Shown piece by piece: positions 1-64,000 of a stretch of DNA of 64,000 nucleotides. Location of the stretch: assembly GCA_028823415.1 (NCBI GenBank), contig JAPKBL010000001.1, positions 62,001 to 126,000 on the forward strand, in the 5' to 3' direction. A program made the translations under genes and the position numbers. How positions within the stretch are numbered: the first letter of the stretch is position 1; every line of letters starts with the position of its first letter. The DNA comes from Mariniblastus sp. GTDB lineage: Bacteria > Planctomycetota > Planctomycetia > Pirellulales > Pirellulaceae. Under the pieces are notes generated by a model. The model searched no databases, was not told the origin of the DNA, and was given only the letters and a program-made list of their open reading frames with translations.

Positions 1-422
1 ATATTGATAATCCGCCCATACTGCTGCTTCGCCATGTGCCTGGCGACTTCCTGGGCAACGAAGAATGCACCTCTCAAATTCGTATCTAAAACGAGATTCC
101 AATCTTCCCATTGAACGTCAGCGGCTGGCTTGCGCACATTGCACCCCGCGTTATTAACCAAAATATCAATTCGGCCAAAGGTATCGATCACCTCGCCAAT
201 CGCGTCTTTGATGCTCTGATGATTCCGCACATCTAATCCAATTTTGGCGGTTCGCGCCCCCAATAATTCAACCTCATCGCAGGGACCGTCCAATGAACTC
301 AGTGTACGACTCGTCATCGCGACACTCGCCCCGGCTTTTGCCAATGTTTTTGCGAAACCCAGCCCGAGGCCGCGGCTTGCACCTGTAACCAAGGCAACTT
401 TATCTGATAAGTCAAATGACAC
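1..422 (-). CDS. SDR family NAD(P)-dependent oxidoreductase (partial, C-terminus beyond window)
   Basis: The minus-strand frame reads from a GTG at 422 off the left edge. It is too truncated to show the whole enzyme, but the Rossmann start TGASRGLG, a LDVRN cofactor-edge motif, the NNAG motif and the end of the visible part, YGRIINI, are classical short-chain dehydrogenase/reductase signatures. The GTG start is chosen because a GGAG Shine-Dalgarno lies 6 nt upstream and no ATG is available before the TGASRGLG motif. The residues around NNAG resemble gluconate 5-dehydrogenase or 3-oxoacyl-ACP reductase type SDRs. The neighbouring zinc alcohol dehydrogenase on the same strand suggests sugar or polyol oxidation (inference). 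The catalytic YxxxK lies outside the window. Confidence 0.88.
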   Translation of the reverse strand, partial: MSFDLSDKVALVTGASRGLGLGFAKTLAKAGASVAMTSRTLSSLDGPCDEVELLGARTAKIGLDVRNHQSIKDAIGEVIDTFGRIDILVNNAGCNVRKPAADVQWEDWNLVLDTNLRGAFFVAQEVARHMAKQQYGRIIN

Positions 423-591
423 AGTTTACTCCGATATTTAGGTTGTTTTTCACACAGATTCCGATGTTTTCCAGTTCCCTCGATAGCACTCAACACCAGC
501 TTTGGTTATCCTAGGCAACTCACTTAACCTCACTCATTAGTCCCTCGGTCAGGCGCAAGCCTCATCCTTATTTTTTCGCTCAGAGATTGAT

Positions 592-768
592 ATGCAAAAA
601 CGTTTAATAATTCTTCTATTCATTTTTGGATTAGGGCTCTGTGGTGTCGGCGGTTTTTATTATTGGCTAGATCAGCAAGTTCCTAAGGCGGACCCGAACT
701 TCACCAAAGAGCAAGCCGAGCCTGACGAAAATGCAGCCAAAGGGCAAATGGTAGCACCTGCAATGTAG
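592..768 (+). CDS. small single-pass membrane or secreted protein, 58 aa
   Basis: An ATG at 592 opens a 58-codon frame ending in TAG. It encodes a short basic N-terminus (MQKR), about 20 hydrophobic residues (IILLFIFGLGLCGVGGFYYW) and a charged tail rich in Glu, Asp, Lys and Ala. This is the layout of a small membrane-anchored or exported protein. It is the only plus-strand gene candidate between the minus-strand SDR and alcohol dehydrogenase genes. The Shine-Dalgarno is weak (AGAGA about 4 nt upstream). No family is recognised. The strongly hydrophobic N-terminal block argues for a real gene, but the length alone does not exclude chance. Confidence 0.5.
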   Translation: MQKRLIILLFIFGLGLCGVGGFYYWLDQQVPKADPNFTKEQAEPDENAAKGQMVAPAM

Positions 769-802
769 TGGATGGTTCATTCCATTCAACACAGGCTCAG
801 CA

Positions 803-1834
803 TTACGGCTGGACCACAACTTTTAGAAGCTCCGGTTCGTGCTTGTAAAGTCGCTGAAAAAATTCTGGCCCCCGATCCAAGGTAGTAACCTGACTGATGA
901 GGGGGCTGACTTTGATTTGCCCGGACGCCATCAATTCGATGCACCGTGGATATTCGCCGCTTGACCCGCAAGACCCCACTAGTTTAAGTTCTCGCGTCAC
1001 GACCTTCTGAAGTGGTAAGTCAACATTCGGTTGAAGGTTTCCCACGAGTCCGACCTGCCCACCGAGCCGGACACAGTCAATAGCCGTGCGGAGGGGGTCT
1101 GTTTTCCCAACGACTTCCATTGCGATATCGACACCAACGCCATCGGTGATTGCTAAGACTTCCGACACGACATCAACCGCAGTGGCTTGAAGACAGTGAG
1201 TTGCCCCAAGTTCTTTCGCTAGGTTTAATTTAAAAGCGTCGATATCAATGGCGACAATTTGCTTACAACCAGCAACCTTCAATGCCTGAACAACAAGTAA
1301 GCCAATCATTCCAGTGCCAACGACAACCGCAGTCGCACCCGATGGAATATCGAGCAAACTAACAGCATGTACCGCCACCGAAACCGGCTCCACAAGCGCC
1401 GCATGCTCGAATGCCAGATCATCAGGAATCTCGTAAACGATGTGCTCCGGGACCGCGACAAACTCGGCGAAACAACCTGACTGCCGATACGTTTCGCAGG
1501 AAACGCCCAACACCCGACGATCGGCACAGAGATTGGTACTACCCTCAAGACAAACGCGACAGCTTCCACAGGAAATCATCGAATCAAAAGTCACTCGCTG
1601 CCCGACCGAAAACCGAGAAACCTCTGGACCTATTTCCGTCACAACCCCGGCCGCCTCATGGCCCATCACCAAAGGTGGAATTCGGCGACCGCTGCTCCCG
1701 TCGTAGCCGTGAACATCGCTGCCACAGATACCGCAAGCCTTGACCGAAACCAAGACATCGAGGGGGCCCAACACCGGTTTTTCAATCTCTACTACGTTTA
1801 GGTTTTGGTATTCAGATAACAATAAAGCGCGCAT
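803..1834 (-). CDS. zinc-dependent alcohol/polyol dehydrogenase (MDR family)
   Basis: 343 residues, normal for the medium-chain dehydrogenase family. The catalytic zinc site is visible as CGICGSD (Cys37) and GHE (His59-Glu60). The structural zinc site is the four cysteines Cys89, Cys92, Cys95 and Cys103. The nucleotide-binding fold starts at VVVGTGMIGLL and is followed by an acidic IDID, which favours NAD over NADP. The overall pattern is closest to the L-threonine/L-idonate/galactitol-phosphate dehydrogenase group, so the substrate is probably a sugar alcohol or hydroxy acid (inference). It lies 128 nt downstream of the sulfatase on the same strand and could be co-transcribed with it; the SDR follows on the same strand about 380 nt further on. 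Confidence 0.9.
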   Translation of the reverse strand: MRALLLSEYQNLNVVEIEKPVLGPLDVLVSVKACGICGSDVHGYDGSSGRRIPPLVMGHEAAGVVTEIGPEVSRFSVGQRVTFDSMISCGSCRVCLEGSTNLCADRRVLGVSCETYRQSGCFAEFVAVPEHIVYEIPDDLAFEHAALVEPVSVAVHAVSLLDIPSGATAVVVGTGMIGLLVVQALKVAGCKQIVAIDIDAFKLNLAKELGATHCLQATAVDVVSEVLAITDGVGVDIAMEVVGKTDPLRTAIDCVRLGGQVGLVGNLQPNVDLPLQKVVTRELKLVGSCGSSGEYPRCIELMASGQIKVSPLISQVTTLDRGPEFFQRLYKHEPELLKVVVQP

Positions 1835-1962
1835 TAAAACCCTTAAAAATTCAATCGAGAATTAAAAAAACACAGATCAATAAGGTGCCCCTAGGATTGT
1901 AGAACGTTCACGCTGCCAACTCAATCATCCAACAGCCAGAAAAGACCAATCAAAGATTCGCT

Positions 1963-3456
1963 TCATTCAATTCCATTGGCTTTCAAGTGGTCTTGAAACC
2001 ATTGATTAACAGCCCCCTTTTTCGTCGCCGCGTGGTACTTAGCATTTTGCCGAGGTAGTTCTAAACGGAAACGAAAGATTAACTCTGCCTGCTCCGGATC
2101 ACCCGCTATATTCTCCCATTCTTCGGGATCAAATTGGTGATCGTAAAGCTCCTCCGCCCCATTCTCATATCTGATATACCGAAATCTCTCGGTGCGAAGC
2201 GAATGATTCTTGCGGGCGTAAGTTGACAACGCCGAAAATCTCCACTCCATCGATGGATCTTTCATCAAGGGAACCAGACTTCGCCCCTCGTTAGAGGCTT
2301 TCGCAGGAAGGCCGCACATTTCAGTAAGGGTTGGATACAAGTCAATTAACTCGACAGGCTTAGACGATTTCCTGCCGGCAACTTTATTGCGCAGTTGAGA
2401 ATCGCCCGGTGGCAAAATCATGAAAGGAACCCGTGTCGATTCCTCCCATAAACTGTGTTTGCTAACACGTCCTTTTTCGCCCAAATGATAACCATGATCA
2501 GAAAACAAAATCACCAAAGTATTCTTAGCATACGCGCTTTGCTCCAGCGATTTCAACACCCGTCCAACTTGATGATCTACGAAATAGTTACATGCCAAAT
2601 ACGCCTGCACACACTTCTTAAATTGCTCATTGCCATTGGCCTGCAAAAATTCGAGCGAGGGATATTTAGGGAGCTCATGAATCTTCACCCCGATCAAAGG
2701 AATGTCTTCCAAGTCATCCTCGATGACCGCAGGTAAAACGATTTTGTCCAATGGAAAAGGAGCAAACCATTTCTTCGGAACATACCAAGGAACGTGTGGC
2801 CGGTTAAAGCCAACCGCTAAGAAAAATGGGCGCTCGTGCGTTTGTTCCAAAACTTCACTCGCCCAATCCGCCGATTGGTAGTCTGGCATTTTCTCATCTT
2901 GATCGGGGAAAGCTCCCCAGTCAGTCTGAGTTCCCGTAAAAGGCACATCTGGCAGGAAATAATTGAACCGGCGCCCCTTGGCTGGCTTTGGGCCAACCCC
3001 ATCAAACTTCCCTCCATAATGATCGAATGCTGTTTCATGCCGATAGCCATGCGTGATTTTACCGACTGCAAACGTTTCGTATCCGTTGCGAGAAAAATAT
3101 TCAGGCAACATTTGACCTTTGAAAAATTTTTCATCAGCCTCCATCCGTTTGCCGCTTGGCTGTTGATAGACGCCGGTCGTGTGTGGATAAAATCCGGAAA
3201 GGATAGAAGCGCGAGACGGACCGCAGATTGGCCCCTGACAATGGGCGTTAGTAAATAACACGCCAGCCGCCGCCAAGCGATCAATGTTAGGCGTCAATGA
3301 CTGCGGATGCCCGCCTAAGCAACCGACCCAGTCATTCAAATCGTCAACCGCGATCAGCAGCACATTGGGACACGCGTCATCGGCTCGCACTTTCAAAGGT
3401 GCGCCTCCACCGAAAAACAACAAACCGCAACAGAAAACCAGTGTAATTCGAACCAT
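1963..3456 (-). CDS. secreted sulfatase, iduronate-2-sulfatase-like
   Basis: 497 residues starting with a hydrophobic signal peptide (VFCCGLLFFGGG) that ends near Ala25. The mature protein opens with NVLLIAVDDLNDW, supplying metal-binding aspartates. The sulfatase signature CGPSR is present with Cys78 as the residue to be converted to formylglycine. Further typical blocks are GFNRPHVPW, FSDHGYHLGE and the C-terminal LYD region. The order and length fit the iduronate-2-sulfatase-like S1 group common in planctomycetes, where these enzymes desulfate algal polysaccharides. It follows the last of three CRTAC1-type genes by 37 nt on the same strand, so it is probably the distal gene of that operon. 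It ends with TGA, which shows that TGA works as a stop in this genome. Confidence 0.93.
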   Translation of the reverse strand: MVRITLVFCCGLLFFGGGAPLKVRADDACPNVLLIAVDDLNDWVGCLGGHPQSLTPNIDRLAAAGVLFTNAHCQGPICGPSRASILSGFYPHTTGVYQQPSGKRMEADEKFFKGQMLPEYFSRNGYETFAVGKITHGYRHETAFDHYGGKFDGVGPKPAKGRRFNYFLPDVPFTGTQTDWGAFPDQDEKMPDYQSADWASEVLEQTHERPFFLAVGFNRPHVPWYVPKKWFAPFPLDKIVLPAVIEDDLEDIPLIGVKIHELPKYPSLEFLQANGNEQFKKCVQAYLACNYFVDHQVGRVLKSLEQSAYAKNTLVILFSDHGYHLGEKGRVSKHSLWEESTRVPFMILPPGDSQLRNKVAGRKSSKPVELIDLYPTLTEMCGLPAKASNEGRSLVPLMKDPSMEWRFSALSTYARKNHSLRTERFRYIRYENGAEELYDHQFDPEEWENIAGDPEQAELIFRFRLELPRQNAKYHAATKKGAVNQWFQDHLKANGIE

Positions 3457-3493
3457 ACTTCCGACTCATTCGATCAAGAACTGAGAACCCCAT

Positions 3494-6124
3494 TTAATTC
3501 GCTTCCGGAGCGACCTCTGCAATCACGCATATTTTGGATTCATCGGGGGAGAGTAGCGTTGCATTGTTACCGCTTGGCCAACGAATTTCCAGCTTCGCAA
3601 TCGAATCTCCCACCGGAATGCCAATCGATTGAATCGCTGAGTTTTGGCTCGAAAATCCCTCACCCGCTTGATTTTGAATCAAAATCTTTTTTCCCGACTC
3701 ATACACCACCAAAACTTGAGCACCAATACCATCACGATTACTCAAATCCGGTGTCGCGACAGAAGACGTATTCCCCCCTGCCAGGCGGAATCGAAACGAG
3801 CGATTGCCAGGGCGAACTGACGACATCTTATTTCGATACAACTTGAATCGGGGAGCATTGAGCGACATCAACGCAATGTCTTGCCAGCCGTCCTTGTCAA
3901 AATCAAGCGTTGCGAACGAGCGACCATCCGCAATATCATCAGCTCCACTAAGCAGGGTCACATCCGTGAAGTTATCGCCGAGCTGCAAGAACAACCGATT
4001 TCGTTCACGACCGCTAAGTGAATTACTCGTGAATTTCAGGCCGTCGTCGGAGAGGTCGCCGGACGCTTTGGGCGCCGCACGGACGATCACGTCATTCACA
4101 TAACGCTGGTGCTGCCATAGATCGTTCTCTTTAAAACCGTCTCCTTGGGTTGTATCTTCGCGCACGACCGTGCGCCAAAGACACGATCACAAGTCAACCT
4201 GTGTATCAATCTCCCGAGGCGCCGTATAAAACCCAGTCGGTACATAGAGATCGAGTCGCCCGTCATTATCAAAATCGACCCACTGCCCTCCATAAGACCA
4301 GCCGACTTGGTTAACGTGAAATTGATCAACTGCCGCTCCAGCTCGCTGCTCAAATTTCCCATTAGAATTAACGAACAGAAAACATCCAGCAGCCGCAACT
4401 TGAATCCGCGGGTCTACCGAGTCGAGTTTTTTTACGATCCGACGTCCTGCCTTTGAGAACATATTCGAAACATAAAGGTCCAAGTCGCCATCAGCATCAA
4501 AGTCACCGAACGAAGCTCCCATCCCAAAACCAACGCCCTTATTGACCATCGCGGAATCAGTAATTTCGACAAAAACCGGTTGGTTTGCACCGCGAGGAGT
4601 ATCATTACGAAGCAACGCGTCAGGGGCAAAGTCATTGCATACATACAAATCATCATCGCCATCGTTGTCTATGTCCGACCAGACAGGTTGATAGGATCGG
4701 CGCCATTGCGATAAGACGTCATCGAATGGCACGCGTTCCAAACGCCCGCCACCCCGGTTCATCAAAAGGACGTTCGCCGTCCCTGCGGTTCCAACCCACT
4801 TTTCGCTGGCATCCCGTTTCTCGAGATAAATTTTCCGCTCTTTCTCGCTTAAAAAGTGGTGCTCAAAAGCAGTATCTTTTTTACTCAACGGCGGATAACT
4901 ACTCATGTAAACATCGACCAAGCCATCTCGATTCACATCCGCCGCCGCTATCCCACTGGTAAAATATTGCAAATCTTCACTGAGATCCGAGTGAGTGGCG
5001 GTAACATCCTTGAAAACGCCTCCATCATTTCGAAGGTATCTCGCGGGTTCCAACGAATGCCCCATTAATAGATCTTTGTCGCCGTCATTATCAAGATCAA
5101 CAAACAAAACGCAATTGACCAGAAAATCAACCTTCAATCCCACCGACTCGGCCACATCAACAAATGTCCCATCTCCGAGATTTTTCAACATCTGAGTCGG
5201 CCCCCATCGCGCCGTCAGGAAGATGTCGTCCCAGCCATCGTTATTAAAATCAACGACCGAGACTGATGGATAAACATGGTCGGACGTCATGGTCGTCCAT
5301 TTTGCATATTTGTTATCTGGCAATTCGTAAACGCCGGTCTGAGCGGTCTTGAGAATGATCTCATCAAGAAATGAACGCTGAGCATTTTCGAGTGCTACGG
5401 GGTCTTTGAGAACATCAGCCAAAACCTCCTGAAACAACGACTGCTGAGAACGTTCGATATAGAAATCTTCCTGATTCCATTTACGTAAAACCCATTGGCC
5501 CGCTTCCTTCTGGAACTCCAGCGACTGATGCGCTTTCAACCCGAATAGTAAATTCGGCTTCCCCGACGGCGAGTGCCCCCTCGCTTCGACTTTTGTCTTT
5601 AAAATGAATATGCTCTTTTCTGAATCGGAAAACTTACCCGACACAGCACCAAACTTCATCGTCTCCCATTGAGCGTCCAACTCCATCGCAGCTTGCCACG
5701 GATCGAGGGGCTCTTCTGCGACTGATTCTGCAATAGGCCAGTGCCCGACTTCAATAAAATCTGCGTGACTCGAATCTTGATGAAACACCTGTTCAGAACT
5801 AACCGATGCCAAGCCGGTAACATTCAGACATGTCAATAAATCCGGTGACAGGGGAAGCTGCGGATTCTGAGAACGCTGCTCATACCAATCGGCCAGTCGA
5901 CTTAGCCGCGGCGTCAGATCAAGAATCAGATCTTCGCTATCGATTAAGTCACTAATCAATGCAACCTCTGCATGATTGGTGTCCTTGGCTTGCGGATCTA
6001 CCTGAATCGCTTTCTCTCGAACACACCCTTGATTCATCGCGAGAGTAATCAAGGCGATCGCCATCACAAACACAAAATTCGTGATGGCATCATGTTCAAT
6101 TGGAGCCACTGACTGTTTATTCAT
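3494..6124 (-). CDS. CRTAC1-type FG-GAP/ASPIC-UnbV protein, candidate selenoprotein (copy C), UGA at residue 646
   Basis: This is one continuous frame of 876 residues if the TGA at 4189-4187 is decoded; otherwise it breaks into a 645-residue part and a 223-codon part in the same frame. The N-terminus has a hydrophobic export segment ending at NQGC, possibly a lipoprotein site. The body contains FG-GAP repeats with calcium-type loops (DFNNDGWDD, DLDNDGDKD, DVNRDGLVD, DIDNDGDDD, DFDADGDLD, DFDNDGRLD). The TGA follows TQVDL and is followed by SCLWRTVVRED, another FG-GAP loop (DFDKDGWQD) and an ASPIC/UnbV domain (RDGIGA, AGEGF, RWPSG). Termination at the TGA would delete the last repeat and the whole ASPIC domain. 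Its start overlaps the stop of copy B by 8 nt. Third gene of the array, before the sulfatase. Confidence 0.85.
4155..4189 (-). promoter_or_regulatory. SECIS-like hairpin after UGA in copy C
   Basis: Eleven nucleotides after the TGA (4189-4187) the RNA forms a perfect 6-bp stem, GCGCAC with GUGCGC (4175-4160), closed by a GGUC tetraloop. A G-G mismatch and a further weak helix of U-A and C-G pairs can extend it towards the UGA. A G-containing apical loop about 18 nt after the UGA matches the known Escherichia coli fdhF SECIS design (loop GGUC). The fold was drawn by hand and not computed. Confidence 0.7.
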
Positions 6125-8726
6125 CGCCCACTTCCCGGATCGTCAAAATTTCAGAAATATTCGGATTCATGATCTCCGTTTTCAACCCCGAAGGCCAGCG
6201 AACCTCCACCCGTTCTATCGAATCTCCCTTCGGAACACCAATCATTTTGACGTCAGAATTTTGACTCGCAAACCCCTCCCCCGCCTGCCGCTGAACAAGC
6301 AATTTGTTTCCCGAAGCAAACGTAATTAATGCCGTCGCTCCGATTCCATCTCGATTGCTTAGCTTGACTGAGGGCGCCCCGCCCCTCTGGCCTCCAATGA
6401 ATCGGAATCGAAAAGATGAATTATCAGGATAAATCGACTGCAGTTCGTTTCGATAGAGTTTAAATCGAGGCGAGTTCAGCGACATCATTGCAATATCTTG
6501 CCAACCATCTTGATCAAAATCCAAGAGAGCAAAGGAACGGCCATCGGCGATATCATCCACGCCACTGATCAACGTCACATCAGAAAAATTGTCTTTGTGC
6601 CGCAAAAACATTCTGTTTCTTTCACGGCCACTTAACGAATTACTGGTGAACCCCCATTTTTGATTGGATCGGGATTCAGCCCCCTTTGCCGAATCAACCA
6701 AAACCCGGTTTTGGTATTTTTGATTATCCCACTGGGAGTCATCTCGAAATGAATCAGCTTGAGAAGGGTCATCGCGCACGACCGAGCGCCAAAGACAAGA
6801 TCAGGTATCGACTTGGGTGTCGATTTCCTCTGGCGCCGTGTAAAAACCGGTCGGGACATAAAGATCCAATTGACTGTTGTTGTCGAAATCTCCCCATTGC
6901 CCCCCGTAGGACCAACCTACCTGATTAACATGATATTGATCGTCCTCGGCACCTGCTCTCTGAGTAAACTTCCCACCATCATTGACAAACAAAAAACAAC
7001 CCGCTGCCGCTACTTCAATTCGCTGATCAACCGATTTCATTTTCTGGATAATTCGCCGCCCCGCCTTGGAGAACATATTGGAAACATAAAGATCAAGGTC
7101 GCCGTCGCGATCAAAATCGCCGTACGAGGCCCCCATACCAAACCCGAATCCTTTATAGGTTAGAACCTCCGAGGTCACGTCGACAAATACCGGTTGCGCA
7201 GCTCCCTGCGGCGTATCGTTTCGCAGCATTGAATCCGGCGCGAAATCATTACACACATACAAATCGTCATCGCCATCGTCGTCGATGTCGGCCCAAACGG
7301 CTTGGAATGATCGATGCCATTGGGCTAATTCTTCGTCATACGGAACCCGCTCGAGACGGCCTCCGCCACGATTCATCAATAAGACATTAGCCGAACCAGC
7401 CAAATTCAACCAACGATTACTATCCGCTCTTTTTTCAAGAAAACGTGCCCGTTCCTCTTCGTTGAGAAACGTCTGCTCGAAGGATGCACTTTCCTTGTTG
7501 AGCGGCGGATAGTTACTGAGATAAATATCAACGAGGCCATCTCGATTTACATCAGCTGCGGAAATTCCGCTTGTGAAAAATTGCCTTCCAATGTCGGACT
7601 TAACTTTTGTGACATCCTTGAAAATGCCGTCCAGATTTTCGAAATACTTAGCCGGTTCCATCGGGCGCCCCATGATTGCATCCTTGTCGCCATCGTTATC
7701 GAGATCGACAAACAATACGCAATTCACCAAAAACTCTTCGTGCAATCCAATTTCCTCGGCAACATCCGTGTACGTACCATCCCCCATATTCTTCAGCATT
7801 TGGGTTGGCCCCCATCGAGCCGTGAGGAAAAGATCCTCCAAACCGTCGTTGTTAAAATCAACCACAGAAACCGAGGGAAGAATATTGTCAGACGTAAGAT
7901 TCGTCCAAGGCACATACTCAGGAATCGGTAGAATAAATCCGCCCGTGCGGGAGGATTTCAGGATGATCTCGTCCTTGAAAGACCGCTGCGCATTACTTAG
8001 TGCTTTTTCATCGGGAAGCACTTCCCCAAGCACCTCGCGAAACAGCAGCTGTTGAGTTCGCTCAACAAAAAAATCCTCCTGAACCCAACGAATTAAATCC
8101 CAGGCCGTGCCAGATTTCTTGAACACGATGATTTGGTGAGCTTTCATCCCCAATGCTGATCCCGACTCAGTCCGGCCGCGACCTTCGACTTTTGTGTGTA
8201 ACGCAATCTCGTCATGGCGATCGTTAGTAAAATCTCCAGCGACCACTCCAAACTTTAACGTCTCCCAACCGACGTGCAGTCCATTCGCAGCTTCCCAGGG
8301 GTTACCGGGTTGACTTGTTTCCACCCCCATTGGCCATCGAATAACTTCCAAGAATCCCGGCTCGCTTGAGTCGGCCTGAAATAATTCAGCTGGGTTTCTA
8401 TCTGCAATTCCAATGAGTGATTCACATTGCTTCAAATCATCGGCAAGTTCGGTTTGCCGGCCGGCAGAATTCTCCTGAAACCATTTGGCAAGCCGTATGA
8501 GTCGCGGGGTGAGGTCGAGCAGCAGATCCTCACTTTGAATCAAATTATCAACCATTTGTTTTTTTTCGGTCAACTCCGCCTGCGCGCCGCCCTTCGGCAA
8601 GTCAACGACCAACGGCCGTTCCTTACAACCGAAAACAGAACAACAAAGAACCACCATCAATACGGCAACCCAATTTCCGCATCGAGCGTCCGATACAGAC
8701 GGACGTGGAGGGGACCATCGCAGCAT
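6117..8726 (-). CDS. CRTAC1-type FG-GAP/ASPIC-UnbV protein, candidate selenoprotein (copy B), UGA at residue 642
   Basis: A single frame of 869 residues when the TGA at 6803-6801 is decoded. A signal peptide ends in a good lipobox, SVFGC, so it is probably a lipoprotein. The FG-GAP loops repeat in the same order as in copy C (DFNNDGLED, DLDNDGDKD, DVNRDGLVD, DIDDDGDDD, DFDRDGDLD, DFDNNSQLD). The TGA lies in DTQVDT-U-SCLWRSVVRDD. After it come DFDQDGWQD and the ASPIC/UnbV block (RDGIGA, AGEGF, RWPSG). One nucleotide separates its start from the end of copy A, and its end overlaps copy C, so the three are almost certainly translated from one mRNA. FG-GAP repeats form extracellular beta-propellers; the exact role of this protein is unknown. 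Confidence 0.85.
6769..6803 (-). promoter_or_regulatory. SECIS-like hairpin after UGA in copy B
   Basis: Eleven nucleotides after the TGA (6803-6801), GCGC pairs with GCGC (6789-6774) around a U-U mismatch, a C-G pair and a GGUC apical loop. The geometry is the same as in copy C; the only difference in the upper hairpin is one base (A in copy C, U here). The codons forming the hairpin keep identical third positions between copies although surrounding synonymous sites have diverged. Confidence 0.66.
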
Positions 8727-8727
8727 A

Positions 8728-11328
8728 TCAGTTCAACTCCTCAATCAAATTAATCACTTGCCTATCAGGGGAATCGATAGTTGATGTTTTCCCTGATGGC
8801 CACTTAACAACTAGCGAAACGACTTTGTCTCCAGCTGGAATCCCGACCGAAAGAATTTCAGAGTTCTGGGAAGCAAACCCTTCCCCGCACTGTTTCTGAA
8901 CAACCATTGTTTTACCGGATCTAAATTTCACATACACCTTTGCACCAATTCCATCCCGATTGCTTTTTCCAGATTGGCCTTGTGCCGAATCCGCCGAACC
9001 TCGAAGCCGAAAACGCAGCGAGTGATTGTCCGGATACAATCCCTGCATTTGATTGCGATATAGCTTAAATCTTGGATTGTTTAACGACATGAGTGCGATG
9101 TCCTGCCAACCGTCTTGATCGAAATCCACAATCGCAAATGATCGACCGTCAGCGATATCATCAGCGCCGCTGACTAAAGTAACATCGACAAAATTGCCCG
9201 GGCTATTCAAAAACAACCGATTCCGCTCGTTACCACTCAATGAGTTGCTTTGGAAACTGAATTGCTGCATCCGACGCCCTCCGGGATCGCCCTCGGTGGG
9301 CATGAAAATCTGGTCCTCATATTTCTGATTCCCCCAGGCGGAGGCCGCTTGAAATTCTTCCTCTTGACTGGGATCTTCGCGCACGACCGAGCGCCAGAGA
9401 CAAGATCAGGTATCAACCTCAGTCGCGATCTCAGCGGGGGCTGTGTAGTACCCCGACGGAACATAAAGATCCAGCCTGCCGTCGTTGTTGAAATCCACAA
9501 ACTGACCACCAAACGACCAACCGACCTGATGCACTTTGAATTCACCTTCGTCGTCGCCTGCCCGCTGGGCATATTCCCCATTTTCATTCACGTAAAGAAA
9601 ACTACCACGTGCTGCCACTTCGATCCGCTCGTCTACTTTCCCTAATTTGGAGGCAATTCTCCGGCCAGCCTTGGAGAACATGTTGGAGACATAAAGATCA
9701 AGATCACCATCTTGGTCAAAATCACCAAACGAGGCTCCCATTCCAAAACCAATTCCCCGGTTGGTAATTACACGGTCGGTGACATTCACAAACACAGGCT
9801 GCGCGGCACCGACGGGCGTGTCATTTCTCAACAACGCATCCGGTGAAAAGTCATTACAAATGTAAAGATCATCGTCACCATCTTCATCAAAATCAGCCCA
9901 CGCCGACTGGAATGACCGCCGCCACTGAGAAAGGTCGTCATCGTAGGGCACCCGCTCGAGCCTTCCGTCGCCGCGATTCATTAACAAGACGTTTGCCGAA
10001 CCTGGAAGATCCAGCCAACGGTTCATCGTCTTTCGTTTTTCATCATAAATCTCTCGTTCCTCGCTCCCTAAGAAAACGTCTTGAAATCGCAGTGACGCTT
10101 TGTTCAAAGCTGGATAACTACTTAAGTAAACATCCAACAAGCCATCTCGATTAACATCCGTCGCAGAAATCCCGCAAACAAAAAACTGTTTCCCCAAGTC
10201 GGAGTGTGTCTTGGTCACATTTCTATAAACCCCCGACTCATTTAAGAAATACTTAGCCGGCTCCATTGGCCGACCCAAAATAGCATCCTTGTCGCCATCG
10301 TTGTCGACATCCATAAAGAGTGCACAGTTAACCATGTACTCTTCACGTAACCCAATTCTTTCAGCAACATCGACGTAGGTACCGTCGGGCTGTTTTTCCA
10401 ACATCTGTGTTGCGGCCCAGCGTGAGGTAAGGAATAAATCATCCAGCCCATCACTGTTATAATCGACAACGGAAACCGAAGGAAAAACATGATTGGAGGG
10501 CAGTTCCTCCCAGTCAGCCACCAAGGGAACCGGCAAAGTTATCTTCCCACCCTTGCGAGATGACTTCACTATTATTTCGTCTTTGTGGGAACGCCTGATT
10601 TCCTTCAGAGTCTCAGCATCGGCCACCACCTCAGACAGCACTTCACGAAAAAGTGGGCGGGCGGTTCGCTCTAAAACTAAATCCTCCTGTAACCACTCTG
10701 TCAGCTTCCAAATTCCATTCTCTTGCTCGAATTGAAAATCTTGATGCCCTTTGATTCCAAAAACGGCGCTGGGAGACTTTCCGCGGCCCTCAACTTTGCT
10801 GTGTATTAAAAATACATTTTCATTTTTAAAGCTTCCGGAGAGCACGCCGAACTTCATGGTCTCCCATTGAACACCAAAAACATCCATCGGCTTCCACGGA
10901 TAACCCACCTTCGGGGACGCCTCGCTTTCGATCGGCCACTCCGCTATCTCAAGAAAATCCGGGAAAGCGTCATCCCTTCTAAACAAATTTTCCGAGTCCG
11001 GCGCAGCCAACCCGCGAACAACTGCAAGATCGGCCCAACCGGGAAAATTCACTTCAGGATCGACCGCTCGTTGCTCGATCCACAACGCGATCATCTTAAG
11101 CTGCGGTGTTAAGTCTAGAATCAAATCCTCACTAGCGATTAATTCCGTGACGGTTGCCTCGATCGCCGACATCGCCTTGGAATTCTCGCCTGTGGTCTGG
11201 GAGCTTTTTTCACAAGAAACGCAGGTCAGGAGATACACAAACAGCAAGAAACAGAACGCCAACGACCTCAGAGCCGAGACGCATCGACCACGGGCAATTC
11301 CTTTAATAAAACTTAAGTCAGAACGCAT
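8728..11328 (-). CDS. CRTAC1-type FG-GAP/ASPIC-UnbV protein, candidate selenoprotein (copy A), UGA at residue 641
   Basis: First gene of the array, 866 residues when the TGA at 9408-9406 is decoded. I place the start at the ATG at 11328 rather than at the upstream codon at 11433, because AAGGA lies 6 nt before it, a basic/hydrophobic export signal follows directly (ending near LTCVSC), and the length before the TGA (640) then matches the other copies (641, 645). FG-GAP loops: DYNSDGLDD, DVDNDGDKD, DVNRDGLLD, DFDEDGDDD, DFDQDGDLD, DFNNDGRLD. The TGA lies in EVDT-U-SCLWRSVVRED, followed by DFDQDGWQD and the ASPIC/UnbV domain. The true end of this gene is also TGA, so a general reassignment of TGA to an amino acid is excluded. 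It is divergent from the lactonase gene. Confidence 0.85.
9374..9408 (-). promoter_or_regulatory. SECIS-like hairpin after UGA in copy A
   Basis: Same arrangement as in the other two copies: the TGA (9408-9406), an 11-nt spacer, then GCGC-UC-GGUC-GU-GCGC (9394-9379). A lower helix of U-A, U-A, C-G and U-A pairs with one bulged base can be drawn below a G-G mismatch. The sequence from the spacer end to the GUGCGCGA is nearly identical in all three copies. Confidence 0.66.
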
Positions 11329-11566
11329 TCGATTCCTTGATGTTACACATTGATCTACCTCAAGCAGCGTTTCTACATGCGCGTGGTCGGCTTTTTCAAA
11401 CCTTTTTTGACGAAATAGGAATTCAAACAACATTGGATGCCAGTACGGATTTCATTTGTAGGGTGACCAGCACGTGAAAAACACTATTTTAGCTTTAGTA
11501 CTGGTTTAGGGGAAGTTTTGAACCTATCGTGATGCATGTTTTAACCCTTGAAACGAGGTATTCAAA

Positions 11567-12778
11567 ATGAACAGGTTCCCGATCCGTTATTACCCTCATC
11601 CAATTAATACGATCCGCGATATCGCATTGGTTCAGACCATCTTGATCGCCTTGTGCATTTTTTCGTTTACGGGGCCCGTTTGCGGACAAAATATCGATGT
11701 TTGGGTTGGCACTGCCAAAACGGGCATTTACCACCTGACCCTCGACGTAGAGCAGGGCAAGCTAACCGAACCGACGCTGGCAAGTGAAACCAACGGGGCC
11801 GGATTTCTCGCAATGCATCCCAACGGCAAAGTTCTCTACGCGACGGATCGCGAAAACGACGGGAGCGTCACGGCATTTTCGATTGTCAACAGCCTCCCCA
11901 CGGGCGACTCCACGCAGCGTTCCGCCAAACGAATCAATCACAAAAAACTTGAGCGACGCCATTCAATTCCCACTGGAGATGGTGGCGCAGCATGCGTCGC
12001 AGTCGACAAGTTGGGGAAAGTGTTAATGTCTGCACAATACGGCGGCGGATCGACCACCACCTACCGCTTGAAAGAGGATGGAGATTTACTAGCCCGAGCC
12101 AGCAATATTGAGCACGGCCAAGGATCGGGAGCAAATGCTAAGCGTCAGGCAACAGCTCATCCCCACTGGGTCGGCACCAGCCCCGACAATCGATTCCTTA
12201 TGGTGCCAGACCTAGGCACCGATCAAGTCTTTCAATACCAACTGAATTCAGAGACCGGTGATCTTCTTTTGAAATCGAAAATCCCTCTTCCTCCGGGATC
12301 CGGGCCGAGGCACATGAAATTCCACCCTTCCGGCGAGTACGCATTCGTACTTAACGAACTAACATTAACCATCAGCGTGTTCAGCTACGACCAAGAATCG
12401 GGGGCGTTTCACGAAATTCAGAATATCGAAACACTGCCGTTAGAACTCAAAGACCGACATTTAAACTCAGCTGCCGAGATCCGAGTCCACCCCAACGGAA
12501 AATTTGTCTATTCGTCGAACCGGGGACACGACTCAATTTCAGTATTCAGGTTCCCTCCCCAAAAAAACAAACTCGAATTCGTCGAACGCGAATCGATACG
12601 CGGAGCTTGGCCGAGGAATTTCAACATCGACCCCTCTGGGAAATGGCTTCTGGCAGCCGGCAGACACTCCAATACTCTGGCACTTTTTGAAATCAACCAG
12701 GACACCGGTGAGTTGACTTATGCGAGACAAATAGTGAATCTACCCGGTCCAATTTGCGTCCTGTTTCAAAATGAATGA
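11567..12778 (+). CDS. secreted lactonase family protein, 6-phosphogluconolactonase-like beta-propeller
   Basis: 403 residues with an N-terminal export signal (LIALCIFSFTGPVCG). The mature part shows the repeated blade pattern of the seven-bladed lactonase family: YHLTLDVEQGKL, LAMHPNGKVLYATDR, PHWVGTSPDNRFLMVPDLGTD, PRHMKFHPSGEYAFVLNEL, IRVHPNGKFVYSSNRGHDSI and FNIDPSGKWLLAAGR. Cytosolic members hydrolyse 6-phosphogluconolactone; an exported one may act on other sugar lactones, so the substrate is open. A GAGG sits about 8 nt before the ATG. It is transcribed divergently from the CRTAC1 array with about 240 nt between the starts. Length is usual for the family. Confidence 0.87.
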   Translation: MNRFPIRYYPHPINTIRDIALVQTILIALCIFSFTGPVCGQNIDVWVGTAKTGIYHLTLDVEQGKLTEPTLASETNGAGFLAMHPNGKVLYATDRENDGSVTAFSIVNSLPTGDSTQRSAKRINHKKLERRHSIPTGDGGAACVAVDKLGKVLMSAQYGGGSTTTYRLKEDGDLLARASNIEHGQGSGANAKRQATAHPHWVGTSPDNRFLMVPDLGTDQVFQYQLNSETGDLLLKSKIPLPPGSGPRHMKFHPSGEYAFVLNELTLTISVFSYDQESGAFHEIQNIETLPLELKDRHLNSAAEIRVHPNGKFVYSSNRGHDSISVFRFPPQKNKLEFVERESIRGAWPRNFNIDPSGKWLLAAGRHSNTLALFEINQDTGELTYARQIVNLPGPICVLFQNE

Positions 12779-13036
12779 TCGATCGTTGAAGATTACTCTA
12801 TCAAGCCACGTTATCGCGGTACGAGATGGCCAATTTATCCACCTGCTGGCCAGGTGAATTCCATTTGATTCGTCTGATTCAAGGTTGAGCATTTTCTCGC
12901 AATCAATTATCCTTACGCACTGAAAACACCGGAATAACTTAAATAACCCAGTGAATCTTCACTGCGTTCCGCAGGTGCTTTCATAGCGTTTTCCTCAATG
13001 ACCCTCGACTAATATTTTTGCCGCTGCACTTCTTTT

Positions 13037-14806
13037 ATGGCTGTACTTTTTCAAATTCGAAACGCTCACTTGAGCTATGGCGATCAGGTTTTACTAGACA
13101 ACGCAGAAGCAACCATCACCGATCAAGCCAAAATTGGTTTTGTGGGTCGAAATGGCGCAGGCAAATCCACCTTACTTCGCGTGCTCATGGGTGAAGAGGA
13201 GCTGGATGCGGGGGAAGTTATTCGACACCCCAATTTGCGGATCGGCTACCTTCGTCAGCATGACCCATTCGAACCAAACGAATCGGCACTTGATTTTTTA
13301 ATGCGGGACAGCGAGCAACCCGATTGGAAATGCGGAGAAATCGCCGGCCGGTTTGAAATCAAAGGGGACTACTTACAGGGTCCGGTAAAATCGCTTTCCG
13401 GAGGATGGCAAACCAGAGTGAAACTCGCCGCTTTGTTGCTCCATGAACCTAATCTTTTGATTCTCGACGAACCGACCAACTTCCTTGACCTTCGAACACA
13501 GATTCTGCTCGAACATTTTTTAATTTCTTTTCGTGAAGCTTGTTTAATCGTCTCACACGACCGCACCTTTTTAAAGTCAACTTGCGATCACACGCTCGAC
13601 TTGACCCGCGGCACACTCACGATGTACCCCGGAAAGATTGCAAAATTCTTAGAGTATCAATCAGAGAGACGGGGACAGGCGGTCCGCGAGAATGCGTCGA
13701 CCGCAACGAAACAGCGACAGCTTGAAAAATTCATAGCCAAAAACAAAGCGGGTGCAAATACAGCCAGTCAGGCGCGGTCCAAACAGAAACAACTGGAAAG
13801 GCTAAAGCTCAACGAAATTGCATCAGATGAAAAAACAGCACACATTCGAGCTCCCCTCGTAACCCCCAAACAGGGCGCTGCGGTCCGATGTGACAACCTG
13901 ACCATTGGGTATCCTAACCATCGCGTTTCCGAGAACATCAATCTCGAAATTGAACACCAACAAAGAGCGGCGATTGTCGGCGATAATGGACAGGGAAAAA
14001 CAACGCTCCTCCGAACCCTCGTCGGCTCACTGGAACCGCTTGACGGAGAAACTCGCTGGGGTCACAACTGCTCGATCGGAACTTACGCTCAGCATGTTTA
14101 CACAACGCTGCCGCCAGAGGATACGGTTTTGGAGTACCTCGAACAACAGGCCATACACGGGACGACAGATCAGCAAATTCTAGCGGTGGCGGGGTCGCTT
14201 TTATTCCACGATGAGCATGTCCATAAAAAAGTTAAAGTTCTCTCCGGAGGGGAGCGAGCGCGGTTATGCATGGCTGGCCTTTTACTCGGTGACTACAACA
14301 TTTTGGTTCTTGATGAACCGGGTAACCACCTTGATGTGGAAACAGTGGAATCGCTCGCTGAAGCGCTGCTTGCGTACCAAGGGACTGTTATTTTCACGGC
14401 TCACGACCGCCACTTTGTGAACCGAATCGCCACTGCGATCATTGAAGTCCGCGATGGCACAGTTAAAAACTATGTTGGCGACTACGATTCTTATGTCTAT
14501 CGCATCAATAGAGAAATCGAAGAAGGTGACCGAGAACTAAACAGCCGAAGTGGCGCTAGCCGCCCGCCGAATGAACAACTGGGCACTTCGAAGCAGCCGT
14601 TGTCACAAAATAAGCAGCGTGAATTCAAGAAAAAGCTTAAATCCATTGAGAGGAAAATCGCACGACTCGACGAAGAAAGAAAGTCGCTCAATGAAACCAT
14701 GCTTTCGGTCACCGATCCCGAAGAGGCAATTCGGATTCATGAAAAAACAGAATCCGTCACGAAAGAGCTAACTGACGCAGAGGAAGAGTGGCTGGAGTTG
14801 AATTGA
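13037..14806 (+). CDS. ABC-F family ATPase (ribosome-associated type)
   Basis: 589 residues with two ATP-binding cassettes and no membrane segments, the ABC-F architecture. Cassette 1: Walker A GRNGAGKST near residue 37, signature LSGGWQTRVKLA, Walker B LLILDEPTNFLD. A charged interdomain linker rich in Lys, Arg and Gln follows around residues 210-270. Cassette 2: Walker A GDNGQGKTT near 314, signature LSGGERARLC, Walker B ILVLDEPGNHLD. The usual Thr of DEPTN is Gly in the second cassette. The C-terminal 70 residues are a charged coiled coil. ABC-F proteins act on the ribosome in translation or antibiotic protection; which subgroup this one belongs to cannot be told by eye. A second ABC-F gene is at 59912. 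Confidence 0.93.
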   Translation: MAVLFQIRNAHLSYGDQVLLDNAEATITDQAKIGFVGRNGAGKSTLLRVLMGEEELDAGEVIRHPNLRIGYLRQHDPFEPNESALDFLMRDSEQPDWKCGEIAGRFEIKGDYLQGPVKSLSGGWQTRVKLAALLLHEPNLLILDEPTNFLDLRTQILLEHFLISFREACLIVSHDRTFLKSTCDHTLDLTRGTLTMYPGKIAKFLEYQSERRGQAVRENASTATKQRQLEKFIAKNKAGANTASQARSKQKQLERLKLNEIASDEKTAHIRAPLVTPKQGAAVRCDNLTIGYPNHRVSENINLEIEHQQRAAIVGDNGQGKTTLLRTLVGSLEPLDGETRWGHNCSIGTYAQHVYTTLPPEDTVLEYLEQQAIHGTTDQQILAVAGSLLFHDEHVHKKVKVLSGGERARLCMAGLLLGDYNILVLDEPGNHLDVETVESLAEALLAYQGTVIFTAHDRHFVNRIATAIIEVRDGTVKNYVGDYDSYVYRINREIEEGDRELNSRSGASRPPNEQLGTSKQPLSQNKQREFKKKLKSIERKIARLDEERKSLNETMLSVTDPEEAIRIHEKTESVTKELTDAEEEWLELN

Positions 14807-14903
14807 AAACTCAAACGAACACCGCAACTGCAGCCGAAGCCCCACTAAATTTAACGCGTACTAAACTAAAGACACTACCAACCTTCACATTGAGGATCTC
14901 AAG

Positions 14904-15461
14904 ATGGATCTAATGGATTTTGTTTCGCTCATATCGCGTTGGCTGCATGTCATTCCCGCGATGGCATTAGTCGGCGGCACCTTATTTATGCGATTTTCTT
15001 ACGCAACCGCAACAAAAGAGTGCGATGCGTCCGATGAACTACGTGAATCGATTCGAAAAAAATGGGCGAAGATCGTGATGATTTCGATTGCTCTACTACT
15101 CATCAGTGGCCTTTATAATTCTGCCGTCAAATCGATGGGATATGAATTAACCCCTCTGTACAACGGACTCCTGGGAATCAAAATCCTTCTAAGCTTGGCG
15201 ATCTTCTACCTCGCGTCCGTGTTATCGGGAAGAAGTGACAAAGCAAAAACATTTCGACAACGTGAACTGCACTGGCTAAACATCCTCTGCATCCTAATGA
15301 TCGCCACAGTCATGATCGCTGGGTACATGAAGATGAGTTCTGCCACGTTTCCAAAGAAAAACAAAAGTACTCCGACTGCTCTCAATGCGACGCTCACGCC
15401 CTCCGTTGACATCTTGAATCGAATCGAAATGGGAACGCCAAAATTGGAGAAATTTTCCTAA
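14904..15461 (+). CDS. small integral membrane protein, CopD-like
   Basis: 185 residues with four predicted membrane segments: around residues 7-28 (LISRWLHVIPAMALVGGT), 50-70, 82-104 and 124-144. The tail is polar. The first segment with RWLHV is reminiscent of CopD/YozB-type four-helix membrane proteins, but the assignment is weak. A GAGGA element lies about 8 nt before the ATG. It follows the ABC-F gene by about 100 nt on the same strand and may share its transcript. No catalytic or metal motif beyond the single His in the first helix is obvious. Confidence 0.7.
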   Translation: MDLMDFVSLISRWLHVIPAMALVGGTLFMRFSYATATKECDASDELRESIRKKWAKIVMISIALLLISGLYNSAVKSMGYELTPLYNGLLGIKILLSLAIFYLASVLSGRSDKAKTFRQRELHWLNILCILMIATVMIAGYMKMSSATFPKKNKSTPTALNATLTPSVDILNRIEMGTPKLEKFS

Positions 15462-15886
15462 GTCGCGATTCGCTAAAACACTTTCAACACCCGTGGTGTC
15501 GATTCAATTAAAATCGAAATCAAACCCGTTTGAAAATCACCCAAGAAAACAATCCCCTTGAGAGAGGGGGAATGCCGCAAATTTTGCGTGGTTTGCTTTC
15601 AACCGATTATTCAAATTCTCGCGTGCTTTTTGGACGGTCAAACCAAATGACGACTTGAATCCAAATAATCGGAGCGGTAAATCTCGGCCCGGTCAGCATA
15701 CGACCTGCAAAACTCATGAAATTAGCTATACTTAAAACGGTAGAGTCAGCAACTACTTAGTCCGTTTCGATGCTTGGTTGATGTAACTTTACTGCAGTCA
15801 TGGCACCGCCTCAAAAACGCAAACGCCATTGATTGACTGCATTTCAATCTGTTTTCGGTGCGGCAGAAAAACCTGCTGCTTTTTGA
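15462..15886 (+). other. intergenic region upstream of phoH, no gene seen
   Basis: 425 nt without a convincing reading frame. It contains a short hairpin (TCCCC with GGGGA around 15556-15574) that is not followed by a T-run, so I do not call a terminator. A TATACT sequence near 15730 could be a -10 element, but no good -35 is spaced correctly. The phoH promoter should lie here. Confidence 0.4.
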
Positions 15887-16846
15887 ATGACTGAAGCAAC
15901 AATCTCATCTCTAGAACAAAAATTTGTTCTGCCGCTCTTTGGCGCAAAGGATCAACATCTCCGTCGTTTGCGCGAAAAATTCAACGTCACGATCACTCAC
16001 CGTAACGGGCAAGTCAAAATCTCTGGTGAGAACGAGAAAGAGGTTGCACAGGCGACCGACGCGATCGAACAATTGACCGAGATTGTACGAACGAAAGGCA
16101 ATTTGAATCCAGCAGTATTCGAGGAAACCATCGCCCGCGTGACAGGCGAATCGGCGCCTCGCAAAGCGATTGAGGCGATTCAAACATTACAAGCCGGTAA
16201 AGAAATTCGCCCACGCACCCCGGGGCAAGCAACCTACGTCGATTCAATGAGAGACAACGATCTCGTTTTTGCCGTTGGCCCCGCGGGTTCAGGAAAAACT
16301 TACCTGGCCGTAGCGATGGCAGTTGAGGCATTAAAAAACCAAAGAGTTCGCAAGCTCGTTTTAGTTCGCCCAGCAGTCGAAGCGGGTGAAAGCCTCGGCT
16401 TTTTACCGGGTGACCTACAGGCAAAAATAAACCCTTATTTACGGCCACTACTCGACGCAATCCATGAAATGATCGGTTATGATCAGGTCCAGCAACTTAT
16501 CCAAAGCGATGTAATTGAAGTTTGCCCCTTGGCTTACATGCGTGGTCGAACGCTCAACGAATCATTTATCATTCTCGACGAAGCACAAAATACCACCACC
16601 GCTCAGATGAAAATGTTCTTGACGCGAATGGGCAACTCCTCGAAAATTGTTGTCGCGGGTGATCAAACTCAAATCGACCTACCCCCCAAAACAAGAAGTG
16701 GTCTCGTTGACGCACTTCAACGACTCAACAACATAGAAGGCGTCGGCATTTCGCACCTCACTTCGAAAGACATTCTCAGGCACCGGTTAGTCACCGAGAT
16801 CGTACATGCGTACGACGGTGAAACGAACCATCCATCATCTTCCTAG
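15887..16846 (+). CDS. phoH: PhoH family ATPase
   Basis: 319 residues, the usual length for PhoH-like proteins. The N-terminal 70 residues form a KH-like nucleic-acid-binding segment (LREKFNVTITHRNGQVKISG). The ATPase core has Walker A GPAGSGKT near residue 130, the RPAVEAGESLGFLPGD block, Walker B FIILDEAQN and VVAGDQTQIDLP, all diagnostic for PhoH. It heads the conserved order phoH - 7TM-HD - ybeY - corC, a cluster linked to RNA processing and ribosome maturation in many bacteria. No Shine-Dalgarno is evident before the ATG, which is common for this group of organisms. Gene starts downstream follow at 93, 24 and -1 nt spacing, suggesting one operon. Confidence 0.95.
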   Translation: MTEATISSLEQKFVLPLFGAKDQHLRRLREKFNVTITHRNGQVKISGENEKEVAQATDAIEQLTEIVRTKGNLNPAVFEETIARVTGESAPRKAIEAIQTLQAGKEIRPRTPGQATYVDSMRDNDLVFAVGPAGSGKTYLAVAMAVEALKNQRVRKLVLVRPAVEAGESLGFLPGDLQAKINPYLRPLLDAIHEMIGYDQVQQLIQSDVIEVCPLAYMRGRTLNESFIILDEAQNTTTAQMKMFLTRMGNSSKIVVAGDQTQIDLPPKTRSGLVDALQRLNNIEGVGISHLTSKDILRHRLVTEIVHAYDGETNHPSSS

Positions 16847-16939
16847 CATTTCCAAAATCGCTTGAGTGATAAACGGGATAGCTGCGACTCCGCAACCCGT
16901 TGATTTCCAAGCGTCCCCAATCGAAAGTCATTTAGTACG

Positions 16940-19276
16940 ATGTCCAACGCTTCATCAAACCGTAATCGGTGGATGACCCCCGCTCCGAAAGCGCCATTCT
17001 TCAAAGCTGCTGATTTTATGCGGCGATCTGACGTATGGTCTCGGATTGGATTGTGCGCACTTACCACCGGCATTTTGTACTTCGTCATGTTCGGCTGGGA
17101 ACCGCCTTTTGCCTATCGAATTCGTCAGGCACCCCTCAGAGACCTCCACGCCAACACGCTCTTCGAATACCAAGACGCCAAAGCCACTTTAGAAAAACGA
17201 GATCGAACCCGACGGAATTTCAAGAACTTCTATCAAAATGACGCTCAAAAAATCACGATTATTCGAGAAGAACTGATCAACGATGTGTTCAGCGTCGTTC
17301 AGCAAGAATGGGGCGAAGTCGAAAATTCAAACCTTTGGTCGAAATTCTTCGAAGTCGATGCTAACACGACCGAAGCCACCGCAGCCGACGAAGAGTCATT
17401 CAATCTGTTTCGAGAAAGCCTCTCCGCCGACAAGGAACTCGAAAAACTTAAGACTAGCTTGGATCTTGCGCTGCTCGACATCAAACAAAAAGGACTGTTG
17501 ATTGAGCTTTCCCACCAAAGCGTTGATGGAAGTGTAGAACAAATCCAGGTCTATCCTCTCGGCAATCTTGCCGCAAGCGAAGTCATCAAAATCGAGGAAG
17601 TCCGAATTGCTGAGGTGACCGATGAGTTGCAAAAACGACTTTCGGAAAAACTCAGCAACGAGTCCGAAACGATTACCGATCCAACGCTTGTGTCTGATCG
17701 AATTTTCTCGTGGCTCAAACGAAAATTACCAGAAACTCTTTCGTGGGATGAAGGACGTTCAAAAACAGAACGGGACATTGCAGTCAACGCCGTTAAAACA
17801 GCGATGAAACAAATCAATCCAAGTGATCCATTGAAATCTGACACCTTTGACATCTTGTCTCTCGACTCGGTCGGCATCATGGCCGGCGTCCCGCTTGAAC
17901 TTGACGACATTAATTTGTTGAAAAAGGAACACCAAGCCCGTATCGCAGGCGAATTGATCCAGGACAAACTTATTCGTTCGACTATGTTTTTTGGTTTGTT
18001 CGCAGCAATTTTTTCGATGTTTTGTCAATACCTTTTCTACCGAGACCGCCACCTCCTAGATGATTTGAAACAGTTCTCAATATTGCTTGGGCTGATGCTC
18101 GTGACACTGACCCTCGCGTGGGTAGTCACAATCAACATTGCTTGGCGAGCTGAAATCATTCCAATTACGATCTTTGCAATGACGATCGCAATCGTCTACC
18201 ACATCGAGTTAGCAATGCTGGTCGCCACACTTGTCGCCCTTGCTTACACGGTGGCCCATGGCTTTGGGCTAAGCGAATTTGTCATTCTGACCGCATCTTC
18301 GTCCTCGGCAGCACTGATGTGCCGTGTCATCCGAAGTCGGACCAAACTGGTCAACGTAGGCGTCATCGTCGCAAGCATCGTCTTCCCAACTGCGATTGGT
18401 GTTAATTACTTATTGGGGCAACCGCTTTCATTAACCCTCGCTGCCGAAGCACTCTGGTTCGCCGGCGGTGCGGGTGTCGCCGGACTAATGATGACGGCAT
18501 TACTTCCCTTTCTAGAACGACTATTTGACATCCAGACCGATATCAGCCTGCTTGAATTGAGTGATGCCAATCACCCGTTGTTAAAAGAATTAGTACAGCG
18601 GGCGCCCGGGACATACAACCATAGTATTAATGTCGCTTCGATGAGCGAAGCGGCCGCCGACTCGATTGGTGCCAACGGATTGCTCTGCCGCGTCGGGGCC
18701 TATTTTCACGATGTCGGCAAACTAAGAAAACCTGAATATTTCATCGAGAACCAAGGGGGCGGCCCCAATAAGCACGACGACCTTACCCCCTCGATGAGCA
18801 CCCTCGTTATCCTCGCCCACGTCAAAGATGGAATTGAGATTGGCCGAAAGCACCGTCTGCCGCAACGGATCATTAATTTGATTGAACAACATCATGGCAC
18901 GACGCTGATCGAATATTTTTATCAGCGGGCGATGAAACTCTTAGAAGAGTCGGGAGACGAGGAAGCCATTTCAAATCTCGACGAGTCAGACTTTCGATAT
19001 CCGGGACCACGCCCCCAGACGCCAGAAGCCGCTGTCATGATGCTCGCCGATACCGTCGAAAGCGCCTGTCGCGTTCTTCGAGAACCAGCCCCCGCGAGAA
19101 TCGAGAGCCTTGTCCGCGACATTACCAAAAAGAAGTTTGACGATGGACAATTCGAAGATTGTGATATCACCATCAAACAACTCAACACAATTCAGGAGTC
19201 TCTTATTAAATCCCTGAATGCAATGTATCATGCACGAATAAAGTACCCGGAATCGCAAACCGCTCCCGCAACGTAA
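16940..19276 (+). CDS. 7TM-HD (PgpH/YqfF-type) membrane phosphohydrolase
   Basis: 778 residues. One membrane segment near residues 35-55 (LCALTTGILYFVMFGW) is followed by a large extracytoplasmic domain to about residue 345, then a run of about six hydrophobic segments to residue 530, then a cytosolic HD domain. HD-domain landmarks are APGTYNHS, AYFHDVGKL, ILAHVKDG and IEQHHG. This order is that of the 7TMR-HDED plus 7TM plus HD proteins, whose Listeria member PgpH hydrolyses cyclic di-AMP. Whether this organism uses c-di-AMP is not shown by the window, so the substrate is inferred from the family. It lies between phoH and ybeY, the usual place for this gene. Confidence 0.93.
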   Translation: MSNASSNRNRWMTPAPKAPFFKAADFMRRSDVWSRIGLCALTTGILYFVMFGWEPPFAYRIRQAPLRDLHANTLFEYQDAKATLEKRDRTRRNFKNFYQNDAQKITIIREELINDVFSVVQQEWGEVENSNLWSKFFEVDANTTEATAADEESFNLFRESLSADKELEKLKTSLDLALLDIKQKGLLIELSHQSVDGSVEQIQVYPLGNLAASEVIKIEEVRIAEVTDELQKRLSEKLSNESETITDPTLVSDRIFSWLKRKLPETLSWDEGRSKTERDIAVNAVKTAMKQINPSDPLKSDTFDILSLDSVGIMAGVPLELDDINLLKKEHQARIAGELIQDKLIRSTMFFGLFAAIFSMFCQYLFYRDRHLLDDLKQFSILLGLMLVTLTLAWVVTINIAWRAEIIPITIFAMTIAIVYHIELAMLVATLVALAYTVAHGFGLSEFVILTASSSSAALMCRVIRSRTKLVNVGVIVASIVFPTAIGVNYLLGQPLSLTLAAEALWFAGGAGVAGLMMTALLPFLERLFDIQTDISLLELSDANHPLLKELVQRAPGTYNHSINVASMSEAAADSIGANGLLCRVGAYFHDVGKLRKPEYFIENQGGGPNKHDDLTPSMSTLVILAHVKDGIEIGRKHRLPQRIINLIEQHHGTTLIEYFYQRAMKLLEESGDEEAISNLDESDFRYPGPRPQTPEAAVMMLADTVESACRVLREPAPARIESLVRDITKKKFDDGQFEDCDITIKQLNTIQESLIKSLNAMYHARIKYPESQTAPAT

Positions 19277-19300
19277 TAACACGAATTAAAGCCGAATAAA

Positions 19301-19780
19301 TTGCTAAAAGACACTCACAAAATTGAGATTGCAGACGAACAGTCGCTACCATTCGATGGAAAACGACTTGTCTCCACAGTCGCTCAAATTCTTTCGGATC
19401 ATGATCTGCAACAATCTGAAATCAGTATTGCCGTCGTGGACGATCCAGCTATTCGCGTTATCAATCGGCAATTCCTCAATCACGATTACGAAACCGACGT
19501 TATTAGTTTTGTACTAGATTTTGATGAAACTGCGTCATGCCTCACCGGACAATTGGTTGTCAGTACTGAAACAGCCAACAACATGGCTAACCAAATCGGA
19601 GGCACGATGGAGGATGAACTCCTCCTGTATGTAATTCATGGGACTCTTCATCTGGTTGGCTTTGATGACAAAGATCTTGAATCCGCTGCCGAAATGCGAG
19701 AACGCGAGCGACATTACCTGGCGCTTAGCGGCGTTGAACACCGGTGGCAAGGCACGATGTCCGATGGAGAACCCCATTGA
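19301..19780 (+). CDS. ybeY: endoribonuclease YbeY (rRNA maturation factor)
   Basis: 159 residues, typical length. The start is a TTG at 19301, 24 nt after the HD gene; an ATG start would cut into the conserved fold. Blocks present: AVVDDPAIRVINRQFLNHD, TDVISFVLDF and the metal-binding region HGTLHLVGFDD (His113, His117). Most YbeY proteins have a third histidine after the final Asp (GYDH); here it is Asp123, which could still bind zinc. YbeY acts in 16S rRNA 3-prime-end maturation and ribosome quality control. The stop TGA overlaps the ATG of the CorC-like gene by one base, which points to translational coupling. Confidence 0.92.
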   Translation: MLKDTHKIEIADEQSLPFDGKRLVSTVAQILSDHDLQQSEISIAVVDDPAIRVINRQFLNHDYETDVISFVLDFDETASCLTGQLVVSTETANNMANQIGGTMEDELLLYVIHGTLHLVGFDDKDLESAAEMRERERHYLALSGVEHRWQGTMSDGEPH

Positions 19781-21060
19781 TGCCTAACTTGCTATTCTGG
19801 TGTTTAGTTTGTAGCGGTGTGGTCATGACTTACGCAGCAATCGCCTCGTTCGTCTTGAACGAGATCGCGTGGCACGAACTGGAAGAATATTGCAAACAGA
19901 AAAAACAACCAAAACTGTTTGGAGTTATTTTCGACTTTCGGGAACAAATGACTCTCGGTGCCGGAATCCTCCAAATGATTGCAACCGCGGTGTTCGCTGT
20001 CACCTTAGCCGCCACATGGATTGGCCCACGCAGTATCGAAGAACTGTCCGCCACCCAACTCACCTCGATTATCGGCTTGGTATGTTTTAGCCTCGTGTTT
20101 TGCGGCAGTTGGATTCCCTGGGCTGTCGCGCGCGTCGGGGCCGTCCCCTTTCTTTTTCGTACCTGGCGATGGTGGTGGATGGTGTCTGCACTCGCCTGGC
20201 CCCTCCTAGTTGGAGGCCGATTCGTTACCGCCATTTTTGCACGGGCAAGTGGCCAAGACGATGAAGAAGAAGACGAAGAGGAAGCATTTGAAGACGAAAT
20301 CCTCTCAATGGTCTCGGAAGGTGAACAGGACGGATTCCTGGAAGCCGATGCGAGGGAAATGATCGAAGGCGTAATGGAACTTGATGACAACGATGTCAGT
20401 TCCGTGATGACCCATCGCTCCCAAGTCGACGCACTCGAGGAAAAAACCGACTGGGACGAAATGTTGCGATTCACCGTCGAGTCCGGCAGAACTCGCATCC
20501 CTGTTTACCAAGAAAAGATAGATAATATCGTTGGCTTGCTGTACGCGAAAGATCTCTTGCGAGAGTCACTGCGCAGCGAAAGTAAACGCAAACCGCTGCG
20601 TAAACTACTCCGAGACCCCCTGTTTGTTCCCGAAACGACTTTACTCGATGAGATGCTTAGCAAGTTCCTGCACGTGCGAACGCACATGGCAATCATTAAA
20701 GATGAGTACGGCGGTTTCGCCGGAGTCATTACGATCGAAGATATTCTTGAAGAGATCGTCGGAGAAATTGTCGATGAAACCGACAAAGATATGTGTGAAG
20801 AAATCACCATTCTGAATGACCTTCAAGCGGACGTGCTTGGCACGGTCCATATCGACCGCCTCAACGAAACTTTAGGAATCGAACTCCCCGAGGACGACCA
20901 CTTCGATACGCTCTCAGGCCTGATCATGCAACAACTGAATGAAATCCCTCGCTCCGGTCGCGAACTCGTCCTTGGAAAGGTGCAATTCAATATCCAGGAA
21001 GCAAATCGACGCCAGATAAAGTCGGTGAGGATCACCCGACTCGAAGATGACACCGATTAA
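19780..21060 (+). CDS. HlyC/CorC family transporter-like protein with CBS domains
   Basis: 426 residues from the ATG at 19780, chosen because it overlaps the ybeY stop (TGATG). A longer reading from 19744 would add 12 non-conserved residues inside ybeY. The N-terminal 160 residues carry four hydrophobic segments, as in CNNM/DUF21-type domains. A very acidic stretch (about 15 Asp and Glu near residue 165) follows, then DEILSMVSEGEQDGFLEADAR, the two CBS repeats (VMTHRSQVDAL to LLYAKDLL; FLHVRTHMAIIKDEYGG to EEIVGEI) and the CorC/HlyC C-terminal domain. The family is associated with magnesium or cobalt efflux and is usually found near ybeY, as here. Confidence 0.92.
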   Translation: MPNLLFWCLVCSGVVMTYAAIASFVLNEIAWHELEEYCKQKKQPKLFGVIFDFREQMTLGAGILQMIATAVFAVTLAATWIGPRSIEELSATQLTSIIGLVCFSLVFCGSWIPWAVARVGAVPFLFRTWRWWWMVSALAWPLLVGGRFVTAIFARASGQDDEEEDEEEAFEDEILSMVSEGEQDGFLEADAREMIEGVMELDDNDVSSVMTHRSQVDALEEKTDWDEMLRFTVESGRTRIPVYQEKIDNIVGLLYAKDLLRESLRSESKRKPLRKLLRDPLFVPETTLLDEMLSKFLHVRTHMAIIKDEYGGFAGVITIEDILEEIVGEIVDETDKDMCEEITILNDLQADVLGTVHIDRLNETLGIELPEDDHFDTLSGLIMQQLNEIPRSGRELVLGKVQFNIQEANRRQIKSVRITRLEDDTD

Positions 21061-21111
21061 CGCGAAGCAGTCGAAACCCTCTTCTCGCAACCTTGCTAAC
21101 TCAATGCAACT

Positions 21112-24100
21112 TTAAGTCTTCGCACTAACACTCTTAATCTTCTTTCGACGTCTGCCGAATCCGAGACAGCCCAAACCAAGCCCAAACATGAGAAAGGTGG
21201 TTGGCTCAGGAACTGCCGAGAAACTGTAGTTGAGGAATACATCGCTTCCATTATCGGAAAGCGTGAAAGTTCCTGGTGCTGAACCACCATTGACGTTGAA
21301 CGAAAGATTTCCGAGAGAATTCACAGAGGTCGCTCCTGAAAAGACAGACCATGTCTGACTCGCTCCGTCAGTCGTCCAGAACGCGTCAGCAAAGTTAACC
21401 GAACCACCAAAGTCGAAATCCATGGTGGTCGCACCGTTAAAGCTCAATGCTCCACCAACATTAATTCCATCAAAATCGGTTCCACGTGTACCACTGGCAT
21501 CCGACGTGTTGGAAACCAACTCCCAATCAATCACAGCACCCGCCTCGTAACTCAAATCACTTGAAAAAGTTTGAATGCCGGCTGAATTACCCGGTCCGTG
21601 AGTCCCCGAAATCGTGGTCGCACCGCCAATTGTGCCTGTACCCGCCAACGTCGCACCACTGGCCACAATCACGTCTCCAGTCGCTGCCGACTGATCGCCG
21701 TTAATTACCAAAGTTCCCGCATTGACCTCAGTCTGGCCGAGATAGCTGTTATCACCCGTAAGCGTGGTTGTCCCAGTACCAGACTGTCGAACCGTCCCTA
21801 CACCAGTAGTTGAAATGACGCCACTATGGGTGTAGGCATTGCTTCGGTTAAACACGACAAGCCCGCGATTTACAATCTCGGAAGTTACTGAGCCAGTCGT
21901 TCCGCCATTACCAATTTGTAATACACCACCATCTATTCGAATTCTTCCGGTCAAAGTTGTATCACCTGTCAAAATGAGCGAGCCGTTGTTATCTTTAAGG
22001 AAATTCCCGTCACCAGCACCATCGCCGATATTACCGGCTACCGTCAAATCGCCCCCGTTGGTTCGGAATTGAAAATTGAATTCGTTGTTGTTGTCCACCG
22101 AGATATCACCAGAAATAGTTGCCGAATCTCCGCCACTGCTCAGCTCAACATGGTTTCGAGCATTATCGTTGGCTACATTGATATTGTTTCCGAGCGTAAT
22201 CCCGTTGTTGAGAATCAAGCCCGCATCTGTCCCCGCGAGGGTCACAACACCTGTTCCCAACGCTGAATTAGACGCCGCCACGATTTCCGTCTCAGAATTG
22301 ATCGTCGTCCCACCAGTGTAGGAATTGTTCCCCGACAAAATTAACTGCTCGCCGCTAAATTCATCCTCTCCAGCGTTATTCCCTTCTTGCACCAATGCAC
22401 CATCGCCACTGATGTCCCCTGCGAATGAGTAAGCGTCACTACGTTGGAAGGTAATTCGCGAGTCGGTTGCGAGACTAACATTCCCTCCCAATGAGCCACT
22501 GGTACCATTGTCACCAACCTCTAGTCTTCCGTTTGAAATGTTGGTTGTACCTGAAAAACCGCTTGCATCACCGGAAATCCGTAGAGCGTCGGAGCTAACA
22601 CCAGAATCATTTGATGCCATTTCAATAATACCCGCACCACTAATCGTCCCCGACGCCGTTATCAAACTGTTCGTCTTGAAAAATTTCAGCGTGGCTCCTG
22701 AAGCGATCACTGCATCTGAATCAAAGGCATTACCGGCTCCACTTCCGACCATCCCATTAGTAGTTCCAGTGCCGAGCTGAAGTGTCCCCGCATCCACATT
22801 GAGCACCCCGGTAAAAATTGAGTTCTGGTCTAATTTAAAAGTTCCAGCCCCAGTCTTGCGAAAACCGGTCCCAGCGACTACCTCATTAAATTGGGGAGTA
22901 TCCGCGAAGTTAAGCGTTGTATCTCCACCACTGTTTATGTGAATTCCAAAACTCGAGCCAGCCTGAAATCCAGTTCCAATCCCATTCAAAGCGGCCTCAA
23001 TGTTCTCTTTGGACCAGTTAGTACTGGTATCCGTCATATTGAAGGCTAATGTCGCACCACTTGCTACCGTTACATTGGTCGAGTTCCAGCTTGCCTGCAC
23101 GTCGTTGTACAACTTGTCTTCGTCACTCAGTCTGAGAATGCCCGCGTTGACCGTTGTGGTTCCGGTATAAGTATTTCCGCTCCCAGAACCATCGTCACTC
23201 CCGAAAACCCACGTACCCGATCCATCCTTCACCAGGTTTAAGATCCCCCCACCGGCTGTGTTGTTGTCCTGGATTTTCTGAACAACCGTATTGTCGCCAG
23301 TGTTACTTCCAGCGAGAGACAATGTTCGAGCTGCAGTAGCACTGGCGTATGTGCCATTGAAGGCAAACCCCGAGGCCGTGTCGAATACGAGTGCACCCGT
23401 TCCGTTACTTTCAATAATCATACCGCCACTCCGCGAGGCGCCAGCGGTGTTGTCACCAACTCTTACTTGAAGATCAATCGAACTTCCTGAACCGACATAC
23501 TCAAGCGTGCCATCTGCCGTGTTATTCCCTCCCTGAACATAGCTGTCGCCTAGGTTGTCGGCCGAGCTGATTTGAGCTTTTCCCTTCCAGATTCTTAATT
23601 GATTGATACCATTGCCAGCAACATTATTCGTACCCTGCAAAACCAGAGTGCCCGTGCCCCCTTTTGAAATGTTTCGAGTACCATCGGTGGAACTAATGTT
23701 TCCACTGAGCACAAGCGATTCATCGCCGTATGCATAAAATTGATTGGTGTTAGATAAAGTCAGGTTATTGGCAATGGTGTGGGTAAACGTGCCTGAACCA
23801 TTGTCCTTCACTTCAAGATTGCCACTCAAAGTCATTCGGTTTCCGCTGAGCGCAAAATTTGTATTTGTCGTGTTGAGAAACTGAATCTTCCCAAATGTAG
23901 TCCCGTCAGCGAGATCATTGACCGAACTCGCTTGGGTTGTTCCAGCAAAGTCCAGTGTGTCCCCTGTGGTAGGCGCGGATCCTAAATCCCAGTTGGCACC
24001 CGTGGACCAACTACTGTCCCCACCTCCACCAGTCCAAGTAAAGAGATCGGCACTGGCAAAGTCCGAAAAGGTTAAAGAAATTAGTGCAATAAGGCAGAGA

Positions 24101-24138
24101 CGCGTCGCAAAGTTACGAAGCCAAAAATTTCTAAACAT
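21112..24138 (-). CDS. secreted autotransporter-repeat protein with PEP-CTERM sorting signal
   Basis: 1008 residues from the ATG at 24138, which is followed at once by an export signal (LCLIALISLTFSDFASA). The upstream GTG at 24180 would add 14 polar residues and is less likely. The mature protein consists of repeated beta-strand units of the autotransporter-associated type, for example GNNSYTGGTTIN, GDNSYLGQTEVNAGTL, GNTYTGTTTVNAGILRL and TFKLDQNSIFTGVLNV, giving a long Gly, Asn, Thr and Ser rich beta-helix. The C-terminus is VPEPTTFLMFGLGLG, a hydrophobic stretch and RRRKK, the PEP-CTERM signal recognised by exosortase. It is probably a large surface or matrix protein. No beta-barrel domain is visible. 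It is convergent with the CorC-like gene, with 51 nt between them. Confidence 0.87.
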   Translation of the reverse strand: MFRNFWLRNFATRLCLIALISLTFSDFASADLFTWTGGGGDSSWSTGANWDLGSAPTTGDTLDFAGTTQASSVNDLADGTTFGKIQFLNTTNTNFALSGNRMTLSGNLEVKDNGSGTFTHTIANNLTLSNTNQFYAYGDESLVLSGNISSTDGTRNISKGGTGTLVLQGTNNVAGNGINQLRIWKGKAQISSADNLGDSYVQGGNNTADGTLEYVGSGSSIDLQVRVGDNTAGASRSGGMIIESNGTGALVFDTASGFAFNGTYASATAARTLSLAGSNTGDNTVVQKIQDNNTAGGGILNLVKDGSGTWVFGSDDGSGSGNTYTGTTTVNAGILRLSDEDKLYNDVQASWNSTNVTVASGATLAFNMTDTSTNWSKENIEAALNGIGTGFQAGSSFGIHINSGGDTTLNFADTPQFNEVVAGTGFRKTGAGTFKLDQNSIFTGVLNVDAGTLQLGTGTTNGMVGSGAGNAFDSDAVIASGATLKFFKTNSLITASGTISGAGIIEMASNDSGVSSDALRISGDASGFSGTTNISNGRLEVGDNGTSGSLGGNVSLATDSRITFQRSDAYSFAGDISGDGALVQEGNNAGEDEFSGEQLILSGNNSYTGGTTINSETEIVAASNSALGTGVVTLAGTDAGLILNNGITLGNNINVANDNARNHVELSSGGDSATISGDISVDNNNEFNFQFRTNGGDLTVAGNIGDGAGDGNFLKDNNGSLILTGDTTLTGRIRIDGGVLQIGNGGTTGSVTSEIVNRGLVVFNRSNAYTHSGVISTTGVGTVRQSGTGTTTLTGDNSYLGQTEVNAGTLVINGDQSAATGDVIVASGATLAGTGTIGGATTISGTHGPGNSAGIQTFSSDLSYEAGAVIDWELVSNTSDASGTRGTDFDGINVGGALSFNGATTMDFDFGGSVNFADAFWTTDGASQTWSVFSGATSVNSLGNLSFNVNGGSAPGTFTLSDNGSDVFLNYSFSAVPEPTTFLMFGLGLGCLGFGRRRKKIKSVSAKT

Positions 24139-24420
24139 GGTGATAAGCTTATGGTGTGGTGAATGGCCCAGCGGTAACACTCTGAAACAGCATCAGCGTG
24201 AACTGCTGGGGGCAAGACATTTGCTCCCCCAAGAATCTACCGAGGACCGCGTCGCCTATTATTATTTAGGGGAAAGAAAAGTGAACCCAAAAAACTGACT
24301 TTTCCCTAAAATCCGCACCACCGCTTCAAACGACGTCCGATTTGCAACATCATCAGCATTTCCATGACACAAAGAGCCGTTTTGGCGCCAAAACGTTCAC
24401 CAATCATTCAACACCAACGG

Positions 24421-26490
24421 CTAACTGGAGCCGCCCTTTTTTCGCGCAGCCTTTCGGTCCGGACGATAGCCTTGGCCAGGTGCAAAACGCCCCTGCTTCT
24501 TGGCAGATTTCTTCTTATTCTGGACCGATTCACCGGCACTCTTGCCATCAGGCATCCGGTGGACGTATTCACCGCGAAACTGCTTACCCGCCATTCGCCG
24601 CCGACGGTCAATCGCTTCTTTGGGGGCTTTGGCTGGGATCAGGCAATCGCACCCGTTCCCGATTAGTTCTTTCCTCCCCGCATCGAGAAGCGCGCTTCGC
24701 ACATCAAAATAATTCTCAGGCTTGAAGAACTGCATTAAGGCTCGCTGTGTTTTGCGATCCTTAAGTTTTTTGGCAATGAATACGGGCTCTTTCGTAAACG
24801 GATCCATTTCGGTGTAGTACATACACGTCGCGACATCCAATGGAGCCGGGATAAAATCCTGAACCTGATCCGGTTTGTAACCATTTCGCTTAAGGAAGAC
24901 AGCCAGATCAATCATTGAGTTAACATCACTGCCGGGATGACTGGAGATAAAGTAAGGCACGATATACTGTTTCTTACCGGCCTTCTTGGACTCCTCGCGA
25001 AATTTTGTTGAGAATGATTCGAAATCCTCCACACTTGGTTTCCGCATCTTATCAAGCACATCATCGTTAGCATGCTCTGGCGCGACCTTCAGCAATCCAC
25101 CGACATGGTGTTCCGTTAATTCCTTCATGTACTCCGGGCTTCGCCGAGCCAAATCCATTCGAATGCCACTGGCCACAAGAACTTTTCGAACACCCTTTAC
25201 TTCACGAGCCTCTTTCATCAACTGGATCAATGGTGAGTGATCCGTACCGAGTAATTTACAAATTTTCGGGTGGACACAAGACTGCCGTCGACAAACCGCT
25301 TCGACTTCCGGTTTGCTGCATTTCATTTCATACATATTGGCCGTCGGGCCGCCAATGTCGCTTACGACTCCAGTAAATTTTGGGTCATCGGCCATCCGGT
25401 TGATTTCTGAAATCACCGAGTCTTTACTGCGCGATTGAATGACTCTTCCTTGATGAGCCGTGATCGAACAGAACGTACAGCCCCCGAAACACCCTCGCAT
25501 GATCGTGACCGAATCCTTAATGGTCGCGAACGCCGGAATCGGTTCCTTGTAACTTGGATGCTGGTTTCGCGTATACGGAAGACCGTAAATTTGATCCATC
25601 GCTTCCTGACTGATTGGGAATTGTGGCGGGTTGACCACGACGGTGATTCCACCGTGCTTTTGCGTTAAACGCTTGGCATTATAGGGGTTGGTTTCGTTGT
25701 GAATAATTTTGGTGGCTTCGGCAAAAGCAAATTTATCTTCGCGGACCTGTTCAAAACTAGGCAGTTCGATAGCGTCCTCAGGGACTGGATCTTTCGCTCC
25801 GCAAACATAGGCTGCACCCAGCATGTCTCGCAAATCTTTAGTCGACTCACCGGCATCCAATCGTTGGGCGATCTCCACTATCGGATTCTCACCCATCCCA
25901 TAAAGCAAGAGATCAGCTTTACTATCGAGTAGAATTGATTTGCGAACGTTATCGCCCCAATAATCATAGTGAGCGAGTCTTCGAAGCGAGGCCTCGACTC
26001 CACCGGCGATCACCGGCACTCCCTTGTAAGCCTCGCGGGCCCGGTGGCAGTAAGAGAGGGTTGCTCGATCCGGGCGTAGTCCAATTCGACCTCCGGGCGA
26101 GTAGGCGTCGCTGTTTCTAACCTTGCGATTGGCCGTGTAGTGATTGATCATTGAGTCCATGTTTCCGGCACTGATTCCGAAAAACAGACGCGGCTTCCCA
26201 AACCGCCGCCAATCATCGCAATTCCGCCAATCAGGTTGGGAGACAATTCCAACCCGAAAGCCCGCGGCCTCAAGCGTTCGACCGAGAATTGCCATCGCAA
26301 AGCTCGGATGGTCGATATAGGCATCGCCCGTCACAAAGACGATATCCAGTTCGTCCCAACCGCGTGCCTTCGCCTCTTTCATAGACATCGGCAAAGGAAT
26401 CTTCCCAGCCGGTGAAGGGGTGGCGGTGCCTCGTAACGTCTCAAGACGCGCACATTCTTTTTTCGCTGTGTCGATGATAGGAAGGTTCAT
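24421..26490 (-). CDS. YgiQ family radical SAM protein
   Basis: 689 residues, the expected size. The N-terminal domain (to about residue 300) includes LDIVFVTGDAYIDHPSFA and GVEASLRRLAHYDYW, both characteristic of YgiQ (UPF0313). The radical SAM cluster CFGGCTFC lies near residues 332-339 and binds the 4Fe-4S cluster with three Cys. Further family blocks are RGCFGGC, LKVAPEH and PYFISSHPG. The tail is a basic Lys, Arg and Gly rich extension of about 40 residues. The biochemical function of the family is not established. It is flanked by about 240 nt on the left and by a 356-nt gap on the right. Confidence 0.95.
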   Translation of the reverse strand: MNLPIIDTAKKECARLETLRGTATPSPAGKIPLPMSMKEAKARGWDELDIVFVTGDAYIDHPSFAMAILGRTLEAAGFRVGIVSQPDWRNCDDWRRFGKPRLFFGISAGNMDSMINHYTANRKVRNSDAYSPGGRIGLRPDRATLSYCHRAREAYKGVPVIAGGVEASLRRLAHYDYWGDNVRKSILLDSKADLLLYGMGENPIVEIAQRLDAGESTKDLRDMLGAAYVCGAKDPVPEDAIELPSFEQVREDKFAFAEATKIIHNETNPYNAKRLTQKHGGITVVVNPPQFPISQEAMDQIYGLPYTRNQHPSYKEPIPAFATIKDSVTIMRGCFGGCTFCSITAHQGRVIQSRSKDSVISEINRMADDPKFTGVVSDIGGPTANMYEMKCSKPEVEAVCRRQSCVHPKICKLLGTDHSPLIQLMKEAREVKGVRKVLVASGIRMDLARRSPEYMKELTEHHVGGLLKVAPEHANDDVLDKMRKPSVEDFESFSTKFREESKKAGKKQYIVPYFISSHPGSDVNSMIDLAVFLKRNGYKPDQVQDFIPAPLDVATCMYYTEMDPFTKEPVFIAKKLKDRKTQRALMQFFKPENYFDVRSALLDAGRKELIGNGCDCLIPAKAPKEAIDRRRRMAGKQFRGEYVHRMPDGKSAGESVQNKKKSAKKQGRFAPGQGYRPDRKAARKKGGSS

Positions 26491-26636
26491 TGCCGAATTT
26501 GACTCAGATCTCGATGTTCTAGTTCAATCATTCAAATAAAAACCTACCACTAGAATGTGGGCAGGCGCTGCTGTTGATTATATCCGCTAAATGCAAAAGC
26601 CCACCCAACCATTCTCGGAAACTTGGATAAAGCACA

Positions 26637-26692
26637 TACGATCAGGTAAATACGATCAAGTAATTACGATAAAGAGATTCGATTAAAGTGGT
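26637..26692. repeat. 14-bp imperfect tandem repeat, 3-4 units
   Basis: Units at 26637-26650 (TACGATCAGGTAAA), 26651-26664 (TACGATCAAGTAAT), 26665-26678 (TACGATAAAGAGAT) and a weaker one at 26679-26692. The helical-turn spacing is not exact (14 bp). It lies in the upstream region of the ygiQ-like gene. Confidence 0.6.
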
Positions 26693-26763
26693 AAGGGCTA
26701 AGCGGCCCGATAACGCAAGACAATGACAAGTTGGCTAGAACCGCGAAAGTAACGGGGGTCACG

Positions 26764-26792
26764 GAAAAAACCCGCCATTTCTGGCGGGTTTC
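26764..26792 (-). terminator. rho-independent terminator of the DUF1559/lipoprotein operon
   Basis: A 10-bp inverted repeat (AAACCCGCCA with TGGCGGGTTT) has a 4-nt loop. Read on the minus strand, it ends in a run of six T. It lies 55 nt after the lipoprotein stop codon. Confidence 0.88.
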
Positions 26793-26846
26793 TTAACAAT
26801 ACACATGAAAATTCCGAGCGGAACTCTCTGTCGTTTAATCTAGCGT

Positions 26847-27320
26847 TTAATCTAGCGTTAGCTCGATTTTTGGATTGTCGGCAACGATCGTGAGGGTGAG
26901 TGGCGTCGTCAGAAGACGTTCGTACTCCTTTGGAATCGGACGATTCTTGAGCGACTTTACAAATTTTGCCGCCTTCATAATGGACGCCTCATCCTCGCCA
27001 CGATCGCCCGGGATCGGCCCCTCAACAACAAGCACCTTGCAGTCACAAGCACAACACCCGGACTCATCCTTGCCTGGCAGGCGGAGGACAAATTCTCCCT
27101 TGGCATCGGTTACTCCATATGCCGTGAAGTTCCCGTCCAATCCTTCTGCCATCGGAACTAACTTAATTTCCGCGTTCGCCAATGGCTTACCACGCAATTT
27201 CAAAACTCCGCTGACCGGAACGACCTCAATCGAGCCATCGCCACCACAGCCAGACAATAGCAGCACGAAACTGCAACACGAAATTAAGAATCCTAGTTTC
27301 ATCGAATTAGTTTTGAACAT
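26847..27320 (-). CDS. small lipoprotein with carboxypeptidase-regulatory-like fold
   Basis: 157 residues from the ATG at 27320, or 151 from the ATG at 27302; the second lies 4 nt after the DUF1559 stop and the first overlaps it. Both leave the same signal peptide, ending in a lipobox LLSGC. The mature part VSGVLKLRGKPLANAEIKLVP, followed by TDAKGEFVLRLPG, is the beta-sandwich pattern of carboxypeptidase-regulatory-like domains. Two close cysteine clusters (CCACDC) are unusual for the family. Small lipoproteins of this type commonly follow DUF1559 genes in planctomycetes; their function is unknown. A terminator follows. Confidence 0.82.
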   Translation of the reverse strand: MFKTNSMKLGFLISCCSFVLLLSGCGGDGSIEVVPVSGVLKLRGKPLANAEIKLVPMAEGLDGNFTAYGVTDAKGEFVLRLPGKDESGCCACDCKVLVVEGPIPGDRGEDEASIMKAAKFVKSLKNRPIPKEYERLLTTPLTLTIVADNPKIELTLD

Positions 27321-28266
27321 TGACTACAATTCCATCGTTTCGTACAGCCAAGCTTTGGAGCGTTACTAGATCTGCGGTTCCCGTTAGCGTGACAAACTGA
27401 ACAGAACCATCGGCCATGACAAAATTAGCTCCACCAGGGTGACCACTGCTAAAGGAATTGAATTTTTTGTCCGTCATGGAATAACTTGGGTTCGGGCCGG
27501 AACCCACTGGTAGTTTGTAGTTGATTGGCTCAATAACACCCGACATGCAATCGCGTGCTGCAGTTCGATTGGACCATGCCCATCCACGATAGTTTTTGAA
27601 ATTTTGCCATTCCGCGTCCTTGGAATATCGCTCGCCTACGAGCAACGTGTTCGAAGAACCGTCAGTAATCATTCCAAATGTTGTTTTACTGTTGTAGTAC
27701 ATAACTCCGTCAAAAGTGACGCTGTAGTAATACCAAGTCTGCAGTCCCGCGACGGAAAAATAGCTATTCGCACCAAAATAATAATTGTTGTACTTAACAA
27801 CTTGCTCTTCAATGTCCGAAGGGCACAAGAGCGTCGGAACCACTTTCGCTGCCGGTGAGTCTTCACCGTTAGCATTGGCGTACTCTCTTTGACTCAAATC
27901 CAACAGGTCGTAAAGATTATTCTGCTCCATGAACGGAAGGGTCCAAACCATCCAAGAGCCGAACTTACCGTCAATCGCAGGTTGGCTTACGCCCATGCTG
28001 TTGGCCTGACCGGTATAAAAAGAACCAGATCCCTGATTGATCGGCACATTTAGCCCAGGAGGGAAATGCTGGAAAGCACTCTCGTAGTTCAAGCAAGCCA
28101 ATCCAGCTTGTCGAAGGTTGTTGGCACACTGGATTCGGCGAGCAGCTTCGCGAACCTGTTGAACAGCCGGCAGTAGCATTCCGATGAGAATGCCAATGAT
28201 GGCAATCACAACGAGAAGCTCGACCAGAGTGAATCCGGTTCGCCTCAGTTTGGAGCTTGAAAACAT
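27307..28266 (-). CDS. DUF1559 domain-containing protein with type IV pilin-like N-terminus
   Basis: 319 residues from the ATG at 28266, which has GAGG 5 nt upstream. The long upstream extension to 28500 has no conserved features and is rejected. The N-terminus RRTGFTLVELLVVIAIIGIL is a prepilin cleavage motif with the hydrophobic helix and Glu at position 5. It is followed by LLPAVQQVREAARRIQCANNL, the hallmark of the SBP_bac_10/DUF1559 family, and near the C-terminus by HPGGANFVMADGSVQFV. These proteins occur in large numbers in planctomycetes and are thought to be pseudopilin-like surface or secretion proteins. It forms an operon with the overlapping lipoprotein gene. Confidence 0.95.
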   Translation of the reverse strand: MFSSSKLRRTGFTLVELLVVIAIIGILIGMLLPAVQQVREAARRIQCANNLRQAGLACLNYESAFQHFPPGLNVPINQGSGSFYTGQANSMGVSQPAIDGKFGSWMVWTLPFMEQNNLYDLLDLSQREYANANGEDSPAAKVVPTLLCPSDIEEQVVKYNNYYFGANSYFSVAGLQTWYYYSVTFDGVMYYNSKTTFGMITDGSSNTLLVGERYSKDAEWQNFKNYRGWAWSNRTAARDCMSGVIEPINYKLPVGSGPNPSYSMTDKKFNSFSSGHPGGANFVMADGSVQFVTLTGTADLVTLQSLAVRNDGIVVNVQN

Positions 28267-28671
28267 AGTTACCTCGATGGAAATATAAAAACAAATTAGA
28301 GAAACCGACGGACTATCTACAGCACCGGGCGAGGTCTCTGAAAACGTAACCGTTGCGGGAAATTGTAGATGGAAGACCTCGTTTTCGCCAGTTGCTACTT
28401 GCGAATCTTCGGTTAATTTCGACAACTCAGCCAACCTTGAGGAATCCAGCGAAATCACCACCCTGCAAACTTCAAAAAACACGTATTCAACACGGCTCAA
28501 GCCCTAATTCCGCCAATTAGGTACGTCCTCCACGATGTAGACGCACGGCAAACGGCCTGCTTCCCCAGATAATACCAAACCCGCCACCCTCTCGCGTAAA
28601 CCCAACGGGTATCGAGCCCTTATTGAAATAATCTCATCCAAACAAAGAAAACCACCGACACTCTCTGACAA
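28267..28671. other. intergenic region between DUF1559 and CE15-like genes
   Basis: 405 nt containing the DUF1559 upstream region. The reading frame can be extended to 28500 without a start that fits the family. No gene, tRNA or clear terminator is seen; I would place the DUF1559 promoter here. Confidence 0.4.
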
Positions 28672-29976
28672 CTATTTCTTGGAATCGCCTCGCGATTTTT
28701 CTAATTGCAAATCACCGAATTGGATGTACTGCTCCCAATCGTATGCTGTAATATCGTGCTTTCCAGATCTCAAATGATAACCCCGAAGTTGAGTTCTCCT
28801 CGGCTCATCTGCCGCTGGCGATGCGAGCTGAAGGGCCGCGTCGCGATAGAGTTCAAACACCGCGTTAGAATGGTAGAGCGAGAGATATTCGCCACGGGGG
28901 TCGGCCCACCGGTCTCCTGTCGCGCTTGCCACGTAAACAGCACGAGGGGCTATTAAAGCCATCAACATGTGTTGATCAACGGGCAAATCAACCTCTCGAT
29001 CATTGAACTCCGGAAATCGGTCACAAAACCAATGCGGAAAACTTCGGTTGATCGCCGCAACCGTTTCTCCAAACTTTCTGCGATTTAATGCCGCACCACC
29101 GCAGCCCGAATTATTACTGATCGTCATCCAAAATCGCTCATCCGAAGCACCTGCCCAAAGTGAGGTTTTCCCAAGCCTGGAATGCCCGATTACGGCCACG
29201 TGGTTTCCATCTACGCCAGAATCTTCATTGAGATAATCAAGGCAACGGGAAAGCGCCCACGCCCATGCACCAATTGATCCCCATTCGGATTTTTTTGGCT
29301 TCGTTTGCCCCGGCTCATAAAACAGTGGATGAATCCCGTTCTTAAATTGATCATGAATGTCGGGATCAACATCGCCATAGTAAACCGTTGCCACTCCGTA
29401 GCCCGCTTCAACAATGTCTCGATAAGGCCAACGACTCGCCGAAGTCCCTCGCCCCTCTTCGTTTGCACGGTTACCCGACGTGGAGGGAGACTTGCGATCT
29501 CTTACCCAACTTTTTGTGATTGCAACCTTGGGATCATCGGTGGTCGTGTGGTTACCGTGAAAATTGTACCCCAAAAAACATGGAACCTGCGAACGTGATT
29601 TTGGAAGGGTCACCAAGAGCGTTGCAAAACACTCTTCATCATCCCCAAAAATCACTCTAACTTCCTTGCGCGTCGCCGAACCATTGAGAACTTCCCAAGA
29701 CGATGTAACCCGGAAATCCACGTTGATTTCACGCTTAGGCACGTGACCGTAGATGTTATTCGCCATTGCATCGAAGACTTCGAGACGACGTTTTGACTCC
29801 CAAGCATCCACCGTTTCCACGTGGCTTCCGTCATTGAATTTCAGTACTTCAGGCAATGTAAAAGAAGGCACCTTAGCTTCGTCCTGATTGATACCCGGTC
29901 GCTGCGCGGTAACTTGTTGATTCATAAAACACATTAAAAAAATCAGCCCCATCAGGGCATGAACGCGGATTGACAT
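28672..29976 (-). CDS. secreted glucuronoyl esterase-like protein (CE15-type alpha/beta hydrolase)
   Basis: 434 residues with a signal peptide ending near Ala24 (QQVTAQ). The nucleophile elbow GHSRLGK carries Ser, as in bacterial CE15 glucuronoyl esterases, where GxSRxGK is diagnostic. Other landmarks are NFHGNHTT, WGSIGAWAWALSRCLDYL and the C-terminal catalytic His candidate in GKHDITAYDW. Such enzymes cleave ester bonds between glucuronic acid in xylan and lignin or related alcohols. In a marine planctomycete the substrate may be an algal glucuronate ester (inference). It is transcribed towards the DUF1559 gene and has no obvious operon partner. Confidence 0.86.
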   Translation of the reverse strand: MSIRVHALMGLIFLMCFMNQQVTAQRPGINQDEAKVPSFTLPEVLKFNDGSHVETVDAWESKRRLEVFDAMANNIYGHVPKREINVDFRVTSSWEVLNGSATRKEVRVIFGDDEECFATLLVTLPKSRSQVPCFLGYNFHGNHTTTDDPKVAITKSWVRDRKSPSTSGNRANEEGRGTSASRWPYRDIVEAGYGVATVYYGDVDPDIHDQFKNGIHPLFYEPGQTKPKKSEWGSIGAWAWALSRCLDYLNEDSGVDGNHVAVIGHSRLGKTSLWAGASDERFWMTISNNSGCGGAALNRRKFGETVAAINRSFPHWFCDRFPEFNDREVDLPVDQHMLMALIAPRAVYVASATGDRWADPRGEYLSLYHSNAVFELYRDAALQLASPAADEPRRTQLRGYHLRSGKHDITAYDWEQYIQFGDLQLEKSRGDSKK

Positions 29977-30141
29977 CTTCCATCCTTACAAAAAGCACTG
30001 TTCAGAATATGGGCATTGTAAACCGATTATGCCCTCCGTTGCAGTACTTTTCCACCAACAAATTACGCGTTTTGGATTTAACTGAAACAAAGTAAATCTT
30101 ATGTTACATTGAGACTCCCTTATCCTCAGCAGAGAAAAACA

Positions 30142-30492
30142 ATGCAAGTCACACTTTCACAAATAGCCTACGCCCGATCCGGCGACAAAGGGGATGGAAG
30201 CAATGTTGGCGTCGTCGCCTACAATGCCGATTGCTACGAAATTATCAAAGAAAAACTAACTCCAGCTCGCGTCAAAGAACATTTTCGAGAAATCTGTTTT
30301 GGCGACGTCGACCGCTACGAAGCCCCCAATTTGCTGGCTCTCAATTTTATTCTCCACGACTCACTGGGCGGTGGCGGAAGCGAAAGCCTGAAAACAGATG
30401 CTCAAGGGAAAACCCACGGTTTAGGTATCCTGTTTATGACGCTAGAGGTTCCCGATCAATTCGAAATCCCCAATCGAGAATGCGTCAGTTGA
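30142..30492 (+). CDS. AtuA C-terminal-domain-like protein
   Basis: 116 residues from the ATG at 30142; the frame opens upstream at 30109, but family similarity begins at the second Met. The motif ARSGDKGDGSNVGV near the start, the FGDVDRYEAPNLLALNFILHD block and LGGGGSESLKTDAQGK match the small C-terminal domain of acyclic terpene utilisation AtuA-like (former DUF1446) proteins, which often occurs as a separate gene. The biochemical role is unclear, possibly a partner subunit in acyl-CoA or terpene metabolism. The main AtuA partner is not in this window. The next small membrane-protein gene follows 48 nt downstream. Confidence 0.82.
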   Translation: MQVTLSQIAYARSGDKGDGSNVGVVAYNADCYEIIKEKLTPARVKEHFREICFGDVDRYEAPNLLALNFILHDSLGGGGSESLKTDAQGKTHGLGILFMTLEVPDQFEIPNRECVS

Positions 30493-30540
30493 TGCATTCT
30501 GTCCAAGATTCTCGATCCTTCATTAACAAAATCCTCGCCC

Positions 30541-30882
30541 ATGAAATGCTATGCTTCCATTATTTTCGGTCTGCTGTTGATCGGGACGGGTCTGCTTCGC
30601 TCCGTCGAAGCCCAAGCATTTAAGCCGAATGCCTTTTGGTTTTGCCTTGTAACGGGATTGCTCGCAATTGGAGCGGGTTACTTATTCCGAATGGACAAGT
30701 CCCGAGCGGGCACTGCGGTTGCTGTAATGACCAGCCTATTGGTGATCTGCTTCTACATGTACTGCCTAATCACCCAACCAGAAAAAGACGCGACCTATCG
30801 GGTTTGCATTGCAATCGTCGCCTCCGTCGCGGAACTTTCACTTGTACTCCTCCCCGCCGCAACCGTGCCACCCACGAAATGA
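30541..30882 (+). CDS. small integral membrane protein, unknown function
   Basis: 113 residues with four hydrophobic segments: residues 3-20 (CYASIIFGLLLIGTGLL), 32-50, 58-78 and 86-106. Short basic loops (FRMDKSRAG) lie between them. The pattern is reminiscent of TMEM14/UPF0136-like proteins, but similarity is not convincing by eye. It sits 48 nt after the AtuA-C-like gene on the same strand and ends 43 nt before the convergent peptidase S51 gene. The amphipathic arrangement and the absence of shadowing by a longer frame support a real gene. Confidence 0.65.
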   Translation: MKCYASIIFGLLLIGTGLLRSVEAQAFKPNAFWFCLVTGLLAIGAGYLFRMDKSRAGTAVAVMTSLLVICFYMYCLITQPEKDATYRVCIAIVASVAELSLVLLPAATVPPTK

Positions 30883-30925
30883 TCCTCGATCCAGTGCTGG
30901 AGAATCGTAGCGTCCGTTTGTTTCG

Positions 30926-32644
30926 CTATTTTTCTTTTTCACTCGTCGACAAAGAAGGCGTGGCCGCCTGCTCAGAGGGGTTATCGATTTCTTCAATAAT
31001 GGATCGACTCGCTAGGTCGAAGACACTCCCCTCTGCCAAAGCTAAAAAATCATCTTCGCCAGGAATGACAGGGTTTCTGCGGTCATAAAAATGAACTTTC
31101 CCTCGGCCCACGACCCGCGCCTTAGATTGCGTTACGACAATTGCCGTCGCCTCATCAATTCCGATCCCTAACAGTTGTGGGTAACGGTTCACAAGCGAAG
31201 TCATATCGCGTTGACGGTTTCTTTGTGAAAAATGCTGATCGATCGCAACACCCGAAATAAAACCTAACCCGCGTTCGTACCCTGGAGCCATGATGTCAAA
31301 ATTTGCCACTGGATTTGCCCGACACATGTATCTCGCCTGAATCGATGCTCCGGCTGAAGAACCACCGATCACTCCGCCACGGCTGAGCACCTCTTTCATC
31401 AGTTGATGAGCCTGGGTTCCAAAGTATGAGTCAGCTAAATTCCATTGCCTCCCGCCGCCAAACCAAATCCCGGTAGCATCCCGCAAGGGCTCCAAAAACA
31501 CCTCGTCTGAATTTGCTTTTTCACGATCCTTGGTGTGAATAAAAGTAGCGGATTTCACTCCCATCGTTTTCCAGATTTCGACGATTCTCTGCGAATCGGA
31601 AACCTCATCGCTCTCACTGCACGGCACATAGACCATCTTTGCATTTGGCCCACCGGCAAGCTCAACCATTTCTTCCATCAAACCCGCCGGCATCCCACCA
31701 CCGCCAACAATAATCAAGTTTCCATTTTTAACCAACGGCGTCTGCGGGCGACTCTGCGGAAATAATTCGCTCATACGATCCAACGCATCGCGCCGCCACG
31801 CCGTCAGGTCAACGATCGCCTCATAAGGGTTCGCTCGTCGCGACTTCGCCTGCTTTAGCACCTGAATCCGCACCGGTTTTTCTTCATTCGCGGCCAATGC
31901 GAATACGGCAGAACCTTCGCCAAGCACCCGTATTTTTCGCCCCGAAAGCACAATACAAGCTCCCGTTTCAATCCCGATCCCCACACAACTTGGGTTGGCT
32001 GATAAAACACCCAACAAAGCGGGGCGGTCAGTTCCATCGCGATAGCCTGCCTTTACAACCGAATCGAAGATCAGGTTTCCAACCTTTTGAAATGAAAGGG
32101 AGGTATCGTTGGACGTCATCATTAGCTTGCCGAAATACTCAATCGCAGGCCCATGGACACAGACCAACGCTCCACGGTCGATCGCTGCTTTCAAAACCGG
32201 CAACATTTGAACAATGATGCTCCGCGAGGATTTATCTAAATCCTCCCCGACTTGCAGCCAGATGACTTTGGCCGAATCCAATTTCGCAACCGTCGAGGGA
32301 TTTTTCAGATCGGCCGGACGATTGAGTGCCACAATTTGATGATTCTCGATTTCATCAAATTTAGCGGTCGTCTCCAACATTAATTCACTATTATCATTTG
32401 ACAACGTAACGCGCACGACAGCGCCGTCAACGCGTTTTGAAGCTGCCAGTAAAAACTCTGCTGCCTCCTTCGGCAACTCACTACCTCCGCCAGCGATTAC
32501 GGTCCCTCTAATTTTTAAATCGACCGGCCAAAGCTCAAACGATTCATCAAACTCCTGCCCCGGTAAACTACCGCAGAGCACGAACACAGAGAACAAAAGT
32601 AAAACCGTTTCAATCGTCGGTCGAAAAATCATCTGACTCGCCAT
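30926..32644 (-). CDS. secreted cyanophycinase-like protein (peptidase S51) with a degenerate duplicated N-terminal domain
   Basis: 572 residues with a signal peptide (VLLLFSVFVLCGSLPGQ). The C-terminal half is a complete S51 domain: LIIVGGGGMPAGLMEEMVELAG, FIHTKDRE, GIWFGGGRQ, nucleophile region GGSSAGA (Ser430), AIDQHFSQRNRQ, and LLGIGIDEATAIVV. Cyanophycinase-type enzymes cleave the beta-Asp-Arg polymer cyanophycin or related isoaspartyl peptides. The N-terminal half looks like a second, decayed copy: VIAGGGSELPKEAAEFLLAA, then VCVHGPAIEYFGKLM where the Ser motif should be, then CVGIGIETGACIVLSG. The first copy has no nucleophile serine. Length is nearly twice that of a single-domain cyanophycinase. 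Confidence 0.87.
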   Translation of the reverse strand: MASQMIFRPTIETVLLLFSVFVLCGSLPGQEFDESFELWPVDLKIRGTVIAGGGSELPKEAAEFLLAASKRVDGAVVRVTLSNDNSELMLETTAKFDEIENHQIVALNRPADLKNPSTVAKLDSAKVIWLQVGEDLDKSSRSIIVQMLPVLKAAIDRGALVCVHGPAIEYFGKLMMTSNDTSLSFQKVGNLIFDSVVKAGYRDGTDRPALLGVLSANPSCVGIGIETGACIVLSGRKIRVLGEGSAVFALAANEEKPVRIQVLKQAKSRRANPYEAIVDLTAWRRDALDRMSELFPQSRPQTPLVKNGNLIIVGGGGMPAGLMEEMVELAGGPNAKMVYVPCSESDEVSDSQRIVEIWKTMGVKSATFIHTKDREKANSDEVFLEPLRDATGIWFGGGRQWNLADSYFGTQAHQLMKEVLSRGGVIGGSSAGASIQARYMCRANPVANFDIMAPGYERGLGFISGVAIDQHFSQRNRQRDMTSLVNRYPQLLGIGIDEATAIVVTQSKARVVGRGKVHFYDRRNPVIPGEDDFLALAEGSVFDLASRSIIEEIDNPSEQAATPSLSTSEKEK

Positions 32645-32792
32645 TCATATTTCCGGGGTTTCAAGTATTTAGGAGTTGAAATAACCATAAGCGAATCCCC
32701 AGCGATATTCCAGCATTCGCACAAACAGAATCACAACGCATTTCACAATCTAGGAACTTCGCCTTGAAACGGTCCTCCAAGCGTGCAACAGA

Positions 32793-32915
32793 TCACAACT
32801 CAAAAAAAACCATCTCTACGCGTCGGAACTGCAGATCGTAGGCGCCCATCGCTTCCGATAATCCATCAAAACTGTATTCTCCAGCTTTGTGAAAATTAGC
32901 TTTGAAATAATTCAT
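32793..32915 (-). CDS. possible small protein downstream of panB, 40 aa
   Basis: An ATG at 32915, 3 nt after the panB stop codon and in the same frame, opens 40 codons ending in TGA at 32795-32793. The peptide begins MNYFKANFHKAGEYSFDGLS and has a mixed, protein-like composition. No Shine-Dalgarno and no family are recognised; coupling to panB termination would explain its translation. The frame also stays open beyond the TGA for about 43 codons, but I attach no weight to this because no hairpin or homologous copy supports decoding. It may be a remnant. Confidence 0.3.
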   Translation of the reverse strand: MNYFKANFHKAGEYSFDGLSEAMGAYDLQFRRVEMVFFEL

Positions 32916-32918
32916 CCA

Positions 32919-33737
32919 CTAGAATGAATTTTCATCGGATGGGAATGCTTGATCTCTGACGTCGGTGCACCATTGGGCCGTGGCGGTTTGAATGGTTTCT
33001 TTTAAATTGGCATAGGATTTTACGAAACTCGGAACGTAACCACTGGTCAGGCCAAGCATATCATTAATCACCAGCACCTGACCGTCGCAATGCCGACCGG
33101 CGCCGATTCCGATGGTCGGGATAGTTAAGACTTCCGTCAATTCTTTTGCAATTTCCGCAGGGATACACTCCAAAACGATGGCAAACGCCCCCGCTTCTTG
33201 GGCTGCGGTTGCATCCACGATTAACTGCTCCCGATCCCGCTGAATTTTGTAGCCGCCCATGGTATGAACTGCCTGCGGTCGCAGCCCAACATGAGCCATC
33301 ACAGGGATTCCTGCAGTCACGAGGGCGTTGATCACTTCTGCTTGCTCGGCGCCGCCTTCCAGCTTAACAGCCTGACAACGCGTCTCTTTTAAAATGCGGC
33401 CCGACGCCTTTACGCATTGGTAAATTCCCTGATGGTTAATTGGAAAGGGAATGTCGACCACAACTAACGCATGACGCGAACCCCTCCCCACCATTTCAGA
33501 ATGGTAAATCATTTCATCGAGCGTGACCGGCAGCGTATTCTCGTGCCCCTGAACAACCATTGCCATACTGTCTCCGACCAGAAGGACATCGACACCAGAA
33601 GCGTCGAGCAACGATGCCATCGTGAAGTCGTACGCCGTCAGCATGGTGATTTTTTCGCCGCGATTCTTTTTCCCGATCAAGTCTGGGACGGTCAATCGCT
33701 TGCGAGATTTTTTTTGCGGTTGGGATGATTCGTTCAT
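32919..33737 (-). CDS. panB: 3-methyl-2-oxobutanoate hydroxymethyltransferase
   Basis: 272 residues, normal for PanB, the first enzyme of pantothenate synthesis, which transfers a hydroxymethyl group from 5,10-methylenetetrahydrofolate to 2-oxoisovalerate. Conserved blocks are MLTAYDFTMASLLDASGVD, LLVGDSMAMVVQGHENTLPV (metal-binding Asp), AVKLEGGAE, MAHVGLRPQAVH, LECIPAEIA and IGIGAGRHCDGQVLV (catalytic Glu region). Residues 1-20 are a basic extension before the core. Other pan genes are not adjacent. In the window it is interesting that the organism also has a tetrahydromethanopterin C1 enzyme, but PanB uses folate. Confidence 0.97.
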   Translation of the reverse strand: MNESSQPQKKSRKRLTVPDLIGKKNRGEKITMLTAYDFTMASLLDASGVDVLLVGDSMAMVVQGHENTLPVTLDEMIYHSEMVGRGSRHALVVVDIPFPINHQGIYQCVKASGRILKETRCQAVKLEGGAEQAEVINALVTAGIPVMAHVGLRPQAVHTMGGYKIQRDREQLIVDATAAQEAGAFAIVLECIPAEIAKELTEVLTIPTIGIGAGRHCDGQVLVINDMLGLTSGYVPSFVKSYANLKETIQTATAQWCTDVRDQAFPSDENSF

Positions 33738-34307
33738 ACAGGACTCGGATTCAATTCGTCAGAATCCCTAATTCTGGCACTCCGAACCTAGGAGAGCAAG
33801 ACCGGAGACATTGCCCCGCATCAACCAACCGCGCTTCCGAGTTGGCTTTGAAACCTAACGTTACCGGCGGCAACGGGTGAATGAAACGACCCGGCAATCA
33901 ATGATTACGGAAAACACCGAACTGGCACACCATTTTTGCACGAAATTTTCTCAACAATTCCTCCCGAGGACTCCAACGCCTCCGAATCGCACTGCATCGC
34001 CTTTGAATCTCGTCGCTACCGAGAGGCTGCACCTCAACGGCAAGCTAATCCCTGACTCAACATCGAAACTACAGTCTTTATTCCATCTTAAATTTAACAT
34101 TTTTCCATTCGCAAACAAAACATCAGCAGGGTTACCCCGCTTCACTATTTAACTAATTCTTTGCTCAATAGTGTGCATAAGCTTGTTAACTGCTTTTGAA
34201 GAACCAATGATCATTTGGTTAAATCAGGATTCCATCCAACGTAAACCCAACCAGCAATATTTCGCGAACTACCGAAAAACAGCACAGCAAGAACCCTATT
34301 TCACGGA
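33738..34307. other. intergenic region, no supported gene
   Basis: 570 nt between panB and the AraC-type regulator. A 91-codon plus-strand frame (33877-34152) exists, but its composition shows no domain, signal or start-site support, so I do not call it. I see no tRNA or strong hairpin. It should contain the panB promoter and the end of the regulator transcript. Confidence 0.4.
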
Positions 34308-35024
34308 TTATGAATGCTGATTTTTCTTCCGAAAGTTAGCCGGCGTATCTGAAATTGCATTTCGAAACTGCCTCGTCAAAGCACTCTGATCAGTGAAGCC
34401 ACAGGCAAGTGCGATATCAGACACAGAAATCTCAGTTGAGATTAATTGCCGCGAAGCCTTCTCCAGCCGGCACTTCATGATGAACTTCTTCGTCGTCAAT
34501 CGAAACACACGCTTCATCCGGCGATCTAGTTGCACCGTCGACAAAGAAAACTGCCTAGCCAGATGCTCCGTTTTTAATGACTGATCGAGGTTATCTTTGA
34601 TGTATTCGACTACGACCTTTAAATCCGCCAGCTCAAGATTACTATCGTTTGGCCAGTTTAAGTCCTGAGAAATACCAACCAGTCCAACGATCTCGCCCTC
34701 CCGACCGTGAACTGGAAATTTACTCGCAAGGTACCACCCGATCGATCCGTCCGAATTGGTAATCCGCTCAAGTTGATCCTGAATCGGCCGGCCAGTTTCA
34801 AATACAACGCGATCCTGTTGTTCGTAACCTTCAGCGAGAGGTCCTGAAAACACCTGCGATGCTGTTTTGCCAAGCAAATCAGATTTATCTGTACCGTTGA
34901 CCCTTGCCACAAACGCAAGATTCACAGACTGATAAACTCCCTCAAGATCCTTCACGCAATAAACAATATCCCCAAGGCTATCAAAAACATGTTCGACAAA
35001 ACCCAAAGAGAAGTCATTCAGCAT
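34308..35024 (-). CDS. PAS domain-containing AraC family transcriptional regulator
   Basis: 238 residues from the ATG at 35024, which lies within the pyrD end (overlap 11 nt) and fits the PAS start better than the codon at 35063. Residues 1-120 form a PAS sensor (VFDSLGDIVYCVKDLEGVYQ, FPVHGREGEIVGLVGISQDL). Residues 140-236 form two helix-turn-helix units of the AraC type: LKTEHLARQFSLSTVQLDRRMKRVF and VSDIALACGFTDQSALTRQF with the usual F-R spacing. It is probably a cytosolic regulator sensing a small ligand or redox state through the PAS domain. Translation appears coupled to pyrD, but a regulatory link to pyrimidine synthesis is only inferred. Confidence 0.9.
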   Translation of the reverse strand: MLNDFSLGFVEHVFDSLGDIVYCVKDLEGVYQSVNLAFVARVNGTDKSDLLGKTASQVFSGPLAEGYEQQDRVVFETGRPIQDQLERITNSDGSIGWYLASKFPVHGREGEIVGLVGISQDLNWPNDSNLELADLKVVVEYIKDNLDQSLKTEHLARQFSLSTVQLDRRMKRVFRLTTKKFIMKCRLEKASRQLISTEISVSDIALACGFTDQSALTRQFRNAISDTPANFRKKNQHS

Positions 35025-36141
35025 CGTTGTCCCCGGCTCTTCCAGTGCCCACAGCTTCAGCAACTGACTGGTAACCGTGCTGCTTAAGTTTCGCAGCGAT
35101 ATGACGATTCATCTCTCTGACCGTGGCTGGACCGCCGTAAATGAAGCCGGTGTACAACTGGACCAACGCAGCCCCCGATCGAATCATCTGCCAGGCATCT
35201 TCCCCGTGCATAATCCCGCCCACGCCGACGATCGGAATATCCCCTTGAAGTTGATCATACAACTTCCCGACCACCTCTCGCGATCGCATCTTTAACGGTG
35301 CGCCCGAAAGACCACCATTTCCAATCGCCTCAACCGTCGCCTCGGACGTCCTCAAACCGGAACGCTCAATTGTCGTATTGGTTGCAATAACCCCGTCCAA
35401 CTCAACCTCACCTAGAATCAAAATGATATCGCTCAGTTGCTCCTCGGTGACGTCGGGAGCAATTTTTAGCAAGAGCGGTTTAGGGTCACATTGATGGTCC
35501 ATTGCCAACGTGCGATTGAGAGCGATTAGCTTACTGAGCAATTCAATCAATGGCTCTCGATTTTGCAAGGCCCGCAAGCCCGGAGTGTTGGGAGAGCTCA
35601 CATTAACCGTAAAATAATCGGCATACGTGAATAGCCTCTCAAAGCTAATTAAGTAGTCTCGCGTGGCGTCTTCGACCGGAACGATTTTGGTTTTCCCAAT
35701 ATTGATTCCCAAAATGTCCGCCGGATCCGATTTAGGGGTCACCGAAAGCCGACGCGCCACCGCATCACTTCCGGAATTATTAAACCCCATCCGGTTAACA
35801 ATGGCTTGATCAGAAGGCAAGCGAAACAGACGTGGCCGAGGATTCCCAGATTGTGCCTGCCCCGTGATGGTTCCAATTTCTACGTGGCCGAAACCAAGAC
35901 TGGCAAGTTGAGGAAACCACCGTGCATCTTTGTCGAAGCCGGCCGCTAAACCAACGGGATTTTGAAATTCAATCCCAAACACTTTCGTCTTTAAACAGGG
36001 CTCTTTTACTCTGTTTCTCCAGCGAAAAAAGGCGCCCAATCCGAACGCAAAGATCGCCTTAAACAGGCCCATCGAAAAATAATGAGCCTTTTCTGCGGGC
36101 AACAGAAAGAGAAGTGGTCGGGCGAGGCGCTGCCAAAGCAT
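35014..36141 (-). CDS. pyrD: dihydroorotate dehydrogenase (quinone), class 2
   Basis: 375 residues. The N-terminal 45 residues contain the membrane-associating helix of class 2 enzymes (PLLFLLPAEKAHYFSMGLFKAIFAFGLGAFF). Catalytic and FMN-binding blocks: GLAAGFDKDA, EIGTITGQAQSGNPRPR, RMGFNNSG, YFTVNVSSPNTPGLR with the catalytic Ser region, LLLKIAPD, ATNTTI, GGLSGAPLK and GVGGIMHGEDA. It oxidises dihydroorotate to orotate with quinone reduction in de novo pyrimidine synthesis. The stop codon overlaps the regulator start downstream. Confidence 0.96.
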   Translation of the reverse strand: MLWQRLARPLLFLLPAEKAHYFSMGLFKAIFAFGLGAFFRWRNRVKEPCLKTKVFGIEFQNPVGLAAGFDKDARWFPQLASLGFGHVEIGTITGQAQSGNPRPRLFRLPSDQAIVNRMGFNNSGSDAVARRLSVTPKSDPADILGINIGKTKIVPVEDATRDYLISFERLFTYADYFTVNVSSPNTPGLRALQNREPLIELLSKLIALNRTLAMDHQCDPKPLLLKIAPDVTEEQLSDIILILGEVELDGVIATNTTIERSGLRTSEATVEAIGNGGLSGAPLKMRSREVVGKLYDQLQGDIPIVGVGGIMHGEDAWQMIRSGAALVQLYTGFIYGGPATVREMNRHIAAKLKQHGYQSVAEAVGTGRAGDNDAE

Positions 36142-36295
36142 AATTTCTAACTCAATCCGAAAACAAGAAAAATGTCTCTCATTAACTTACGCTGCAACTT
36201 AAGAATCACGAACAATTTACCGCTATGGATTGCTTTCGATTGTCAAAGATTCGAAAACCAAATTACAGAATGGCCTCCCAAGGAGCCCCCTCCGT

Positions 36296-37900
36296 TTACC
36301 AATTCAATCCCACACCTTCGCCACCTGACCTGCGATCGGTGCCACCTTTCAGGGGCTCTCCGCTGGCAGGCACTGCCAAATCCCGGGCCGGTTCCTCCAC
36401 CGCCTCTTTTTTACCCGCGGATTGCTTTGGTGCCGGCGGCGCTAAACAAGCCTTGTGCGACAAAGATAGCTTCTGTGATTGCGGATCGATGGACTGGATT
36501 TTGACTTCTAATTCTTGACCTTCCTTGACGACGTTACCTACCTTTGCAACTCGCTGGTAAGCCAGTTCAGAGATATGAACCAAACCCTCAATTCCCGGCG
36601 CGATTTTAACAAAGGCACCAAAATCAGCTATCTTGGTTACGGTACCTTTGACAATGTCGTTAACGGCAAACTGAGTATCGATTCCCTTCCAAGGATGCTC
36701 CAGCGTGTCTCGGTGAGAGAGTGAGATTCGGTTTGCGTCCTCATCGATTTTTTCGACTTTTACGCGAACATTCTCACCCACTGACAAGACTTCACTGGGG
36801 TGTTTGACCCGTGACCAGCTAACTTTACTGACGTGAATGAGGCCTTCGACTCCTCCAAGGTCAACGAATGCTCCAAAATCCATCAACTTGGTAACAACCC
36901 CGTCTCGTAGTTGCCCCGCCTCAAGTTCCTCCAGCAACTCCTTCCGCTTTTCCTCATTTTCCCGATCGAGAATTGCCCGTCGGCTGAGAACGAGTTTGCG
37001 TTTCTCCGGATTTACTTCCAACACCACGCACGTCAGCTTCTGTTTGATGTAGGCGCTAAAATCTTCCACCCGAAATCGGTCGATTTGACTAGCCGGAATA
37101 AATCCGCGGATCGAACTGACCGTGACCTCAAGCCCGCCCGTATTGGATCCGGTCACCAGTGCATCAATTACCGCGCCTTCGGTAATGTCATCCCAGTCCG
37201 CGACTCCGATACTCGCCCCGGGTACCGCCAATTCGTAGAGCCCATCTTCTTTATTTAAACCGCGAACAATTATCTCAACCAGATCGCCTTCGTTTGGAGG
37301 TTCTTTAAAATGGTGGAGCGTTGCGACTCCTTCGGATTGCCCCGACAGCCGCACAAAAACATTATCTTCATGAATTTTGGTGACGGCCGCCTTCACACGT
37401 GTACCAGGTTCAATCTCCTCGGTACTCGCCTCCGTGGTAGCCACAACATCATCCATGGATATTTCGCCAAGGACCGCGTCGATTTCCGCATCGACATCAT
37501 CGCTAAACCCTGTGTGCGACTTAATATCTGCCAGCACGACCGGCTCAGGCTCAGGCTCTCCTGTGAGATTAATTGGGTTGGCAACTGCGTGTTGCACGGC
37601 CTTTGGCTGAGAGGGCTGCAGTGCTTTATCGGCTGGGTCTCTTTGTGAGCCAATCGCAACCTTGCGAACCGGCGCGGCCACCGCAACGGTAGCTGCCTCA
37701 ACCGGCACGGGTGGGTCATCGGTAACCGTTGGAGACGCAAGTTCTGAAACCGACACCTTATCGGTTATCCCTTCCGTTGCTGAGGCGCCCGGTGATTCCG
37801 TCGGAACAACCGATTCCGGGGAAGGGGACGCCGTCTCCAATGGAGAAGGGGTATTTTGATCGTTGGCAAGATTGTTGGATTCGGAACTCATGGGTGACAT
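36296..37900 (-). CDS. S1 RNA-binding domain protein, ribosomal protein S1-like
   Basis: 534 residues from the ATG at 37900 (another ATG is 9 nt later; the codon at 37939 is less likely). The first 165 residues are low-complexity, rich in Pro, Ser, Thr, Val and Glu, as expected of a disordered tail. Then come four S1 domains: a divergent first (GTRVKAAVTKIHEDNVFVRL), a second (GAVIDALVTGSNTGGLEVTV), and two canonical ones with FGAFVDLGGVEGLIHVS and FGAFVKIAPGIEGLVHIS. A Gly and basic rich tail ends the protein. Domains three and four match RpsA-like S1 repeats used for mRNA binding. Whether this is the ribosomal S1 or a paralogue cannot be decided without the rest of the genome. Confidence 0.86.
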   Translation of the reverse strand: MSPMSSESNNLANDQNTPSPLETASPSPESVVPTESPGASATEGITDKVSVSELASPTVTDDPPVPVEAATVAVAAPVRKVAIGSQRDPADKALQPSQPKAVQHAVANPINLTGEPEPEPVVLADIKSHTGFSDDVDAEIDAVLGEISMDDVVATTEASTEEIEPGTRVKAAVTKIHEDNVFVRLSGQSEGVATLHHFKEPPNEGDLVEIIVRGLNKEDGLYELAVPGASIGVADWDDITEGAVIDALVTGSNTGGLEVTVSSIRGFIPASQIDRFRVEDFSAYIKQKLTCVVLEVNPEKRKLVLSRRAILDRENEEKRKELLEELEAGQLRDGVVTKLMDFGAFVDLGGVEGLIHVSKVSWSRVKHPSEVLSVGENVRVKVEKIDEDANRISLSHRDTLEHPWKGIDTQFAVNDIVKGTVTKIADFGAFVKIAPGIEGLVHISELAYQRVAKVGNVVKEGQELEVKIQSIDPQSQKLSLSHKACLAPPAPKQSAGKKEAVEEPARDLAVPASGEPLKGGTDRRSGGEGVGLNW

Positions 37901-38033
37901 CGGTAAAAATAAAAGTGATCGTTTTGCATCGTTTTGCAAAACTGGGAAAGAAAATTTATTGACTCAAGACTGAGTAATTTAGCAAACTTCGCGTTTGGCG
38001 TGTCAAACAAACGCCAATCGCGGACTTAGTTTT

Positions 38034-39545
38034 TCAGAATTCACGACCCTTCGAAATTAAGTCAAAATCATCGGTCCGAAAGGGCGAGGCGGGCAAACCT
38101 TGCGAATTGACCAAATTAGGCGGATTCTCCTTATCCCAACCAAATCGGACGAATTTCGGTTTTTTTATTTCGGAGCAACTTACTTCGACTCGCTGCCCGT
38201 CAATTTTTGCAATGGCCGGAACAAACTTTCCCTCTTCCCCGCAAATCATAAAACCAAGTAGCTCAGGTTCGTCGTTTCGAATTTTTAACCCATCGTGGGT
38301 ATGTTGAAAGGTCACTCGGATCGCACCGTCTTCTGTGACAGTGGCTCCATCAAAGGTCGGCCCGCTGTAAACTGGCTTGACTTCTCCTTCGGGAAGTTGA
38401 TCCGAATAGACATCAGCGAGTGCCGCGAGTGCTAAACGGCGACCCACCTCCTGCTTATTGGGGGGGCTCAATTCCTGTAAGTCACCAATATCTGTCGTCA
38501 CGACCATGCGTGTATTTTCTACTAATTTGAAAGTCTTCAGCTGTGCATCCCAGACCTCCGCCAACGACTCAAACGGTTTTTCCGGATAATCAAAGGGAGC
38601 CAACTGCACAAAATAGAACGGAAACTCTCCCAATCCAAAGTTCTTTCGCCAATCTCGTATCAAAGTTGGGAAAAGTGTCGCATATTGATTTCCACGCCCA
38701 ACATTGGACTCACCCTGGTACCAAATCGCACCTCGAATGGGAAAACGCTTCAGCGGTGCAATCATGCCGTTGTATAAGTTGCCCGGGCGCAAGGGACTGA
38801 GCGGTTGGTCGACCTCTTCGTCCCAATGTTTTAACAGCGGTGCCAACGCCTCCACGTCATCCTGCGTGGCTCGCGATATCCATGCCTCGCAAACCGTCCC
38901 TCCCCAGGCGACATCAATCAACCCGATCGGGATGCTCTCTCCATTCGCATTTTTCAAACTCTTGCTTAGCTCACGGCCAAAGAAGTAACCCGAGGCCGAA
39001 AAATCTTTCACCGATTCTGGAGAACAAACACGCCAGGGAATTGCTTTGTAAATATCTTCCATCGGCTCAACCGACGAATAGTTACCCATGGAAAACAATC
39101 GAATGGACGGAAAATTCTTTGACTGCTCGATTTCCGTTTCAGCATTGAGAGACTTGCACACAGGCAACTCCATGTTGTCCTGCCCGCAACACAACCAAAC
39201 CTCGCCAACCATTACATCATTAAAAACAACTTTGGGTTCGCCACCATCGGCGATCACTTCCAGTTCGTAAGGTCCGCCGGCGCCGGGAGTGTTGATCACG
39301 ACATTCCAATCCCCCTTCGCGGACGCGGTAACCTTCACTTCTTTTCCTGCGAACTTAACAACCAAAGATTGGTTCGGATCTGCGACTCCCCAAACCTTGA
39401 CTCTCGAATCCCGCTGCAACACCATGTGATCGGAGAAAATTTTCGGGAGAGAAATATCGCCGCGCAACTCGACGTCGCCCAGTAGGCACGCTAACCCCAA
39501 ACAAGAGCAGGCAATTGCAATTCGCGTCAAAGTTTGCGGATTCAT
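38034..39545 (-). CDS. secreted sialate O-acetylesterase homologue lacking catalytic residues
   Basis: 503 residues with a signal peptide (IAIACSCLGLACLLGDVELRG). Family blocks are LPKIFSDHMVLQRD, VWGVADP, MVGEVWLCCGQDNMEL, IWYQGESNVG and NKQEVGRRLALAAL, typical of sialate O-acetylesterase-like carbohydrate esterases. The nucleophile block of this family is normally GQSNME; here Ser is replaced by Asp123. The catalytic histidine motif (usually DIHP) reads ELSP at residues 358-361. Both changes were checked in the DNA. A working Ser-His pair is therefore absent, and it may be a pseudoenzyme with a carbohydrate-binding or structural role. Confidence 0.88.
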   Translation of the reverse strand: MNPQTLTRIAIACSCLGLACLLGDVELRGDISLPKIFSDHMVLQRDSRVKVWGVADPNQSLVVKFAGKEVKVTASAKGDWNVVINTPGAGGPYELEVIADGGEPKVVFNDVMVGEVWLCCGQDNMELPVCKSLNAETEIEQSKNFPSIRLFSMGNYSSVEPMEDIYKAIPWRVCSPESVKDFSASGYFFGRELSKSLKNANGESIPIGLIDVAWGGTVCEAWISRATQDDVEALAPLLKHWDEEVDQPLSPLRPGNLYNGMIAPLKRFPIRGAIWYQGESNVGRGNQYATLFPTLIRDWRKNFGLGEFPFYFVQLAPFDYPEKPFESLAEVWDAQLKTFKLVENTRMVVTTDIGDLQELSPPNKQEVGRRLALAALADVYSDQLPEGEVKPVYSGPTFDGATVTEDGAIRVTFQHTHDGLKIRNDEPELLGFMICGEEGKFVPAIAKIDGQRVEVSCSEIKKPKFVRFGWDKENPPNLVNSQGLPASPFRTDDFDLISKGREF

Positions 39546-39776
39546 GCGGTGCCTTGTTGATGATTAACCAAAACGAGAATCAGATTAGTTATTTGCAAAC
39601 TCCAAGGGTCTGCGGTGACATTAAAAGTAACCAATTAATCCTGATACACGGCAGTCTCAAACCAATCGGCAAGATGCGGACGCCTCTGGATCAACAACCA
39701 TGTCCAGTAATGCAACAGGTGCGGTGATTCGATTTTAGCCCAAGCCGCCCATTTCCTCCACCGGCAACTTCGCGTT

Positions 39777-41447
39777 TCAGGAAAGTTTTGGGACTCCATC
39801 GCTGATCAGAACGACGTCGTCTTCCGCACGGAAATGGTAACTTTTCGGGTTGACGACCGGCGAATCTCCTTGCGAGTGAACCGCTACCAGGATGATGTTC
39901 GACGACTTTTTTACGTCCGTCAATTTTTCATCAAAAGAAGCCCCAACCCAAGAATCCGGAACTGGAAGACGGTAAAACTCGTTTCCATGTTGATACGTCA
40001 TCAACTCACCAAGAATACCGACGAGGCCTTTATTCATCGCTGCTTGGGCAAGCATATGTGCCCCGTACTCTCCACTGACCACAAAGTCGTTGACCTTCCC
40101 GTCCTCCAAATGGGTCGCGTAACTTCGATTGACAATCTCGGCACAGGTGTAAACCGACTCGTTTAACTTCTCGACCGTCAAAGCAGCGAGAATCGTTCTC
40201 GCGTCGGCATCCTGCTCACTGCGACCACCGCTCGTATCGGTTAAGACAAGACAGGTTTTTGCCTGGCATATCCCCGCCCTCTCCAAAGCCGTTACCTTGG
40301 TAAAATCGTCATGCAAAAAATAGACGCTCGAAAACTTGGAACAAGCCTCTTCAAGCTGTTCTCGCTCCATCTCCGTAATGACCACAATGGGCATTCGCCG
40401 CGTTTTTGAACTCGCCCGATACTCCTCGATAATCGTGAGTGTTTTCGGAGTCCAGCCGCAAATAATTATGTGGTTTTGTAACGCATCCCAATCCACGACT
40501 CTACCCTCCATTCGCATTCGATCCACCATGAATGCAGAAACCGTTCCCGCAAAAATGGCAAAAATAGTCAGCCCCATAAACATTAAAAATACAGAAACAA
40601 TTTTCCCGCTCAGAGTTCGCGGGGCGCTGGGAATTGGCTCCCCCGCAAACAACGTATAAATACTAAACCAAAACGAACGATTCAAATTGAACTGATTTTC
40701 CGATCCTAAATCACTCTTGCCAACGCCGGCTATTTCGGTCGATTCCGTGTTTACAGGGATCGGTTTCCCAGTTGACGTGGCCAACTTCTTGAGAGCCGAA
40801 TTTTCAAAATGGGTGATGGCCAGTGTTCCAAACAAAACCGTCAAAACCAACAAACCACAGATCAACAAAAAATCTAAAATGCCACGGCGGAACATTGCCG
40901 GATAATGCCCTGAAAGACGAGACATCACCCCAAACAAACGAAACAGCCTCCCAAGCCTCAACAACCGCAGCGCCCTGGACGCACGAAACACCCGAAACAG
41001 GGGAAGCGTCGCAATGATGTCTAACCAAAACTCAGAAAAAAAACGTTTCTTGGAACGCGCCGCAAGAAAACGAAGCGTCAACTCGACAACAAACGTAGTC
41101 GTTATCAGATCATTGGCGAGAACCATCCAATCCATCGTTGACTGGGTCAGCTCTCCGAACAGCGTCGGAATGCTATTCAAGCCAGTGGCCAACTGCGCCT
41201 CAAGCCAAAACTCGGAAAGGGTCAGCGTTACCGAAATTACCACCAACACGCCAATCGAGATCTCGACCCAAATCTGATGGAAGAAGCGGCGCAACGCTAA
41301 CTGCCATTGCCGGTTCAACGACTTGTCCTCAGGATCGGAATTTCTAGGAAACCAAAACATTGATGTCAAACGCCCAGTGATAAACACCCGACTCTGATTA
41401 AAAATAAGACAATAAAAAAACCAACATTCCCGAACCGCGCCGCTCAT
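39777..41447 (-). CDS. voltage-sensor cation channel with RCK (TrkA-N-like) domains
   Basis: 556 residues from the ATG at 41447, which overlaps the upstream formyltransferase stop as ATGA; an ATG at 41360 is an alternative. Hydrophobic segments form S1-S4, with the S4 voltage sensor RALRLLRLGRLFRLF carrying Arg at regular spacing. The pore region SFWFSIYTLFAGEPIP has the position of a selectivity filter, but TVGYG is absent. After the last pore helix a cytosolic part has IIICGWTPKTLTIIEEY, a CASTOR/POLLUX-like variant of the RCK nucleotide-binding fold, and a second RCK-C-like part ending in AEDDVVLISDG. It is probably a ligand- and voltage-gated cation channel of uncertain selectivity. Confidence 0.85.
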   Translation of the reverse strand: MSGAVRECWFFYCLIFNQSRVFITGRLTSMFWFPRNSDPEDKSLNRQWQLALRRFFHQIWVEISIGVLVVISVTLTLSEFWLEAQLATGLNSIPTLFGELTQSTMDWMVLANDLITTTFVVELTLRFLAARSKKRFFSEFWLDIIATLPLFRVFRASRALRLLRLGRLFRLFGVMSRLSGHYPAMFRRGILDFLLICGLLVLTVLFGTLAITHFENSALKKLATSTGKPIPVNTESTEIAGVGKSDLGSENQFNLNRSFWFSIYTLFAGEPIPSAPRTLSGKIVSVFLMFMGLTIFAIFAGTVSAFMVDRMRMEGRVVDWDALQNHIIICGWTPKTLTIIEEYRASSKTRRMPIVVITEMEREQLEEACSKFSSVYFLHDDFTKVTALERAGICQAKTCLVLTDTSGGRSEQDADARTILAALTVEKLNESVYTCAEIVNRSYATHLEDGKVNDFVVSGEYGAHMLAQAAMNKGLVGILGELMTYQHGNEFYRLPVPDSWVGASFDEKLTDVKKSSNIILVAVHSQGDSPVVNPKSYHFRAEDDVVLISDGVPKLS

Positions 41448-42358
41448 TCACCCGTCATTATATCATGCAAATGAAAATGGTGTTTCCCGAGTTTCCCTCC
41501 ATAATTACCAGCGCCGATTGACACTACTCCGTCCCCCGCAGCAGCCTCAATCCCAGCCCTTGTTGCCCGGGCAACCGCTTCACGCGACGTGCCGTCTATA
41601 ACAATCTCGTAAACGCAATTTACGTTTTCAGGCAAATCAGACTCAACCCTGCCGCGCAATGTTGGACAATAGCGATCCGCCGTCGACGCTTTCAGCGATG
41701 GATAACGCGACCCCACTTTACTTCCACTTCGCACAACTCCGCCCGGAAACGGAGTCATGATTCCGGCCAGCACTTCTGTCGCACCAATAGCTCTCTCCGC
41801 CGCCCCTAACCCCGCAGCCTGATCCCGGGCCAGAATCAAAAAATTCCCACCGGCAACTCCCTTTTGAATCGCCACCGAATCCTCGACTAAAAACTCCCCG
41901 TCCATGACTGGGATCCGCCAAAACCGGCGATCTCCAATCAATTTACTTTTCTGGTAACCATCTCCAAAAAAACGCAAGTGCTTACCCAACGGCACCCGTT
42001 CAGCTACCCCAGAATCCTCCGTGCTCTCGGCCTCGTCTCCGGCATACACGGCGGTCGTCGGACAGGTCATTAAGCACTGACCGGTGCGATTAATCAACGC
42101 TGCCTGCACCGCTTTTAGAGAAAAACCGAAAACCAAAATTTTCACGCCCATCCGGCCATCGGGGGTATCAGACGACTTCATCCATTGCTCCACACCGACT
42201 TCCGCATCGCAGCCGATGACCGAACTCCCATAACCGCAAAACGAATGAACCGCCGATTCAAGCCACCTTCGACTGTGTCCAGTTACGATAATTCGACCGT
42301 AATGCATAGTAAATGCTTCCGCGAACGTGTCCTCAATAACGGTCGATCCAATTTCCAA
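41444..42358 (-). CDS. fhcD: formylmethanofuran:tetrahydromethanopterin formyltransferase
   Basis: 304 residues from a TTG at 42358, chosen because family similarity begins just there (GSTVIEDTFAEAF); the open frame continues to an ATG at 42445 with 29 unrelated residues. Diagnostic blocks: TGQCLMTCPTTAVYAG, GKHLRFFGDGYQKSK, FWRIPVMDGEFLVED, GNFLILARDQAAG, MTPFPGGVVRSGSKVGS, and ISAGNYGGKLG-type GAGNYGGKLGKHHFHLHDIM at the end. The enzyme transfers the formyl group between a methanofuran-like carrier and tetrahydromethanopterin in the bacterial C1 oxidation route, known from methylotrophs and planctomycetes. The other fhc genes are not adjacent. Its stop overlaps the channel gene start by 4 nt. 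Confidence 0.9.
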   Translation of the reverse strand: MEIGSTVIEDTFAEAFTMHYGRIIVTGHSRRWLESAVHSFCGYGSSVIGCDAEVGVEQWMKSSDTPDGRMGVKILVFGFSLKAVQAALINRTGQCLMTCPTTAVYAGDEAESTEDSGVAERVPLGKHLRFFGDGYQKSKLIGDRRFWRIPVMDGEFLVEDSVAIQKGVAGGNFLILARDQAAGLGAAERAIGATEVLAGIMTPFPGGVVRSGSKVGSRYPSLKASTADRYCPTLRGRVESDLPENVNCVYEIVIDGTSREAVARATRAGIEAAAGDGVVSIGAGNYGGKLGKHHFHLHDIMTGE

Positions 42359-42558
42359 TTTCCATGTCCAATCTTTTAAAAACCGTCGATCCCAAGGAAA
42401 ACCCAGAGAAGACCTGCGAAGCATCGGATTATAGTCTAAGATCAATCATCCCGCTGTCGACTGCTCTCATCCAGTTCAGCAAGGTTAACGAGTTACCTCA
42501 ACGAAAAACTACGCTACGCTTGCCCTCAATTCTTGCACCAAGATTCTGCTCGCCTCCA

Positions 42559-43320
42559 ATGTCCACCAAGAAAAAACGCCGCCGACCTTTAGCTGTAGAT
42601 CTGGGACAAACATTCATCCGCTGGTTTTTTCGTTTCTTTTTATTCCTCGTTTATCGTATTCGTGTCCACAAGATTAAGTATTATCCGGATGACCGGGGAA
42701 TGCTGATTTGCTCAAATCATCAAAGTTACCTCGATCCCTTAATCATTGGCATTGCCTGCCCCCACGCGGTGAACTATTTAGGCCGAAAAAGTTTATTTCG
42801 GTCACCCTTTCTCGCATGGATCCTCAAATTCAATGATACGATTCCCATTGATCGCGAAGGGACCGGAGTCGGTGGAATGAAAGAGACTTTGCGGCGACTC
42901 AAAAAAGGAGAATCAGTTGTTATTTTCCCGGAAGGCACCCGCACCATCGATGGAGAACTTTTACCTCTGATGCTGGGTTTCTGTGCGGTTGCCAGACGCT
43001 CCAAGGCAACTTTAATGCCGCTCGCATTCGATGGAGCCTACCAATCATTTCCTCGCAACTCAAAAATTCCGATTCCAGGTAGAATTCATACGGTAATGGC
43101 CGAGCCGATCCGTTTCGAACAATACAAGGATCTAGCGGACGAAGAAATTGCCGAAATGTTACAACACCGAATCAAAGATTGTCTTAGCCAAGCCCAGAGA
43201 TATTGGCGACGATCAATGGGATTCAAATCTTCCAAACTGCTTTTCACGGACCGAGCCAGCGAAGTGACGAAAAAATGCCCAACAGCGCCAACAGCGCCAA
43301 CGGTGAATCCACCCTCTTAA
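42559..43320 (+). CDS. 1-acyl-sn-glycerol-3-phosphate acyltransferase (PlsC-like)
   Basis: 253 residues from the ATG at 42559; the frame extends upstream to 42364, but that part is unconserved. The acyltransferase motif NHQSYLDP (H-x4-D) lies near residue 53, followed by LGRKSLFRSPFLAWIL, IPIDREG and the FPEGTR motif near residue 118, then an IPIPG block. These are the conserved PlsC motifs for transferring acyl chains to lysophosphatidate in membrane lipid synthesis. A hydrophobic segment near residues 18-32 probably anchors it. The tail has a short Thr-Ala-Pro repeat. It is divergent from fhcD and convergent with the next gene. Confidence 0.93.
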   Translation: MSTKKKRRRPLAVDLGQTFIRWFFRFFLFLVYRIRVHKIKYYPDDRGMLICSNHQSYLDPLIIGIACPHAVNYLGRKSLFRSPFLAWILKFNDTIPIDREGTGVGGMKETLRRLKKGESVVIFPEGTRTIDGELLPLMLGFCAVARRSKATLMPLAFDGAYQSFPRNSKIPIPGRIHTVMAEPIRFEQYKDLADEEIAEMLQHRIKDCLSQAQRYWRRSMGFKSSKLLFTDRASEVTKKCPTAPTAPTVNPPS

Positions 43321-43332
43321 TTTTAGCGATGT

Positions 43333-43370
43333 GTCAGCCGAACCGACGTCAGCCGAACCGACGTCAGCCG
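43333..43370. repeat. 15-bp tandem repeat, 2.5 units
   Basis: GTCAGCCGAACCGAC occurs twice directly, at 43333-43347 and 43348-43362, then GTCAGCCG at 43363-43370. It lies between the acyltransferase stop and the end of the convergent small secreted protein gene. Too few units for a CRISPR or minisatellite with a known function. Confidence 0.7.
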
Positions 43371-43718
43371 TTAACGCTTAAATGTCCACGTGTCATCTTC
43401 CCGCTGGACTAGCTCCCACCCATTTGCTCCTAGCAAGTTCAATAAGTTCACTAACGTTGGCCGCTGCGAACCACCAAGTCGGCGGTAAATTGTCGACAAA
43501 CTTTCGGTACGAGGAAGATCATTCCCTCCTTCGTCCCACCTAACTTGGTCCTTACTTTCGAACGTCAGTTGCCCGTAAGAACACTGACCGTAACTCGAAA
43601 CTGATTCACCTAGATGATCTCGCGGAGCGTCGACCGCAAAAGCGCAAACCGACAATAGAACCAAACTCGCGACGGAAAAAAACACAGGAATTCGACAAAC
43701 GGAAAAAAAACAATCCAC
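43371..43718 (-). CDS. small secreted protein, DUF4177-like C-terminus
   Basis: 115 residues from a GTG at 43718, chosen because GGAGG lies 7 nt upstream; the ATG at 43724 sits too close to that GGAGG, and the frame start at 43799 places a second hydrophobic block before the signal. The signal peptide is VFFSVASLVLLSVCAFA. The mature part contains a soluble, charged domain ending in LLGANGWELVQRED, which resembles the LNxLGxxGWELV pattern of DUF4177 proteins. No enzyme motif is visible. It is convergent with the acyltransferase gene. Confidence 0.65.
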   Translation of the reverse strand: MDCFFSVCRIPVFFSVASLVLLSVCAFAVDAPRDHLGESVSSYGQCSYGQLTFESKDQVRWDEGGNDLPRTESLSTIYRRLGGSQRPTLVNLLNLLGANGWELVQREDDTWTFKR

Positions 43719-43803
43719 AATCATCCCTCCAAAAGAAAAAGGAAAACAAGTCGCATTCGCCATTCCAGCATACGTTAGCCCGCCCAACACCGCGCCCAAC
43801 CAC

Positions 43804-43845
43804 TAAAAAAAATCCCCGCCTCATCCATCATTGAATGAAGCAGGG
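43804..43845 (-). terminator. rho-independent terminator after the LEPR-XLL/FKBP gene
   Basis: On the minus strand a 12-bp stem with four G-T wobbles pairs CCCTGCTTCATT (43845-43834) with GATGAGGCGGGG (43825-43814), loop about 8 nt. It is followed by a run of eight T. It lies about 70 nt after the stop codon of the gene at 43915. Confidence 0.82.
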
Positions 43846-43914
43846 AACTAAGTGTGCACTTTTAAAGTAGACGATCACAGTAGCAGGCTTTGGAAGTCCG
43901 CCGAGTCGATTCCT

Positions 43915-45879
43915 TTAAGCGACAATTTCAATTAATTCAACATCGAACACCAAGACTGCATTCGGCGGAATACTACCCGAACCGCTTGGACCATAAGCCA
44001 AGGATGATGGAATGATCAATTTCCCAAAGCCACCGGTCTTGAACTCGGGAATCCCCAACTGCCAACCTCGAATCACATTTTGAAGGCTAAAAGTAATTCC
44101 AGCTGCGGAACTTACATCGAACGAGTCTCCATCAACCAACTTGTTTTGAGCGTTTAATTCAATGAATTTACCATCGTAGCTCACTCGAACCGTTGAATTG
44201 ATCGTCGGATTCTGCCCCGCACCGGGTTCGTCGACTACCGCGTACAACCCCTCAGAAACTAAGTAAGCGTCAAGATTGTTATCCGCGATGTACTTGCTGA
44301 TAATCGCAGCATCAATCAAGGATTGATCCGTCTCAATACTAACTACGACCGAAGCCGAGACAGTGTCCCGTCCAGCAGGCAAGCTCGAATCAGAAATCGC
44401 CACCGTGACTGTACGATCCGACGCCGTCACGTTGTCAGATGCATTAAAGTAGTGCAAAGTCCTAATAACTTGCTGATAGTCCAACGCGGTGGCAGTCCCC
44501 GTAAGTGTGAGTTGATTGCTCGCAGAGTCGTAGTTGGTAATTGCAATGAGAGGTTGCCCCTGCCCATTGGTCGGCACAGAACTAGCCAGTACCGCGAGTA
44601 GCTCACTGCTCCCGTCAACCGCGCCGTTGAGCGTCACGACCGCAGAAGTCAAGCCACCGTCTCCGGCGTGATTAATAACCACGTCCGAAGAGATCACCCG
44701 CGACCCAGTACCGGGTGAATAAGTGAAAGCTCCATCACTCCCCGAAGTCGATTCATCAAAATCGAGGGAAAGAGTCTGATCCCCGACCACGAACACTTGA
44801 ATGTCATCAATCAGTGGTCCGGAACCATCACCGGTCGATTCACCTGGTTCCAAAAACGTCAATCTTGTCGTGTCTGAGTCCGCGGTCAGCATGACGGCGT
44901 AGGTCTCCCAAGTATCCGTGCCAAACACAGTCGTCGCCCACTCACCATTCCATCGCACCCGCAATTCATCCGAACTAACAGACTGATCTCCATCTGTCTT
45001 CATCGAGAAAGTAACATAGTAAGAGGCCCCCACTTCTGTGGTTAAATCTTGATAAGCGATATCACGATGGGTCTCGGTCGTATCGAGGTTTAGATACTTG
45101 TTTCCTTCGTCAGCGTTACCCTCGAAAATTTTCAACCAGCGGTCAGGATTCGTCGCCGCGACCGCCCCCCAGCTATCAACTTGGTCCGGCTTATAGAAAA
45201 CACTGCCTGAATCATCCGTTGTTTCAAAACTGCCGTTAGAGACACCCACCGAATTTGCCGCAACGACACGAATGTTGTCTAACAACGCACCGCGTCCATC
45301 ACCGCCAGCAAAGCCGTCCTCTTGGATTTCACAAAACAGCAATACGGTTGTGGCTAGATCACCGGCAGTCACAACGATCGCCCCCGTGTTCCAAGAATCG
45401 CCGCCGGTATAGGTACCAACCCGATTTCCGTCCCACCAAATTTCAAAATCATTGGTTTTCGGTGAAGCCGCGACATCAACGGTCGGGTGGTTCCGATAAT
45501 CGAATGTCACTAGATATTCCGCACCAGCCTCTGTGTCCACCCGCTGGAACACACGATCGAATTGAGCTGAGGTCGAATCGAGATCCAACACGTTCTCATA
45601 ACCTGCGACGTTATATTCAAAAATGTTGATTTGCTGACCAGTATCGGCATCGAACGCTTCCCAGCTTTCAACCTCTGTCTCATGAAAAAAACGATCACCG
45701 CCCGCGACCACATCTTGAAAGTCCCCGTTAACAACGAGATTCGTCGACACAGGCAATACCCCCGCAACCTGGTGGGGGGCCACGTCATCTCCGGCAAGCA
45801 ATCGCCTCGGCTCAAGGCTTTGAAAGTCGAGTCGATTGCGGCGTCTCCGCGGTTTGGTTCGTGCACGTCGTTTCATCAT
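43915..45879 (-). CDS. LEPR-XLL surface protein with a C-terminal FKBP-type peptidyl-prolyl isomerase domain
   Basis: 654 residues. The N-terminus is very basic (MMKRRARTKPRRRRNR) and contains FQSLEPRRLLAG, the LEPR-XLL motif found at the start of large exported proteins in planctomycetes. Two jelly-roll-like units follow (VVNGDFQDVVAGGDRFF and VSNGSFETTDDSG with repeated SYYVTFSMKTDG patterns), then a Ca-binding-like cadherin-like unit. The C-terminal 100 residues read VRVSYDGKFIEL, SFSDV-type DGDSFDVSSAAG, FSLQNVIRGWQLGI, LIIPSSLAYGP and IPPNAVLVFDVELIEI, a complete FKBP fold. An FKBP domain at the end of a surface protein is unusual. Confidence 0.85.
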   Translation of the reverse strand: MMKRRARTKPRRRRNRLDFQSLEPRRLLAGDDVAPHQVAGVLPVSTNLVVNGDFQDVVAGGDRFFHETEVESWEAFDADTGQQINIFEYNVAGYENVLDLDSTSAQFDRVFQRVDTEAGAEYLVTFDYRNHPTVDVAASPKTNDFEIWWDGNRVGTYTGGDSWNTGAIVVTAGDLATTVLLFCEIQEDGFAGGDGRGALLDNIRVVAANSVGVSNGSFETTDDSGSVFYKPDQVDSWGAVAATNPDRWLKIFEGNADEGNKYLNLDTTETHRDIAYQDLTTEVGASYYVTFSMKTDGDQSVSSDELRVRWNGEWATTVFGTDTWETYAVMLTADSDTTRLTFLEPGESTGDGSGPLIDDIQVFVVGDQTLSLDFDESTSGSDGAFTYSPGTGSRVISSDVVINHAGDGGLTSAVVTLNGAVDGSSELLAVLASSVPTNGQGQPLIAITNYDSASNQLTLTGTATALDYQQVIRTLHYFNASDNVTASDRTVTVAISDSSLPAGRDTVSASVVVSIETDQSLIDAAIISKYIADNNLDAYLVSEGLYAVVDEPGAGQNPTINSTVRVSYDGKFIELNAQNKLVDGDSFDVSSAAGITFSLQNVIRGWQLGIPEFKTGGFGKLIIPSSLAYGPSGSGSIPPNAVLVFDVELIEIVA

Positions 45880-46357
45880 AAAACCTATGTTTTTTTATTT
45901 CGAGGATTCAATCACTAATTCAAATTCTTCGGAACGGTGGAACAACGATGACCTCCGACCCTATTCTAGCGACTTACGCGGCGGGTTCCCGGGCGGACAG
46001 CAATATTTTGGACTGTCATCTCCGATGATACGTTCCCAAGGTCCATTGAGTTTCCCAGTTATTTACTAAATTTAAGCGGAAACCCCTCAAATCAACCACC
46101 CTAATCCCCTCTACGGCTAAACTTTCCGTCAATTTTCAAGGTTTTTAACGATTGATCAACCAATTCTGGATGTTGCGTCAAATCAACAAATGCGTTTTCA
46201 AAAAAACTATCGGTAGCAGACTTCGATTCGGTCGATTAGATCCCTATAATTTGACTTTATATGACATGAATTTCAATAATATTACCCCGCTTTACATCTG
46301 ATGTACGAGGTAAGATTTGGCAAACAGTGCTGGCTCATAGAAATCAGGATAACTTAG
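45880..46357. other. divergent intergenic region, no gene
   Basis: 478 nt between the starts of the LEPR-XLL gene (minus) and the DUF1549 gene (plus). It must hold promoters for both. An AT-rich stretch with TTGACT near 46253 and TAATAT near 46279 could be promoter elements, but the spacing (20 nt) is not ideal. No small gene or hairpin stands out. Confidence 0.4.
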
Positions 46358-48457
46358 ATGCAACTAACAACAATGAAACCTGTCCTTATCGGTGCTCTGC
46401 TGACTTTGTTTGCTTTGCCCGCGGCGGCGAACGAGAACAATAGCGCTCGCCGCTCGACCAGCGCGATCCCTCGAACAAAAATTCTCGAAATCAGCGATCA
46501 GATCGACGCGATTGTTGCCGCTCAATTGTCTTCCAAGAGCCAAGAGCTCAATCCACTCTCATCCGACGAAGTTTTTCTTCGCCGAGCCTACCTCGACATC
46601 GTTGGCCGGATCCCAAGTATTGATGAGACCCAACGCTTTCTAAAATCCAGCAGCAAAAACAAACGGGCAGATTTGATCGATGACCTCCTCGATTCGTACG
46701 GATTTGTTAGCCATCAGTTTAATTTTTACGCCGATCTTTTGAGGATTAAATCGCGGCTACCCGGCAATGTTGACGGCATTTCCTACATCGATTTCGTCAA
46801 AGATTCATTGGAAGAAAACAAACCGTATGATCAATTCGTGCGGGAACTCGTTTCATCACAGGGGCCTAACCTCGAGCGTGGCAACGGATCCGTGGGATAC
46901 TATCTTCGGGATCGCAACATGCCCGAAGACAACATGTCCAACACCATTCGCATCTTCCTTGGCACGCGGCTTGAATGTGCCCAGTGCCACGACCATCCAT
47001 TCGACAAATGGACTCAACGACAATACTTTGAAATGGTCGCATTCACTGGCGGACTTCAATACCGGGCTAAAGAGACTTCCGCAAAAGCCAATCAAATCAG
47101 AAAGATGTATCGCTCAAAAGACATCCCCGCCAACCAGAGAGGACTCTTCAATCGGATGGGCCAAACCCTTAGTTACGGTGTCGAAGGCTCTGGAACAGGC
47201 TTGGCTCGCTTGCCGGAGAACTTCCTCGGAGATGATGGTTATGACGGAGAAATCGTAATCGGTAAGACCATGTTCGAAGGCAAGCCATTGGTCGACACCA
47301 AGCTTCCTAAGAAAACGGCTCCGGTTAAATCCCGAAATAATACCCAGCAAGCAGCCATCCGAGGAGCCATCCCGATAAGTTCACGCATGGCTTACGGTGA
47401 ATGGCTCACCGATGCTGACAATCCTAGATTCGCAAAAGTCATTTCAAATCGTCTCTGGAAAACGGCTTTTGGCGTCGCTTTAATTGAGCCTGTAGACATC
47501 ATTGAGGATGCGACCGTGGCCTCCAACCCAGAGCTCATGAATTATCTCACCGAGACAATGATCGACCTCAAGTTCGACACGAAACAATTCCTAAGGGCGA
47601 TCTATAATTCGAAAACTTACCAGGCCAAAGCCTACGACAAAGACATCATTGAAGTCTCAGAATTTAATTTTAACGGCCCGATTGTCCGTCGACTTTCAGC
47701 CGAGCAAATTTGGGATTCACTCCTGACTCTGACACTCCCGGAAATCGACCAAAGGTACTACCCCACCAATCGGAACTACGCATCGGTTGGAATCAACGAC
47801 TCCTACGAATTATTCGAGCGGCTCAAGAACATGAACACCGACGAAATTTTAAAATTCGTTGCCGACGCGTCGGATCGATCAAAAAACAAGAAACGCAACT
47901 ACAAAGACACCCCAGAGTATAAAAAATTGACTGCCCAACGCGCCAAGATCGGCAGAGAGATCCAGATGGCAAAGAAGCGGAAAAACGTGGGACTAGAACG
48001 AAAACTTCGCATTGAACAAGCGAAAGTGTTAGCCAATTTCCGCAAACGCACCAGCACTTCACTTAAGCGATCCTCGGAACTAACATCACCAGCTCCAGTC
48101 GGGCACTTCCTTCGTGAATTTGGCCAGTCGGACCGAGAACAGATTGACAACTCGAATACCGAACCAGCCGTCACCCAAGTCCTTGCGATGATGAACGGTT
48201 ACGTCGAACAAAAAATCGCCACCGACTCCAGTAGCGTATTGATGCAAACCGCGTTGAATGCGAAGTCCGGAAAAGAATGCACCGAATCGATCTTTCTTTC
48301 GATGCTTAACCGAAAGCCAACTCGAAAAGAATCTCGCGCATGGGAAAAAGATTTTGACGATGCGTCCAAGCGTAAGGATCAGGCCAAAATTAAAGAGATT
48401 TACACCGATCTTATTTGGACCCTGGCTAACTCAAACGAATTCATTTTCATCAAGTAA
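46358..48457 (+). CDS. DUF1549/DUF1553 domain-containing secreted protein
   Basis: 699 residues with a signal peptide (LIGALLTLFALPAAANE). The DUF1549 domain contains SSDEVFLRRAYLDIVGRIPS, FYADLLRIKSRL and RLECAQCHDHPFDKW near residue 207. The C-terminal DUF1553 part shows MAYGEWLTDADNPRFAKVISNRLWK and later SNEFIFIK. The CxxCH arrangement in DUF1549 is haem-like and is common in the family, but no haem binding is proved. A charged, Lys-rich insertion between residues 500 and 580 looks like a coiled coil. The pair with the following DUF1501 gene, 80 nt downstream, is a standard planctomycete gene module of unknown function. Confidence 0.94.
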   Translation: MQLTTMKPVLIGALLTLFALPAAANENNSARRSTSAIPRTKILEISDQIDAIVAAQLSSKSQELNPLSSDEVFLRRAYLDIVGRIPSIDETQRFLKSSSKNKRADLIDDLLDSYGFVSHQFNFYADLLRIKSRLPGNVDGISYIDFVKDSLEENKPYDQFVRELVSSQGPNLERGNGSVGYYLRDRNMPEDNMSNTIRIFLGTRLECAQCHDHPFDKWTQRQYFEMVAFTGGLQYRAKETSAKANQIRKMYRSKDIPANQRGLFNRMGQTLSYGVEGSGTGLARLPENFLGDDGYDGEIVIGKTMFEGKPLVDTKLPKKTAPVKSRNNTQQAAIRGAIPISSRMAYGEWLTDADNPRFAKVISNRLWKTAFGVALIEPVDIIEDATVASNPELMNYLTETMIDLKFDTKQFLRAIYNSKTYQAKAYDKDIIEVSEFNFNGPIVRRLSAEQIWDSLLTLTLPEIDQRYYPTNRNYASVGINDSYELFERLKNMNTDEILKFVADASDRSKNKKRNYKDTPEYKKLTAQRAKIGREIQMAKKRKNVGLERKLRIEQAKVLANFRKRTSTSLKRSSELTSPAPVGHFLREFGQSDREQIDNSNTEPAVTQVLAMMNGYVEQKIATDSSSVLMQTALNAKSGKECTESIFLSMLNRKPTRKESRAWEKDFDDASKRKDQAKIKEIYTDLIWTLANSNEFIFIK

Positions 48458-48536
48458 AACCACCCCATTTATCAGTTAAGTTCATCCATTGAGTCGTCTG
48501 CGAATCAATCGAATATATTACGAGGCTAATTTAAAA

Positions 48537-49829
48537 ATGACCATCAAAGATCCCTTTAATCGACGTGCCTTTGTCAGTGGTGCCGCCAAGTCTTTGCTAG
48601 GAGTTGGCGCGATTCCGTTGCTCTCAGGTTTGGGGAATTCGTCGCTTGCTTCAGGACAGCCAGTTAATCGTCCCGGTAAAGCAAAGGCGGTGATTTATCT
48701 GTACATGAACGGTGGCATGAGTCACCTAGACACCTTTGACACAAAACCCGGAGCCGAAACCCAGGGCCCGGTAGAGTCAATCAAGACCAGTGCAGACGGC
48801 GTGCAAGTCAGTGAGTTTTTCCCTTTGCTCTCGAAACAAATGCACAACGTTGCAGTAATTAATTCCATGAATTCGACCCAAGGCGCCCACGCCCAAGGGA
48901 ACTATTTCATGCACACCAGCTATTTCCTTCGCGGCACAATTAAGCATCCCGACATGGGCGCCTGGTCGTCAAAGCATCTTGGGAAACTCAATCCAGGCCT
49001 TCCTGCCAATGTCAAAGTTGGCGGTAGCAGCGGCGGTTTGGGCGGAGGATTTCTGGAGTCCGAGTATGCAGCACTGCCAATCGGGAATCCAGAATCGGGA
49101 TTGCAATATAGTAAATTGCTCGATGGAGTAACCAACAGTCGATTTGGCGCCCGTCTACGAAAACTTAAAGAAATGAACAGCTCGTTTGCCTCCAGCTATG
49201 ACACCAAAGAAGCCAGGGCATACGCGTCAATGTACGACGAAGCTGTTTCGTTGATGAAGAGTAAGGACTTAGAGTCATTTGACCTGAAACAAGAAACCGA
49301 CGCGGTTCGCGATCGCTACGGTCGCGATCCTTTTGGACAAGGCTGCCTTTTAGCGAGACGCCTTGTTGAAAACGGGGTTCGATTCGTCGAAGTCAACAAT
49401 GGCGGCTGGGACACGCACGGCGATAACTTTGGCAAAGTCGCAGAAAAAGGGGCCGTCCTTGATCAGGCGCTCGCTTCGCTCTTAGCTGACCTTGAGTCCA
49501 GTGGCCTGCTCGACTCAACACTCGTTGTGTTAGCAACAGAATTTGGCCGAACGCCCAAAATCTTCCAAGAACGAGACAATGGACGTAACCATTACCCACA
49601 AGCATTCAGTTGCTTACTCGCCGGCGGCGGAATCAAGGGCGGACAAAAATATGGGAAAACAGACGAAGAGGGCAGGGAGGTTGTCGACAACACCGTGACC
49701 GTTCCTGACTTTAACGCCACCATTGCCACCGCGTTGGGAATCCCGCTGGATAAGAAGACCATGTCGCCGTCCATGCGGCCATTTACTGTGGCTGACAAAG
49801 GCGAGCCAATCATGGGCCTCTTCTCGTAA
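48537..49829 (+). CDS. DUF1501 domain-containing protein (Tat-exported)
   Basis: 430 residues from the ATG at 48537, with GAGG about 11 nt upstream; the codon at 48489 would give an unconserved extension. The N-terminus FNRRAFVSGAAKSLLGVGAI is a twin-arginine signal. The family blocks are VIYLYMNGGMSHLDTFDTKP, AVINSMNSTQGAHAQGNYF, FVEVNNGGWDTHGDN, LATEFGRTPKI and GRNHYPQAFSCLLAGGGIKGG, as in DUF1501, which is distantly related to sulfatase/alkaline phosphatase-like proteins. It forms a transcription unit with the DUF1549/DUF1553 gene and ends at a strong terminator. Confidence 0.95.
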   Translation: MTIKDPFNRRAFVSGAAKSLLGVGAIPLLSGLGNSSLASGQPVNRPGKAKAVIYLYMNGGMSHLDTFDTKPGAETQGPVESIKTSADGVQVSEFFPLLSKQMHNVAVINSMNSTQGAHAQGNYFMHTSYFLRGTIKHPDMGAWSSKHLGKLNPGLPANVKVGGSSGGLGGGFLESEYAALPIGNPESGLQYSKLLDGVTNSRFGARLRKLKEMNSSFASSYDTKEARAYASMYDEAVSLMKSKDLESFDLKQETDAVRDRYGRDPFGQGCLLARRLVENGVRFVEVNNGGWDTHGDNFGKVAEKGAVLDQALASLLADLESSGLLDSTLVVLATEFGRTPKIFQERDNGRNHYPQAFSCLLAGGGIKGGQKYGKTDEEGREVVDNTVTVPDFNATIATALGIPLDKKTMSPSMRPFTVADKGEPIMGLFS

Positions 49830-49860
49830 CCCCCATCTCGTTGCGAATCAAAAAACATCC

Positions 49861-49901
49861 ACACCCCTTCGGTCGGCCTGCGACCAAAGGGGTGTTTTTT
49901 T
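49861..49901 (+). terminator. rho-independent terminator after the DUF1501 gene
   Basis: ACACCCCTT pairs with AAGGGGTGT (9 bp) around an inner GGTCG/CGACC helix, followed by seven T. It lies 31 nt after the DUF1501 stop codon and ends the DUF1549-DUF1501 unit. Confidence 0.92.
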
Positions 49902-50100
49902 GTCCGCATGGAAATCCACCACTTAAAATGCGTCGCGGAATCCCCGACAACCGCTTGGCTACTCGCTTAACTTTTTGCAATCAAAGGTGATCTTTCAGAT
50001 GGCCACCCCACCTCTTTCAAGTGGCGTCCGCTATACTCTCTTGCTTTAATACAAACACTTCGTTTGTCGTTTACACAGTCATCCAATTTATTGAATTCTA

Positions 50101-53100
50101 ATGAATACACTTTGCCTCCCAAAACCAGTCTCTCAATTATGTTTGATTTTCTCGGCACTGTTTTTATTTAACACTGCTTGTGGACAAGATCAAAAACCTG
50201 AGCTTCAAAATGGGGACCGCGTTGTCTTTCTCGGTTCGGAGTTCATCGAGCAACAAATCAAGTACAACTATTTGGAAACGGAACTCACCCTGCGGTGGCC
50301 CGATCGCCAAATTGATTTTATAAATTTAGGCTGGGCGGGTGATACCCCGTCAGCAATTGCCCGAGGGTATTTTGGAGGCGCAGCAGAAGGCTTCCGTCGC
50401 CTCCTTGAAGAACTCGACCGAATTAAACCGACTCAAATCATCGTCTGTTACGGCGCTAATTCGGAACCCGCACCTTTCCAGACTGAATTCAAGAACTTAT
50501 TCGATGAATTAAAAAAACGCTGTGCTAACATTACCGTTCTCTCACATCCGGCTGTCGAAGCCACCCGAGACGGTCGCATTGATCCCCAGCCAGCTAATCA
50601 GAAACGAGCAAAAATATCGGAGTATCTCTCAGATTTTGTCGACTCACTCCGCGACCCAAAAATCAGATTTGTCGACCTATTCTCTCTTTCCCGTGAATTG
50701 TTTCAATCCGGAAACGACAAGCAAAACTGGCTGACTCATGATTCCATTCGATTCACCGAAGCCGGATATCTAGAAATTAGCAATCGCCTCGCCGATGAGA
50801 TTTTCTCTGGGTCTCGGAACGGGGCATCCGCCGCGAACTTTGAAAAAACTCGCAAAGAAATATTCGCGAAAAACCAACTCTTTTTCCACCGCTACCGGCC
50901 TCAAAACGAAACTTACCTGCGCGGCTTTCGAAAGCACGAGCAAGGGCAAAACGCAAAGGAAATCAATCAGTTTGATGCGTTGATCGCCCAGGCGGTGGCA
51001 CGTATCCAGAGAGCGGCTCAAGGAAAAACACTCCCTCCTCCACCGCCGCTTCCTGACCCCATCAAGCTCACTTTTGAAGCATTTACGCCCGAGCAGGAAA
51101 GAGGTTCTTTCACCCTTGCAGACGGTCTCAGTGTCAATCTCTTCGCCGCCGAACCGATGGTTGCCAACCCCATCCATATGAACTTTGACAACTCCGGAAA
51201 ATTGTGGGTTGCGACCAGTCCGATCTACCCGCAGATTAAACCTGGAGCCATTCCCAACGATCAAATCGTGGTTTTGGAAGACACCAATGGAGACGGCAAA
51301 GCTGATCAAAAGACAATCTTCGCAGATGACTTGTTGATTCCCACGGCAGTCCTCCCAGATGAAATGGGGGGAGCCTATGTCGCCAATTCGACTGAGATCA
51401 TTCATCTCTCAGACACCAATGGGGATGGCAAAGCTGACCACAAACGCGTGGTGCTTTCAGGATTCGGCACTGAGGACACGCACCACATTGTTCACACATT
51501 TCGCTGGGGTCCCGATGCCGCCATTTACTTTAACCAGTCAATTTATATCCACTCACATCTAGAAACTCCCCACGGGGTCCAACGCCTACTCGGCTCGGGC
51601 ATCTGGAGATTCGACCCGCAAACGGTCACGGCAAGCGTTTCAATGCGGGGGCTAGTGAATCCATGGGGACACATTTTTGACGACTGGGGACAGGGGTTTG
51701 CGACCGACGGCGCCAGCGGTTGGGGAATCAACTACGCATTTCCCGGGATCGCCTACCAATCTGCCGTTGGATTTTCACAAACGCTACGCGGCATGAATCC
51801 CGGTCAACCCAAACATTGCGGATTAGAGATTATTACCGGCCCGCATTTTGAAGACAGTTGGCAAAACAACCTCGTGACAAACGACTTTCGTGGAAATCGA
51901 ATCAATCGGTTTACCGTCAATCCCGATGGCGCGGCATACACATCGAAACAACTGCCCGATCTGATGTCATCCGATCACCGCGCCTTTCGACCTGTCGATC
52001 TGAAAATGGCTCCGGATGGCTCGCTGTTCATCGCCGATTGGTACAACCCAATTATCAATCATGGTGAAATTGATTTCCGAGATTCTCGGCGGGATTATAA
52101 ACACGGCCGCATCTGGAGAGTTACCCAAAACGACCGTCAACTCGTTAGCTCACCCAATTTCGCAAAGGCAACCCCGCTGGAGCTGATCCAGTTCATGAAA
52201 CTTCCCGAACAATGGAATCGGTTCAAAGCCAGAGTCGAATTAAAAAACCGGATTTTAATTGCACACACCGCCCTTTTTGATGACGTTGCAGCGCCGATTG
52301 AGAATTTAATGAATTCCCCGAATCCCAAAGAGCAACTCGAAGCACTCTGGACTTTGGACGCTCTCAATCAGCTATCTAACCGCCAAATAAAATACGGGCT
52401 CGATGCGGCGGACTATCGCGTACGTGCCGCGACGCTGCGGATGATCTCAAATAAATCCACTCCCAATGCCCAATGCCAAGCTTGGGTAATAGCGATGCTC
52501 AGCGACTCACATCCACAAGTCCAACTCGAAGCGATTAATACATGGCGACGCAGTTGCGATCCGTCAACCGCAGAGGTCCTCTTCAAATTTTTCGAAACGG
52601 AGCAGGATCAATACACCAAATTCCTTTTGACTCAAGCGCTTAAAGACACCCAATCTCATTGGCTAGGCAAGCTCCAAAGCAATGCGATTGGAAATTCTCC
52701 AGCGTCTTTGATTGACGTTCTTTCCGTTGTTAATTCCGATCAAGCCGTTGGCCCGTTAATGCGAATGCTAAAGACACTACCAGGTCAGGAAAACGAGCAA
52801 AAAATCATCCAACTGATTGGCCAACGCGGCAACGCCAACCAATTAAAACAATTATTTGAGTTCGCTCTCGCAACACCGACTCTCACAAATCCCACCATCG
52901 TGGCTCTACTGGATGCTTCAAAAAAACGAAAGGTCCGCGTTCGTTTTGCACCAGAGGAACTTAAATCACTTTTCAAAAAACACCCCGCCACAATGAATCT
53001 TGCGGGAGCATGGAAAATCCAAGCGTTACAGGATGAACTCAAGTTGGTCGCGTTGGGCTCGAGTGAGACCCCCAACAAGTTGCGACTGCAGGCGATCAAG

Positions 53101-54297
53101 GGCCTCGCTGCCTTTGGTGACACTCAGACCTTAGAAGCGATTGCACTCGACCCCAATCAACCGAAGGAATTAATCGCCCCTACCATCAAATTACTTGCCG
53201 GCGTCAATACACAAATGGCGGCGAAGCTGACAACTCAATTTATGCGTCAGCTTTCTCCAAAGGAAATCAAACAACACTACAGTATCATCGAAGTTTTCAT
53301 CAATCGAAAAAATGGAGTCGCCGAACTTGTCAAAGAATTTCGTGACCTTGATCTAAACGCGGAATCCAAACAAGCCCTCGTTACGTTACTGAATAAATCG
53401 GGCCAGAGGGCTAAACCTTTATCCGATGCAATTGGAGCATTGCGCAACCGAAAAATTAAGATGAAATTTTCGGAAGCAGAATTAAATGCACTGATTAAAG
53501 ATGTCCAGCAAACCGGGAACGCTTCACGTGGCGAAACCGTTTACCGCCGAGATAACCTCAGCTGTATTAAGTGTCACGCGATCGGGGGAAGCGGCGGCAT
53601 TGTTGGGCCCGACCTAATTTCCCTAGGATCCAGCTCGCCGATGGACTATATCATCGAGTCGCTCGTCAACCCAAACGCGAAAATCAAGGAAGGCTATCAT
53701 ACGACAACCATTCTCACCGATGATGGTCGGCTTTTCTCTGGAAAGCTGATCAGCCAATCCGACAGCCAAGTCACACTCCGAGATGCGGAAAACAAAGAAC
53801 TTGTGTTCTCTGATGAAGAAATAGAAGAACAGAAAATCAGTAACCAATCGCTAATGCCCACCGATGCAGTCGCAACGCTTGATCGAGTTGATTTCCTGGA
53901 TCTCGTTTCTTTTCTTTCAGAACTTGGCAAAGAAGGCCCTTACCGAGTTTCGCCGGAATCTTGGGTACGACGCTGGGTCACTTCAGAAGACCAAACAATT
54001 TACAGCCGCGTCGATGGCTCGCTCCCGATGGCAGATGTGAAAGGAAATAACGTCGCTTTCGATTTCGAGGTAACTCAAGCCGGTGCGGTTGGCATTGCCG
54101 TCGAGAACGGGACGGGACTTCGAATTACCCTTGATGGCCAGAAGGATAACCTCCAAGCGGCCAAAATCATCAAAGATTTAAGACCGGGGAAACACAGCTT
54201 TCATTTCCAACTTAACGGTAAGAAAAATCGCGAATCGCTACGCGTCCGCCTTCTCGATCTGCCCAATTCCAAGGGAAAAACTCGCTTAATCAACTGA
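50101..54297 (+). CDS. PVC-type multidomain protein: SGNH-like, membrane-dehydrogenase-like propeller, HEAT repeats, CxxCH haem domain
   Basis: 1398 residues. Signal peptide (LIFSALFLFNTACGQ). Residues 35-240 are an SGNH/GDSL-like domain (GDRVVFLGSEFIEQQ, NLGWAGDTPS, IIVCYGANSE). Residues 340-680 form a PVC-type dehydrogenase-like beta-propeller (FAAEPMVANPIHMNFDNSGK, DTNGDGKADQKTIFADDL, DTNGDGKADHKRVVLSGFG, VDLKMAPDGSLFIADWYNP). Residues 700-1110 contain HEAT-like helical repeats. Cys1155, Cys1158 and His1159 in CIKCH are a c-type haem site, followed by GPDLISLGS, VNPNAKIKEGY and a domain with SDEEIEEQKIS. A beta-rich domain closes the protein. Large surface proteins of this plan are common in planctomycetes; the electron donor is unknown. 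Confidence 0.91.
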   Translation: MNTLCLPKPVSQLCLIFSALFLFNTACGQDQKPELQNGDRVVFLGSEFIEQQIKYNYLETELTLRWPDRQIDFINLGWAGDTPSAIARGYFGGAAEGFRRLLEELDRIKPTQIIVCYGANSEPAPFQTEFKNLFDELKKRCANITVLSHPAVEATRDGRIDPQPANQKRAKISEYLSDFVDSLRDPKIRFVDLFSLSRELFQSGNDKQNWLTHDSIRFTEAGYLEISNRLADEIFSGSRNGASAANFEKTRKEIFAKNQLFFHRYRPQNETYLRGFRKHEQGQNAKEINQFDALIAQAVARIQRAAQGKTLPPPPPLPDPIKLTFEAFTPEQERGSFTLADGLSVNLFAAEPMVANPIHMNFDNSGKLWVATSPIYPQIKPGAIPNDQIVVLEDTNGDGKADQKTIFADDLLIPTAVLPDEMGGAYVANSTEIIHLSDTNGDGKADHKRVVLSGFGTEDTHHIVHTFRWGPDAAIYFNQSIYIHSHLETPHGVQRLLGSGIWRFDPQTVTASVSMRGLVNPWGHIFDDWGQGFATDGASGWGINYAFPGIAYQSAVGFSQTLRGMNPGQPKHCGLEIITGPHFEDSWQNNLVTNDFRGNRINRFTVNPDGAAYTSKQLPDLMSSDHRAFRPVDLKMAPDGSLFIADWYNPIINHGEIDFRDSRRDYKHGRIWRVTQNDRQLVSSPNFAKATPLELIQFMKLPEQWNRFKARVELKNRILIAHTALFDDVAAPIENLMNSPNPKEQLEALWTLDALNQLSNRQIKYGLDAADYRVRAATLRMISNKSTPNAQCQAWVIAMLSDSHPQVQLEAINTWRRSCDPSTAEVLFKFFETEQDQYTKFLLTQALKDTQSHWLGKLQSNAIGNSPASLIDVLSVVNSDQAVGPLMRMLKTLPGQENEQKIIQLIGQRGNANQLKQLFEFALATPTLTNPTIVALLDASKKRKVRVRFAPEELKSLFKKHPATMNLAGAWKIQALQDELKLVALGSSETPNKLRLQAIKGLAAFGDTQTLEAIALDPNQPKELIAPTIKLLAGVNTQMAAKLTTQFMRQLSPKEIKQHYSIIEVFINRKNGVAELVKEFRDLDLNAESKQALVTLLNKSGQRAKPLSDAIGALRNRKIKMKFSEAELNALIKDVQQTGNASRGETVYRRDNLSCIKCHAIGGSGGIVGPDLISLGSSSPMDYIIESLVNPNAKIKEGYHTTTILTDDGRLFSGKLISQSDSQVTLRDAENKELVFSDEEIEEQKISNQSLMPTDAVATLDRVDFLDLVSFLSELGKEGPYRVSPESWVRRWVTSEDQTIYSRVDGSLPMADVKGNNVAFDFEVTQAGAVGIAVENGTGLRITLDGQKDNLQAAKIIKDLRPGKHSFHFQLNGKKNRESLRVRLLDLPNSKGKTRLIN

Positions 54298-54492
54298 GCC
54301 GTCTTTACAGCCCCACTTTGGGGGTGTTATCAAAAACGCCTCATTTTTCTCATATTTGAAGATTCTGACGAAAATTCTCCACCAAACGTCTTATTTTGAT
54401 TAAACTGAATAACGATTATAACAGCCCTTTTGACGACAATTCCCCCGTCAATGGCCTCTCATTTTTCTTAAATCACCGAGATCGGATTTTCG

Positions 54493-55953
54493 ATGCCAAC
54501 ATCCCCCTCTTCTCAGGGCGATAAACCCCACTTCAACACGCTAGTTCGTGATGGATTCAAAAGATACTGGTTTATTGCATTGCCGGCGATCATGCTCAAC
54601 ATCGGGCTGACCCTGGATCACGTGCTCGCGACTAACAACGGGAAAACGTACATCGCCCGAACTCAGGTGCTCGTTTCCGAAGCCGAGAATTCACTTCAAC
54701 TGCAAGACGACGAGCCGATAAGTGATTTGGTTAACACGCATTGGATCACGACCAATGAGCAAGGTAATCTCGACGGACGAATCTCCGGCATCGAACCACA
54801 AAGTTCAATTACCATTCCGATCGGAAAACTAAACATCTCGTTATTGCAAAATGGAATTGCGATTAGAGAAGCTTCCACCAATTACGACGGAAAATTTACC
54901 CTCAACAACGTCGACCCAGGAACCTACACGTTATTGGCTGCCGGACAAAATGGATTCCTTGCGTACGGGGTAAATATCTTACCGAAAATCAAAGCCAAAG
55001 ATCTTACCGATTTCAACAATCCAGACCTGAATCCATCAGGCCGTGTAAAAGCCTACTACGTTTCGCACTTTAACGTGCCGACCAACGCCATCGTGTCTAA
55101 GGGACTTCAGATTGACGCGGCTGCTGTTCCCCCGGAATTCCAGACCCTTCAACGAATCAGCCAGAACTACCTTCCCGAAAACAAGATAGTGGAGGTCGAC
55201 AAAGATTCAGACGATGCTACTTCGGTCGGTGAAGCGAGCGAAATTGCCTCAGGATTTAATCACCCACTTACCGCAGACGGCAGTTTCACCGGCAGCGTTC
55301 AGCCGATCGCAACCCCAGATGGAACCCCAGGCAAACTCTCGGAAATGAATGTATTCCTAATTCAGGACGATATCGAAATCGCGCGAGTCACAGTCGAACC
55401 CAATGGAAAGTTCACAGTCGAGGACATTGATCCCGGCGTTTACGGATTAATTATTGCCGGCAATGATGGCTTCGCCGCGATGTCAGTTCGACTGACAAGC
55501 CGAAAAGCTGACGCTGCAACAAACGACACTGACCGCAATTCAAAGACTCATTTTGTTTCCCACCGAGTTGAGAGTGAAATCCCTCGTCGCAACGCTTTGT
55601 CAGTTTCCTTTATCACCAACCCAAACGACATTGCAGTCGTCAAACAGCAAGTTTCCAACGTGGTTAACATGCGGCAACAAATGTTTGCTTCTCAAGGGGG
55701 GGGCGACAACAGCAATAATAATAATTCAAGTTCTGCTCAAATGGGGATGACGCAAGCTCCCGGCGATTCCAATTTCGCCCAATCCACCAACAACTCTGGC
55801 GGAGGTGGCGGATCCGGTGGCTCATCGCTTGGTGGAGGGGGCATCGGAAGCCTATTAGGCATCGCGGGATTGGCTGTCGGCACAACAGCATTAGCAACTC
55901 AGGGAGATGACAACCCAACCCCGCCGCAATCTCCAGTATCCCCATTGGATTGA
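54493..55953 (+). CDS. membrane-anchored protein with two carboxypeptidase-regulatory-like repeats
   Basis: 486 residues of unknown function. A cytoplasmic-type N-terminus (20 polar residues) is followed by a hydrophobic segment YWFIALPAIMLNIGLTL near residues 30-45. Two similar units occur: GISGIEPQ..., NISLLQNGIAIREAS, NYDGKFTLNNVDPGTYTLLAAGQNGF (about 95-160) and VFLIQDDIEIARVT, PNGKFTVEDIDPGVYGLIIAGNDGF (about 295-345). Both follow the carboxypeptidase-regulatory beta-sandwich pattern. The C-terminus is rich in Gly, Ser and Asn, with a final hydrophobic block GIGSLLGIAGLAVGTTALA. It lies 97 nt before the giant kinase gene and may be in the same operon. Confidence 0.7.
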   Translation: MPTSPSSQGDKPHFNTLVRDGFKRYWFIALPAIMLNIGLTLDHVLATNNGKTYIARTQVLVSEAENSLQLQDDEPISDLVNTHWITTNEQGNLDGRISGIEPQSSITIPIGKLNISLLQNGIAIREASTNYDGKFTLNNVDPGTYTLLAAGQNGFLAYGVNILPKIKAKDLTDFNNPDLNPSGRVKAYYVSHFNVPTNAIVSKGLQIDAAAVPPEFQTLQRISQNYLPENKIVEVDKDSDDATSVGEASEIASGFNHPLTADGSFTGSVQPIATPDGTPGKLSEMNVFLIQDDIEIARVTVEPNGKFTVEDIDPGVYGLIIAGNDGFAAMSVRLTSRKADAATNDTDRNSKTHFVSHRVESEIPRRNALSVSFITNPNDIAVVKQQVSNVVNMRQQMFASQGGGDNSNNNNSSSAQMGMTQAPGDSNFAQSTNNSGGGGGSGGSSLGGGGIGSLLGIAGLAVGTTALATQGDDNPTPPQSPVSPLD

Positions 55954-56049
55954 ACACGCCTACGACTAGAGAAACAGTGCAACATCGACCCATAATTGTG
56001 CTTGTTTAACTGTCAGTTTTCCATGACATCATTTTAAACGGTAACAACC

Positions 56050-59000
56050 ATGGGTTCTGATCCAAGCGATTCCGGATCAAATGACGATCGCGAATTAGAT
56101 CAAGAGAATGCCGAGCAGGTTCCGCCTGGGACAGACGGAGCCAATGACGGTGAAGCCACCGTCAATCTTAATAGAACCACCGCCGACGACTTCCCCACCG
56201 TTAATGACACGCGGACAGTCGGCCACCAAGATGTCACTGTGAATCTATCGGCGACGTCGTCAGAGGCGCTGTTGCATGCAGGCACTATTCCAGAGCCTAG
56301 CTCGCCCTCAAGTGACAGTTCGCCTTCGAGTCACGAACTGTCCCCCACCTCGACAGTTGACCAAACGGTTGAATCGAGTGCCAACTCGGTCAATAAAACA
56401 ACGGAGAATAAGACTGATTTTGATGTTGATCGAACTGCGCCTTCGCTTCGCGAGAACGCAACGGAACAAAATGACGCAACGCTCCCCAGCATTCCCATTG
56501 CAAACCGCAGCGGCACGGGATTCGAACAGGCAGCGGTTGATCCTCATCGACAAGAAAACAATCGTCACCCCCAAGACATGGAGACAATCGGGCGCTACCA
56601 AATCATACGCCTGCTTGGCGAAGGTACATTTGGAAAAGTGTTTGAGGCGCGTGATCCACAACTCGATAGAATTGTGGCTATCAAAGTCGCTAAGGCGATT
56701 TCTGGACGCACCCAATTCCAGCGGTTCCTACGAGAAGCCCGTGCCGCAGCTAAACTTCGACACCCTAACATCATCCCCGTCTATGAATACGGACAAATCG
56801 ATGGAGAAAATGTAATCGTTTACGAGTTCGTCCAAGGTGCGACACTCAAATCTTACATCAGCGATTCAAAAACCCGTTCCCTCGAAAAGACGCTCAATAT
56901 TATTCGAGAAATTGCCATTGGGCTCGATTACGCCCATCATCAGGGCATTATCCATCGAGACATTAAACCCGATAACGTGCTACTCGATCCCGAAGGCCAT
57001 CCGCATATCGCAGATTTCGGATGTGCACGCTCAATCGAAGACGACACCAATTTGACGATTGATGGTTCGATTCTCGGAACCCCAATGTACATGAGCCCGG
57101 AACAAGCATCCGGCAAAGCGAATGAGGCAGATCAGCGAACCGATATCTGGAGCCTCGGAATCATGCTTTTCGAAATGATTTCTGGCGAAAAACCGTTCAA
57201 AGGACAACTCTCTGATTTACTATTTGCTATCCGCAATCAAGACGCACCACCGCTACGTAAACTTAATCGTGGAATCTCAGTCGATATCGAAACGATCTGC
57301 CAGAAATGTTTAACTCGCGACCTTGACCAACGATTTCAAACGGCTCGTCAGGTTGCCGATGAATTGACTCGGTATCTCGATGGCCAACCTATCGAGTCCC
57401 GCCGCATTGGGCCCCTCGCACGCGGATGGATGTGGGCCAAAAGAAATCAAACAATTGCGAGTCTAGCGACAGCAACCGCCGTCGCCCTCTTGACCGGAAC
57501 GATTGTCTCGACTTCTTTTGCGATTTCAGCCTACCGCGAGAAGCAGGCGAGGGCCACGACACAACTGAGATCCATAACCACGGCGAAAGCGACTCAGTTG
57601 CCGGAAATTTTCAAGAACCTCGCTCCGTTCAAACCCTCCATTTGGGAAAAGCTAAACAGTCAACTAGACAATTCCATCGAGAACACGACGCCCAAAATGC
57701 GATTGACCATGGCGGTTCTCGCACTCGAAGACGACCTAGATCGAAAAAACGAATTGGCAGTCGAGCTCATTGAATTTCTGTTAACCGCGGACGCCGACGA
57801 TTTCTACGTCTGCCGAAATTTATTACTTGCACAAAAAAATGTAATCACCCCGACGCTTTGGCGTGAATTAAATGACCCGGCCGGTGAAAATTCAAGAGAC
57901 CGGCGTTTTCGAGCCGGTGCAGCTTTAGCGAGCTATGCCCCGAAGGCTTCCGAGTGGGACAACCTTGCTCCGGATATTACCGGCATCCTAACTTCGGTCG
58001 ATGCGATCGAAACGAGTCGATGGATCGAAGCTTTTGTGCCCATCAAAGGGATACTCAAAAAACCATTTCACACGGCCTTCCATCGGCGAGACAACAGCAA
58101 TCAGGACCTCTCAAGACGGGCTGCCGCCATTATTGCGAACTTGTATAGTGAGGACATCGACTACCTTGTTGACTTGGTCGCCAATGCCCGTCCGGAGCAA
58201 ATCCCTTTCTTAAAAGCAGCACTGGCTGAAAACGCCGAGATTGCCATCCAAAAAATAAATTCAGCGATTTCAGCAGTTACCCGCAACGAAAAATCTGACA
58301 CAAACCTAGCAACTCAAACAGCGAACCTGGCAACGGTAGCCATTCAACTCAAGTCTTACTCCCATTGGGATCTGCTGACCGACCGACCCGATCCCTCGGC
58401 CGCCCATGCACTCATTGAGCGTCTCTCTCAAAGCTCGACTTCTTCGGAACACCTCTTGCCGATCATTACCAACTGGAAGTCATCCACGCCCGACGTGCTT
58501 GCCGGAGTCTTAATGGCGCTCAGCCTGTATCAACCTAATCAGATATTTGACTCTGAGAAAGAGAAACTTAAACAACCGCTATCAGAAATTTTCAATCAAC
58601 ACACCAACGCCAGAGTGCACTCATGTGCCCGCAATCTGCTGTTGAATTGGGGCTATCGCGATCAACTCAAGGCTTGGGAATATAGTTTACGCAGTGAATC
58701 TCCCAGACGAGGCATGAACTGGCATGTCGATTTGATCGGCAACACGTTTGCGATTTTTGATTCGGTATCCAATTTTCAAATGGGATTAAACGGTGATTCA
58801 AACTATGAGCCTCCCTTTGATAAAGATTTAGTTTCCGATGAACCGTTGCATCAAAAGGCAATCCCTCGTCGGTTTGGAATCTGCATTTTTGAAGTCACTC
58901 ATCAGCAATTTTCTGAATTTGAAGAGCACCTCTGCGGATTTTATGAAAGAAAGCTAATTGAAACGGAGACCGCGATTGCCAATCTAGACAGAACAGAACC

Positions 59001-59766
59001 TCCCCCCCCGCAGGGTTCCGATGTCGAAGAAAAACTCACCAAGCTCAAAAAAACGAAGAAAAGGTACGACGTGCGACTGAAAGGAATCAAGCGTCAAAGA
59101 ACGAAACGGGCCAGCGCCGCCCCGCGCTCTCCGGTAACCGACGTCGACTGGTTCAAATGTTTAGCCTATTGCCGCTGGCTCAACGAGCTAAACAACCTCG
59201 ATCAAACGTCATTGCCAGATATTGATAGTCTCGCGATGATGAATGCTAAATTCCCCAAGATCGAACTGTTCTCTAACCAAGATGTCTTGAATAGTAATGG
59301 ATACCGTCTGCCGACGGCAAGCGAATGGGAATTTGCTTGCGGGGGCGATATTGAAACACTCTACCCATTTGGAAAGCACACTTCGCTTGCGAAGCAATAC
59401 GCTTGGTACGCCAATAATTCTCAAACCAGCTCTCATCCGGTTGGAGAACTACTTCCCGGGCCGACGGGAATGTTCGACATGCTCGGCAATGTCAATGAAT
59501 GGTGCCTCGATTGGTACCGCGCTGATTTGCCTGATTTGCCAAGCGACCAAGAATCTTCGATCTACGTCGACCATGGGACCGACCATCGATCGCTAACCTG
59601 TGAGTACCGCGGCGGAGCATTTGACTCAACCATTTCTGAGATTCGAATCAGTAAGCGATTCCTCCGAAATCCAGTCTTGGCCCAAGGGACTCTCGGATTG
59701 AGGCTGGCCAGAACTTACCCGCCGCTCCCACCAGGCGACAAAAAGGCAACAGAATCCAGTAAGTAA
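56050..59766 (+). CDS. Ser/Thr protein kinase with a transmembrane segment and an FGE-like C-terminal domain
   Basis: 1238 residues. A 170-residue Thr, Ser, Asp and Asn rich N-terminus is followed by a kinase domain starting at residue about 180: LLGEGTFGKVFEARD (glycine loop), IVAIKVAK (ATP Lys), HRDIKPDNVLLD near 303, ADFGCARS (DFG) and MYMSPEQASG. A hydrophobic segment SLATATAVALLTGTIVSTSFA near residue 475 is a membrane anchor. Residues 560-880 are helical repeats. The last 330 residues resemble the formylglycine-generating enzyme/sulfatase-modifying fold (NGYRLPTASEWEFACGGD, GMFDMLGNVNEWCLDWY, YRGGAFDS, LGLRLAR), but the catalytic Cys pair of true FGE is missing. Similar kinase-FGE fusions are planctomycete-typical. 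Confidence 0.9.
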   Translation: MGSDPSDSGSNDDRELDQENAEQVPPGTDGANDGEATVNLNRTTADDFPTVNDTRTVGHQDVTVNLSATSSEALLHAGTIPEPSSPSSDSSPSSHELSPTSTVDQTVESSANSVNKTTENKTDFDVDRTAPSLRENATEQNDATLPSIPIANRSGTGFEQAAVDPHRQENNRHPQDMETIGRYQIIRLLGEGTFGKVFEARDPQLDRIVAIKVAKAISGRTQFQRFLREARAAAKLRHPNIIPVYEYGQIDGENVIVYEFVQGATLKSYISDSKTRSLEKTLNIIREIAIGLDYAHHQGIIHRDIKPDNVLLDPEGHPHIADFGCARSIEDDTNLTIDGSILGTPMYMSPEQASGKANEADQRTDIWSLGIMLFEMISGEKPFKGQLSDLLFAIRNQDAPPLRKLNRGISVDIETICQKCLTRDLDQRFQTARQVADELTRYLDGQPIESRRIGPLARGWMWAKRNQTIASLATATAVALLTGTIVSTSFAISAYREKQARATTQLRSITTAKATQLPEIFKNLAPFKPSIWEKLNSQLDNSIENTTPKMRLTMAVLALEDDLDRKNELAVELIEFLLTADADDFYVCRNLLLAQKNVITPTLWRELNDPAGENSRDRRFRAGAALASYAPKASEWDNLAPDITGILTSVDAIETSRWIEAFVPIKGILKKPFHTAFHRRDNSNQDLSRRAAAIIANLYSEDIDYLVDLVANARPEQIPFLKAALAENAEIAIQKINSAISAVTRNEKSDTNLATQTANLATVAIQLKSYSHWDLLTDRPDPSAAHALIERLSQSSTSSEHLLPIITNWKSSTPDVLAGVLMALSLYQPNQIFDSEKEKLKQPLSEIFNQHTNARVHSCARNLLLNWGYRDQLKAWEYSLRSESPRRGMNWHVDLIGNTFAIFDSVSNFQMGLNGDSNYEPPFDKDLVSDEPLHQKAIPRRFGICIFEVTHQQFSEFEEHLCGFYERKLIETETAIANLDRTEPPPPQGSDVEEKLTKLKKTKKRYDVRLKGIKRQRTKRASAAPRSPVTDVDWFKCLAYCRWLNELNNLDQTSLPDIDSLAMMNAKFPKIELFSNQDVLNSNGYRLPTASEWEFACGGDIETLYPFGKHTSLAKQYAWYANNSQTSSHPVGELLPGPTGMFDMLGNVNEWCLDWYRADLPDLPSDQESSIYVDHGTDHRSLTCEYRGGAFDSTISEIRISKRFLRNPVLAQGTLGLRLARTYPPLPPGDKKATESSK

Positions 59767-59911
59767 AGAGCTAAGAGACCGAAACCCGTCGGCTCGTTCG
59801 TCTTCAGCTTGAAAAATTGCGTTCACTGCTTCCGGATTCTGACTGGGACAAAGAACCGACAAACGCTAGAATGCGGCATTACAAAAACTCATTTCTTAGC
59901 CATCGTTATCA

Positions 59912-61723
<1,812 letters not shown>

Positions 61724-61889
61724 TTCCTGACCAGAAAACATCGGAAAAAACTCCGCTCCATTGGAATTCCAGCAACTGTTACCAGTAGGCCCTTCCACCT
61801 ATCATACACCGGTGCGTTTATGCCCTCGAAGATCGTGGGGTAAACTCAGATACCAACGACCGATTACTCAATTTCAACTGAGGTTAACC

Positions 61890-63533
61890 GTGCACTCGAT
61901 AATCCAATTTATTCTGATCCCACTTTCGATCTTGTGCGTCCTGGTTGCTGACGCAAATGCTCAACAAAGTTCTGAAGATGTATCGAAGAATCTTACAAAA
62001 TATGTAAAAGTAAAATTGGAGGCAGATCTCAGCCACCTTTCCGAAAACCAAAAAAAGATGATTCCGTTGTTAATCGAAGCTGCGACCGAAATGGATAAGG
62101 CTTTTTGGAAGCAAGCCTATGGAGACCCCGCGGACCTAGATAAAGTTGTGAAATCTGAAGCGTTAAAAAAACACGTCAAAATTAACTACGGCCCCTGGGA
62201 GCGACTCCAGGAAAACCGTCCATTTATTTCAGGTCAAAGCCCCAAACCACTGGGAGCCAATTTTTACCCAAAAGATATGAGCAAGGAAGAGTTCGAAACT
62301 GCCGTTGCCACCGCTCCGGATCTAAAGAATCTGTACACCATGGTTCGAAGAAACCCGAAGACAAAAGAACTATACTCCATCCCCTATAGCGAATACTTTC
62401 AACCAGAGTTTAAAGCTGCTGCAGCGAAACTTCGCGAAGCTGCCGAACTGGCCGAAGACGATGGCTTCAAAGCCTATCTACTCTCAAGAAGTAATGCCCT
62501 TGTGACCAATCAATACCAACCGAGTGACTTCGCTTGGATGGATATGAAGTCAAACGACATCGATATTGTCATCGGTCCAATCGAAACCTACGAAGACCAA
62601 CTCTTTGGTTACAAGGCAGCCTGTGAGAGTTACGTTCTAATCAAAGACCTGTCTTGGAGCGAGCGGCTAACCAAATACGCAGCGATGCTCCCGGAGCTTC
62701 AAAAAGGGCTACCCGTTGCCGAGAAATATAAACAGGAAACTCCTGGCACTAACTCTGACCTCAACGCTTATGATGTTATCTTTTATGCCGGCGACTGTAA
62801 TTCGGGATCAAAAACCATCGCGATCAACCTTCCCAACGATGAAGAAGTACAACTAAAAAATGGCTCCCGCCGCCTACAATTGAAAAATGCAATGCAGGCC
62901 AAATTCGATCAAATTCTGGTACCAATCGCCGAACTATTGATTGTTCCTGACCAACAAAAACATATCACGTTCAATGCTTTTTTCTCCAATACGATGTTCC
63001 ACGAAGTTGCCCACGGACTCGGGATTAAGAACACGATCACCGGAAAAGGAAGAGTGCGTGAGGCCTTGCGGGAAACCTCCAGTGCCCTCGAAGAAGGTAA
63101 AGCAGATATTCTCGGTCTCTACATGGTTTCCAAACTGCTTGAAAATGGGGAAATCACAGAAGGTACCCGCGAAGACTACTACGTGACGTTCATGGCCGGT
63201 ATTTTCAGGAGCGTTCGATTTGGAGCGAGCAGTGCCCATGGAAAAGCCAACATGATCCGCTTCAACTTTTTCAAAGAGCGGGGTGCCTTCACCCGGAATG
63301 AGTCAGGTCAGTATCGCGTCAACATGGATAAAATGAAACTTGCGATCGCAGAATTATCCGATCAAATCCTTCAGCTTCAGGGGAACGGGGATTACGACGC
63401 CGCTCGCAATTTCGCAGAAAACATGGGCTTTGTTGGAGAAATCTTGAAAGCCGACTTGGAAAGAGTCAATCAACGTGGAATTCCAACAGACATCGTTTTC
63501 GAACAAGGAATCAAAGCGTTGAACCTCAAGTAA
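61890..63533 (+). CDS. secreted zinc metallopeptidase, dipeptidyl peptidase III-like (M49-like)
   Basis: 547 residues from the GTG at 61890, chosen because GAGG lies 6 nt upstream and an ideal signal peptide follows at once (IIQFILIPLSILCVLVADANAQ); the open frame to 61761 adds 43 unlikely residues. The zinc site is HEVAHG (His371, Glu372, His375), with EEGKAD (Glu401-Glu402) about 30 residues later as the third ligand. Blocks YAGDCNSGSKTIAINLPND and REALRETSSALEEGKADILGLYM resemble bacterial DPP III-like proteins. Classical DPP III has HExxGH, whereas here the spacing is HExxH. It probably releases peptides outside the cytoplasm. Confidence 0.85.
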   Translation: MHSIIQFILIPLSILCVLVADANAQQSSEDVSKNLTKYVKVKLEADLSHLSENQKKMIPLLIEAATEMDKAFWKQAYGDPADLDKVVKSEALKKHVKINYGPWERLQENRPFISGQSPKPLGANFYPKDMSKEEFETAVATAPDLKNLYTMVRRNPKTKELYSIPYSEYFQPEFKAAAAKLREAAELAEDDGFKAYLLSRSNALVTNQYQPSDFAWMDMKSNDIDIVIGPIETYEDQLFGYKAACESYVLIKDLSWSERLTKYAAMLPELQKGLPVAEKYKQETPGTNSDLNAYDVIFYAGDCNSGSKTIAINLPNDEEVQLKNGSRRLQLKNAMQAKFDQILVPIAELLIVPDQQKHITFNAFFSNTMFHEVAHGLGIKNTITGKGRVREALRETSSALEEGKADILGLYMVSKLLENGEITEGTREDYYVTFMAGIFRSVRFGASSAHGKANMIRFNFFKERGAFTRNESGQYRVNMDKMKLAIAELSDQILQLQGNGDYDAARNFAENMGFVGEILKADLERVNQRGIPTDIVFEQGIKALNLK

Positions 63534-63562
63534 CTCCTCTCAACGCGCGCCCACAGCGTCCT

Positions 63563-64000
63563 CTACCAGGTGGGATAGTTGTAGTCGTTGTTATCGCAGG
63601 AGAAATCAGCGTTCTCCAAACCGACATTTAATTCGATTTGAGTGTAATAGTATTTCTCAATCAGAGGTGGTTTATCAGACGGGCTTTCAGGCCAGCCATA
63701 CCCCTCGTAGGCAACTGGAATATTTCGGGCATCGTCGATATAAATTCGCGCGATATGGAACTGAAAATGATCTCGTCGATGAGGATGAATCGCTTCCAGC
63801 ATCGTGCAGACACATCCGTTTATTTTCACTTGCCGATGGATTGTGACTTGGCACTCTCCAAACTCACGATCTGCCCGTCCTATTTCCGCCATTTTTACGA
63901 TCAGGTTTCGAAATCCAATTTCCCGGATCGGATACCGATTTCCCTCCATCGCAATGGAACCATCGGGGTCTAAATAGAATCGTTTTATATTGAGCATGCC
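63563..64000 (-). CDS. DUF1571 domain-containing protein (partial, N-terminus beyond window)
   Basis: The visible C-terminal 145 residues show the DUF1571 pattern: YLDPDGSIAMEGNRYPIREIGF, ARIYIDDARNIPVAYEGYGWP, PPLIEKYYYTQIELNVGL and DNNDYNY at the end. Full-length family members are roughly twice as long, so the start lies beyond the right edge, although an ATG at 63997 is present in frame. DUF1571 proteins are exported in planctomycetes and are of unknown function. It is convergent with the peptidase gene, with 29 nt between stop codons. Confidence 0.85.
   Translation of the reverse strand, partial: GMLNIKRFYLDPDGSIAMEGNRYPIREIGFRNLIVKMAEIGRADREFGECQVTIHRQVKINGCVCTMLEAIHPHRRDHFQFHIARIYIDDARNIPVAYEGYGWPESPSDKPPLIEKYYYTQIELNVGLENADFSCDNNDYNYPTW

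Follow-up and report, generated by a model that had tools for sequence, protein, structure and literature searches.

Two described systems come closest to the genes considered here, which lie in a window of 64,000 nucleotides (the whole stretch of DNA that was analysed) from Mariniblastus sp. The first is the CRTAC1 or ASPIC/UnbV family (Pfam PF07593; 9etn), with which the window copies have FG-GAP repeats and an UnbV_ASPIC domain in common; they differ from CRTAC1 in carrying an in-frame UGA in a loop between propeller blades, and their long relatives differ in a fused CxxC domain as well. The second is the group of bacterial selenoproteins with an in-frame UGA and a SECIS behind it, for example FdhF of Escherichia coli, which like the array has machinery genes and a hairpin at a similar distance behind the UGA, the GGUC loop starting at +22 in fdhF (a sequence present in 5368 of 5426 E. 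coli genomes) and at +21 in copy C, the last gene of the array. Unlike FdhF, the array proteins are not molybdopterin enzymes and have no thioredoxin fold at the selenocysteine (Sec), and whereas the SECIS stem of E. coli fdhF has a bulge, the stem of the array hairpin is without it.

Table 1 of PMC13188914 (2026) gives 119 prokaryotic selenoprotein families, many of its entries being redox proteins with UxxC or CxxU motifs, and contains no FG-GAP, CRTAC1, UnbV, ASPIC or VCBS entry; the largest whole bacterial selenoproteomes named in that paper have 57 and 63 genes. Sec genes are described in planctomycetes P1 and P2, including a Rhodopirellula (PMC4807772), and the main text of that paper names fdhA and fmdB with no mention of FG-GAP or ASPIC. 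A word search of the accessible text of PMC12013277 and PMC5029168 found no FG-GAP, CRTAC, UnbV or VCBS. Full-text searches, which leave room for a mention in supplements, preprints or closed papers, gave no paper joining selenocysteine with FG-GAP and none joining selenoprotein with UnbV, or selenocysteine with integrin alpha and planctomycetes; papers containing both selenoprotein and CRTAC1 are, among the matches listed, medical or animal work by title.

The minus strand of the window from 11328 to 3494 holds three CRTAC1-type genes in the same direction, each interrupted by a single TGA that falls in one and the same alignment column. Copy A (8728..11328) would encode 866 residues with its TGA (9406..9408) read as Sec641, although an alternative longer start at 11433 is also open in the ORF list; copy B (6117..8726, TGA at 6801..6803) would encode 869 residues with Sec642, and copy C (3494..6124, TGA at 4187..4189) 876 residues with Sec646. 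One nucleotide separates the stop of copy A from the start of copy B, and the start of copy C overlaps the end of copy B by 8 nt. The initial annotation had given these TGA coordinates and residue numbers, and both hold, the latter for starts at 11328, 8726 and 6124. It had also described a frame that continues after the TGA, a continuous alignment and a family-defining ASPIC/UnbV domain behind the codon; the frame indeed runs on for 225 (A), 227 (B) and 230 (C) codons, the three copies align without gaps through the TGA, and Pfam finds FG-GAP repeats and UnbV_ASPIC in all three, with UnbV_ASPIC behind the TGA each time (47.5, 43.8 and 44.7 bits against a cut-off of 23.4). In NCBIfam no model covers the window copies: copy A gives one match below cut-off (21.4 against 35 bits), and copies B and C give none.

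These three genes, with a TGA in every one, are also adjacent in two genomes of the same genus (G100 and G119) and in the named Planctomycetota MAG of locus L021. A sulfatase gene (1963..3456, minus strand) lies 37 nt behind copy C and possibly forms one operon with the array; a sulfatase stands behind the array in L021 too, and some kb away in L022, but L023 and L024 have other genes, and no common partner emerges among the neighbours in the window and in L021 to L024. As a pointer to the substrate the neighbouring sulfatase is a hint only. Elsewhere in the window, the plus strand has two very long ORFs, of 1398 (50101-54297) and 1238 codons (56050-59766).

A search with copy B covered 149 family genomes, with a cut-off of E≤1e-30 and at most six matches scored per genome. 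Matches occur in 40 of the 149 genomes, and every one of the 121 listed (the sum over the genome table) has exactly one TGA. In the Mariniblastus sp. genome itself, seven of the eight UnbV domains are encoded in open frames no longer than 224-230 codons, and on the same contigs seven sites match, with TGA, the pattern of the motif around the Sec codon, D-x-U-[ST]-x-x-W-R-x-V. Throughout the phylum this pattern with TGA was found in 89 of 392 genomes, some of the matches being chance ones to judge from the matched letters; a reversed control pattern gave five matches in the phylum search, the rows being read by eye.

Orthologous copies differ behind the TGA by dN of 0.054-0.095 and dS of 0.77-2.32, which indicates purifying selection there; before it dN is 0.026-0.14, and dS ranges from 1.09 up to saturation. 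The initial annotation had argued that three independent nonsense mutations at one codon are implausible, an unsuitable null since copies A, B and C are paralogues. The stronger argument is the survival of the TGA in orthologues that have diverged to saturation, or nearly so, at synonymous sites. That the genes are decaying, with the TGA a nonsense mutation or a sequencing error, might be entertained for one MAG-like assembly of 265 contigs, but with the same codon in all 121 matches listed and strong purifying selection behind it, this explanation is practically untenable.

Could the UGA be read as some other amino acid, such as Trp, through an altered code or general read-through? The open frame by itself is compatible with this. 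TGA, however, acts as an ordinary stop elsewhere, as the initial annotation had stated: 10 of 25 long window ORFs, chosen by hand, end in TGA, and in these the next in-frame stop follows 10-39 codons on. The terminal stop of copy A is itself a TGA, as it is in its three orthologues. Since a tRNA-Sec with anticodon TCA is present and selA tracks the TGA copies, as described below, a recoded or leaky UGA is extremely unlikely.

A search for the sel genes, proposed in the initial annotation, was borne out for selB (368.9 bits), selD (262.9 bits) and a tRNA-Sec (67.4 bits, anticodon TCA, i.e. UCA), all present in the genome, but not for selA, which two models failed to find beyond weak partial matches in this fragmented assembly (92.7% complete, 265 contigs). 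The selD match is fused behind another domain at the very end of a contig; it forms the rear of a 740-residue ORF (L009, 96-2318 on contig C226) whose front, named by eye, is NADH-dehydrogenase-like. selA is present in four of five other genomes of the genus (G067, G100, G134 and G144, not G119) and in the host of L021, the nearest named relative. The flank of selA in G100 had no match in the Mariniblastus sp. genome, an empty answer that itself shows nothing. In G100 selA lies near what by eye is a putative 23S rRNA gene, and rRNA gene regions often break assemblies.

Within the family, selA (E≤1e-40) was found in 36 of 40 genomes with TGA copies versus 59 of 109 without, as compared by hand; the four TGA-copy genomes in which it was not found (the Mariniblastus sp. 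genome itself, listed as G000, together with G119, G063 and G065) are assemblies 82-93% complete, and its lack there counts against Sec. Named loci gave access to 21 genomes, in which selA is present in 12 of 12 TGA hosts, neither of the two Ala hosts, one of four Cys hosts and two of three hosts of other UnbV proteins; the fifth Cys site is in genome G034, which has both selA and TGA copies.

At the Sec column the initial annotation had suggested looking for Cys or UGA in homologues, and the fetched loci show TGA at 84 sites (including some genes seen in two loci), Cys at five and Ala at two. These come from 118 sites with W at +4, of which 27 spurious rows outside the motif were dropped by eye; five of the dropped rows have a Cys codon (L045, L081 at 6613, L032 at 6685, L092 and L047). 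The TGA rows are from Planctomycetota, Verrucomicrobiota and Myxococcota, the Cys sites from Gammaproteobacteria (L038, L040, L041), Planctomycetota (L050) and L110 (minus strand), and the Ala sites, both with codon GCG, from Acidobacteria (L032 at 7012 and L081 at 6940). That two homologues have Ala rather than Cys counts against Sec. Homologues that really end at the TGA codon, named in the initial annotation as evidence against Sec, were not found.

The 91 sites were used for a quick tree, in which 85 rows were kept after four that were too short (including one of the five Cys rows) were removed and two identical ones merged. Two changes suffice for the Sec, Cys and Ala labels. The two Ala rows are sister to a clade of 20 Sec rows, and a long branch carries the Cys clade, its place and that of the root being unsure. 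In two Cys homologues (L050 at 6601 and L110 at 2688, minus strand), whose genomes also have selA, the motif reads C-x-x-x-W-C, with a second Cys four residues past the first Ser/Thr of the motif. Loci L164-L168 (families f61 and f69) form a deep branch with the motif D-[YFW]-U-T-x-[FY]-W-R-Q-V and several copies per genome, and the CxxC domain is present in all five of these loci as read.

We also considered split genes, in which the TGA terminates one protein and a second, the ASPIC/UnbV protein, is translationally coupled to it and starts at a GTG eight codons on. A GTG-started ORF does follow the TGA in all three copies, and the array genes are themselves closely coupled. The codons between TGA and GTG, however, belong to the conserved motif U-S-x-x-W-R-x-V, the D, the U column and the W are invariant in 15 of 15 aligned members, and in the Cys and Ala homologues the frame is continuous through the Sec column; split genes would also leave the hairpin and the selA link without a place, and we judge them highly improbable. 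Split genes, an altered code and decay were all set aside on the evidence of the motif, stop usage, selA and selection.

Hairpins were examined with the SECIS model given in the legend to Fig. 2 of PMC13188914, applied to 80 different sites. Of these, 61 fit the model, with a hairpin that lies some 17 nt past the TGA; the corresponding figures are 15.4% for protein-preserving synonymous shuffles (40 rounds, highest 23.7%) and 54 of 636 for upstream windows of the same genes. In 60 of the 61 passing sites the loop begins between +20 and +24, and 23 of the 61 have one of the two most frequent loops, GGUC and GGUCG. None of the five Cys homologues passes; one of the two Ala homologues does (L081), and its SECIS-like hairpin is perhaps a relic of lost Sec. 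A weak test, the energy of a 33-nt window, gave a mean z of -1.01 over the 80 sites versus -0.13 to +0.10 in four flanking windows.

In the array, the SECIS-like hairpin of copy C (4160..4175, minus strand, +15 to +30 from the T of the TGA) is GCGCAC-GGUC-GUGCGC and passes the published model at -11.8 kcal/mol including outer pairs. That of copy A (9379..9394, minus strand, also +15 to +30) has a GCGC/GCGC stem and a GGUC loop, the stem being interrupted by a U-U mismatch, and that of copy B (6774..6789, minus strand) has the same mismatch; both have -5.2 kcal/mol as drawn and fail the strict model, which counts against the proposed decoding. Three of four other copies in this genome pass (L132, L133 and L134, though L133 does so only through another hairpin, at +41), and L131 falls short with -7.0. 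The script allows no bulge, and even fdhF of E. coli gets just -2.0 from it, as against -6.6 with the bulge, so that a miss is not proof that a hairpin is absent.

The internal UGA of copies A, B and C is thus, as far as sequence comparison can tell, almost certainly decoded as Sec. We propose that the array consists of translationally coupled selenoprotein genes with FG-GAP repeats and ASPIC/UnbV, in which SelB and tRNA-Sec would decode the internal UGA as selenocysteine with the help of a hairpin that lies within the coding sequence, some 12-27 nt behind it. This whole explanation, an array of CRTAC1-type selenoproteins with the UGA read by SelB and tRNA-Sec with a hairpin, is very probable; Sec insertion, to which the initial annotation had already pointed, is supported by conservation of the in-frame UGA, selection on the part behind it, the replacement of Sec by Cys in some homologues, the machinery, the hairpin signal in the family and the co-occurrence of selA. 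From a column of N-terminal Cys the products are probably exported and perhaps lipoproteins, a simple lipobox being matched in copy B only.

The structure of copy C, taken together with 14 relatives, was predicted with Sec entered as Cys (pLDDT 86, pTM 0.89). The predicted model has a propeller fold like that of CRTAC1, mouse CRTAC1 (9etn) ranking first both by fold (E 1.6e-23) and by profile (E 1.1e-17), although 9etn aligns in separate pieces and the Sec motif falls outside them. Sec is predicted to be the first residue of a helix (601-610), and D599, the Sec column and W605 are invariant among the 15 aligned members.

The 84 TGA sites were sorted by length: among members that are short and complete, the window copies included, none of 38 has a CxxC behind UnbV, whereas 31 of 34 long complete members have one, as do all nine that reach far enough among the 12 running off their locus. 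In the members scanned the fused domain is named AhpC-TSA/Redoxin (Pfam) or ResA/DsbE/TlpA (NCBIfam). The two Ala homologues keep the AhpC-TSA domain (E 1.7e-10 and 3.1e-13) and have lost the CxxC, which we read, from two related cases, as cooperation of selenol and dithiol. The three exceptions among the long members (L155, L156 and L159) keep Sec with a fused thioredoxin-like region without CxxC, the reverse of the usual pairing, and Sec without CxxC in three of 34 counts against a redox partnership.

Sec, at the start of a helix between predicted propeller blades, may thus be a redox-active selenol, with the thioredoxin-type CxxC domain fused behind ASPIC/UnbV in many relatives as its partner; we consider redox catalysis by Sec fairly likely. 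In the window copies, which lack this domain, Sec would have to be reduced by a separate protein. Alternatively, Sec could be inserted for a structural or metal-binding role in proteins that are not redox enzymes: the best fold match is mouse CRTAC1, to our knowledge no enzyme, two homologues have Ala at the column, and the short members have no fused domain. The CxxC domain of nearly all complete long members speaks against a structural or metal-binding Sec, as does its disappearance where Sec is gone, albeit in two related cases only, and we regard such a role as rather unlikely.

The initial annotation understated the scope, in that the three genes make up only a minor share of a widespread family with many copies. 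It is likely that this family is a superfamily missing from the catalogue, made up of selenol enzymes that are probably exported and built on a CRTAC1-type propeller, many with a fused thioredoxin-type domain; some Planctomycetota would have at least 20 paralogues per genome, and members occur in Verrucomicrobiota and Myxococcota as well. If so, it could be that no other single protein family makes as much use of Sec within one bacterial genome; one relative (G004) has 24 UGA genes, as against 57 and 63 genes for the whole of the largest bacterial selenoproteomes named in PMC13188914. The bacterial selenoproteome would gain a large family in a fold absent from Table 1 of that 2026 catalogue. 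Under the standard code these genes appear truncated at the UGA, a possible reason why they were missed. For the bacterial ASPIC/UnbV proteins it would also mean an active site open to testing, namely a selenol that many members combine with a CxxC partner in the same chain.

Copy number was gauged by running a looser motif pattern, with a control pattern, on nine genomes. Its matches numbered 25 in G004, 24 in G063 and 18 in G070, three genomes free of control matches, the G063 and G070 figures being pattern matches only; the six other genomes had 2 to 11 sites and up to four control matches. G004 is an assembly of 8.3 Mb in 60 contigs, 95% complete, and when its 25 sites were fetched 24 proved to be family members, all keeping the TGA; the remaining site (C42) is a chance match. 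Twenty-three of the members have at least 200 codons behind the TGA, with CxxC in all 23, and one has 188. Pairwise identity among the 24 paralogues has a median of 40% and reaches 60% at most. Twenty-three of them lie outside the 80-site set used above, and 15 of the 24 pass the SECIS model, where shuffles give 1.9 on average (200 rounds, highest 6); eight of the nine failing sites miss by 0.2-0.4 kcal/mol. In two of the paralogues (L238 and L239) an A-U pair of the stem is replaced by C-G, with a change from Ser to Ala in the protein.
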